In this document: positions 1 through 47,526 of the stretch, piece by piece
Layout of the letters: each line of letters begins with the position of its first letter
How positions within the stretch are numbered: the stretch's first letter is position 1
From: Chloroflexota bacterium
Lineage (GTDB): Bacteria > Chloroflexota > UBA4733
Assembly (NCBI GenBank): GCA_023381555.1
Contig: JAMCRV010000087.1
Location: 1-47,526 of the forward strand
DNA length: 47,526 bases
Reading direction: 5' to 3'
Notes under the pieces: generated by a model
Told to the model about the DNA's origin: nothing
Seen by the model: only the letters and a program-made list of their open reading frames with translations
The model's database searches: none
Translations under genes and position numbers: made by a program

Positions 1-529
1 GCTTGACATCACGTTCGAAGTAGAGGCCGCGAAGCGTTGCGCTCAGCACCTCACAATATTGGTTGACGCGTAAGGCGAACCGTTCCGGATCGATCACCGA
101 GATGGCAGGAGTAACCCATTGGTACAGTGGCCAGTCTCCCACGACGACGGAAACCTGATGCGGTAGGATTCCCTGGGTCACCGCGATACTACGGCGACCA
201 TCGCGACCAACGATGAAGACAGCACCGTCGTCTTGAATAGCAACAAGCTCTTGATGCAACGACTGCACTGGGGGCCGAAGCACGAGTGAAGAAGGCGTCG
301 TGAGCGTCTGAATGAGATTGCCCACCGACGGCAAGCGAGCGAAGATCAGACCGACCAAACCGGCTTCCCGCCCATCGCTGTGAGCAAACACAAGGGTGCG
401 GCTCAGCGGTGAAGGAAGCGGAGCATCGGCCACCAGCGCCACGCTGACCCCATTCAAGAGCCACCGGCGCAACGCTTCGACCTGCTCGACCACGACCTCC
501 GGCTGGGACGATGAAGGAATGACGGACAT
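1..529 (-). CDS. hypothetical protein, 3' end cut by window edge
   Basis: Manual reverse-strand translation from ATG at 527-529 is open to the window edge (MSVIPSSSQPEVVVEQVEALRRWLLNGVSVALVADAPLPSPLSRTLVFAHSDGREAGLVGLIFARLPSVGNLIQTL...). Missing from the ORF track, which lists the out-of-frame 189..566 instead. Confidence 0.7.
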   Translation of the reverse strand, partial: MSVIPSSSQPEVVVEQVEALRRWLLNGVSVALVADAPLPSPLSRTLVFAHSDGREAGLVGLIFARLPSVGNLIQTLTTPSSLVLRPPVQSLHQELVAIQDDGAVFIVGRDGRRSIAVTQGILPHQVSVVVGDWPLYQWVTPAISVIDPERFALRVNQYCEVLSATLRGLYFERDVK

Positions 530-570
530 TGACCTTGCTCCTCTTCCAGTTGCGCCTCAGAATCAAGCCC

Positions 571-1596
571 CTACTCGATCAGCATTGCATCACCGAGACT
601 GAAGAATCGGTAGCGTTCTGCAACTGCAACGTGATAGGCCTCCAAAATGAGGTCATGGCTCGCAAAGGCCGAAACGAGCATGAGTAGAGTAGAACGCGGT
701 AAGTGAAAGTTAGTAATTAACGCGTCGACCACGTGAAACTGAAACCCTGGTGTAATGAACAGCCGGGTACTCCGCGGCCCCGAGCGCAGCCCACTAGGCG
801 ACCACGCGCTCTCGAGCGCTCGGGCAGTTGTTGTGCCCACAGCAACAACGCGACACCCTTGCTGTTTCGCACAGTTGATGCGCATCGCAGTCTTCTCCGT
901 GATGCTGTAGCGCTCCTCGTGCATCGTGTGGTCCTCGATGCGTTGGGCACGCACCGGAGCGAAGGTTCCTGGTCCCACGTGCAAGGTTACGAAGAGCCGC
1001 TCGACACCAGCATCGTCAAGCTCATTCAGGACCTGCGGAGTGAAGTGGAGTCCAGCCGTAGGTGCGGCTACAGAACCCTCTTCCCGAGAGTACACCGTCT
1101 GATAGCGCTCTGGGTCAGAAAGCTCTCGGTGAATGTAAGATGGAAGCGGCAACACGCCAGACTCTGTCATGACTTGTTCAAACGAATATTGACCGTCAAG
1201 CTGTAGCACACTGAGACCATCATCACACCGTGCCACGACGCGAACCGTCGCCGCCTCTCCAGATCGACCGAGCAGGACGTGAACTTGGGCTCCGGGAGCA
1301 AGACGGGGGCGCGTCATTGCCAGCCACGAGTCGCCTTCCTGCCGTTCGATGAGCAGGAGTTCAACACGACCTCCGGTTGTCTTCCTGCCAGAGAGTCGGG
1401 CAGGTATGACCCGAGAGTCGTTTGCTACCAGGAGGTCCCCCCGTCTCAGTAGGCAGGGAAGATGCCGGAACAATTCGTGGCGTAACGTTCCGCGCTCGCG
1501 ATTGACGACGAGCAGGCGGGCAGCGTCCCGCTCTTGGAGGGGCTCCTGAGCGATCAGCTCGGTCGGAAGGTCGTAGTCGAAGTCATCAACGTTCAT
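571..1596 (-). CDS. queA: S-adenosylmethionine:tRNA ribosyltransferase-isomerase
   Basis: MNVDDFDYDLPTELIAQEPLQERDAARLLVV..., TAGLHFTPQVL, LHVGPGTFAPVR; classic QueA motifs. Confidence 0.97.
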   Translation of the reverse strand: MNVDDFDYDLPTELIAQEPLQERDAARLLVVNRERGTLRHELFRHLPCLLRRGDLLVANDSRVIPARLSGRKTTGGRVELLLIERQEGDSWLAMTRPRLAPGAQVHVLLGRSGEAATVRVVARCDDGLSVLQLDGQYSFEQVMTESGVLPLPSYIHRELSDPERYQTVYSREEGSVAAPTAGLHFTPQVLNELDDAGVERLFVTLHVGPGTFAPVRAQRIEDHTMHEERYSITEKTAMRINCAKQQGCRVVAVGTTTARALESAWSPSGLRSGPRSTRLFITPGFQFHVVDALITNFHLPRSTLLMLVSAFASHDLILEAYHVAVAERYRFFSLGDAMLIE

Positions 1597-1624
1597 GCCA
1601 TCCTCAGTATCGGCCAGATCGCGC

Positions 1625-3604
1625 TCAATGGGTAATCACAAGAATCTGGGCCAGGTCAGAGGAAGGTGGCTGCCCTGTAACCTGGGGTCGAAGGTTGATG
1701 AACTGGCCCGGCTTGGGCTGATAGTAGAGCAGGACATCTAGAGTGTACCGACCGTGGGGAAGCCCCTCGAGCGAGAGTTCGTAGTAATCTGCTACAACTT
1801 CCCCCTCAGCCCAAGTTGAGGTGGGGGCGAGGCCGTACACTGGGCTCGAGCGGTCTTTCGTCCTGACAACCTTGCCCTCATTGCTCAGCAATCGCAGTGA
1901 CACGGAGAGATTGTGGGTCTGCGTCCGGTCCGCACGCCACACCAGTAGGACCGGCAGGATGGGAGAGCTACGCGGCAGCGTCGATACGGTTGCGCCGCGC
2001 TCGTCAAACAGCTGGTATCCCACAAGGGAAAAGCCTCCCGTAAAGCGCACGGGATGGACCACAAGGGGCGACGGTAGTTGGAAGCGTGGCTTGCTCGCCA
2101 GACCGATGAGCGGTCCCACAGCCGAAGGATGATGTCCTGCCGCCCACGGCACGCTCCGGCCCAGCACGATAGGTAGATCGCCATACCGTTTCCGCAGCTC
2201 GCTGTAGCTCAGGCTAGACAGCGAGCCGTTCCCAAAGTCGATATGTATGTGGGGGAGGGTCCGGCTCACCAGTTTCGCGTACCAAGCAATTGTGGCCTGC
2301 TCCCAGTCAGCTGCCACAACGGCGTCGCGAGGAAAGTAGGGTAGAGCGGCGGTGATGAGCCGATGCCCTCGCCATCCGGCGGTGATATGCTGATGGTAGG
2401 CGTTAAGAGTCGCGTGCGCTGACGCGACCTGGGAGGTGTAGGCTGTGCGAGCAAGCTGAGCGCTCAGCACGAGCCCAGCAGCGAAGACAAGAGACGTCGC
2501 CACGATTCGTGGCATCCCCACCCAAGCAAGGACTGTCACACACGACTCTATGCCCCACCCGACGAAGACAGCGGAAATGACGTAGACGGGGATCAGATAG
2601 ACCACATTGAGCTCATTGCCAATGTTCCAGTTCACCACCTGTGCGCTGATCAGCGCTCCGAACAGCGCCAGGGAGAGTGTCTCGGGGCGCCGGCGCAGAG
2701 CCCCACCAATCAGCCCGATCGCACCCAGCGGCCAGAGCCACCCCAAGCTCACGCGCAAAGTCTCCCCCAACAGGAGTGCACGCCCCCACCATTCACTAGG
2801 GGGCACACTCAAGAGTGATCGGGTCAGCTGGGGCGCAAAGACGAGATCCACGAAGCGATTCCAGGTCGTGGGATGGAACTGGTCGTATGGTGCGCCTAGA
2901 GCAGAGCGAATAGGAAGATACAGGTACAGGAGCAGCGGAGCCACAAAGAGCACTACGCTCTTGAGAGCCGTGTAGATGGAGGGCCGGCTGCGCGGCAGAA
3001 AGGGCGCATAGACTGCGAGCGAACCCGCGAAGAACATGCTGGAGCGGTGGTGGGCTAGGGCGAGCCCAAAGGTGAGGCACAAGAGCAGCCACCACCGCCT
3101 AGCTAGAGTTTGGGATGAAGAACCTCCAGAACGCACCGCTTGCCCCCAGCGGAACATCACCAAGAAGAGCAGCGCGGTGAAGGTGCCAGCTGCCGCCCGC
3201 ACACCTGCAATCGTAGACCACCGCCAGTCGAGCGGGATTACGGCGACCGTGAGACCCGCTATGACACTGGCCGCAACGGTGCCGCCCATCACACGGACAA
3301 CGGCAAATACTAGAGCACCAGTCATTGCGCCGAAGACCGCAGAGAGGCTGTTCAGCCTTATTGCTGGTGTACCCACAACAATGACGTGACTCCACAACCA
3401 CCCGAGGAGGGTATAGAGCGGGTAGCCGGTGTAATGAGGTATCCCAAGCACGTAGGGCACGACTTGGAACTCACCCGCGTCACCGCCGACCTCTCCAGGA
3501 GCGAGGGTGCGAAGGTAGATGGTGAGAGCGAACAAGGCGACACATGCCGCTGCGGCCGGTGGAGAGTATGCGGCGAGCTTAGCTGGCTTCTTGATGGTAC
3601 TCAA
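1625..3604 (-). CDS. multi-spanning membrane protein of the DUF2723/protein O-mannosyltransferase-like type with C-terminal extracellular domain
   Basis: GEVGGDAGEFQVVPYVLGIPHYTGYPLYTLLGWLW motif and many TM segments; TTG start directly follows the stop codon of the upstream gene. Confidence 0.85.
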   Translation of the reverse strand: MSTIKKPAKLAAYSPPAAAACVALFALTIYLRTLAPGEVGGDAGEFQVVPYVLGIPHYTGYPLYTLLGWLWSHVIVVGTPAIRLNSLSAVFGAMTGALVFAVVRVMGGTVAASVIAGLTVAVIPLDWRWSTIAGVRAAAGTFTALLFLVMFRWGQAVRSGGSSSQTLARRWWLLLCLTFGLALAHHRSSMFFAGSLAVYAPFLPRSRPSIYTALKSVVLFVAPLLLYLYLPIRSALGAPYDQFHPTTWNRFVDLVFAPQLTRSLLSVPPSEWWGRALLLGETLRVSLGWLWPLGAIGLIGGALRRRPETLSLALFGALISAQVVNWNIGNELNVVYLIPVYVISAVFVGWGIESCVTVLAWVGMPRIVATSLVFAAGLVLSAQLARTAYTSQVASAHATLNAYHQHITAGWRGHRLITAALPYFPRDAVVAADWEQATIAWYAKLVSRTLPHIHIDFGNGSLSSLSYSELRKRYGDLPIVLGRSVPWAAGHHPSAVGPLIGLASKPRFQLPSPLVVHPVRFTGGFSLVGYQLFDERGATVSTLPRSSPILPVLLVWRADRTQTHNLSVSLRLLSNEGKVVRTKDRSSPVYGLAPTSTWAEGEVVADYYELSLEGLPHGRYTLDVLLYYQPKPGQFINLRPQVTGQPPSSDLAQILVITH

Positions 3605-5908
3605 CTACTTCACCATCCCCACCGTCACGTTGCCAAGGGATACCAGGCTTTGTCCGTTGGCGAGCGTCAGCCGCTGACCAGTTCTTGATACGTACACTCC
3701 AAGCGAAACTGGATAAGTGCCGGGCGGCAGCGCAGAAGGAATCGGTACCGTGATGTCATCGGTAACCGTTTCGTGGGCCAGCCACTGCGTTGTCGGGAAA
3801 GCACCATCAAGCGGTGGAGAATCCTTCTGAGCGAGCGGAGGCTTAGTAGGCGGGCCGACGTGGACGAATACGGTGTAGTCCGCTGCAGGGTGACGCTTCG
3901 CGTACCACACGACTTGCGTGTGGAGCGTCCCGCCAGGCAACACGACCGCTGGAGTAAGGCGTGCACGAACCAGCACCAGTGTACTGGCAAAGGATACTCC
4001 GAGTGGCTCAGGTGTGCGAGCAGCACCAGGCTGTTCGACGATGACGCGCCCTACAGTCGCTGGGTTCACCGGGACGCCCGATGGTGCTCGTGCAACCAAG
4101 GGGCTGCTTGGCTCACCGACCGGGTAGACGATGACCTGAAGGAAGACCGGGACAGGAGTCGTGAGGTGCTCTGACAGCCGTACAGGGACGTGATCAATCA
4201 GCTCGTATCCAACCGGCCAGCGCGAGGTCAACACCTTGCCTCCGCCCGGAAAGGCATCGTTCTGCCGGACGCCGGCTGTGGCGTCCTTTCCTGTTGGGTC
4301 GAAGGCACGGACCGACACCATCAAATTCTGAGTGATCGGTCCAGTCGCCATCCAGTCTAGTCCTACGAGAAAACGATCTCCTGGTCGAAGAGCACTCTGT
4401 GGAAGCTGCACCGAACGAAGCTCCAGATTCCCGTAGTGCCAGTCCAGATACTGGCCTGTAGGCCCACTGGACGCACGAACGAGCACCGGTGTAGCATAGG
4501 CGGGTAGGATGGCGAGCGGCAGATCGGCCAAAGTGATGGCTGCAAGCAACGAGGAAAGAACAGCTACAGCCAATCCACCACCTCGGCGCAGGAACGTGAG
4601 GAGCCCTGAGCTCAGGAGAACCGCAGCCGAGCCAATTACGGGGTAGAGAAGACGTCCTGATGATGCCTCTGTCGACGCGGTCCAACGGATGAGTAGGAGA
4701 AACTCCAGGACGAGTGACGCAGCGAGGAGGGTAATGTGCTCCGCGCTGCCGCCGAACTCCAGCCTCCGGCGCCCCGTGAGATGGCTATACAGGATGAAGG
4801 CTAACCCTACCCCACTCAGAGCCGCTAGCACGTCATAGACCGTGTACTGCCAGGCCGGAAGCAGGACGTCGTAGGCGCCGAGCACGCCCCAGAAACCAAT
4901 CCAGATACCAGGAAGTTCTTTCAAGAGCTCCTGGAAACTCAGCGGCGTAGAGCGTCCTCCTGCGAGCGCTACAAACTTGGTCAGTCCAAGAGGATCACCG
5001 TAGAGCACCCAGTTGCGCGCAAACCACCATCCCGTCAGTGCCACGACTGGGATAGCCACCAACACGTACCATCGAGCGAGCGCACGCCAAGAACGCTGAC
5101 GCCAGGCTTGCCGGGCGAGCACGACGGCGGTGGGAAGCCCTAGCGATGCCACGCTGAGCTTGGTGAGCGTCGCCAGCCCCAGGGAGAATCCAAGCAGAAG
5201 CGTATCAACTGTCGTGACAGCTCGTCTCATCAACACACGGGCCAGCAAGAAGAGGATGATCGTCCCGAGCAGAATAGCCAAGCTGTCGTTATCGACTGAG
5301 GATGTGATGAAGACGAACATCGGGTTGAATGCAACGAGGCTTACGGCGAGTGCCGCGCCGCTGATACTCTCCTTGAGACTGATTCGTGCTAGGTTCCAGA
5401 GCACCGTCAGGGCAAGTGCACCGAAGAGAATAGAGATAAACCGGTGAATGTGGACAGCCAAAGGTAGTCCGTGCCAGGGAAAACTCTCCGCATTCGTGTG
5501 AACAAAGAGATTCTTGTGCCAGTTGCTACGGCTGGGGATCCCAATGTCTGGGTTCGGGCTTGGCATTTCCACAGTAGCAGGATTCGGCTCGTGCAACATC
5601 CACGTCGCTGCAGCTTCGATGAGATAGTAGAGAGGTGGCTGACCGGCTTCTTGGGCCGGAACGAGCAGCTTTCCCTTGTCCGCTGTGCGAAGAACCGGAA
5701 GTCCACCACCCGATGCGATTGTCCATACCGCCGCCTCGTGCCAGTTCTCATCACTCGACTCCAGAATGGGCATGGTGATGCTGAAATCCACGGCCAGGGC
5801 AACGTAGGCAACGAGAAGAGCGATGAGCGCCAGCCTGCTCGAGGTGTGCGAATGGGGCGCGGAACTTGGCTGGGTAATGTCACGATCACCAGCGGTCTCA
5901 ATGCGCAC
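3605..5908 (-). CDS. GT39/ArnT-like membrane glycosyltransferase with C-terminal beta-rich domain
   Basis: N-terminal PILESSDENWHEAAVW (acidic residues in the first loop), multiple TM segments, C-terminal domain resembling those of neighbouring proteins. Confidence 0.8.
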   Translation of the reverse strand: MRIETAGDRDITQPSSAPHSHTSSRLALIALLVAYVALAVDFSITMPILESSDENWHEAAVWTIASGGGLPVLRTADKGKLLVPAQEAGQPPLYYLIEAAATWMLHEPNPATVEMPSPNPDIGIPSRSNWHKNLFVHTNAESFPWHGLPLAVHIHRFISILFGALALTVLWNLARISLKESISGAALAVSLVAFNPMFVFITSSVDNDSLAILLGTIILFLLARVLMRRAVTTVDTLLLGFSLGLATLTKLSVASLGLPTAVVLARQAWRQRSWRALARWYVLVAIPVVALTGWWFARNWVLYGDPLGLTKFVALAGGRSTPLSFQELLKELPGIWIGFWGVLGAYDVLLPAWQYTVYDVLAALSGVGLAFILYSHLTGRRRLEFGGSAEHITLLAASLVLEFLLLIRWTASTEASSGRLLYPVIGSAAVLLSSGLLTFLRRGGGLAVAVLSSLLAAITLADLPLAILPAYATPVLVRASSGPTGQYLDWHYGNLELRSVQLPQSALRPGDRFLVGLDWMATGPITQNLMVSVRAFDPTGKDATAGVRQNDAFPGGGKVLTSRWPVGYELIDHVPVRLSEHLTTPVPVFLQVIVYPVGEPSSPLVARAPSGVPVNPATVGRVIVEQPGAARTPEPLGVSFASTLVLVRARLTPAVVLPGGTLHTQVVWYAKRHPAADYTVFVHVGPPTKPPLAQKDSPPLDGAFPTTQWLAHETVTDDITVPIPSALPPGTYPVSLGVYVSRTGQRLTLANGQSLVSLGNVTVGMVK

Positions 5909-8900
5909 TCTTCGATCCCACCGTCACTGTGCCTAGGGTCAGGGTCGGTTCGCGCGAAACGGTATATCTCTGACCAGTGCGGCCATTGTAGAGAATGAGA
6001 ATGAGCTGATAGTTTCCTGGAGCGAGACTGGACACGTCGATGCGGTGAGAGCTCTCGAGGATCTCATTCGCGACCCAGCCCGCCGACGGCGCGTTATTTT
6101 CCCCCACTGCGCTATCTGATTGGGCGATGAGGGCACCTTGTGAGTTGAGGATCTGCACGGACACCTTTAGGAGATCGCTCGTCGCACCAGGAACACGCCA
6201 GAACGCTGTCACATCAAGCTTCCGCTGCACGTGAAGGTTACTCAGCTTCGAAGGAACACCGTCAGCACGGAGCGTCAAGCCAACCAGAGTCATCCCATCG
6301 CTGAACCGATCTCCCAAAATTAGCGCGGGATGGGCGGCAAATACGTGCGGCCGTGAGGTAATCTTCAGCGTTCCTACGACAGCGCTGGCCAGAGTTCCAT
6401 CAGTGTGGACGACTGTCACGCCGACTTGGGCTAGGCCGGGGGGAGCACCTGGAGGCAACTGAACATCGAACCACTGCTGTTCCGTTTCGCCAGCTCTCCA
6501 GGCTTTCGCGGGAAACGTGGCGCCGCCCAACGGCTGATCTGTTGCGGCGAGCTTGACACCGCGCTGCGCGATAGTCACCGCAACTCGGGCAATTGGCGGA
6601 GCGGCCTGGGGAGACTGGATGAGGAGCGCAACACCCACTCTTGATCCTGGGTCTGCGGCCGTCGGGAGAGAACCGACTGCAACGTTCAACCCACCGACGG
6701 CCATTGCCGGAGCAGTGAGCGCTGCTGAGACAGCAGGAGGCAAGACTCGCACCTCTCCAAGGGTGAGCTCATCACCTATCGCGGCACCTTGCGGAGAGAC
6801 GGCAGGGAGCGGCCCTCCAGGACCGTCGAGCCCAAGATGTACTTGATAATCTCCTGGAAGCAGTGTTGGTGGCACCCTTAGTGAAAGCACCTCGCGCACA
6901 CTGGAACCCGAACTCCAGAATGGACTCGGAAAATAGCCACCGGCTGGAAGTGCATCGCGCGCCACAACGGTCCTGCCCGCAGTATCTACCAGGTGCACCA
7001 CCTCTGTCAGATTCTGACGCTTCCAGTGTTCACTGACGTTCCATTGCCACGAGAGTGTCAGCATTGCACCAGCGCGCACGCTTTGCGGCACCGCCGCATC
7101 CAGAGGCCGTGCCGCACCATGCCAGCCAGCGTGTGGCGTTGTAGATGCCCTAGTCGTGGAAGGCAGCACCGCAAGCGGCCCCAACTCCAAGGAGCCATTT
7201 ACCGGTAAGAGATCCACGAAGCTTGCTCGAGACAGCTTCCACGGGATCACTGTGGAGCTACTATCCGTAGCGCTCAGCCGGACTGTGTACAGTCCCGCGG
7301 GCAAGTGTGAAGGCAACGAAGCTGCCACGTGGACGTGGTGGGGTCCAGCGATCACAGGAACGGACCACGTGGCCCAGACCGTGCCGCTCGGATCAAGCAA
7401 CTGAGCCAGTAGCTGGCCATTGCCGCTACTGTGCAGAAGAAAGGTCATGGCAAACGTGTGCCCCGCCTGCACGGCCGGGAGGCCAGCGCTGACTCCTGGG
7501 GTGCTCCAAGCGTAGCCTTGAAATTCTATACTCCCGATGCTCGCGTCCAGAGGGGCAAGCGACCCGGTACGCTCTACGGACGCTCGAAGTGCCACCACCG
7601 CAAGAGAAGTGGCCGCAGTGAGTAGCACCACGACGGAAAGCGTCACAAGCCACACGTCGCCACCAATATGCCGTATCGCTTCGCCCCCTGGGAGACGCAA
7701 CGCGGCACGGAGGAACCAGCAGGCCGCAATCAGAAAGGCGACGAGTGTCAGCACAGTGATGGCGTCTGCGAGACGCACCACATTCGTACCGTCATAGGTA
7801 AGCTGGAGAGTGTGAGCGCCCGCTGGCAAGCGTACTTGCACAAGTCCGGACTGCGGTGCTGAGGACACCGGCAATCTCCGGCTCGCATCTCTGACGACCC
7901 ATCCAGGAGCGGCGAGCACCGGCAACGTCACCACAGCAGTGGAAGGCTCGTCGAGGGTGAACTTCGGATGAGTGCTCGGTGCTAGTGACAACTGAACATC
8001 GGCGATTGGGTCTGCGGGTGGCTTCCAGCCGATGGCCTGCTCTAATGACCAGGCAGAAACGCGCGCCCTGTGGGTGACTGATGGCGGGAGATACTCCCCC
8101 GCGGCCGATGTGCCGGTGAGATTATATGTCATTTCGAACTGGGCTATTCCTGCCGCGCTGTTGATGTTCGCTGGAACATGGAAGCGGAGCGGGTGAAGCA
8201 GCGCTAAGGACGAGATCACTGTGACGGCCAGCATGGCAGGTGCTACGACTGCTCGCCATCGGGGTTTCAACGCCGAACAAGTGGCCGCACCACAGAACGA
8301 CGCTGCCAGCGCCGCTATCGAGAGCCACCGCCAGGGAAACTGCGCGAGTTGGAGTGGTTTGAAGAACATCCACATTGGTGCAGATACGGCAGTACACGCC
8401 AGCAGAGATCCAAATCCAACGACCAAGAACACGAGGAGTCTGGCTGTGGCTCGACTACGGGCCTGACGGAGTGCGAAGAGCACTGTGGGCACCGCCAGAA
8501 CGAGTGCCGCGCTCTGCACAATGCCGAACTGGTATCCCGGCTGATCGCCGAACGAGAATACCGGTGCATAGGTCTGCAAGAGACCGTGGGCCAAGAGCTG
8601 GGCAGGGGTGACAAAGTTTGCGCGGTAGTTGTAGAAATGCAGGAGCTTACCCAGCGTTGCCGCCGGGGCACTGGCAACGCCTGGTAACCAGCAGGTCGCT
8701 GCCAGCAGGGCGGCAGCCACAGCAGCACCCGTCAAGGCTGCAATTCGCTTGATAGCGGCACTCACGTGACGGTCGCAGACCTCGAGTCCGGCATCGAGGA
8801 GAAGAACGGGAGCTATCAGTAGCGCCGAGAGCAAGTGTGTGGAGAGAAGGAGTGCTCCGACGAGAGCAACAACGAGACCGCGCCCGAGTGAGACCTTCTG

Positions 8901-9488
8901 GGCGAGGCGCTCGGCCGCAAAGAGCAATGCCGGCAGCAGCGCCTGGGCCAGGAACTCCGCAAGATCTCCCCGGAAGTACAAGTTGACCAAGTGATAGGGA
9001 GCCAGAGTGTAGAGAGCCGCCCCAATGGCACTCGACCATGAGTCGAAGTGGGATCGCAGCCACGCGTAACTCAGAATCGCGCTCGCCACCATCCCCATCG
9101 CTTCTTCGGCGCCCATAGCCTGCACTGGAGTCAGACGAAACAGCTCGAGGCTCACTCCCAAGGCGTACGGCAGATACGGCGTGAAGACAAACACAGGGTA
9201 GCCATAGCCAAGGTAGAAGTCAGGGGCCCAGCGGGGAAAGAGATTGGTGAGCGACCAAATGCGACCAAACTCTACGATCCGCAAGAGGTGGAACATACCG
9301 TCGCTTGTAGCTGGAAAGCCACTCCTGAGGAGCGGCACGAGACCGAGAAGGCTAACGGCGGCGACAGCCAGAGAGGGGAAGAACTCAGCGAGCGTTCGCG
9401 ATCTCACAGACTGGGAGGATGGCTGTGCCAGCCAGCTACTCAGCGAGAGCAAGTGGGCTGAAGTTTGTCGAGTAGTCGAAAGTGTCAA
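5898..9488 (-). CDS. large membrane protein (6-pyruvoyl-tetrahydropterin synthase-related / YfhO-like type) with repeated C-terminal beta domains
   Basis: 1196 aa; SDGMFHLLRIVEFGRIWSLTNLFPRWAPDFYLGYGYPVFVFTPYLPYALG is typical of this membrane protein family; long extracytoplasmic C-terminal half. Confidence 0.8.
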   Translation of the reverse strand: MTLSTTRQTSAHLLSLSSWLAQPSSQSVRSRTLAEFFPSLAVAAVSLLGLVPLLRSGFPATSDGMFHLLRIVEFGRIWSLTNLFPRWAPDFYLGYGYPVFVFTPYLPYALGVSLELFRLTPVQAMGAEEAMGMVASAILSYAWLRSHFDSWSSAIGAALYTLAPYHLVNLYFRGDLAEFLAQALLPALLFAAERLAQKVSLGRGLVVALVGALLLSTHLLSALLIAPVLLLDAGLEVCDRHVSAAIKRIAALTGAAVAAALLAATCWLPGVASAPAATLGKLLHFYNYRANFVTPAQLLAHGLLQTYAPVFSFGDQPGYQFGIVQSAALVLAVPTVLFALRQARSRATARLLVFLVVGFGSLLACTAVSAPMWMFFKPLQLAQFPWRWLSIAALAASFCGAATCSALKPRWRAVVAPAMLAVTVISSLALLHPLRFHVPANINSAAGIAQFEMTYNLTGTSAAGEYLPPSVTHRARVSAWSLEQAIGWKPPADPIADVQLSLAPSTHPKFTLDEPSTAVVTLPVLAAPGWVVRDASRRLPVSSAPQSGLVQVRLPAGAHTLQLTYDGTNVVRLADAITVLTLVAFLIAACWFLRAALRLPGGEAIRHIGGDVWLVTLSVVVLLTAATSLAVVALRASVERTGSLAPLDASIGSIEFQGYAWSTPGVSAGLPAVQAGHTFAMTFLLHSSGNGQLLAQLLDPSGTVWATWSVPVIAGPHHVHVAASLPSHLPAGLYTVRLSATDSSSTVIPWKLSRASFVDLLPVNGSLELGPLAVLPSTTRASTTPHAGWHGAARPLDAAVPQSVRAGAMLTLSWQWNVSEHWKRQNLTEVVHLVDTAGRTVVARDALPAGGYFPSPFWSSGSSVREVLSLRVPPTLLPGDYQVHLGLDGPGGPLPAVSPQGAAIGDELTLGEVRVLPPAVSAALTAPAMAVGGLNVAVGSLPTAADPGSRVGVALLIQSPQAAPPIARVAVTIAQRGVKLAATDQPLGGATFPAKAWRAGETEQQWFDVQLPPGAPPGLAQVGVTVVHTDGTLASAVVGTLKITSRPHVFAAHPALILGDRFSDGMTLVGLTLRADGVPSKLSNLHVQRKLDVTAFWRVPGATSDLLKVSVQILNSQGALIAQSDSAVGENNAPSAGWVANEILESSHRIDVSSLAPGNYQLILILYNGRTGQRYTVSREPTLTLGTVTVGSKSAH

Positions 9489-10131
9489 TGCCCTCAGCCC
9501 GCTTCAGCACCGACACCACGAGGTAGGTGACCGGCGTTGCGATGATCTCATAGGCTGACTTGGCAATCCACTGCGAAAGAATTGCCGCGACGATCACCGG
9601 TGAGGGGAGAGTGCCCACGAACGCAAGGGTGACAAAAATCGCTGAATCCAAACCCTGGCCAACTAGTGTCGAGGAGATCGTTCTCGTCCAGAGCCAGCGT
9701 CCTTGGGTGGCAATTTTGAGCTTAGCGAGGACGAAGCTATTGACGAACTCTCCCACCAAATATGCTGCGAACGAAGCTCCAAGGACGCGGGGTGTCGCAC
9801 CCAAGATGGCATTGTAGGCCTGCTGGTCTTTCCAATAAGAGGAAGCCGGAATAGCCCCGCCAACGGAGATGGCAATGACGGCGATGACGTTGCAGGCGAA
9901 TCCAAGCCAGATGATGCGTCTCGTAGTGCTGTATCCGTACACCTCTGTGAGCACGTCACCAAACAGGTAGGAGAGCGGAAAGATGACTATTGCTACGGGC
10001 ACGGTAAGGGGCCCGATGACGCCGATCTTTACAGCGATGATGTTCGAGGTGATGAGTAGGGTGACAAAGAGCGCTGCAATGATCATGAGCCACGGCGACT
10101 GGCGCGCGGTCACTGCGAAAGCCCCTCCCAC
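9436..10131 (-). CDS. queuosine precursor transporter, YhhQ family
   Basis: LLITSNIIAVKIGVIGPLTVPVAIVIFPLSYLFGDVLTEVYGYSTTRRIIWLGF...; hallmark YhhQ motif. Confidence 0.93.
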   Translation of the reverse strand: MGGAFAVTARQSPWLMIIAALFVTLLITSNIIAVKIGVIGPLTVPVAIVIFPLSYLFGDVLTEVYGYSTTRRIIWLGFACNVIAVIAISVGGAIPASSYWKDQQAYNAILGATPRVLGASFAAYLVGEFVNSFVLAKLKIATQGRWLWTRTISSTLVGQGLDSAIFVTLAFVGTLPSPVIVAAILSQWIAKSAYEIIATPVTYLVVSVLKRAEGIDTFDYSTNFSPLALAE

Positions 10132-10296
10132 ACACTGAGTCCACCATGGGGAGTAGTGTACCTGACCGCCTTCTGTGTCTCAGAGACTCTCGTCACCCCG
10201 GAAGCTGCCACTGCACCTGCGCAGGAACCCAGAACCTCCCAACCTTGTGGCAAGGCACATCCATCCGAGACGTATTCTCCAGTCGATTCAGGACGG

Positions 10297-11403
10297 TCAG
10301 TGCCACTGGGCGGCAGCATCTCTTACTGCACCGTATACCAGCTCCGGATTGAAATCGGGATCGACCATATCGAAGTAGTAGGCGGAGTCTGTCTTTGGAA
10401 TGGAGCCTACCTGACGGAAATACCAGATGTTCACCACTCCTACGTACGGATATTGTTTTTTCGCGAGCTCGATCCCTTGTACCGTGTATGTAGCTTGTTG
10501 CTCGCGAGTCACCCGTCCCCAGATGAGTTGATCTGGTGGCATCTCCTTCGGCGATGCATTCCACCCGTATTCGTTGAACCACATCGCCTTGTTCCCATCG
10601 CCATTCTTTTCCGTGACCGCGTGGAGCAAGGTGAAGCGCAAGAAGTTGAGCCGGTCGGGAGATGGAGGATCATTTGGCGGGTACGCCAGCCCATACGCAT
10701 TAGCTGCGAGGACGTCGAAGCTACCCTTGGCCCCACTATCGTACATCTGCTGTAGGTAGTCTGTCTCCACGAGCGCACGAGGCGAGCGCTCGAGGGTCTC
10801 TGCGAGAGGGGCACTAATAACCACGATATGTTGGTCGGCATCCTTAGCCCGCGTGTAGCTCAGCTTCAGTAGCTTGGTGTACTGTGCCGGATTCGGGGGC
10901 TGGCCGCCCCATTCAACTGCTAAATTCGGCTCGTTCCAGATCTGGACGGCAGACACCTGACCCTTGTAGTGACGGACAAAGGTGTTGACAAAGTCGGCGT
11001 AGTCTTCGTAGTTATCAGGCGGTGCATTGAAGTCCGGCTTTTTCTGGGTCCACGCCGGCGGATAGTCGAGCCGAGCTATAACCTTGATGCCGTACTTCTG
11101 CGCAAGCCCGATAATCTCGTCATACTTGCCCCAAGTAAACTGCCCTCGGTTGTGCTCGATCTGGTCCCAGATAAACTCTTCCTTCATCCATCCAATGTGG
11201 GCATCCCTCATCATCTGAATGGTACGTTCTCGCTTAGCAATTTCGACTTCCTGACCAAGGAACGTGTTTGCCCCGAAGGGGTACTCGTTTGCTAGCGGGG
11301 AAGTCTGCGTGCCTGTCTGTCCGCCGATCGAGGCGCAGCCAGCCAGAGCCAGGGTAGATGCGACAGCCGCACCGAGAAATTGCCGCCGCGACGTTTGATT
11401 CAC
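10297..11403 (-). CDS. Tat-exported lipoprotein glycoside hydrolase (GH5/GH39-like fold)
   Basis: RRQFLGAAVASTLALAGC (twin-arginine plus lipobox), QIWNEPNL and MWFNEYGWN as candidate acid/base and nucleophile glutamates. Confidence 0.82.
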   Translation of the reverse strand: MNQTSRRQFLGAAVASTLALAGCASIGGQTGTQTSPLANEYPFGANTFLGQEVEIAKRERTIQMMRDAHIGWMKEEFIWDQIEHNRGQFTWGKYDEIIGLAQKYGIKVIARLDYPPAWTQKKPDFNAPPDNYEDYADFVNTFVRHYKGQVSAVQIWNEPNLAVEWGGQPPNPAQYTKLLKLSYTRAKDADQHIVVISAPLAETLERSPRALVETDYLQQMYDSGAKGSFDVLAANAYGLAYPPNDPPSPDRLNFLRFTLLHAVTEKNGDGNKAMWFNEYGWNASPKEMPPDQLIWGRVTREQQATYTVQGIELAKKQYPYVGVVNIWYFRQVGSIPKTDSAYYFDMVDPDFNPELVYGAVRDAAAQWH

Positions 11404-11447
11404 ACTTGCACTCCTCGTAGCTGAGAGAGAACTTCGTAGCCTACTAG

Positions 11448-12143
11448 CTAGCCCACCGTTTGGCGCGCTAGCGCAAGGCCATACACTTTAGACGCACCTG
11501 CATTGCGCAAGGCTGCAGCGCAGGCACTGAGTGTACTGCCCGTCGTTGCAACGTCGTCCACGATAAGCACTGTCTTCCCAGTGATGTCGCATTGTCCGGA
11601 CACAACAAACGCTCCAGTCATATTGTGACGGCGCTCAGCGACACCAAGGCCAATCTGATCTGCAGTAAAGCGGACGCGCAGCAGAAGATGATCCCGGAAG
11701 GGGATGCCGAGTGCACGCGCCAGCGGTCTGGCGAGCGCGGTAGCTTGGTTATATCCACGCGACCTCTCCCGTCGAGGGTGAAGGGGCACAGATGTCACAA
11801 GCTGAGCGTGCCATCCTTGCAACAACCACGTCTGCAGCAAGAGTTCAGAGAGTGCGCCTGCCGTAGCCGTACGGTTGCCATATTTCAGCCGGTGCACGGC
11901 CTCACGAACCGGCCCTTCAAACAGAGCTACGGCACGGAGCGCGGTGAACGAGGGGCGCTGCTCAAGGCAGATGAGACATGGGCTGATCGCAGAGGGCTGG
12001 CCACACACCGCACACACTGGCTGCGGTACTGGCACGCACAGCGCTTGACAGCGATCACACCACCAAGCGCCAGGGCTGTCACAGCCAGCACATCGAGGTG
12101 GATAGAAGAGGTCAAGCGCATGCTCAATGGGAGTAGACCTCAC
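11448..12143 (-). CDS. comF: ComF family phosphoribosyltransferase-like protein
   Basis: CAGCDSPGAWWCDRC zinc ribbon, VLIVDDVATTGSTL PRPP motif. Confidence 0.93.
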   Translation of the reverse strand: MRSTPIEHALDLFYPPRCAGCDSPGAWWCDRCQALCVPVPQPVCAVCGQPSAISPCLICLEQRPSFTALRAVALFEGPVREAVHRLKYGNRTATAGALSELLLQTWLLQGWHAQLVTSVPLHPRRERSRGYNQATALARPLARALGIPFRDHLLLRVRFTADQIGLGVAERRHNMTGAFVVSGQCDITGKTVLIVDDVATTGSTLSACAAALRNAGASKVYGLALARQTVG

Positions 12144-13249
12144 CGGCTCTCCCGCCGCTGGAGCAGCCAGCAGTACGCTTCGTACGTCTTCCCCGCAATC
12201 TCACGCTGAGTGTAGTGGGCGAGCACTCGCTCTCGCCCCCGGCGAGCCGCATCCCGTCGCCGCGATGAAGAGCGAGCGAAGATCTCGAGCGCGTGCTCCA
12301 AGGCAGCGGCGTGGCCTTCCGGGACAACGTATCCGACATCTCCAATAACGTTCTGCATCTCTCCTGAGTCACTGACGATGACAGGAATGCCGCAGCACAT
12401 AGCTTCGCCGACCGACCGGTTGAATTGCTCTTTCCAGTTGGGCCGGGTAAGCGAAGGGGCCACGTAGACGTGCCAGCGATGATACAGTTGAGGCATATCC
12501 TGCGAAGGGCGCTGGCCAAGCAGCGTGAGTCGATCAGCACATCCGAGCGATGCCGCGAGTGCCTGCAAACGGCCGCGTTCTGGCCCTTCACCAACGATCT
12601 CAAGTTTCCAACGAAAAGGGAGTCGTGCGGCAGCTCGTAGCAGCACATCGAATCCTTTCTCAGGGACGAGCCGGCCACTCGCACCAATGACGAACGTCTC
12701 TACCGCAGGCTCGTCTGCCCGCCAGGTATAGAGCTGAGGATCGAAGCCAAACTGTGGCACGAGGCGGACTTCTCCAGCGTACCCCTTCGCGCGAAGCACT
12801 CGCACGGCATCCGCATTTCCACAAAGTGCAAGATGGGCTCGCCGGAGAGTGAGCGCTTGGATGAACCGGAACGGTGGTGGAACCCGCCGCAGTATATTTT
12901 GCCAGGTAAAGAAGAGCAGCTCACTACTTCCACTCGCCAGCACGGTCTGAAGAGCTACGGCATCAGCAGGCTCTTCGTCAAGATGGATGATGTCTGGTCG
13001 AAACTGCCGCACCACTTGCCCTAGCCCACGGTAGCTATGCAGATGAAAGTGGCCGTTGAGACGCATAGGTAAGACGGCAGTGTGATACCCACACGTGAAG
13101 AGTGGATCGTAGCGCAACACGCGACCTGGCTCACGCCACTCGGGCGGAACAACGAGCATAAGCTCGATGTCTGGAAAGCGAGACAACTCCTCGAGCTTGC
13201 GCTGATACGCCCCTACGACGAGTGCTTTGGCGATCATGAGGACTCGCAA
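12140..13249 (-). CDS. glycosyltransferase family 4
   Basis: GASGRLVPEKGFDVLLRAAA, VGEGPERGRLQALA, EAMCCGIPVIVSDSGEMQNVIGDVGYVVP; overlaps comF start by 4 nt. Confidence 0.92.
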   Translation of the reverse strand: MRVLMIAKALVVGAYQRKLEELSRFPDIELMLVVPPEWREPGRVLRYDPLFTCGYHTAVLPMRLNGHFHLHSYRGLGQVVRQFRPDIIHLDEEPADAVALQTVLASGSSELLFFTWQNILRRVPPPFRFIQALTLRRAHLALCGNADAVRVLRAKGYAGEVRLVPQFGFDPQLYTWRADEPAVETFVIGASGRLVPEKGFDVLLRAAARLPFRWKLEIVGEGPERGRLQALAASLGCADRLTLLGQRPSQDMPQLYHRWHVYVAPSLTRPNWKEQFNRSVGEAMCCGIPVIVSDSGEMQNVIGDVGYVVPEGHAAALEHALEIFARSSSRRRDAARRGRERVLAHYTQREIAGKTYEAYCWLLQRRESR

Positions 13250-13354
13250 GGCTTGGTTCTACTTTTCTCAGGTCAACGCCGTCGACAGCGGAGAGATCGA
13301 CGTGCGGAAGCGGACAAGCATACGCGCGGTCACGCGACTCAACCCATGCTCTTG

Positions 13355-15253
13355 TTAGCCTCGCGCACCACTGCTTTGGGTCAGCAGATTCGTGAGAAAC
13401 TCAGCGTTGCTCCGGGTACGCTCCATCTGCTGCACGACTCGCTGCGTTCCCGATGTTTGATCAGGTGACATTGCCAGGACCCGCCGTAGGCGCTGCACCG
13501 CCATCAACTCATTGGGAGGTAGCAGGAGTTCCTCCCGGCGAGTGCTCGACTTGACGATGTCGATGGCCGGGAACACGCGCTCCTCTGCCAGACGCCGGTC
13601 GAGCACGAGCTCCATATTGCCTGTGCCCTTGAGTTCTTCATAGACCACATCGTCAAGACGGCTGTTGGTGTCAACGAGACACGTAGCAATGACAGTGAGG
13701 CTACCACCTTCCTGCAATGCTCTGGCAGCACCAAAAAACCGCTTGGGTGGATAGAGTGCTGAAGTTGCCATGCCTCCAGAGAGACTGCGGCTGTCGCCAG
13801 GCGCCGCCAGGTTATACGCGCGGGCCAAGCGCGTAATGGAGTCAAGTAGCACGACGACGTCGAATCCTGATTCCACCAGCCGCTTGGCTCGCTCGACAGT
13901 GAGTTCGGCAAGATCCGTGTGGTGGCTGATCGCCTCGTCAAACGTAGAGCTGATGGCCTCGCCTTTGATGCTCTTAGAGAGATCGGTGACTTCCTCCGGT
14001 CGTTCGCCAACGAGACAGACGATGAGCCGTACTTCAGGGTAGTTGGTGTTGATACTCCGCCCGATCTCCTTGAGTATGGTCGTCTTTCCTGCCTTCGGAG
14101 GCGACACGATGAGGGCCCGTTGACCGAACCCTATCGGCGCGACCAAGTCGATGAGCCGCGCTGTGATGGAGTCAGGACGCTCCAGCCGGATCTGACGTTC
14201 CGGATAGATCGGAGTGAGCTCATCGAAGTGTCTGCGCTTGGGCATCTCTTCGAAGGGAATACCATTGATGCTCTGAACGTCGAGAAGCTCGCCGAGGCGG
14301 CGACCTGGAAGCGGCCCGCGGACAAGGCCGACTACTTCGTCACCAGATCGCAGACCGTACGTACGGACCACGTGGTTCGGAATGACGGCGTCGCTGGCAC
14401 TCGGCAGATACCCGTGGATCCGCAGTGTCCACTGTGCACCACCCTGCTCCACGGAGACGACGAATCCTCGTGTGATGACTTCCGCCGGCCGTTGATACGT
14501 AGTGCCATCGAGCGCTCGATCGTGCTCCTGCGATTCACGTGCTGTTTGGTCTCGATAGCCCGCGGCTTCGCGAGACTGTGCGCTCCCTTCACGCTGCCAA
14601 TCGCGTCCGCGTCCGCCGTTTCCGTTCCGTGAATCTCTCCCTTGGAAGTTACCGCGATCGCGGTCCCGTCCATCTTGCTGGCTCCGGTTTCCATTCGGTC
14701 GCCCGGAGTCGCGCCCTTCTCTATTCGCCGGGCGATCACGGAAGTCACGGCGCTGAGAGCGATGCCCCTGACGCGACTGTTCACCAGAAGCCGGCTCCCG
14801 GTCGCCAGGACCGGAAGCGTGCTCGGAGCCGCTGTCACGGCGCTCATCCACAGGAGCGACCGTCGCGATGGTGTCATGCTTCAAGCCGGCCTGCGCGAGG
14901 TTGATGTCATTCACCTCTTCAACTCCAACGGAGACATTTCCGATATCGTTCGACGTAGTGACGGCAGCGGGGGGAACAGCAGCTTGCGCAACACTCTTGG
15001 AGTTTGCGGTCTCTTCTGTAGAACCAGTGGGAGGCTCCGTCATCGCATCAGCTTCGCTCGCGTTGCCTACGGAGGCACGAATATTCGACGATCTTGATCG
15101 GCGAGACCGGCTTCGACGGCTCGCCGGCGCCTGTTCGGCGGGTTGTAGCTCAGATTGGTTAGCATCTCTCCGAACGGCAACGTCAGCAGCGGTCTTGCTC
15201 AGGGCGTCGTTACCGTTGTGGAGAGGCTCTTGCACGGGTTGATCAATGCTCAT
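13355..15253 (-). CDS. rho: transcription termination factor Rho with about 240-residue disordered N-terminal region
   Basis: [18 protein letters not shown] (P-loop), [61 protein letters not shown]. Confidence 0.97.
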
Positions 15254-15627
15254 AGAGAGATTTTTCTAGCGGGCCTTGGAGCGTAGCCTAGCGCTCGAGC
15301 GCCCTAAGAGAACAGCGCGACGGCCTTAGGAAGAGAGGAATCGCAAGAACTGCACAGAACCTGTTCGACGCGAGACGGAGCCCTCTGGCACCTATCCAAA
15401 CCACACATACCCCCCGATGTACCCACACGAGGGGATAAGGATTTCCGCGTTCTCTGCTCTCAGCTACACGCAAGCAGTCACTGTGCTTGCATAGTGCTCT
15501 GAATGACTATACCGTACCCTGACACTTCTGTCAGCGTCTAGCAAGCGCACGCACCTTCTCGCGGCAAATGTTGCTTGGCCGTCATAATCACAAGGTAAGC
15601 TGCCGCTGCGGCTGTCCAGATCACCCC

Positions 15628-16590
15628 TCAGGAAGTGACGGAATAGAGCGGCGGCTGGCCATCGAGCACCCGCGCAACCTCTTGAACGGCCGTCACCGCC
15701 ATCGCTCTCGTAGATTCTTCACTCACTCCGGCCATGTGCGGACTGAGTAGCACGTTCGGCATATCGCGCAGCGGGCTCTCTGCTAAAGGTTCGGTCTCAA
15801 ACACGTCAAGAGCTGCCCCACCAACAAGGCCGGAGTGCAGCGCTGCGATGAGCGCAGTCTCGTCGATCACCGATCCCCGGCAGGTGTTGACGATGAGCAC
15901 ACCACGCTTGGCCCGACCATCCTGGAGGTGCTCGACACCGACGAGGTGATGCGTCTGGGGTGTCAATGACACGTGCAGCGTGATGATGTCGGCTTCGCTG
16001 AAGAGACGATCAAGGTCGACTACTTCTACCTCGTATTGCTTCGCATGATCCACGTCAACGACGACATCGTAGCCCAGAATCCGGCACTCGAAGCCGTAGA
16101 GGCGGCGAACCACTCTCTTCCCGATACGTCCTAATCCGACGACACCAACGGTCTTACCGTGTAAATCACGGCCGGGGGAACGCTGCCAGTGACCGCTGGT
16201 GACAGACAGATGATTTTCGACGACCCGTCTGGTCAAGGCGAGCATCAAAGCTAGCGTGTAATCTGCGACGGAATGATCGTTTGTACCTGGCGTTATCGTC
16301 ACCGCAACGCCAAGAGCGTGTGCTGCTGCCACATCGATGGCGTCATACCCCACACCGGTGCGAGCAATGATTCTCAGTCTTTGCGCGTCAGATAAGTCTG
16401 CGGCCGAAATGCGATCGCTCGATGCGATGACGGCATCGACGCCGGCAAGGAGCGCGGCCATCTCACCAGGTTGCCGGGTACCCGAAAAGGGTCGGAAGAG
16501 GAACTCCGCTCCCAGGTCCCTTAGCGGCTTTAGGGTCTCACCGTCCTCTGGATCAATGGCCAGGGATGTCACCAACACACGAAGAGACAC
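15628..16590 (-). CDS. D-isomer-specific 2-hydroxyacid dehydrogenase (phosphoglycerate dehydrogenase-like)
   Basis: GKTVGVVGLGRIGKRVVRRLYGF (Rossmann), RGVLIVNTCRGSVIDETALI, LLSPHMAGVSEES. Confidence 0.93.
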   Translation of the reverse strand: MSLRVLVTSLAIDPEDGETLKPLRDLGAEFLFRPFSGTRQPGEMAALLAGVDAVIASSDRISAADLSDAQRLRIIARTGVGYDAIDVAAAHALGVAVTITPGTNDHSVADYTLALMLALTRRVVENHLSVTSGHWQRSPGRDLHGKTVGVVGLGRIGKRVVRRLYGFECRILGYDVVVDVDHAKQYEVEVVDLDRLFSEADIITLHVSLTPQTHHLVGVEHLQDGRAKRGVLIVNTCRGSVIDETALIAALHSGLVGGAALDVFETEPLAESPLRDMPNVLLSPHMAGVSEESTRAMAVTAVQEVARVLDGQPPLYSVTS

Positions 16591-16700
16591 TGGGAGCTCC
16601 TCTGCTCACTCGGCCATCAACTTACGGAAACAGAGGGTAGCGCACGTGCGGTGAAGGCCACTCCCGTCAGTGGTATCTCCACCGCACGTACCCTTCCTCG

Positions 16701-16868
16701 CTAAGAGGAAGGAGTAGGGGTTGCATTAGCGGCTTCAGCCGCCTCGAGCTCCTTCTGTCGCCGCCGAACGAGGTAGTCATCGACAACGAGGTAGGCTATT
16801 GCGGCACCGACACTCAGCAACGTTCCAGCGCCGACGGCCATGAGAAACCACTGAATGACCTTACCCAT
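16701..16868 (-). CDS. 55-aa small single-pass membrane protein
   Basis: Manual translation MGKVIQWFLMAVGAGTLLSVGAAIAYLVVDDYLVRRRQKELEAAEAANATPTPSS*; below the ORF-track size cutoff; TM plus charged helix. Confidence 0.6.
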   Translation of the reverse strand: MGKVIQWFLMAVGAGTLLSVGAAIAYLVVDDYLVRRRQKELEAAEAANATPTPSS

Positions 16869-16947
16869 CAGAATCCCCCAATTCGCACTTTATCGCACAC
16901 ATCGTAACGGATAACACTAGAAATCGTGCGTGATGGAGAATCGGATG

Positions 16948-16976
16948 TTGACAGCGCCTAGCCACCGTGGTATAAA
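16948..16976 (+). promoter_or_regulatory. sigma70-type promoter: TTGACA - 17 bp - TATAAA
   Basis: TTGACA at 16948-16953, spacer gcgcctagccaccgtgg, TATAAA at 16971-16976. Confidence 0.8.
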
Positions 16977-16982
16977 TGTATA

Positions 16983-17258
16983 GGTAGCGGGTGACCAGCT
17001 ACCAAGTAGTTCTAGAGGCTGGAGGTAGTTCTTTGAGGCAACGCAAGGAACCCCGGTCAGCTTTGGGAGTCTGGCAAGTTGACCGATGAGGCCCTCGCCG
17101 CGAGTGGTGGTGCAGGGTCGGGACAACCCCGGGTAGCACCCTGAAAGTTTGATTCAGAGGGAGGAGTTTTTACTCCTCTAGGTATGAGACTGTTCAAAGT
17201 CCCTAAGGGTGGGCGCCGGTAAATGTAAAGGCGGGAAGCATACGCTTCCCGCCTTTTT
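16983..17258 (+). ncRNA. candidate structured non-coding RNA of about 275 nt, class not recognised
   Basis: Strong promoter upstream, strong intrinsic terminator at the end, no convincing ORF, and several perfect or near-perfect hairpins between (GGTAGC/GCTACC; GGTCAGCTT/AAGTTGACC; GAGGAGT/ACTCCTC). Confidence 0.6.
17227..17258 (+). terminator. Rho-independent terminator, 13-bp perfect stem and U-tract; stem also A-flanked for use on the other strand
   Basis: AAAGGCGGGAAGC-ATAC-GCTTCCCGCCTTTTT. Confidence 0.92.
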
Positions 17259-17268
17259 CCGTTAGCAG

Positions 17269-17313
17269 TGTTCTCGGCGGCCATATAGTGATACAGTGTG
17301 GCCGCCGAGAACA
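17269..17313. repeat. 15-bp perfect inverted repeat, probable terminator-like hairpin of the 182-aa gene
   Basis: TGTTCTCGGCGGCCA - 15 nt - TGGCCGCCGAGAACA, directly adjacent to the stop codon at 17314-17316. Confidence 0.8.
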
Positions 17314-17862
17314 TTAGTGCACAGGTTCAGAGCCAACAGTTCCAGCAGATTCTGGGGAAGTGGGCTGTTCTGACAGCTCCGGGCCAAGAGAGTCTGCGGG
17401 AGCGACAATCTCCTCATCCATGTCAACTTCGGGGTATAGCTTGGCAATTTCGTCAGGAAGCCGGTCAGGGTCCACAAACTTTAGTCGATACACCGGATCA
17501 CTCGCCAACGGGTACAGCGGCTCGATGATCTCGACCCATCCGTCGTCAATCCCACGAGCAATAGCCCGCGTCACCGTGAATACGAAAATCGAGTACGGTG
17601 TACTCTTCGGAGCTGTGGCCTGATAAATCCGCTCCCCCATACCGTTTGCGGTCCAGAGCATCTCGAGGACGTGCATAGGATCAGGCCGAATGATGTCCTT
17701 ACGCCACTTCTTCGTCTCGTACCACTGATCCAAGAGCGAATTGAACCGATACCACTTGCCAAGTGGATGATCACAAGATGGACAGGTCAACGACGCCACA
17801 GAACCTTGGACGTTGACCCTTTGCCCGCATCGCGGACAGGTAAGCGCCGAGAGCATTTTCAA
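17314..17862 (-). CDS. hypothetical protein with N-terminal zinc ribbon
   Basis: MKMLSALTCPRCGQRVNVQGSVASLTCPSCDHPLGKWYRFNSLLDQWYETKKWRKD...; two CxxC pairs. Confidence 0.8.
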   Translation of the reverse strand: MKMLSALTCPRCGQRVNVQGSVASLTCPSCDHPLGKWYRFNSLLDQWYETKKWRKDIIRPDPMHVLEMLWTANGMGERIYQATAPKSTPYSIFVFTVTRAIARGIDDGWVEIIEPLYPLASDPVYRLKFVDPDRLPDEIAKLYPEVDMDEEIVAPADSLGPELSEQPTSPESAGTVGSEPVH

Positions 17863-17991
17863 CTACCTCGTCTGTACTTGCAGAGCACACGCTGATAGGT
17901 AGGCACCGAGGTGCCTCTTCGGATTCTAGCACCTTCGCAGGCTCGCACTGCTAAGCTGGAGCAACGAGGCTACGCAGAGGCAGCTGGAGTC

Positions 17992-18040
17992 AAAGACAAA
18001 CCCCACCAGCCTCTCACAGATCAGCGAGAGATTGATGGGG
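17992..18040 (-). terminator. intrinsic terminator downstream of trxA
   Basis: On minus strand: CCCCATCA at CTCTC-GCTGATCTGT-GAGAG gc TGGTGGGG TTTGTCTTT. Confidence 0.7.
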
Positions 18041-18046
18041 AAGGTT

Positions 18047-18379
18047 CTACTTAGCTGCGATATAAGGCTGGAGCTGGGCGACAAGCCGCTCCTTTGGCTT
18101 GAAGCCGACGATTCGCTCGGCTGGCTTGCCATCCTTGAAGAGAATCAACGTCGGAATGCTCTGCACCTGGTATTTGAACGCGGTGTCGATGTTCTCATCA
18201 ACGTCGAGCTTGAATACACGGAGGGTGTCCTGGTAATCCTTGGCAATCTCCTCGACGATCGGCGCAACCATGCGGCACGGACTACACCACGCCGCCCAGA
18301 AATCCACCAACACCGGAGTATCAGACTTCAAGACCTGGGTCTCGAACTCCTTGTCAGTCACCACACTTACCGTCGCCAT
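18047..18379 (-). CDS. trxA: thioredoxin, active site WCSPC
   Basis: VLVDFWAAWCSPCRMVAPIVEEIAKDY...VQSIPTLILFKDGKPAERIVGF. Confidence 0.95.
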   Translation of the reverse strand: MATVSVVTDKEFETQVLKSDTPVLVDFWAAWCSPCRMVAPIVEEIAKDYQDTLRVFKLDVDENIDTAFKYQVQSIPTLILFKDGKPAERIVGFKPKERLVAQLQPYIAAK

Positions 18380-18420
18380 ATGGCACCAGTCCTTTACTAG
18401 TAGTCAGCGCACCGAATGCG

Positions 18421-18672
18421 CTATTTGAGACGAAGAAATGATCGCAGGGCTTCATTCAATGCTTCGCGGGTTTCCTCCGATAGCTGCCCTCCTGCCAGGC
18501 AATGATGCATATGGTCCGTGAGCAACGAGATACTGACACTGTCGATCGCGGCGCGCACCGCCATGAGCTGCGTGAGCAGATCAGGACAGTTGCGACCGTC
18601 CTCGATCATCCGTTGTATGCCCCGGACTTGCCCTTCGATCTTGCGCAATCGAAGGAGCACGTCATTATCCAT
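18421..18672 (-). CDS. csoR: CsoR/RcnR-family metal-sensing repressor
   Basis: MDNDVLLRLRKIEGQVRGIQRMIEDGRNCPDLLTQLMAVRAAIDSVSISLLTDHMHHCL; Cys plus HxxxC ligand pattern. Start placed at ATG 18670-18672, not the upstream 18762. Confidence 0.92.
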   Translation of the reverse strand: MDNDVLLRLRKIEGQVRGIQRMIEDGRNCPDLLTQLMAVRAAIDSVSISLLTDHMHHCLAGGQLSEETREALNEALRSFLRLK

Positions 18673-18686
18673 CGCTCTCTCTAACC

Positions 18687-18701
18687 TACCCCCATGGGGT
18701 A
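18687..18701. promoter_or_regulatory. CsoR-type operator TACCCCCATGGGGTA
   Basis: G/C-tract palindrome between the -10 box and the csoR start codon. Confidence 0.75.
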
Positions 18702-18706
18702 TCTCC

Positions 18707-18735
18707 AGTGTAGCGAGGGGGCCTCTTCCTGTCAA
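18707..18735 (-). promoter_or_regulatory. promoter of csoR-trxA: TTGACA - 17 bp - TACACT
   Basis: Reverse complement reads TTGACA GGAAGAGGCCCCCTCGC TACACT followed by the operator. Confidence 0.78.
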
Positions 18736-18748
18736 TGGGTTGCCGAGC

Positions 18749-18778
18749 TTGACCATTTGCAAGCGCCGGCGCTATAGT
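18749..18778 (+). promoter_or_regulatory. divergent promoter TTGACC - 18 bp - TATAGT for the small basic ORF
   Basis: Box match at 18749-18754 and 18773-18778, about 120 nt upstream of GTG at 18899. Confidence 0.5.
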
Positions 18779-18898
18779 GCATCAGTGGTACTGTAGTTCT
18801 TTCAGCGTTACACACTCGAGTCAGCTGGATGACCATAGGGAGATGCGAAGAGCGTCCCCTGTCAATGACATAAGACAACCTTTGAGGAGTGAATCACT

Positions 18899-19114
18899 GT
18901 GGGTGTGAGTGCGAACACCGTTGTCAAGCCGTGGCAAAAGCCAAAGCGCTTCCCCTTCGGCAGCTCTACCGCACGTCCCTCGCCAGGGAAGAAGCGCCAA
19001 GCTCACGACAAGTGGCACGTGGGAGATCCTCTGCCAAAGCGAAGCCGGGCTGCTCGTCAGGCTCAGCATCGCCGTGCGATTGCCCGCACCGCACAAGCCC
19101 ACGCTAACCAGTAA
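18899..19114 (+). CDS. 71-aa strongly basic, Pro-containing hypothetical protein
   Basis: MGVSANTVVKPWQKPKRFPFGSSTARPSPGKKRQAHDKWHVGDPLPKRSRAARQAQHRRAIARTAQAHANQ; preceded by TTTGAGGAG ribosome-binding site; GTG start. Confidence 0.6.
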   Translation: MGVSANTVVKPWQKPKRFPFGSSTARPSPGKKRQAHDKWHVGDPLPKRSRAARQAQHRRAIARTAQAHANQ

Positions 19115-19130
19115 GAGCGCCTGCCCCCCT

Positions 19131-20237
19131 TCACGAGATGACCGCTTCCAGCGCGTTTTCTCGAGTCGCTTGGACGAGTTCACGAGCGATGCGGCGGCCG
19201 ACGCTCATTTCCTCACCAAAGAGGTAGCGCGTGTAGGGTGATGTCGTCAACAGAATCGGCGCGCCAGGCACTCTCAGGCTCACATCGAAGCAGATGAACT
19301 CGCCTTGGTCGTCAAACACGCCTTGAAGCGCGAACGGACCAATAATTCCTGGAGGCAACAGCCGCTGACACGCCGCAGCGAGCTTGTCACCAAGTCCAAT
19401 GACGTGATCGAGGAGTGACTCTCGCACTGTGACGCCGCGGTGCCCCACAGGGATGAGCGTCGGCTGCACAGACACCGCCGCCTGCTGCGAAGCAGTCATA
19501 TGCAACAATCCTTCGATGTTCGACTCGATGCGCTGATCGGCCCCCAGAAACTCGCTGCGCTGACTAAGCGGCGACCAGAAATAATCCAAGTTGAACTGCG
19601 CTCCGATCACGAACTCCTCAATAGTTGCCAACTTGAGGTCATCCTCTCGAATCAGTCCTTGGTCTAGGAGATTCCGGCTCACCGCCTCGTAGTCTTGCGT
19701 GCTCCTGGCGGTGAAGAAGCCGCGCTCAACGGTGCGCACCGCCTGGGGCAGTTTGACCATCACGAGGCGATCGATTGCTGATGGCGTTGTAAAGTGGCGA
19801 GGTCTGCGAATATCCGCCTCTTCGAGGAGATCGTACTGGTTCGGCGACGCAGTACGCTCTTCGGCGCGGAGAAGTCTCCGGCCGCCAAACAGCGGCACCG
19901 GGAAGCGCTGCTCAATGGCATCACAGCCCACGTACACCGCGAAGGAGCGATTTGGAACAAAGATCGTGTTGAATGCGCGGAGACGCCCGATAGCTGCGTG
20001 GCCCACGACGTCAGCGAAACGCGGCAGCACAAGCACCTCATCGAATAGGTGCCGGTACTGCCCGACGTAGGGCCCCTCGCGCCCAGCCTGGCAGACCACG
20101 AGTGTCCGGACTCCCTCCTGATGCGCACCGTAGGCCACTTCGAGAGCCGAATGGCTACCAATGCAGCCAATCGTTAGATGCTCAACGTCATACCCCTCGA
20201 GCAGTGCCCGTCTCTCCACCGATGACTCCTCCCACAC
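19131..20237 (-). CDS. purP: PurP-like formate-dependent phosphoribosylaminoimidazolecarboxamide ligase (ATP-grasp)
   Basis: TIGCIGSHSALEVAYGAHQEGVRTLVVCQAGRE, FVPNRSFAVYVGCDAIEQRFPVPLFGGRRLLRAEER, YLFGEEMSVGRRIARE; resembles archaeal PurP (DUF1246/DUF1297). Confidence 0.85.
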   Translation of the reverse strand: MWEESSVERRALLEGYDVEHLTIGCIGSHSALEVAYGAHQEGVRTLVVCQAGREGPYVGQYRHLFDEVLVLPRFADVVGHAAIGRLRAFNTIFVPNRSFAVYVGCDAIEQRFPVPLFGGRRLLRAEERTASPNQYDLLEEADIRRPRHFTTPSAIDRLVMVKLPQAVRTVERGFFTARSTQDYEAVSRNLLDQGLIREDDLKLATIEEFVIGAQFNLDYFWSPLSQRSEFLGADQRIESNIEGLLHMTASQQAAVSVQPTLIPVGHRGVTVRESLLDHVIGLGDKLAAACQRLLPPGIIGPFALQGVFDDQGEFICFDVSLRVPGAPILLTTSPYTRYLFGEEMSVGRRIARELVQATRENALEAVIS

Positions 20238-20423
20238 GCAACCCCCTCATCCTACCGCTCTGACAATCACCCGACCTCTTCTCTGCAGCGGCGCACAGGC
20301 ACTCTATCGTTCTCCGTGCTCCACGGGTATCTGGCAACATGAGATAGCACAACCACGAGGGGCCGGTTGGGGAGCGCGAAAGAGCTCCGGCCACAAGAGC
20401 CGGAGGAACCGCTGCTCATTGGG

Positions 20424-20452
20424 TTGAGCCCTTCGAGCAAATGTTCTACACT
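20424..20452 (+). promoter_or_regulatory. candidate ruvB promoter TTGAGC - 17 bp - TACACT containing LexA-like GAGCAAATGTTC
   Basis: Box positions 20424-20429 and 20447-20452; GAGC-N4-GTTC at 20435-20446 resembles the GAAC-N4-GTTC SOS box. Confidence 0.5.
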
Positions 20453-20508
20453 AGACATGCTCGAGCTACAGGAAGAGATAAACGATCCTAGCGCCTGACT
20501 CGCGAGTC

Positions 20509-21516
20509 TTGACACCTTCGCCTCTCGATGATGACGCTCACGCTGAGGGCTCGCTCAGGCCGGCACGGTTTGAAGACTTCCCCGGGCAAGATGCCGTGAA
20601 GGAGCAGCTGCTCATCCAGCTTCACGCGGCACAGGCTAGAGGCGACTCGCTTGATCACATCTTGCTGTATGGACCACCAGGCCTTGGCAAGACGAGTCTG
20701 GCTCACGTTCTGGCTCACGAGATGGGTGTCTCCATCCGGGAAACATCTGGACCGGCAGTTGAGAAACAGGGAGACCTTGTGGGTCTTCTCAGTTCTCTCA
20801 AGGAACACGACATCTTCTTCATCGACGAGATCCACCGCCTGAACCCGGTGCTCGAGGAAGTTCTCTACCCAGCAATGGAAGACTTCGCTGTAGATGTTCT
20901 CGTCGGTCAAGGGCCAGGAGCGCGCGCCATACGAGTGCCTCTTCCAAAGGTAACCGTCATCGGTGCTACCACCCGCTTCGGCGCATTGACAGCGCCCTTC
21001 CGAGCGCGTTTCGGATCGACGCTGCGACTGGACTACTACGAAGCCGATGCTCTCTGCCTGATCCTCGAGCGTTCTGCTCGAGTGCTGCGCGTGGAGGCCA
21101 CGGATGAGGGGCTCGAGGAGATTGCGCTCCGTGCACGCGGCACTCCTCGCATCGCCAACCGTTTACTGCGTCGCATCCGTGACTTTGCGGCGGTGCGCGG
21201 CAGCGGTGTCATTGACAGGGCTAGTACAGAAGCAGCCCTCGACCTCCTTGGTGTCGATAAGCTTGGGCTTGACGCGATTGACAGAGAGCTTCTACGAACA
21301 CTTATCTTCAAGTTCGAGGGAAGGTCAGTAGGGCGCGATACGCTTGCCGCGGCAATGAGCGAAGCGCCGGAGACTGTCGAAGACGTGTATGAGCCCTATC
21401 TCCTTCAAATGGGCTTCCTGGAGCTCTCACCGCGAGGCCGTCGAGCCACACCCCAGGCTTATCGACTTCTGGGACTTGAGCCACCCGTTCCGCGCGAACA
21501 GCCGCGACTCATTTAG
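20509..21516 (+). CDS. ruvB: Holliday junction branch migration helicase RuvB
   Basis: [85 protein letters not shown] start. Confidence 0.97.
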
Positions 21517-21599
21517 CATCCGTGGGGCAAACAGCCTTGATTTTTTCGACTTCTCGGGTATCATCCCTCTTTCCCTAAACGTGAACGGGGAGCCAACAA

Positions 21600-22514
21600 G
21601 TGAAACACAGCATTCTTGGTGTTCGTGATCTCGAAGTCAATGAGGTGGATCTTCTCTTCGACGTCACCGCATCGCTCAAGCGTCACCGTGCTCCTGCCGA
21701 GGATCGCTCGCTCTTCGGCAAGACTGTGGCCCTACTCTTTCAACACCCCTCTCTTCGCACCAGAGCATCGTTCGATATCGCCGTACACGAGCTCGGAGGG
21801 CATCCTCTGTACTTCGGGAACGATGAAGTGAGGATGGGCAGTCGGGAGGCCCCCGAAGACGTGGCGCGTGTCTTGGCACGCTACGCTCACGCAGTGGTAG
21901 CACGCCTCCGGAATCACACGGAGCTACAGCGATTTAGTGACGCCTCGACTGTCCCTGTTATCAACGCCTTGACGGACAGGGAACATCCTTGCCAGGCCCT
22001 TGCCGATCTCTTCACTCTGCAAGAGGCCCGAGGGACCTTGCAAGGGGCCCATCTTGCCTACGTAGGCGATGCTGACAACAACGTTGCCACCTCGCTTCTG
22101 CTTCTGGCTCCGCTGCTCGGGGTGAGAATGACGATGATCGCTCCGCGTCAGCATCAGCCCCAACCCGGTGTCGTTGTCCAGGCACGTCAAGGTGCACTCG
22201 CTCCAGTCGATGTCGTTGACAGTCTGGGCGACGCCGAGCTGTCCTCAGTCGATGCGCTCTATACCGACGTTTGGGTAAGCATGGGGCAAGAAAACGAAGC
22301 GCGGGCTCGTCAGGTCGCCCTCGCTCCTTTTCAAATCAATGACGAGCTTCTCCGCCGGTGTCGACCGCAGTGTATCGTGCTGCACTGCCTGCCAGCGAAG
22401 CGCGGTCAAGAGATCACGGACAATGTCCTCGACGGACCGCAATCGCGTGTGTTCGACCAGGCGGAGAACAGACTGCACGTGCAAAAGGCACTCCTCAAGA
22501 TGCTCGTCTCATAA
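21600..22514 (+). CDS. argF: ornithine carbamoyltransferase
   Basis: FQHPSLRTRASFDIAVHELGG, DREHPCQALADLFTLQE, DVWVSMGQENEA, HCLPAKRGQEITD; GTG start. Confidence 0.93.
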   Translation: MKHSILGVRDLEVNEVDLLFDVTASLKRHRAPAEDRSLFGKTVALLFQHPSLRTRASFDIAVHELGGHPLYFGNDEVRMGSREAPEDVARVLARYAHAVVARLRNHTELQRFSDASTVPVINALTDREHPCQALADLFTLQEARGTLQGAHLAYVGDADNNVATSLLLLAPLLGVRMTMIAPRQHQPQPGVVVQARQGALAPVDVVDSLGDAELSSVDALYTDVWVSMGQENEARARQVALAPFQINDELLRRCRPQCIVLHCLPAKRGQEITDNVLDGPQSRVFDQAENRLHVQKALLKMLVS

Positions 22515-22525
22515 GACACAGAACG

Positions 22526-23944
<1,419 letters not shown>

Positions 23945-23993
23945 CGCCACACCACAGGACCGGCGTCTTCCTGTAAATTCAGAGAGCTTCTCC

Positions 23994-25892
23994 TCAGCCA
24001 CCCTGCACAGTAACCGCTCCCAGGCTTACAGTCGTGCCAACAGGCTCTCCACTGGCAGCGAGTACCGTCAACCTCTGAACAGTGGCTGAAGTGTAGAGTC
24101 CGAGGACAACCGGGTACCGCCCCGGAGGCGTGGCTGGTGGAATCGGCACCCGGAAGCTGTCCAGCATCTCATCTCCAGTGCGCCAGGCCGTCGTAGGCAC
24201 AGCGTCCTTCAGCGGCGGTCGATCCCTCTGGGCGTAGAGCTTGCCGTCGCGCTCCAGATGCACAAAGGCTGTCAGGACTTCCGAGGGATGCTGCACGACG
24301 CGCCAGCACACAGTGACTGTCAGCGTTTGCCCTGCGTGCACTGATGGCGAGCTGAGTGTGTAAGCGAGCGCTTGAATCTGACCATCGAACGTCTGTTGCG
24401 GAAGACGTACCGCATCTTTGAGAAAGCCGGACGGAGTCTCGAACACCCGAAAGTCTATGCCAGCCAGCCGTTGCGTCGGTTCCTGAATCGTGTACGTCTT
24501 GAGCCACCGCTCCGCCTGGTGCTTGGGATCCCACGAATTCTGGCCGAGCGTCCAGAACCATATACGGCTGTAGCGCTGGGCGATTGGCTGGAAAGCGGCA
24601 TCAAGCTGAGCGGCAGAAATAGGCTCGAACGCTGGCTCGAGCGTGACACGCAAAGGTCCTTGTAACTGCTCCTCATAGTCCCACTTCAACGTGGGATCCG
24701 GATAGTTCGTCACGATGACATCATCTGGCCCGGCGCGAATGAGAAGCTGCTGGGCGGCTGAAGCGAACTGGGCATTCTTGTCACTCCGCGCATAGACGGT
24801 GAGCGATCTCGCTGCAACGACGGTTGCAGCGCACACAACGACGGGGCCCATCAACATTCGTACACGAGGCTGCGCACCTAATGCAGTCCAGCAGAGTAAC
24901 AGCGGACAGACGATCACGGCTGTATATGGGGCTTGAAACCCAGGGCGTAGCAGTTCGAGTACCAGGAGCAGCGCGATCGGGGCCATCAGCGCTCCACCAA
25001 CAGCAAGGAAGACGTCTCGATTCCGGAGGGCAAGGCAGGCAGCTCCTCCAACGGAACACCCCACCGCACCCAGTCCCACTGCAAGCTGCCAGTGTGCCGG
25101 TAGCGTCAGCCCACCGGCGGCGGTGGCTCCGAGCTCGAGCAAGAGTGTGGCAGGAGTCAGCGAAGGGAAGGGAAAGTGCGCCTGGAGAGCTGGCCAGCCG
25201 TGAACGACGAAGGGAATGCCCACGACAAGAGCCACAGCGGTGAGGACCAAGAAACCCGCCAGCGCCCGGCGGCGCGTACCGGCATTGGTGACAACGACTG
25301 CAAGCAACCCTGCAGCAGCACCGGCCACGACGGCCAGACCATAGAAGTGGCTGAGAACCGTGAGAACGCCGGCGCAGCCGAGCAGCACGAGTCCTCGCTT
25401 GGATCGGGATTCCGTCAGCACGAGCACCATTCCGGTCACAGTGAGCGCAGATGCCCCTTCCAGCTGCGCATACATGCGAGCGTCCTGCGCCTGCCAGACG
25501 AGCAGGGGGTTGACTGTAGCGAGAAGGGCGGCGAGAACTGCTGCAGAGCGCCCCCACACGCGCCCCGCCGCCACAGCCAGGGCCGGTATACAGAGCGCAG
25601 CAGGAAGGACTGACAGATAGCGAAGGTTGAAGCTGGATGGGCCGCCAAGATCGATCCACCAGTGAAGCAGAAAGTAATAGCCCGGAGGATGCGGCTCACT
25701 GGTGTGGAGTGAATGCCAGATGATGGCGAGCGACTGGTGAGCGAACACAGCCGCAAAGCTTTCATCCCCGCGCAGATTCTTGGCTCCAAGGGCAAAAGAT
25801 CGTATGCCAAAGCCAATGAGGGTCAGTGCGAGAATAAGCCAGAGGACTGCGCGGTTGGCCCTTTCCGGTGAGCTGTGGCGCTCAGCGTGCAC
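23994..25892 (-). CDS. GT39-family membrane glycosyltransferase with C-terminal beta-rich domain
   Basis: FALGAKNLRGDESFAAVFAHQSLAIIWHSLHTSEPHPPGYYFLLHWW; multiple TM; C-terminal domain similar to 3605..5908. Confidence 0.85.
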   Translation of the reverse strand: MHAERHSSPERANRAVLWLILALTLIGFGIRSFALGAKNLRGDESFAAVFAHQSLAIIWHSLHTSEPHPPGYYFLLHWWIDLGGPSSFNLRYLSVLPAALCIPALAVAAGRVWGRSAAVLAALLATVNPLLVWQAQDARMYAQLEGASALTVTGMVLVLTESRSKRGLVLLGCAGVLTVLSHFYGLAVVAGAAAGLLAVVVTNAGTRRRALAGFLVLTAVALVVGIPFVVHGWPALQAHFPFPSLTPATLLLELGATAAGGLTLPAHWQLAVGLGAVGCSVGGAACLALRNRDVFLAVGGALMAPIALLLVLELLRPGFQAPYTAVIVCPLLLCWTALGAQPRVRMLMGPVVVCAATVVAARSLTVYARSDKNAQFASAAQQLLIRAGPDDVIVTNYPDPTLKWDYEEQLQGPLRVTLEPAFEPISAAQLDAAFQPIAQRYSRIWFWTLGQNSWDPKHQAERWLKTYTIQEPTQRLAGIDFRVFETPSGFLKDAVRLPQQTFDGQIQALAYTLSSPSVHAGQTLTVTVCWRVVQHPSEVLTAFVHLERDGKLYAQRDRPPLKDAVPTTAWRTGDEMLDSFRVPIPPATPPGRYPVVLGLYTSATVQRLTVLAASGEPVGTTVSLGAVTVQGG

Positions 25893-28152
25893 GTGTCACT
25901 CCACGGGCCGCTGCTACGAGCGCAGTGCCAGCACAAAGAACGAGCGCGGCAGCGGCAATCAACAACGCGATGTGGAAGTGTGGCGGAGCATACGTCAAGC
26001 TGACGAGATGTTCTCCAGCGCGTAACGGAACTCCCATGAAGACGTAGTCTGCGCGGTATAACAGCACCGCGTGACCATCGACCCTGGCACTCCAGCCTGG
26101 GACGAGTGGCTCGGAAATCACGAGGAAGGCATTGTCAGTCACCATCGCCCGGATCTCCAAGTGCTCAGGCCCCTTGCTGACCCAATCTTCGTGCTGATTT
26201 CGTGGCAGCTGAGGACCCGTGATGGAGAGTGGGATCGCCTGTTCGACGACAGCAGCTGCACCGGGGTGCTCCAAATGCTCCGTGAGACGTCTGGCTTCCG
26301 CCGGATTCGCAGCGACGATGAGCTGCCGCACGGCGTAGGCCATGGGCAGAGGGTAGTCCATGCGAAAGAGCTTGAAAGAGCCGTCTCGTTGCACGAGCTC
26401 GAATCCGCGGCCGGGATCCTGCCGGGTCAGAACGTACCGGACACCAAAGAGCTGCCACACCTGGTAGCGATCCGTGAACCGAGCCAGTCTCGCCGCTCGG
26501 GTCACATACAGTGGGTCATTCCCTTCTGGAAACGAGAGGTCCGCGATTGCGCCATCGTTTGCAGGCAGCTCACCAAACCGGAGCTCGTCAACACGAAAAG
26601 GTCCTGTTTGCTCGTGGAGAAAGGCGACCGCTCGCCCGGGGAGCGGCTGGATTGGGTCTACACTTGTTCGACCCAGTGCGCCGTTCGCCCCGAGAAGGTT
26701 GAGGGTTGGAAGGGCAACCAGCAAAGTCACCGTCAGCCAGGGTCGCTGGTAGCCTCTCACGATGCAAAACCCCGCGGCAACGCTGCTTGCGAGCAGGAGC
26801 ACGAGGCCCCCCACACCGACCAGTCGCGGCGCCGTGGCGGCAAAGTCAGAGCCGGCAGGGGCGGTTGCCCGGAGAAGCAGGGCAGCTGCTACGACGAACA
26901 TCAGTGCAAGACCACCACTGACGAGGGCGGCAATCCTCTGGGAGGAGCGTTGATGACCGATCTCCCGGCGGCGAGCGTTCCAAAGGTCGGCCGCACCCGC
27001 CCCTGCGAGGGTCGAGAGGGCAATACTTGTGAGAAACGCTGCTCTCTCCTGGTCCTGAAACAGCGAGAACGGGGGGACGAGCTTGTAGAGCACGGGGTAG
27101 AGAGGACCGTGTCCACCAAGAGAAAGAATCATCGCCCCCAGGGCAAGGCCGGCCCACCACCACCGCGATCGCTTCCGCAAAGCGAAGATCGCGAGCAGTA
27201 AGGAGGGGATCCCGACGTAGAGACTGCGGACAAAGTAGCCCCCTGGCACCAGGACCTGCGTGAGATCCTGCCAGCGGAACCCGCTGGCAGCCTGCGCGTA
27301 GGGAAGTGCGACGCGGTTGGTGACGGGGAGATACGTCAGCGTGGAAAGCCATTGAGGCGTGCTTATGGCGAGCCCCATCAGTGCGAGGGCGCCGAACTGG
27401 AGAAGTGTGGGAACAACCGCGCGGCGCAGCTGCATCCAGCGAGCGCAGGCAAAGCAACCTGCACCGATGAGAGCATAGAGTGTCGTCTGCTCGTGGCCCG
27501 CAAAGACGAGACTGGCAGCTGCCAGCCCACCCAGCGCAGCCCACAACCAGGAGCGCTGACCCTTCGCCGGTTCCTCCAAGAGCATCTCACTACACAGCAG
27601 CACCGCCGGAAGCCAGATAGACGCCTCGAGCACAGGGAGCTGTAGCACTGGATAGCTCGTGAGATACCCACCAAGGCTGAACGTCACGGCGCCGACGATT
27701 CCCCCGAGAGTAGACCGCGTAAGCTGGCGGACCAGCAGAAGCATGAACAGTGCACCCAGAGCGACATCGAGCACAACCCGCCACTCCAGCGCGACAAAGG
27801 GTAGCCCTCCGTGCCCAGCGAGGAGGTTGATCAGCAGCCCGGTCGGAGAGAACACAGCTGTCTGAGGATCAGCAAGGTGCGGCTGACCACCAAAGATGTA
27901 CGGATCCCAGAGGGGAAGCTGCCCAGACACCAGGCGCGACGCGCCATAGTGCTGGAACGGATAGAACTGCCGTGTGAGGTCGCTCGCCACGAAAAAGGAA
28001 CGTTGCCAGGGACCCGGCAGAACGATAGGTGCATACACGACGAGAATCAAGAGCACGACCACGCTACAGGCGATGAGTAGGCTCATCCGGCCATCGGTGC
28101 GTTGGAGGCTCGCAGAAGCCGGCGCGTCAATCGTGCCGGTCGTGTGTATCAA
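25882..28152 (-). CDS. YfhO-family membrane protein
   Basis: 756 aa, FFVASDLTRQFYPFQHYGASRLVSGQLPLWDPYIFGGQPHLADPQTAVFSPT, C-terminal GWSARVDGHAVLLYRADYVFMGVPLRAGEHLVSLTY. Confidence 0.88.
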   Translation of the reverse strand: MIHTTGTIDAPASASLQRTDGRMSLLIACSVVVLLILVVYAPIVLPGPWQRSFFVASDLTRQFYPFQHYGASRLVSGQLPLWDPYIFGGQPHLADPQTAVFSPTGLLINLLAGHGGLPFVALEWRVVLDVALGALFMLLLVRQLTRSTLGGIVGAVTFSLGGYLTSYPVLQLPVLEASIWLPAVLLCSEMLLEEPAKGQRSWLWAALGGLAAASLVFAGHEQTTLYALIGAGCFACARWMQLRRAVVPTLLQFGALALMGLAISTPQWLSTLTYLPVTNRVALPYAQAASGFRWQDLTQVLVPGGYFVRSLYVGIPSLLLAIFALRKRSRWWWAGLALGAMILSLGGHGPLYPVLYKLVPPFSLFQDQERAAFLTSIALSTLAGAGAADLWNARRREIGHQRSSQRIAALVSGGLALMFVVAAALLLRATAPAGSDFAATAPRLVGVGGLVLLLASSVAAGFCIVRGYQRPWLTVTLLVALPTLNLLGANGALGRTSVDPIQPLPGRAVAFLHEQTGPFRVDELRFGELPANDGAIADLSFPEGNDPLYVTRAARLARFTDRYQVWQLFGVRYVLTRQDPGRGFELVQRDGSFKLFRMDYPLPMAYAVRQLIVAANPAEARRLTEHLEHPGAAAVVEQAIPLSITGPQLPRNQHEDWVSKGPEHLEIRAMVTDNAFLVISEPLVPGWSARVDGHAVLLYRADYVFMGVPLRAGEHLVSLTYAPPHFHIALLIAAAALVLCAGTALVAAARGVTRAR

Positions 28153-28394
28153 TCCAACAGTTCCACGTCTAGCGTCCGGGAACCGGCCCTCGCTCGCCCA
28201 ACTCCCCCACGCGTGCGAGTCAGTCGCTCTTCTTGTAGCGTATTGCTACTGCTCCTCCAACGGTTGCAGTTTCCCCGCAGCCTCCGCACACTGCCGTACT
28301 ATACGCCACATCAGATACCCATCGAAGCGAGCACACTCCAAGGCGACTGGCGCGACGCAGGAAGGCGCGGTAGGATTTGGGGGCTCCGCCGGCT

Positions 28395-28468
<74 letters not shown>

Positions 28469-28510
28469 CGTTATTCTTCGGGCGTTTGACCGCCATAAGG
28501 AGTGGTTCAA

Positions 28511-28849
28511 CTACTCGATGATCCGGGCGCAGCAGATGGTCGCCAGCTCGTTGGGGCGAAAAGCTGGGTGCTCGGCCTGGAGGTCGACGATGGCCTGGCG
28601 GAGCAGTGGCGCGAGCGTACGCCAGTCCTTACCTTGGCCGCCAGGGACATCAGCGAACAAGCTCACCATCCCCGGCCGATCGAAGCGCTCGGCCGGGGAG
28701 CGCCCGAAGAGCACCACCGGGCGGAACAGTTCGTAGGCGAGTTGCTCTAGCCAGTGCAGCAACAGACGGAGTTGCTGCCAATCCTCCGTCGGCTCGACCT
28801 GGGCGCGTTTGGATGGACGCATCTCGCTCTTCCCCACACCGCCGCCCAA
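28511..28849 (-). pseudogene. decayed N-terminal fragment of an HTH-type transposase
   Basis: EDWQQLRLLLHWLEQLAYELFRPVVLFGRSPAERFDRPGMVSLFADVP...LLRQAIVDLQAEHPAFRPNELATICCARI resembles HTH transposase N-termini, with the HTH region apparently deleted between SPAER and FDRPGM. Confidence 0.55.
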
Positions 28850-29371
28850 GCAGCAATCAGGGGTAGGCCGCTATCGTAGGTGGCTGCCACGCTCTCTGCA
28901 ACCATGGTATCAAGCGTCGTGTGACGAGCACTGGTCTGTCAACCGCACGAAGGGAGATCCAAGCCTCATTGACTAATCCCACCCGCACGCCATTGCATCC
29001 GCGCTTGGTGCGCTGCTGGACCGATGATCCCGGTGACCCCGGCCGTTTGCCCCTGAACCATCCGGACGTGCAGCGGCTTGGCGCCGCCATTGCCCCGGGT
29101 GCATGGCCCACCCCACAGTGCTGGGCGGCTAGCTGACAACCCTCCGCCAACTCCGGGAGGACGCCGTCCCCCCACCATTACGTCGTCGTTAAGCACGCTG
29201 GTTCTGCCCAAGATTGTCAACGGCAAGCCCACCGCCGACCATCCCTGGAAACGCGCCCTCACCAAAGCCGGCTAACGGCGATCCATGCAATAGTTTGCGG
29301 CGCACTCCTTAGGGCCACCTCGTTGACCTCGGTGACGATGCGTCCCTATACTGAATACTGAACTGCGACGC

Positions 29372-29443
29372 GCCGACGTAGCTCAACGGTAGAGCGGCGG
29401 TTTTGTAAACCGCGGGTTATGGGTTCGAATCCCTTCGTCGGCT
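29372..29443 (+). tRNA. tRNA-Thr (anticodon TGT)
   Basis: GCCGACG/CGTCGGC acceptor, anticodon arm GCGGT-TTTGTAA-ACCGC, T loop TTCGAAT; CCA not encoded. Confidence 0.95.
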
Positions 29444-29845
29444 CAACAGGAAGCAATCTATGTAGGCTGGCTCCCGTGATCGCACGAGGGTGTCTCAGCA
29501 TCTCGATGGTGTGCGCAGCTCTCCCCACTGGACGGCGTTGTTGGGCGCCCTATGCACGTGGTGGACGGTGCGCGAGGAGAGGCTGGTAGCGAGCACGGGC
29601 ATTGGGAGCTTGCAGCATGGAATGAGCAATCCGATAGCAAACCTAGTGATGACTCGCCGCGAATCCATCTGTCACGCTCAAAGCACCGAATGTCGCTTTC
29701 TTGCTTGCCGAAACAGCGTTCACGGGGCGTATACTGGATGAACAGGCTGCGCTAGCGGTGCACGTGCCTCATGACGTCGCTCAGGAAAGCGGCTCGCACG
29801 CCGGCATGCGCCAAGTTCCGCACCTGCTCAGAAAGGTAGTAGGCC

Positions 29846-30484
29846 ATGTCCACAGTCCCTGAGTCTTCCCCTGTTCAGGAAGTCGAGAAGGAGCCAATGC
29901 TCTTGCTCGACGTAACTGGGTCGATGAACTATGGCACGTCGGCGAATGATCTGACACCGCGGAAAGACACGATCAAGGAAGCCATTGGCATTATTGTCGC
30001 TACATTGGCAAAGGAGGACAGCCAGGCTGAACACGAAGAAGGTGGCGGTGGCCTGCGCACGGTAATTTTTGCCGGCGGCCAGGCGGAAGATATCGGTGAT
30101 CTGAACCCCGACAACCTCGAAGACCGCTGGCGAAGTATACGTTGGGCCGGGGGCACGCGCATCATTCCGGGGTGGAACAAACTCATTCAGTGCTATACGG
30201 ACGAGTTCGGGCAGACGCTTCCAGCTGAGCGCCCGCTCTTGATGGCACTGGTGATCACCGATGGCGAGGCCGACGACAGCGACGCGTTTGCGCAAGCGCT
30301 CGCGAAGGCAGCAGGCGGCGTCTACGTCACCCTCGCGATCATTGGCTATGGGCCAGAACACGACGCCGCGCTGCGCTCGTGTCAGCAGATTGCGGCGAAG
30401 AACGCGCACGTGAAGGTCTTATCCTTCGGTTCCGAGACTGATCCCCAGGTCATTGCTCGCGCTCTGTTGAAAATGATCGAGTAG
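29846..30484 (+). CDS. von Willebrand factor A (VWA) domain protein
   Basis: LLLDVTGSMNYG (DxTxS MIDAS), AGGTRIIPGW, LVITDGEADDSD. Confidence 0.88.
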   Translation: MSTVPESSPVQEVEKEPMLLLDVTGSMNYGTSANDLTPRKDTIKEAIGIIVATLAKEDSQAEHEEGGGGLRTVIFAGGQAEDIGDLNPDNLEDRWRSIRWAGGTRIIPGWNKLIQCYTDEFGQTLPAERPLLMALVITDGEADDSDAFAQALAKAAGGVYVTLAIIGYGPEHDAALRSCQQIAAKNAHVKVLSFGSETDPQVIARALLKMIE

Positions 30485-30507
30485 CAGCCAGTTTCAGGAT
30501 CGACAGC

Positions 30508-31656
30508 ATGACTACGTGGACAGAGCGAATCAGAGCGGCGCTGGCAGGAGACGTAGCCAGCGCCGATGTGGCAGCCCTGTTTGGTGTCACCAAGCCTCTC
30601 GACGATCTTCACCAGCAGTTGGGAGATGCCCGGCTCTCCGCCGAGATCACGCACGGCGGCGGGAACTGGCAAGTGACGGTACAGACTGGCCCCATCGCTG
30701 CTCCTCTCTGGCTAGCCGATCAGCTGGTTGCACTCGCCCAGAGTCTGTGCGAAGCAGAGGCCGAATATCACCAGGGACAGCCTACGATGCTCAGCGCTGC
30801 GTCACACGCGCTCGCCGTAGCGGTACTCGAACCCCTCGAGACGATCATCGCGGAGGTTAGCGCTGCACTCATCGATCCACATCGCCCATCGCGATTGAAC
30901 TTGCCGTGGACTGTCGGACCGGACGGGGATATCGCCCACCTGCCGCTTCCAGTCCCTACGCCCCCGGGTTACCTCCGCGGGCTCTTGCTGGCGGTCGAGC
31001 GTATCCAAAGTGCCACCGGGATGCTCCTCACGGACGTCAAAACCCTCGGTCACGACGCTGCAACGCCCTCTTGGCTAATCGCCACCGTTCAACGCCTAGA
31101 AGGTGAGCTCGCGGCGGCTAGTGCTCGCCGCGCAATGCTAGATGCCCGGCTGAGCCCGCTCCTGTCGGGCCACAGTCCCGCTCTACCTTCTAGTGCGACT
31201 ACCTCCTCGGTTAGTCTGGATCTGTGGTCAGTTCTCAACACCGCGCTGGTGAGCGGGCAGCAACTTGCCGATCCGCGCTTACTGCCGGGTGCGCCGTCTT
31301 CGGCATTCTCATCTACGGACGGGGCGGCAGCGCGTCCAGGCACAGTCGCCGTCACAACAGTACCGCCCTCGGAGGTCGCAACTCCTCCGGCCGCGCCGCC
31401 AGGTCCACCTTCTACACCGCCGCCTCTGCGCCGCGGGTCGCCGGCGTCTCAGCCGGGGACGGAGGCACCACCCGAACAGGTCCGTGACCTGCCGGACATT
31501 CAAGCTGAGCTGGCGCCCCAGAGGAGCGCACACCGGCGACCTGACCGCGCAGAGGATGATGCGTCGCCGTTGCCAGACATCGGCGAGGGACCGATCAAGG
31601 CCAAACACGAAGAGCCCCTCGTGCGAGAGCTGCCACAGATTGGACCGGATTCGTAG
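30508..31656 (+). CDS. hypothetical protein with Pro-rich disordered C-terminus and three LP[D/Q]I motifs
   Basis: Starts 24 nt after the VWA gene; no recognisable family; tail contains RDLPDIQ, SPLPDIGEG, VRELPQIGPDS. Confidence 0.8.
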   Translation: MTTWTERIRAALAGDVASADVAALFGVTKPLDDLHQQLGDARLSAEITHGGGNWQVTVQTGPIAAPLWLADQLVALAQSLCEAEAEYHQGQPTMLSAASHALAVAVLEPLETIIAEVSAALIDPHRPSRLNLPWTVGPDGDIAHLPLPVPTPPGYLRGLLLAVERIQSATGMLLTDVKTLGHDAATPSWLIATVQRLEGELAAASARRAMLDARLSPLLSGHSPALPSSATTSSVSLDLWSVLNTALVSGQQLADPRLLPGAPSSAFSSTDGAAARPGTVAVTTVPPSEVATPPAAPPGPPSTPPPLRRGSPASQPGTEAPPEQVRDLPDIQAELAPQRSAHRRPDRAEDDASPLPDIGEGPIKAKHEEPLVRELPQIGPDS

Positions 31657-31774
31657 CGTTCCTGCTGTTACTGCCACCCTGTACCAGGCGACTGAGAGAC
31701 GTGTGGCTGGGACTGAGCAGGAGACGGCGGGAACGGCTAGCGTAAGGACCTGAGCAGCGAAACCACCGAACCCG

Positions 31775-32746
31775 TCAGCTCCAACGGCTCTGTTCAGGAT
31801 CTGAGTAGTCCGGTTCGGCTACCGCTTCCACGGCCTGCCAGAGGTCATCCGGGACATCAGTCGAAGCGAGCTCCACCGTCTGCTGGAGACGCTCTGGCTT
31901 CGAAATGCCCACTATGGTCGAGTGAATGCGCGGGTCCCGCAGAGAGAGCTGGAGGGCTATGGCTGCCAGCGGCACTCCAGCATCGGCGCAGAGAGCCTCA
32001 ATATTCTCGACGCGCCGTATCACCGACTGTGTGGCGTGCCGGTAGGCATACCGCGGGTAGGCTTTGGAGCCTTTGGCCAGAATGCCACTGCCATAGGGAG
32101 CGGCGTTGAGCACACCCAAACCGAGCGCAAAGGATTCAGTGAGCAACTCATCAGCGCTTCGATTGAGCAAGGTGAAGCGATTGTGCGTGATGACAGCATC
32201 GAACGCCCCAGTGCGGACATACCGCAGCATGAGATCTGCCGGTCCGCCGGCAACACCGAGGGCCCCAACGATGCCTTCGTCACGCATCTTGGTCAGCGCC
32301 TCCACTGCGCCCCCTGGCGCCATGATCTCTTCGAACGGTGCGTGCTCCGGATCGTGAAGATGTAGCAGGGGAAGGTAATCGAGGCCAAGGAGACGAAGAC
32401 TGCGCTCGACGCTCCTCCGCATCTGCTCACCACTGAACTCACCAGTCCGCAGGTTGCGGTCTGCTTTGGTCGCCAGGAGGAATCCGTCCGGTACCTTTCC
32501 AAGCTCCCTGAGGACCAGGCCAATACGCCGCTCACTCTCTCCATCACCATAGGAAGCGGCAGTGTCCACGCAGTGAATGGGTCCTGCGAAAATCGCCCGG
32601 ATCGTCTCCAGGGCCTGAGCTTCAGTCACAGCGTAGTCGAAAGTCTCAGGCATATTGCCGAGCTCGGCACAGCCGATCGTGAGAGCATCAATCATAAGTC
32701 CCGTCTTGCCGAGCACTCGTTGCGGAGCCGGCCAAGAAGTCACCAC
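31775..32746 (-). CDS. aldo/keto reductase
   Basis: DTAASYGDGESERRIGLVLREL, LLATKADRN, YLPLLHLHDPE, STIVGISKPERLQQTVE. Confidence 0.93.
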   Translation of the reverse strand: MVTSWPAPQRVLGKTGLMIDALTIGCAELGNMPETFDYAVTEAQALETIRAIFAGPIHCVDTAASYGDGESERRIGLVLRELGKVPDGFLLATKADRNLRTGEFSGEQMRRSVERSLRLLGLDYLPLLHLHDPEHAPFEEIMAPGGAVEALTKMRDEGIVGALGVAGGPADLMLRYVRTGAFDAVITHNRFTLLNRSADELLTESFALGLGVLNAAPYGSGILAKGSKAYPRYAYRHATQSVIRRVENIEALCADAGVPLAAIALQLSLRDPRIHSTIVGISKPERLQQTVELASTDVPDDLWQAVEAVAEPDYSDPEQSRWS

Positions 32747-33630
32747 GTGCCAGGTCCTTTACACTCATGAGCACAAAACTGACCCAGAATAGATCGTAGC
32801 GTAGCGCTCCGCCGCTCACCTGACAACAGTTCCCTGGGCTGGGCTCCGCGCATCAGCAGCAGTGTCAAGAAGGACGAGCGCCCCGCCCGTTCCACTCCGG
32901 CTCATACCCCACTACTGATACTGACTGCCCCTACCGCAGCCTGGAGATGAAGCAATGATCGTGCTGCTCCCTGACGGTGAGGCAGACGCACGGCGTCGCG
33001 AAGGCCTATGGAGAGCGCCTCCCACTAAGGGACGTCGCTGACATAGCCAGTCACTCTAGACCCGAGGCTGCTCGGGAATCGTGAGCGGCGTACATGGCGT
33101 ACATTATGATGGCAGTTGATGCTGATCGAGAGCGCGGGCCGGACCATCCTCATTTCTTCGGTGCACACAGCCGGCCTGCTGTCGCGGATCGAAGCCGGCA
33201 CGTATGATTGGTGAAGGCATGAGTGCTGAGGCAAGAGGCAGCCTAATCACGATGACCAGCGTTTGTACGTTCTGTTTCCGTAGATCAGCTGTACTGGTAG
33301 GCAACGGCGATGGGATTCTATGATCAACTCCCGTGCCGAAGAGACCTCCGATCGCGCCTTGCTGCCGGCTGGCGCCATCGCACCTGCCCACTACCGATGT
33401 GTGTGCGATCACGGCCGCACCAGACGGTCAGAAGACGGAAACTTTATAGCTGCACTGGGTCACGCCCACTGATCAGCGAAGTCGCTCCAATCCTGAAGCC
33501 GCGGCCGCGTGCCTCCTTGGCGCCGCAGGTGACGGTGATCCTGCGCATCGTGTTGGTACTTACCTTGCTCGCCTACGTGGTTCTCATGGGCCCCATTGCG
33601 TTCATTGGCCGTTGAAGCTGCGCTCAGATC

Positions 33631-34440
33631 CTAGCTCGACCCCCGGCGAGAGCGGCCAGTCCGGGAACGCTGCGCTTCCGGAGAGACGGGCACCACGTTG
33701 TGGCGTCCAATCTCGGCGAGAGGACTCCGGCTCTGCCCATCACCGTCTTGCTCATTCCGACGGGCATTCGGATACTTTGCCAGTAGTCCGTCAAGCACGC
33801 GCGTCACCCACATGGCACCAACGAGGCCAGAAAACGCAATGAGGGGGAGCAGGAGAAGCACACTGATAGCCTCTACAATGACCCCCACGAAGAGGAGAGA
33901 GAGGGAAGTCCCCAAATTATCGAAGACGAGCAAGAAGCTATTACGCACAGTATTTCTCAGCCGGCGATCAGTCTGAAAGACGAGTAAGCCAAACGCGAAC
34001 GGCTGAACGAGGAAGAAGAACAACAGCAGATACAGCCAGATGATATCAATGAGCTTCACGAACCCGGTGCCGTGCGTACCATAGAACCAGATGTTCACGA
34101 TAACGAGCGCACCCACGACCACATCCACTAGAGCAAGCTGCCAGGACCGCCAGAAGAACTGCCGGAAACCCGTGAAAAAGTCGCGAATAGCGATGTTCTC
34201 GCCATCTTCGTAGCGACGAGCAACGTAGAAGAGTGCGGCAACACTCGGCGGCGCCGCGATGCAGAGCACAAACGCGAACAGCAGCGAGAGAAGGAACGGC
34301 GTCCGCAGAAACGTCGCGATTCCGAACGCCGGCAGTACGACGCCTCCCACGAACCACAGAAGATTGATTGCGGTCCAGGTGATTATCTCATAGTAGTACG
34401 CTCCCAGAGTGCCCCACAATGAGCTCACAACTCGCCACAT
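33631..34440 (-). CDS. DUF624/YesL-like membrane protein
   Basis: GAYYYEIITWTAINLLWFVGGVVLPAFGIATFLRTP..., several TM helices. Confidence 0.6.
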   Translation of the reverse strand: MWRVVSSLWGTLGAYYYEIITWTAINLLWFVGGVVLPAFGIATFLRTPFLLSLLFAFVLCIAAPPSVAALFYVARRYEDGENIAIRDFFTGFRQFFWRSWQLALVDVVVGALVIVNIWFYGTHGTGFVKLIDIIWLYLLLFFFLVQPFAFGLLVFQTDRRLRNTVRNSFLLVFDNLGTSLSLLFVGVIVEAISVLLLLPLIAFSGLVGAMWVTRVLDGLLAKYPNARRNEQDGDGQSRSPLAEIGRHNVVPVSPEAQRSRTGRSRRGSS

Positions 34441-34495
34441 TGTGCCAACTCCTCCGTGAGTCTCACTTTATTTTCCCGTGCTACCATTTGCCGCG

Positions 34496-35629
34496 ATGAC
34501 TGACCAATCTTCGCCTTTACGCACAGAGCCCACTACCGCTGATGATACAGCGTATTGGGTAGCACTCTCTCAGGTCCCTGGTCTCGGTCCGGTGAAGTTT
34601 AACCGGCTTCTCACCTATTTTGGCTCAACCGTAGCGGCGTGGGAAGCCCCGCCTCGCCAGTTGCTCGATGCCGGACTGGATACGCGCACTGTTCGAGCTC
34701 TCGAGGAGCGCCGCTTGCGACAAGCGCCCGATCGTGATCTACAGACAATCGTCGGCCGCGGAGTTATAGTACTCACTCTCGCGGATGAGCGCTATCCGCG
34801 ATTACTCCGCGAAATCACTGCTCCTCCACCGGTGTTGTACGTGAAGGGCTCCCTGGAAGCTAGCGATGAGCAGGCCATTGCAGTGGTCGGTACCCGTACC
34901 TGCACCCCCTACGGCAAGATGGTGACTGAGCAGCTTGTGCGCGCTCTTGTCGGTGCCGGCTACGTCATCGTCTCAGGGCTGGCGCGCGGTGTGGACAGTC
35001 ACGCCCACCGCACGGCCCTCACTGAGCACGGACGGACGATGGCTGTCCTCGGCAGCGGGGTCAACGTCATCTACCCCAGTGAACACCGTCAGCTTGCTGA
35101 GCAGGTGAGCCGCTCAGGAGCACTGATCTCAGAATACCCTCCCTTCGCCAAGCCGGAGCGAGACAATTTCCCGGCACGTAACCGCATCATCGCGGGAGTG
35201 TCCTTGGGGGCGCTCGTGGTCGAAGCAGGCGAGGTAAGCGGAGCACTGATCACGGCGCGCATGGCGCTGGAACAGAATCGAGAGGTCTTTGCAGTTCCGG
35301 GGAGCATCACCAGCCCAGCGAGCGACGGTACCAATGGGCTCATCAAGCGTGGCGAGGCCAAGCTCGTCTCCAGAGTGGAAGATATCCTGGAGGAACTCGA
35401 GCCGGCTACCGCGCAACGAGTCGTCCAGCACGCGCTCACAGAAGTGCTTCCTGAAAATGAACTCGAAGCCACTCTCCTGCGGCTGCTTGCCGCTGAGGCA
35501 CTCCACGTCGACGAGCTGAGCCGGTCGGCAGAGCTTCCCGTAGCCACAGTGTCGGGCACGCTGACGGTACTGGAGTTGAAAGGACTCGTCCACCATTTGG
35601 GCGGCATGGTCTACTGCCGCAGCCGCTAG
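34496..35629 (+). CDS. dprA: DNA processing protein DprA
   Basis: VAVVGTRTCTPYGKMVTEQLVRAL, IVSGLARGVDSHAHRTAL, VLGSGVNVIYPSEHRQLAEQV, LFAVPG-like VFAVPGSITSPASDGTNGLIKRGA-type motif. GTG 34478 is an alternative start. Confidence 0.96.
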   Translation: MTDQSSPLRTEPTTADDTAYWVALSQVPGLGPVKFNRLLTYFGSTVAAWEAPPRQLLDAGLDTRTVRALEERRLRQAPDRDLQTIVGRGVIVLTLADERYPRLLREITAPPPVLYVKGSLEASDEQAIAVVGTRTCTPYGKMVTEQLVRALVGAGYVIVSGLARGVDSHAHRTALTEHGRTMAVLGSGVNVIYPSEHRQLAEQVSRSGALISEYPPFAKPERDNFPARNRIIAGVSLGALVVEAGEVSGALITARMALEQNREVFAVPGSITSPASDGTNGLIKRGEAKLVSRVEDILEELEPATAQRVVQHALTEVLPENELEATLLRLLAAEALHVDELSRSAELPVATVSGTLTVLELKGLVHHLGGMVYCRSR

Positions 35630-35635
35630 CTGCGG
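35617..35635. repeat. perfect hairpin CCGCAGC-CGCTA-GCTGCGG spanning both stop codons of convergent dprA and nth
   Basis: 7-bp stem; TAG of dprA at 35627-35629 and complementary stop of nth at 35626-35628 share CTAG. Confidence 0.8.
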
Positions 35636-36315
35636 TTGAGGGCAAGCCCGGTCGGGCACAGCTTCAATAGAGGACAGCTGTGGCAGAGCGGCTTGCGCGC
35701 CTGGCAGATCGCTCTTCCGTGTGCAATCAGCGCGTGGTTGACGAATCCCCATTCACCACGAGGAAAGATCGCCACGAGGTCGCGCTCGATCTTATTTGGG
35801 TCACTCTCTGGAGTAAGACCAAGCCGCTGAGCAAGCCGGGCAACGTGCGTATCGACTGCGATCCCTTCGAAAACACCAAAGGCATTGGAGAGCACGACGT
35901 TTGCGGTCTTGCGCGCGACACCAGGTATGGTCAACAGTTCTGGCATCGTGGCGGGAACGTTACCTCCAAATTCAGCGGCGATCTTGCGGGCAGCAGCGAC
36001 GACGTTCTTTGCCTTATTGTGAAAGAATCCCGTCGACCGGATTATCTGCTCGACCTCGCCGAGGTCTGCGGTTGCCATGAGCGCCGGCGTAGGAAACCGA
36101 GCGAAGAGCGCCGGCGTAACCAGGTTGACGCGCTCGTCGGTGCATTGTGCTGAGAGCACGGTAGCTACGAGGAGCTGAAAAGAGGTCTTGAAGTCAAGCG
36201 AGCATCGGGCATCGGGGTAGGTGCGGTGTAGCAGCTCAAGGATCTTGGGCACCCTGACCTGACCTGGCTCTGCCGAGCTTCGAGATTCACCAGCAGACGG
36301 GTTTGCGTCTAGCAT
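35626..36315 (-). CDS. nth: endonuclease III
   Basis: LLVATVLSAQCTDERVNLVTPALFARFP, LLTIPGVARKTANVVLSNAFG, VDTHVARLAQRLGL, C-terminal 4Fe-4S cysteines CQARKPLCHSCPLLKLC. Start set at MLDANPS (36313-36315). Confidence 0.95.
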   Translation of the reverse strand: MLDANPSAGESRSSAEPGQVRVPKILELLHRTYPDARCSLDFKTSFQLLVATVLSAQCTDERVNLVTPALFARFPTPALMATADLGEVEQIIRSTGFFHNKAKNVVAAARKIAAEFGGNVPATMPELLTIPGVARKTANVVLSNAFGVFEGIAVDTHVARLAQRLGLTPESDPNKIERDLVAIFPRGEWGFVNHALIAHGRAICQARKPLCHSCPLLKLCPTGLALNRS

Positions 36316-36481
36316 CCCAGCTCCCTCCAAGTCGCATCTCCACACAGACCCCGCCGCCTCGTCCGCACGCGAACCTCGCACGGTAATCGCGTTTGACCAA
36401 GATGCGCGACAAGCCCCGCCGTTCAGGGCGGGGAAGGATAGCGCGGCGGGACAGAGGCTCGATGCCCCTGTCCCGCCTAGT

Positions 36482-36892
36482 CTATGGTGTTTTTTGCTGT
36501 TCAATGTACTGCCGCACGATGCTGATCGGCGCGCCGCCGCAGGATGCGGCGAAGTAGGAAGGGGACCAGAGGACACCTTTCCAGTACCGGCGCTGAATAT
36601 CGGGGCACTCCTTCCGTAGCAAGCGGCTGGATACGCCTTTTCGGCTGTTTACCAGCGCCGAAACCGCTACCTTGGGCGGGTACTCCACTAGCAGATGCAC
36701 GTGGTCATCTTTGCCGTCCATCTCCACCAGGTGCGCATCGAAGTCGAGGCAGACCTTTGCGAAGATGCGCCGCAGCCGTTCAATCGCGTCGCCGTCAAAC
36801 ACCTTGCGGCGATACTTGGTCACAAAGACCAAATGGACGTGAATCTTGAAAACGCAGTGCCGTCCGTGCCTAACGTCGTTGTCATTGTCCAT
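36482..36892 (-). CDS. tnpA: IS200/IS605 Y1 transposase TnpA
   Basis: CVFKIHVHLVFVTKYRRKVF, KDDHVHLLVEYPPK (HUH), VRQYIEQQ (Tyr). Confidence 0.96.
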   Translation of the reverse strand: MDNDNDVRHGRHCVFKIHVHLVFVTKYRRKVFDGDAIERLRRIFAKVCLDFDAHLVEMDGKDDHVHLLVEYPPKVAVSALVNSRKGVSSRLLRKECPDIQRRYWKGVLWSPSYFAASCGGAPISIVRQYIEQQKTP

Positions 36893-36913
36893 AGGCTAAA
36901 TATAATTAAAGAT

Positions 36914-38188
36914 ATGAAACGCCTGCAAGCCTTCAAATACGAACTCATACCGACCGGCGAACAGCGGCGGCGGATGAGCCGCTTCGCGGGATCATGCCGC
37001 TTCGTGTTCAACAAGGCGCTGGCGTTGCAGAAGGCGCGCTATGAGCAAGGCGAGAAAAAGCTCGGCTATGCCGGGTTGTGCAAGCTGCTTACCGAATGGC
37101 GTCATAGCCCGGAAACGGCGTGGCTGGCAAATGCCCCTACACATCCCTTACAGCAGTCGCTCAAGGACCTGGAAAGGGCTTATGCCAATTTCTTCGCCCA
37201 GCGAACCGGCTTCCCGTGCTTCAAGAAGAAAGGCTGGGGCGACAGCTTCCGCTACCCCGACCCGAAACAGATCAAGCTTGATCAGGGCAACAGTCGTATC
37301 TTCCTGCCCAAGCTCGGCTGGCTGCGCTACCGCAACAGCCGGGAGATGCTCGGTACGGTGAAGCAAGTCACCGTACCGGCCAGCGGCGGCAAATGGTTCG
37401 TGTCGATTCAGACCGAGCGCGAGGTCGAGCAGCCTATCCCACAGGGTGGCGCAGTCGGCATCGACATGGGCATCGCCCGCTTCGCCACGCTCTCGGATGG
37501 CATGTTCTACGCGCCGCTCAACAGCTTCAAGCGGCACGAGGGCGCCTTGCGCAAAGCACAACAGGCGATGAGCCGCAAGGTGAAGTTCAGCAACAACTGG
37601 AAGAAGGCAAAAGCCCGCGTCCAGAAAATTCATTCCCGTATCGGCGATACCCGCCGCGACTACCTGCACAAGTGCTCAACCGCGATCAGCCAAAACCACG
37701 CGATGGTGTGTATTGAGGACTTGCAGGTGAGGAACATGTCCAAGTCGGCGGTAGGCACGCTCGAACAACCGGGAAAGCAGGTTCGGGCCAAGTCCGGCCT
37801 GAACCAATCCATCCTCGATCAAGGCTGGTTCGAGTTCCGTCGCCAGCTGGACTACAAGCTGGCGTGGCACGGCGGTCATCTCATCGCCGTGCCGCCGCAG
37901 AACACGAGCCGCACTTGCCCATGCTGCGGCCACGTGTCGGCGGACAACCGCCGCACGCAGGAACGGTTTGCATGCGTCGAATGCGGCTTCGAGGAAAACG
38001 CCGATGTTGTCGGCGCGATCAACATCCTTTCTCGCGGGATGCAAAAGCTGCGAGACGAAAGGCAGGACACGAGCGATGCTTCACTCGGGTGCGCAAGCAC
38101 AGCCCGGATCGCCTGTGAAGTGAGCGGTGCGGTAAGGCCGCCAGCAGCAGGAACCCGCCGAAGCGGCTCAATCAGGCTCAATGCCTGA
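36914..38188 (+). CDS. tnpB: TnpB RNA-guided nuclease
   Basis: GIDMGIARFATLSDG (RuvC-I), MVCIEDLQVRNM (RuvC-II), TCPCCGHVSADNRRTQERFACVECG zinc ribbon, NADVVGAINIL (RuvC-III); start at ATG 36914. Confidence 0.96.
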   Translation: MKRLQAFKYELIPTGEQRRRMSRFAGSCRFVFNKALALQKARYEQGEKKLGYAGLCKLLTEWRHSPETAWLANAPTHPLQQSLKDLERAYANFFAQRTGFPCFKKKGWGDSFRYPDPKQIKLDQGNSRIFLPKLGWLRYRNSREMLGTVKQVTVPASGGKWFVSIQTEREVEQPIPQGGAVGIDMGIARFATLSDGMFYAPLNSFKRHEGALRKAQQAMSRKVKFSNNWKKAKARVQKIHSRIGDTRRDYLHKCSTAISQNHAMVCIEDLQVRNMSKSAVGTLEQPGKQVRAKSGLNQSILDQGWFEFRRQLDYKLAWHGGHLIAVPPQNTSRTCPCCGHVSADNRRTQERFACVECGFEENADVVGAINILSRGMQKLRDERQDTSDASLGCASTARIACEVSGAVRPPAAGTRRSGSIRLNA

Positions 38189-38236
38189 TTGAGCCGCCGC
38201 AGGAATCTCCGGCCTTCAGGCCGGGGAGGATGTCAA
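38163..38236 (+). ncRNA. 3' part of candidate TnpB omega-RNA (reRNA) scaffold
   Basis: 15-bp perfect hairpin GCGGCTCAATCAGGC-TCAAT-GCCTGATTGAGCCGC overlapping the tnpB stop, then CTCCGGCC-TTCA-GGCCGGGGAG and terminal TCAA. Confidence 0.6.
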
Positions 38237-38289
38237 TGTACCCTACGTCCAGGAGAGGCGAGGAGTTCGCCGGGAGCGATCAGCCGGGG

Positions 38290-39522
38290 ATGTGTTCTGC
38301 CATGGACAAGGCTCTAAACATTATCGGCGTCATGTCTGGCACGTCAGTTGATGCAGTCGATGCCGTATCGGCACTCGTGCGCGGATCAAGAGAGACTCTC
38401 AGCGTTGAGGAGTTGGGAAGCGCTTCTGTACCATACCCTGCCCTGCTCCGTACGCGCGTGCTCCAAGCTTGCGATCCTCGCCAGAGCGTATCATCCCAGC
38501 TCATTTGCGAGCTCAATGTCGAAGTGGCCGAGCTCCACGCACGAGCCGTCCAGGAGTTGCTGCACAGCACGTCAAGTGAGCAGAGCGCAATCGACGCCGT
38601 GTGTACCCACGGCCAGACCATCTGGCACCAGGGCAAGCCCTCTCCCGGCCATCCTGCGAGCACGTTACAAATCGGGGAGCCGGGTGTCATCGCGGAGCGG
38701 ACCGGCATCACAACCGTGGCAAACTTCCGCCCCAGGGACATCGCCGCAGGAGGACAGGGTGCTCCGCTGGTGAGCTACGTCGATTGGGCGCTCTATCGCA
38801 GTTCGACGCAGCATCGCGCGCTTCAAAATCTTGGTGGCATCGGCAACGTGACGGTTCTTCCGGCGAATTGCTCGCCGGATCAGGTGTTCGCCTTCGATAC
38901 TGGGCCGGCGAATGTGCTGATCGACTCCATCGTGCGCATCGCGACAAAGGATACGCAGGCGTTCGACGTCGATGGGCAGATGGCACAGCGGGGCACTATT
39001 GATCCTGAACTACTGGAGAGCATACTGTCGCATCCCTTTCTCCACACCCCTCCTCCCAAGACAACCGGTAGGGAAGACTTCGGCATGCACTACGCCGAGG
39101 CAGTGTGGCAATTAGGGGAAGGACGAGCACTCCCGGCAGAAGACATCATTGCCACGTGTACGGCGGCTACGGCGCATTCCATTCGCAACGCATATGTCGA
39201 TTTCGTCCTCCCCCGTGTGCCAGTGACAGAGTGCTATGTGAGTGGAGGAGGGTTACGCAATCCCACACTGGTTGATCAGCTGCGAACACTGCTCGCACCA
39301 GTGCGAGTGCTACCCATCGAGGTCCTCGGTATCGATGGGCAGCATAAAGAAGCGCTCGCCTTCGCGGTGCTCGGCGCGGAGACACTTCGCGGTGTGCCGA
39401 GCTCAATTCCTGGTGCAACAGGCGCCGCTCATTCCTCAGTCCTCGGAGTCATCTGTCCTGGCCGGAACTTTCCGGCGCTGATGGCACGCCTCTACACGGG
39501 GATGACCGTCGATGTCTCCTGA
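38290..39522 (+). CDS. anmK: anhydro-N-acetylmuramic acid kinase
   Basis: NIIGVMSGTSVDAVDAVSA, THGQTIWHQGK, GVPLVSYVDW-like QGAPLVSYVDWALYR, LQNLGGIGNVTVLP, AFDTGPANVLID. Start uncertain (38230, 38290 or 38302). Confidence 0.95.
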   Translation: MCSAMDKALNIIGVMSGTSVDAVDAVSALVRGSRETLSVEELGSASVPYPALLRTRVLQACDPRQSVSSQLICELNVEVAELHARAVQELLHSTSSEQSAIDAVCTHGQTIWHQGKPSPGHPASTLQIGEPGVIAERTGITTVANFRPRDIAAGGQGAPLVSYVDWALYRSSTQHRALQNLGGIGNVTVLPANCSPDQVFAFDTGPANVLIDSIVRIATKDTQAFDVDGQMAQRGTIDPELLESILSHPFLHTPPPKTTGREDFGMHYAEAVWQLGEGRALPAEDIIATCTAATAHSIRNAYVDFVLPRVPVTECYVSGGGLRNPTLVDQLRTLLAPVRVLPIEVLGIDGQHKEALAFAVLGAETLRGVPSSIPGATGAAHSSVLGVICPGRNFPALMARLYTGMTVDVS

Positions 39523-40507
39523 TGCCATTTCCCGAGATGACGGTGCTGAAACGGTCTTCCTTGGCATCGATGGCGGCGGCACCAAGACGGCTGTTGCCAT
39601 CATCAACGCCAAGGCAGAGCTCGTGGGATCTGGCAGCGCCGGCGCATCCAACATCAACGTCTGTGGCGCGGCAGCAGCAACCAAGAGCTTCCAGCACGCC
39701 ATTGCGGAGGCTGTGACAGCGCTTCCACCAGGCACTCGAGCTGGAGGAGTGTGGGCAGCTGTTGCAGGCGCCGGTCAGCCGGCGCAACAGCGCCGTGTGC
39801 AGAGGATTCTCCGGCGTGTCCTCAGAACTCAACCCCTGGGTAACCGCAGCGGGCTCGGTCAGGCACCGTTGCGCGTCACCGATGATGCCTGCGCCGTACT
39901 CGCGGCTTCTGACCTTTCTGAAGGGATTGTAGTGATCGTGGGGACAGGCTCATTCGTCTGGGGCCAGCGCCACGACGGTGTCAGCGCCAGAGCAGGTGGT
40001 TGGGGCTATCTGCTCGGAGACCCGGGCGGTGGGTTCGATCTCGGTCGCCGCGCCGTAGTAGCGGTGCTTAGCGAGTCAGACGGATTCGGACCCTCGACAG
40101 CACTCACACCGCTGCTCCTCGATCGTTTTGCGATACCACGACCGCTCGACCTCATTCCCCTGGTGTACGCTGGAGCGGAGGGACGAGCGCATCTCGCTTC
40201 CCTCGGAGAGGCGGTGCTGTCGCTCGCCGGTCAAGGCGATCCGGTGGCTCGAGGCATCGTTGATCACGCAGCGAGTGAGCTTGCCCAGCAAATCATCGCT
40301 GTGGCTACATCCCTGCACATCTCCGACGTCAGCATCGTACGCTCCGGCAGCATCGCCCGGCACCCAGTGATGGAAGACGCGCTACACCGCAGCGTGTCGC
40401 CGTTCCTGCGAGTGCACTGGCAACTTCCACTGCGAACACCAGCAGAGGGCGCTGCCACGCTCGCCCGCACACTGGCAATTGCAGGGGAGACGGTAATCGG
40501 GGCATAA
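39512..40507 (+). CDS. BadF/BadG-type ATPase, N-acetylglucosamine (or MurNAc) kinase-like
   Basis: VFLGIDGGGTKTAVAIINAKAELVGSGSAGASNINVCG, IVVIVGTGSFVWGQ, GGWGYLLGDPGGGFDLGRRAV. Confidence 0.9.
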   Translation: MSPDAISRDDGAETVFLGIDGGGTKTAVAIINAKAELVGSGSAGASNINVCGAAAATKSFQHAIAEAVTALPPGTRAGGVWAAVAGAGQPAQQRRVQRILRRVLRTQPLGNRSGLGQAPLRVTDDACAVLAASDLSEGIVVIVGTGSFVWGQRHDGVSARAGGWGYLLGDPGGGFDLGRRAVVAVLSESDGFGPSTALTPLLLDRFAIPRPLDLIPLVYAGAEGRAHLASLGEAVLSLAGQGDPVARGIVDHAASELAQQIIAVATSLHISDVSIVRSGSIARHPVMEDALHRSVSPFLRVHWQLPLRTPAEGAATLARTLAIAGETVIGA

Positions 40508-40564
40508 TCGGCCTAATCAAGAAGGCGATGCGGCACCCGGAGCAAGAGAGAAGAGAGGGCGAAT

Positions 40565-41974
40565 ATGGCGCAACAAGCTGGCCTCATCGGATTAGCTGTC
40601 ATGGGCGCCAACCTCGCCCTCAACATCGCTAGTCGCGGCTTCCAGGTAGTCGTCTACAACCGGACAGCTGAGCGCACACGGCAGTTCCTCACAGGCCCTG
40701 CCTCCGGTACTAGCATCATCGGTGCTGAAACTCTCAGCGGCTTTGTCGCGAAGCTCGAGAGACCACGCCGGATCATTCTCATGGTGCAGGCCGGTGCTCC
40801 CGTAGACTCGATGCTGAGTCAGCTTACACCACTACTTGAACCCGGCGATGCAATCATGGACGGTGGCAACTCTTTCTACCAAGATACGGAGCGGCGTAGC
40901 AAGGAGCTTGCTCAGAAGAGTTTGCGGTACATCGGTACCGGCATCAGCGGCGGTGAGGAGGGCGCTCTCCACGGCCCTTCGATCATGCCCGGTGGAGATC
41001 GTGCTGCGTACGATGAGCTGTTCGCGCCCATCCTCACGAGAATCGCGGCGCAAGTCGAAGATGGACCCTGCTGTACGTACATCGGTCCTGGTGGTGCGGG
41101 ACACTACGTCAAGATGGTGCACAACGGCATCGAGTACGGCGACATGCAGCTCATCGCCGAGGCCTATGCGCTCTTGTCCGGCGGCTTCGGTCTCTCAGCA
41201 AGAGAACTCAGTGACATTTTTGCGGACTGGAACACCGGGATACTCGAGTCCTATCTCATCGAGATCACCGCCAAGGTGCTGGGTTACACCGACCCGGACA
41301 CCGGTCTGCCTCTCGTTGATCTGATCCTCGATGCGGCCGGCCAGAAGGGAACTGGACGCTGGACGTCGCAAGATGCCCTGCAGCTCGGCGTGCCTATTCC
41401 TACCATTGACGCGGCTGTTTGGTCGCGAAATATTTCAGCGCTAAAGACAGAGCGTATTGCCGCTGCGAAGATGCTCGGCACAACTCGCAAGGAGCCATTG
41501 GGACGCGATGAGCAGATCATCGGCGCTGTTCGCGATGCCTTGTACGCAGCGAAAGTCGCCTCCTATGCCCAAGGTATGGCTTTGCTCGCAGCAGCAAGCA
41601 AAGAATATGGCTTTGAGCTCAATCTGAGCGACCTCGCTCGTATCTGGAAAGGTGGCTGCATCATCCGGGCACGCTTACTCAACGAAATCCAGCGGGCATT
41701 TCGTAGTCAGCCTGGCCTGGTGAACTTGCTACTCGATGAAGAGTTTCGCAACCAGCTCCTCGAGCGGGAGCGCGCGTGGAGGACCACTGTTCAGCTTGCC
41801 GCCGAACGTGGAATCCCCTGCCCTGCCTTGAGTGCATCGCTTGCCTACTTCGACAGCTATCGCAGCGTGAGACTCTCGGCAAACCTCATCCAAGGCCAGC
41901 GGGACTTCTTCGGTGCCCACACCTATCAGCGCACCGACAAACCCGGGACGTTCCACACGCAGTGGGAGGGCTAA
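40565..41974 (+). CDS. gnd: 6-phosphogluconate dehydrogenase, decarboxylating
   Basis: GLIGLAVMGANLALNIASRGFQVVVYNRT, GGEEGALHGPSIMPGG, GPGGAGHYVKMVHNGIEYGDMQLIAEAY, GTGRWTSQDALQLGVP. Confidence 0.97.
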   Translation: MAQQAGLIGLAVMGANLALNIASRGFQVVVYNRTAERTRQFLTGPASGTSIIGAETLSGFVAKLERPRRIILMVQAGAPVDSMLSQLTPLLEPGDAIMDGGNSFYQDTERRSKELAQKSLRYIGTGISGGEEGALHGPSIMPGGDRAAYDELFAPILTRIAAQVEDGPCCTYIGPGGAGHYVKMVHNGIEYGDMQLIAEAYALLSGGFGLSARELSDIFADWNTGILESYLIEITAKVLGYTDPDTGLPLVDLILDAAGQKGTGRWTSQDALQLGVPIPTIDAAVWSRNISALKTERIAAAKMLGTTRKEPLGRDEQIIGAVRDALYAAKVASYAQGMALLAAASKEYGFELNLSDLARIWKGGCIIRARLLNEIQRAFRSQPGLVNLLLDEEFRNQLLERERAWRTTVQLAAERGIPCPALSASLAYFDSYRSVRLSANLIQGQRDFFGAHTYQRTDKPGTFHTQWEG

Positions 41975-42114
41975 CGCTCCTCCAGCATTGCCAAGCTACT
42001 CGTACAAGCTTCGCGAACACGCTCTGCGCAACGTCGTCGCTCGATTTCCACAGCGGTGCTCATCACGATGAGAACAGACGGACCGGTGCGACAGTCCGAA
42101 TTCCCAGGTAGCAC

Positions 42115-42495
42115 TCAGTTGAGATGCGCACTGAGGGCTGCGCGAACCTTAGCAATAAGCTCATCGATTTCGAATGGCTTGTAGAGATAGTCAAAGAACT
42201 GGGTCCGCTTCTCCAACGGCAGATTGTCGAACTCTCCGTGCTTTGCAGTCACAAAGACCACTGGAATCGATTCTGTCTCGGGGTCGATACGTAAGAGCTG
42301 CAGCTCGTCCCATCCATCCAGATAGGGCATCATGATATCGAGCAGGATCACATTGGGACGCTCACGTTTGGCGGCATCATAGACACGAAGTGGCTCCAAC
42401 GCCGTAACGACAGCGAAGCCCTCTTCTTGGAGGATTTGGGTCATCATCTGCACGATGACTGCGTCGTCATCCACGATGAGGACCTTGTTGTTCAT
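42115..42495 (-). CDS. stand-alone CheY-like response regulator receiver
   Basis: VLIVDDDAVIVQMM, PNVILLDIMMPYLDGWDEL, PVVFVTAK, YLYKPFEIDEL. Confidence 0.93.
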   Translation of the reverse strand: MNNKVLIVDDDAVIVQMMTQILQEEGFAVVTALEPLRVYDAAKRERPNVILLDIMMPYLDGWDELQLLRIDPETESIPVVFVTAKHGEFDNLPLEKRTQFFDYLYKPFEIDELIAKVRAALSAHLN

Positions 42496-42732
42496 CTCAG
42501 TTCATACCTACCCTGAAGTGCCCAACCGCTGAGTCAATCGCATAGACGATAACACGAGTCGAACGAATCCCTAAGAGCAATAGCCAGTATTGATTTTAGT
42601 ACTGATCTCTCCTCAAGCTTCTGGTAAGCGTTCATCCGGACCTCCCAGGGCCATCAGCTCGTGCGGCGATTGACGCTCGACCACAATGGATGCGGCGGAC
42701 GCGGTGCAGGCAACACGGCAGCGGGCCAGGAA

Positions 42733-43098
42733 TCAGAACGAAAGATGCGGAAGGGTGAAAGAAACGACAATCAGGAGCACGAGTGCCGTGATGACCAGAA
42801 CCAGGATCCTCCGCAGGTCCTTGTACACGTACTCATAGCCGCCAAACAGCGCAGACGTGCTGCGGCTTCGCTGCGCTCGCGACCGCTCGTGTGCCCCGGC
42901 GGCCGCCGGCGGGGCCAGCGTGAGGCGGTGAGCGTCCGGTGGCATCGCTGGCGGTATCGGAATAGCAGTTGTGCGGGGAGTCGTGGCTGACGACGCTGGC
43001 TTTTCTTGAGCGCCCTTGATGCCTCCAGCGCTGCGATGAGTGGGGGGTCGAGGTGAACGCGCGGCCCCGCCCTGACGAGCGCCACTGCGTCTCGGCAT
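42733..43098 (-). CDS. small basic protein with single C-terminal TM helix
   Basis: MPRRSGARQGGAARSPRP...GGYEYVYKDLRRILVLVITALVLLIVVSFTLPHLSF; disordered basic N-terminus. Confidence 0.6.
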   Translation of the reverse strand: MPRRSGARQGGAARSPRPPTHRSAGGIKGAQEKPASSATTPRTTAIPIPPAMPPDAHRLTLAPPAAAGAHERSRAQRSRSTSALFGGYEYVYKDLRRILVLVITALVLLIVVSFTLPHLSF

Positions 43099-43315
43099 GT
43101 GCCTCTTCCCCAATCGTTGTGGCAAGGTATCAGTCTTGTCCGTGCTGCCAGTATACCGAGCAGTGCTTGCCCCCGGCCCTGACCGGACCCCAGACTATCC
43201 GGCAGGTGGGATGGGATCAGTCGGATGATACACTCGCTTCGTCTATGGATGGGGCCGGATCGGCACACCGCGACAAGAGATATCTCCCATCCTTCAAGAA
43301 GGGGAGGAGTTCCTA

Positions 43316-44287
43316 GTGAATACAACGCTCGACCTTGCGCTTGAATGTGCTCGAGTCACCGAAGCAGCGGCCATCGCAGCTGGTCGCTGGCTCGGCCACG
43401 GAGACAATCACCGCGCCGATCAAGCGGCGGTAGAAGCCATGAGATCGACGCTGGACTCCCTCGATCTGCACGGCACCGTCGTCATCGGTGAAGGTGAGCG
43501 CGATGAGGCACCAATGCTGTTCATCGGCGAGCGGATCGGCAAGGAAGGCAACTTCGAGGTCGATATTGCGGTCGACCCGCTCGAAGGAACCAACCTCGTC
43601 GCTCGAGGGCAACCAGGATCCACCGCCGTCATCGCCGTCGCTGAGAAAGGCGGGCTCCTACACGCGCCGGACACCTATATGGAGAAGCTGATCGTCGGAC
43701 CGACAGCCGCCGGCAAAATTGACCTGAACTTCCCCGTGCGAGCCAATCTTCGCATCGTTGCTGATTCCCTGAGCCGGCGCATCGAGGAGCTCACCGTGGT
43801 CGTCTTGGACCGTGAGCGCCACCGCGACTTGATTCGAGAAATCCGGGAAGTAGGCGCACGGATCAAGATGATTCCTGATGGCGATCTTGGCGCCGCAATC
43901 TCTGTGGCAGTCTCAGGTACGGGTGATCACGTCGTCATGGGCACAGGCGGTGCTCCAGAAGGGGTCCTTGCCGCAGCTGCTCTCCGGTGCCTCGGTGGAG
44001 AGATCCTTGCTCGCATCAAGCCACGGAACGCCGAGGAAGCAACCCGCGCCGAAAGCATGGGGATCGCGCTCGATAGAGTCTACAACACGCGTGATCTTGC
44101 GAGTGGAGAACACGTCTTCTTCTGTGCCACAGGGGTCACCAGCGGAGACTTGCTCAAGGGGGTGCAGTACTTCGCGGGAGGCGCACGCACGCACTCGTTG
44201 GTGATGAGCCTTCAATCGGGCACGTTTCGGTTCCTCGACACGGTCCATATGTTTGATCGGTCGAAAATCCCTGGAGTGCGTCTCTAG
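43316..44287 (+). CDS. glpX: class II fructose-1,6-bisphosphatase
   Basis: [91 protein letters not shown] start. Confidence 0.97.
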
Positions 44288-45351
44288 CCTGTTGCCGTAG
44301 GGTGGAGCGGGATCGGCTCCGGCCCTGGCTGGGAGAAATGGCACGCAACGAGATGTCCGCGCCCTGAAATGTCACGCCACACCGGAATCTCTTCGCGACA
44401 GATATCCTGCGCGATAGGACAGCGAGTGTGGAAGACGCAGCCTGACGGGGGATTTACTGGGCTGGGAACGTCACCTGCCAGGATGATCCGCTCCCGCCGC
44501 TTCTCGAGCTTCGGATCGGGGATCGGGACCGCAGACAGGAGAGCCCGGGTGTACGGATGCTTTGGGGTTTCGTAGAGTTCATTGCGATCGGCAAGTTCCA
44601 CTATCTTTCCAAGATACATCACGGCTACTCGGTCTGAGATATGGCGGACGACTGAGAGATCGTGCGCGATGAAGAGGTAGGTCAGATCAAACTGCCCCTG
44701 CAAGTCCTCGAGAAGATTGATGATCTGGGCTCGGATAGATACATCCAGGGCGGAAATCGGCTCGTCGCAGACGATGAAATCGGGCTGCAGAGCGAGAGCG
44801 CGGGCGATACCGATGCGCTGGCGCTGTCCTCCCGAAAACTCGTGAGGGTAACGGTTCGCAAAGTACGGGTTGAGTCCGACGATCCGCAACAGTTCTTGCA
44901 CACGTTCCCGCAGCTCTGTTCGATTCGACACGAGGTGATGAATCTGGAGTGGTTCTCCAATGATGCTTCCGACCGTCATGCGGGGATTGAGCGACGCGTA
45001 GGGATCTTGGAAAATCATTTGCACGCTCTTCCGCATCCGCCGCATCGCTTCCCCTTGCAGTTGGGTGAGCTCAGCGTCTCCGAAGAAGACTCGACCAGTC
45101 GTAGGACGCGTCAACTGGAGAATGGCACGACCTGTCGTCGACTTACCACAGCCAGACTCACCGACGAGTCCCAGCGTCTCGCCCTTGTTGATCGTGAACG
45201 AGATATCGTCAACAGCTTTGACGGCGCCGACTCGCCGCTGAAGGAGGATTCCCGAAGTAATCGGGAAGTAGACTTTGAGATGCTCAACGCGCACCAGCGG
45301 CTGAGCGGTCGCTACTGATGCTGTGCTCGCTGCACTCGCTGCCGTGACCAT
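44284..45351 (-). CDS. oppF: peptide/nickel-type ABC transporter ATP-binding protein (OppF/DppF)
   Basis: [82 protein letters not shown]. Confidence 0.95.
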
Positions 45352-45399
45352 GACAGACTCTTCCTTCGCTGCTCGAGGAAACCTACACTGTGGTCAGGA

Positions 45400-46410
45400 T
45401 TAAACGGCTGCACCCAGCGCAGCGTAGCTCTCTTTGTTTACATCTCGGATGCACGCAGCATAGTGATCGGGTCCCACGATCCGCAACTCAGGCACCCCCT
45501 CCCGGCAGCGATCAATGGCAAAAGCGCAACGCGGCGCAAACGGACAAATCGCCGGAAGCGAAATGAGGTCTGGTGGCAGTCCTGGAATCGGGACGAGGCG
45601 TTCCTTGCGTTCTTCATCCAGACGTGGAATAGAGTTCAAGAGGCCCAGGGTGTACGGGTGTCGCGGATGCTCAAAGAGCACGTCCGTCGACGCCGTCTCG
45701 ACTGGCCGGCCAGCATACATCACCACAATGCGATCGGAGACACCAGCGACAACGCCCATGTCGTGGGTGATCAGAATCACCGCGGTGTTGAACTCCTTGC
45801 GTAGCTTGGCAATGAGCTCCAAGATCTGCGCCTGGATGGTCACGTCGAGGGCGGTTGTGGGCTCATCGGCGATGAGCAGCTGCGGGTTGCAAGAGAGCGC
45901 CATGGCAATCATCACGCGCTGGCGCATTCCCCCCGAAAACTGATGCGGATAGTCATCGATGCGACGCACTGCCGCAGGAATCCCTACGAGCTGCAACAGC
46001 TCGATTGCCCGCTTCTTCGCCTGCTTTGCGGTCATCCCCATGTGAAGCTGAATTGCCTCAGTGATTTGGCGCCCGACCGTGAGCACCGGGTTCAACGACG
46101 TCATCGGATCCTGAAAGATCATGGCGATCTGCTTGCCACGGACTCGGCGCATCTCTGCATCGCTGAGTTTCAACAGATCGCGACCAAGGAAAAGAATCTG
46201 CCCAGATGCAGTGCGGGCCGGTGGATGTGGTACCAACCGCATGATGGACATAGCAGTCACGCTCTTGCCACATCCGGACTCACCTACCAGGCCGAGCGTC
46301 TCTCCAGGCTCGACGGAGAAGGAGATCCCATCCACCGCTTTCACGATGCCGTCGCGTGTGTCGAAATAGACTCGCAGGTCGCGCACCTCGAGTAACGGCG
46401 CGCCAATCAC
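45400..46410 (-). CDS. oppD: peptide/nickel-type ABC transporter ATP-binding protein (OppD/DppD)
   Basis: [82 protein letters not shown]. Confidence 0.95.
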   Translation of the reverse strand: MIGAPLLEVRDLRVYFDTRDGIVKAVDGISFSVEPGETLGLVGESGCGKSVTAMSIMRLVPHPPARTASGQILFLGRDLLKLSDAEMRRVRGKQIAMIFQDPMTSLNPVLTVGRQITEAIQLHMGMTAKQAKKRAIELLQLVGIPAAVRRIDDYPHQFSGGMRQRVMIAMALSCNPQLLIADEPTTALDVTIQAQILELIAKLRKEFNTAVILITHDMGVVAGVSDRIVVMYAGRPVETASTDVLFEHPRHPYTLGLLNSIPRLDEERKERLVPIPGLPPDLISLPAICPFAPRCAFAIDRCREGVPELRIVGPDHYAACIRDVNKESYAALGAAV

Positions 46411-46731
46411 GTCTGGACTCCTCTCCCTAAGCCCGCAGAGACGTTCAGTTCAACGGCCTTGCTCAGTATAAAATCGGGGGTATGGACCTAGATCACGGTC
46501 ACAACCCCGACCCGTGCACGAGGAGCCCTGAGCACCCGCCGAACCAAATGACACAGAGCACACGCCGGTGGATGCTCAACACACTCCTTAGAGTACCAAA
46601 TTGTAGGCTGGTGATTCCTAAGGAATTGCTCGTCCGCATCTGACAGCCAGGTCTCGTGACTGCAATTCCTCTTCCTGGTACGGCTCCGGAGCCGTCGCGC
46701 TTACCCACATCTCCGCGGGAGCGGTGGTTGA

Positions 46732-46795
46732 GGCTCCGTCTGAGGTTGTACCTTGGCGGTGTTGAGCCAAACCAAGGAACAGCGGAGACGGAGCC
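46732..46795 (+). repeat. nested inverted repeats immediately upstream of the transposase ATG
   Basis: GGCTCCGTCT (46732-46741) pairs with AGACGGAGCC (46786-46795); inner CCTTGG (46751-46756) pairs with CCAAGG (46772-46777). Confidence 0.8.
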
Positions 46796-47526
46796 ATGGA
46801 CACGATAGCGGATGCCGCAGCGATTGCCAACCTGCCGACGGCGGAATTAGAGGAAGCCCTGGCGGAGTTTTTAGCGCCGGTGGCGGCGGAGCTGCCGGAC
46901 GAGCGCTTGCGGCGGGTGCTGGTGCAGGCAGTGCAGGGGATCGTGGGCAGTCAGTCGCCGGTGGTGACGGCGGTAGCGCGCGGGGTGGAGCGGGAGCAGG
47001 AGCATGTCTGGCCCCTGGCGAAGCGCATCTACCGCTTCCTGGCCAACGGGCGCTTCGGACATCGCCAGCTCTTGCGGGGCCTGGTGCGGATTGCCCGGCG
47101 AGCGGTGGCGGCGGTCAACCCGGCATATCTGGTGGTGGCGCTGGACCCGGTACACTTCGAGAAGCCCTACACCAAGCAGTTGGAGGCGGTCAGCACCGTT
47201 ATGAAGAGCACCCCGCCGGGACCGGACGGCGAGAAGCGGCTCACCCCGGGCTATCCGGCCGTCACCGCGGCGGTCGTCAATCTCCCGTCGCCGGTCGTCT
47301 GCTACGCCCGCTGGTTCTCCTACAAGACGAAGGACTTCCTGAGCGAGAACCGCGAACTCTGGCGGGCGATCGGGCAAACCAGGCGACTGTTCCCCCGGTC
47401 GGGTACCCCCTGGGTGGCGCTTTGTGGCGGACAGCGGCTTAGACGACCAAAAACTGTTCGGGCAGATGCGCCAGGCGCAGGCGGAATGCATCATCCGCGC
47501 CAGCCATCTGAACCGGATCGTCGAGG
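46796..47526 (+). pseudogene. DDE transposase (IS4-like), apparently frameshifted near 47390-47420 and truncated by window edge
   Basis: MDTIADAAAIANLPTAELEEALAEFLAPVAAELPDE...YLVVALDPVHFEKPYTKQLEAVSTVMKS...FSYKTKDFLSENRELWRAIGQTRRLFP, then conserved RFVADSGLDDQKLFGQMRQAQAECIIRASHLNRIVE in the next frame. Confidence 0.75.

What the first reader, a model, noticed from the sequence alone, without database searches (positions are those of the whole stretch)
16948..17258. Candidate unrecognised ~275-nt structured RNA with its own promoter and terminator
A near-consensus promoter (TTGACA-N17-TATAAA) is followed by about 275 nt with no good ORF, ending in a 13-bp perfect intrinsic terminator. Hairpins within: GGTAGC-GGGTGACCA-GCTACC, GGTCAGCTT-TGGGAGTCTGGC-AAGTTGACC, GAGGAGT-TTTT-ACTCCTC. 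GGCTGG/CCGGTC is an alternative pairing that competes with the second hairpin, so two conformations are possible. It ends before a convergent gene, so it is not a leader of a downstream + strand gene. I checked by eye for RNase P (GAGGAAAGUCC), SRP (GGAAGGAAGCAG), tmRNA and 6S hallmarks and did not find them.
Basis: partly seen in the sequence, partly recalled or inferred. Interest (0 to 1): 0.75.

Follow-up and report, generated by a model that had tools for sequence, protein, structure and literature searches.

The report
Standalone RNA encoding a tiny peptide
The suspected non-coding RNA is really a short, self-contained transcript that carries a conserved 18-amino-acid peptide (ending in GVWQVDR) inside a folded RNA; it belongs to an apparently undescribed family found across many Chloroflexota bacteria, and some relatives carry the same peptide-plus-hairpin module directly in front of genes for exported proteins.

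Summary
The promoter, hairpins and terminator are really there. The transcription unit (about 16983-17258, +) is conserved at the same locus in both other held genomes of its class. "No good ORF" is wrong. A Shine-Dalgarno (17021-17025) precedes an 18-codon ORF (17033-17089, TTG start; LRQRKEPRSALGVWQVDR*), and a hairpin (H1) starts right after the stop.

A covariance model, then a DNA pattern, found dozens of relatives, almost all in Chloroflexota (mostly Dehalococcoidia). Most share promoter, SD, 14-20 aa ORF ending GVWQVDx, H1, a long-range helix with covariation, and a terminator. A model of the downstream RNA domain alone found 76 places in 70 of 151 genomes of one order. All 60 places read had the peptide upstream, with variation concentrated in third codon positions. 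The RNA has no Rfam match and is neither tmRNA nor RNase P. Downstream genes differ and are often convergent, so it is standalone. In a few genera the same uORF+hairpin sits directly upstream of genes for predicted exported proteins.

Best reading: a standalone peptide-coding structured RNA that probably works through ribosome pausing on GVWQVD at H1, perhaps acting in trans like rnTrpL/peTrpL. The family is firm. The mechanism is inference. No expression data exist.

The parts
16948..16976 (+). Promoter: TTGACA (16948-16953), 17-nt spacer, TATAAA (16971-16976)
   Evidence: Sequence. Kept in G001 (TTGACA-N18-TATACC) and G002 (TTGACG-N18-TATCGT) (by eye). TTGAC found upstream in 57 of 65 family members, 6.7 expected by shuffle.
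16983..17003 (+). 5' hairpin GGTAGC/GCTACC near the predicted transcript start
   Evidence: fold; arms unchanged in G001, a different hairpin in G002.
17021..17025 (+). Shine-Dalgarno GGAGG, 7 nt before the TTG start
   Evidence: Sequence; a GGAGG-type SD precedes the ORF in relatives.
17028..17051 (+). Hairpin GTTCTTTG/CAAGGAAC that contains the start codon
   Evidence: fold; stem kept in G001 and in altered form in G002.
17033..17089 (+). Short ORF, 18 codons plus TGA: (M)RQRKEPRSALGVWQVDR*
   Evidence: changes own/G001 by codon position 4/1/8; relatives.
17066..17083 (+). Codons for the conserved motif GVWQVD
17090..17119 (+). Hairpin H1, starting directly after the stop codon
   Evidence: Fold -20.5 kcal/mol; H1 covaries in 70 aligned sequences.
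17137..17141 (+). 5' arm (CACCC) of the proposed long-range helix closing the 3' domain
   Evidence: By eye only in the window type. The equivalent helix in the Dehalococcoidia type covaries strongly.
17160..17179 (+). Hairpin GAGGAGT/ACTCCTC inside the 3' domain
   Evidence: G001 has a different sequence forming the same hairpin.
17207..17211 (+). 3' arm (GGGTG) of the proposed long-range helix
   Evidence: By eye; not in the minimum-energy fold of the window RNA.
17227..17258 (+). Intrinsic terminator, 13-bp stem, loop ATAC, T run
   Evidence: Sequence; stem replaced by other stable stems in G001 and G002; terminator-like site in 51 of 65 members, 2.0 in shuffles.

Best explanation
Shown: the element is a standalone transcription unit (promoter to intrinsic terminator, about 275 nt) that encodes a short peptide under selection, followed at the stop codon by hairpin H1 and a folded 3' domain. 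It is one of a large family confined, as far as found, to Chloroflexota. Inferred: the peptide works while still in the ribosome. Translation of ...GVWQVD brings the ribosome to the foot of H1, where nascent chain and hairpin together slow or arrest it. That state decides whether H1 and the 3' domain fold. In a few genera the same peptide+hairpin unit is used in cis, directly upstream of exported-protein genes. In the window and in most genomes it sits in its own terminated RNA, which would then act in trans (on such mRNAs, or on a factor they share) or report ribosome state. Confidence by step: standalone family of structured RNA 0.95; the ORF is translated and its peptide selected 0.9; ribosome pausing as the mechanism about 0.35; trans action related to protein export about 0.2.
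For: Conserved at the same locus in both other genomes of the class. R1 finds relatives in other families. A pattern scan of genome contigs gives 71 loci, nearly all Chloroflexota. The downstream-domain model R2, which contains no ORF sequence, hits 76 places in 70 of 151 genomes; all 60 places read carry an SD and a related short ORF (57 by script, three by eye). Motif variants: GVWQVD 24, GVRQVD 10 (Arg by AGG, AGA, CGG, CGC), RVWQVD 6 and others; mean entropy by codon position 0.53/0.30/1.18. Helix A: 91.6% paired, 8 of 14 pairs with double changes, 0 of 500 shuffles. H1: 91.5% paired, 0 of 500 shuffles. Promoter and terminator enriched. Next downstream gene is same-strand in 28 and opposite in 32 members, with unrelated functions. 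Cis copies: 21 of 23 scored downstream proteins have a signal-peptide-like start, against 51 of 140 background ORFs. The conserved residues lie at the C-terminal end of a 14-20 aa peptide that would still be inside the exit tunnel, and H1 starts about 2-10 nt after the Asp codon, where a ribosome on that codon and the folded hairpin would collide.
Against: No expression, ribosome profiling or toeprint data. The stop position is not strictly kept: some members have TGG and stop 3-5 codons later, others run on further. GVWLFP, GVWFFP and GRWNFP variants show that the exact residues can change. Standalone copies have no downstream gene to regulate, so the trans role is a guess. The cis copies come from only a few genera and are not independent. 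The signal-peptide test is crude, and its background includes neighbouring exported proteins.
Confidence: 0.45

Rival explanations
1. A plain microprotein gene: the 14-20 aa peptide is the product and acts after release; the hairpins and terminator only stabilise the short mRNA.
For: Peptide under strong selection; own promoter and terminator; no consistent downstream gene.
Against: The 3' domain covaries over about 100 nt, more than a stabilising 3' end needs. The same peptide+hairpin unit is reused as a leader in front of other genes.
Confidence: 0.27
2. A dual-function sRNA: the 3' domain base-pairs with target mRNAs or binds a protein, and the ORF is a second or controlling function.
For: Standalone, structured, terminator-ended RNA with no fixed neighbour. 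rnTrpL/peTrpL of Sinorhizobium meliloti is a precedent for a terminated leader RNA whose RNA and peptide both act in trans (PMC7298713).
Against: No target or binding partner was looked for or found; the peptide motif is the part best conserved across families.
Confidence: 0.2
3. A leader whose terminator is conditional, controlling whichever gene follows.
For: The uORF, hairpin and terminator order resembles attenuators; some members have a same-strand gene 200-300 nt downstream.
Against: The next gene is on the opposite strand in 32 of 60 members and in the window; same-strand genes are unrelated (rpe, rhomboid, DUF72, cysS, MerR-like).
Confidence: 0.04
4. A divergent housekeeping RNA (tmRNA, RNase P, 6S or SRP) missed by Rfam.
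For: RNase P and 6S models find nothing in the three genomes of the class; tmRNA also carries a short ORF.
Against: A tmRNA match is found in 24 and an RNase P match in 19 of 25 genomes screened because they carry the new RNA or its peptide motif (21 and 12 above the cut-off). SD and start codon are present and the 3' end is a terminator, not a tRNA-like end. The class genomes are only 57-81% complete. SRP was not tested across genomes.
Confidence: 0.02

Closest known systems
rnTrpL / peTrpL of Sinorhizobium meliloti (terminated trp leader RNA and its 14-aa peptide acting in trans; PMC7298713)
   Same: A short terminator-ended RNA encoding a 14-20 aa peptide with Trp, with a possible trans role for RNA and peptide.
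   Different: rnTrpL is the attenuated product of a cis leader of trpE(G). The present RNA has its own promoter and no downstream partner gene, carries a conserved folded 3' domain, and usually has one Trp codon in the motif, replaced by Arg in some members.
Arrest or leader peptides such as TnaC, SecM and Erm leaders (general knowledge; TnaC in PMC8429421, SecM in PMC10951299, both seen only as search results)
   Same: Short peptide with conserved residues near the C-terminal end, and RNA structure at the ribosome's leading edge; cis copies sit upstream of genes.
   Different: The motif is unlike the known ones as recalled; no arrest shown; most copies have no downstream gene; cis copies precede exported-protein genes rather than a Sec component.
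tmRNA (RF00023)
   Same: Structured RNA that contains a short ORF ended within or next to a hairpin.
   Different: No tRNA-like ends; has SD and start codon; tmRNA matches occur separately in 24 of 25 of the genomes screened.
uORF and sORF motif candidates of the Breaker laboratory screen of 50 genomes (PMC11109978)
   Same: Intergenic motif with SD, start and stop codons in a conserved RNA.
   Different: No Chloroflexota uORF or sORF motif is described in the passages found; the Dehalococcoides motif there (rdhA) lies upstream of reductive dehalogenases.

Membership tests
Any Rfam 15 family | Score above the family's gathering cut-off | tested here: not met
   Window, 15 R1 loci and 18 further loci: only tRNA and unrelated riboswitches; weak miRNA-type hits to the terminator and neighbouring hairpins are chance.
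tmRNA | Match to RF00023 | tested here: not met
   No match of the RNA itself; separate tmRNA matches in 24 of 25 genomes, 21 over the cut-off.
RNase P RNA | Match to RF00010 or RF00011 | tested here: not met
   No match of the RNA itself; RF00010 matches in 19 of 25 genomes screened, 12 over the cut-off.
6S RNA | Match to RF00013; long rod with central bubble | tested here: not met
   No match in the class; the window fold is a series of local hairpins, not a rod.
Peptide-coding short ORF | SD, start, stop, and substitutions concentrated in third codon positions | tested here: met
   Arg variants use four different codons.
Cis-acting uORF or attenuator leader | Consistent downstream gene on the same strand | tested here: not met
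   Standalone copies: 28 same strand, 32 opposite, unrelated genes. A minority of other copies are cis leaders.
Ribosome arrest peptide | Sequence-dependent ribosome stalling | not testable with these tools
   Needs toeprinting or ribosome profiling.
Trans-acting sRNA | Effect on mRNAs or proteins encoded elsewhere | not tested
   No target search was made.
Structured RNA | Conserved stems with compensatory changes | tested here: met
   Helix A and H1; in the window type only H1, the hairpin at 17160-17179 and the terminator are supported by eye.

The most novel reading that the evidence does not exclude
A phylum-wide regulatory unit in which a ribosome-sensing peptide plus hairpin controls exported-protein genes in cis, while a separate, terminator-ended RNA carrying the same unit works in trans as a global sensor or decoy for the same ribosome-dependent signal.
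Probability: 0.2. Interest if true: 0.9.

Novelty: new variant of a known kind. Interest (0 to 1): 0.7.

Why it matters
It is an unannotated gene family present in nearly half of the sampled genomes of one large Chloroflexota order and scattered through other families of the phylum, missed because the peptide is 14-20 aa and the RNA is not in Rfam. It joins three things usually seen apart: a selected micro-peptide, a covarying RNA fold and a standalone terminated transcript. The same module also occurs as a leader of exported-protein genes. This gives a directly testable case of whether a leader-type peptide module can work from its own RNA.

Tried and rejected
1) Divergent RNase P, 6S or tmRNA: the class lacked RNase P and 6S matches, but tmRNA and RNase P matches occur separately in most genomes screened. 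2) 16S rRNA helix 31 mimicry of the hairpin CUUUG-AUGCAACG-CAAAG in G001: not kept outside the class and explained by codons of the ORF; left as chance. 3) Minus-strand 5' leader of the divergent small protein: the minus strand also folds well, but ORF, SD, promoter and terminator all point to the plus strand. 5) Several R1 hits (L015, L024, L026, L028) lack the motif and look like ordinary coding sequence. 6) L069 (Atopomonas) and L099 (Cytophagaceae) are chance pattern hits; L091 is labelled Bathyarchaeota and is probably a binning error. 7) Many pattern hits are GVWQVD inside ordinary long proteins. 8) Paper searches for the motif and for Chloroflexota RNA motifs found nothing. 9) A viral-contig scan failed twice.

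Full report
What was claimed and what is there. The window carries, on the plus strand, TTGACA-N17-TATAAA (16948-16976), several hairpins, and a 13-bp intrinsic terminator (17227-17256) before a convergent gene (17314-17862, minus). Rfam gives nothing at curated thresholds, and with E up to 10 only trivial hits to the terminator and neighbouring hairpins. Folding is 4.6 sd better than shuffles, but the reverse strand is nearly as good.

Conservation. The same intergenic region occurs in both other held genomes of the class: G001 (same genus, 70% identity over 259 nt) and G002 (same family). Promoter, core and terminator are kept, the terminator through different stable stems.

The core is a coding region. 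A model of the core (R1) finds more relatives elsewhere in the phylum. Reading them showed the conserved block to be a short ORF behind a strong SD, ending in GVWQVDx-stop. In the window: TTG AGG CAA CGC AAG GAA CCC CGG TCA GCT TTG GGA GTC TGG CAA GTT GAC CGA TGA (17033-17089). Between window and G001 the changes fall 4/1/8 on codon positions 1/2/3.

How widespread. A degenerate pattern over one genome per species gave 71 loci, nearly all titled Chloroflexi, Chloroflexota or Dehalococcoidia, with two evident chance hits. Among 65 members, TTGAC lies upstream in 57 (6.7 expected) and a terminator-like hairpin downstream in 51 (2.0 expected) (simple shuffles). In one order, 55 of 151 genomes match the core motif, and the reversed control pattern gives none in the genomes listed.

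Unbiased test of the peptide. Because the pattern fixes the motif, a second model (R2) was built from the RNA downstream of H1 only and searched over the same 151 genomes: 76 places in 70 genomes. This set includes the training members. All 60 places fetched carry an SD and a related ORF upstream (57 by script; L217, L251 and L258 by eye). The motif varies (GVWQVD, GVRQVD, RVWQVD, EVWQVD, EVRQVD, GVWLFP, GVNQAD and others), but with mean entropies of 0.53, 0.30 and 1.18 bits at codon positions 1, 2 and 3; Arg is written with four codons. The script accepted only motif-like peptides, so the few exceptions were read separately. This is strong evidence that the amino-acid sequence is selected.

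The RNA is also structured. Helix A of the Dehalococcoidia type (13 contiguous pairs plus one, enclosing two further hairpins) has 91.6% of cells paired and 8 pairs with double changes; no shuffle reaches its pairing or covariation score, and sliding by one column halves the pairing. H1, starting at the stop codon, shows the same, though its first pairs were fixed by the pattern. In the window type the corresponding long-range helix is shorter and only suggested by eye (CACCC/GGGTG here; GCCCC/GGGGC, TACCC/GGGTA and others elsewhere). It is not in the minimum-energy fold.

Standalone, and a cis form. The first sizeable downstream gene is on the same strand in 28 and on the opposite strand in 32 members. 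Same-strand examples are unrelated: ribulose-phosphate epimerase, rhomboid, DUF72, cysteinyl-tRNA synthetase, MerR-like. In a few genera, multiple copies of the same uORF+hairpin lie directly upstream of other genes without the 3' domain or terminator. There, 21 of 23 scored downstream proteins have a signal-peptide-like start, against 51 of 140 background ORFs from the same loci (Fisher p about 1e-6; crude predictor, related genomes). G459 and G465 have cis copies with GVWQVD and a standalone copy with a changed motif (GVRQVD, GVNQAD).

What it is not. Among 25 genomes chosen because they carry the RNA or its motif, 24 have a tmRNA match and 19 an RNase P match elsewhere (21 and 12 above the cut-off). 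The absence of RNase P and 6S matches in the window's own class probably reflects incomplete genomes and divergent sequences. No Rfam family covers the wider set.

Mechanism. Shown: a conserved peptide, a conserved hairpin at its end, a folded 3' domain, and a self-contained transcript. Inferred: the peptide acts in the ribosome. It is too short to leave the exit tunnel (about 30 residues, general knowledge), its conserved residues are at the C-terminal end, and H1 begins about 2-10 nt beyond the Asp codon, where a ribosome on that codon and the folded hairpin exclude each other. The stop codon itself is not required: in some members it is TGG, with a stop 3-5 codons later. Why a module used in cis in some genomes sits in its own RNA in most is open. 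rnTrpL/peTrpL shows that a terminated leader RNA and its peptide can act in trans (PMC7298713).

Novelty. No paper in the library holds GVWQVD, and searches for Chloroflexota RNA motifs found no description. The family appears undescribed; the library lacks most subscription journals.

Noticed in passing
window 17270-17312: A long near-perfect inverted repeat (TGTTCTCGGCGGCCA...TGGCCGCCGAGAACA) lies between the RNA's terminator and the convergent gene's stop; it may be that gene's 3' hairpin. No clear T run.
   Followed up: no
window 16633-16699: A strong hairpin (GGGTAGCGCACGTGCGGTG...CCACCGCACGTACCC) lies between the small membrane-protein gene and the dehydrogenase gene, possibly a terminator.
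   Followed up: no
window about 16700-16868 (-) and 17314-17862 (-): The neighbours, a small membrane protein (MGK..QW...) and a zinc-ribbon-like protein, are kept in genomes of the class; the second has no Pfam family above cut-off, and no homologue in 38 other genomes of the phylum.
   Followed up: partly
L039 and window 17028-17051: The hairpin over the start codon (loop AUGCAACG in G001) resembles 16S rRNA helix 31; most likely chance.
   Followed up: partly
L138-L140, L189, L190: In G342 and relatives, tandem genes for predicted exported proteins are separated by GVWQVD uORFs; some upstream genes end in GWNDRASSIS.
   Followed up: partly
L231, L234, L239, L251: Some standalone copies end in GVWLFPS, GVWFFPN, GRWNFPS or GVWLFPI instead of GVWQVDx: a second motif class in the same RNA.
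   Followed up: no
L143:100-182: One member repeats the motif inside the same ORF (LGAWQVDQAFLGVWQVD*).
   Followed up: no
f7 genomes (single-contig 1.4-2.1 Mb): This family of the same order shows no motif hits although its genomes are near complete, so the RNA seems dispensable in some lineages.
   Followed up: no
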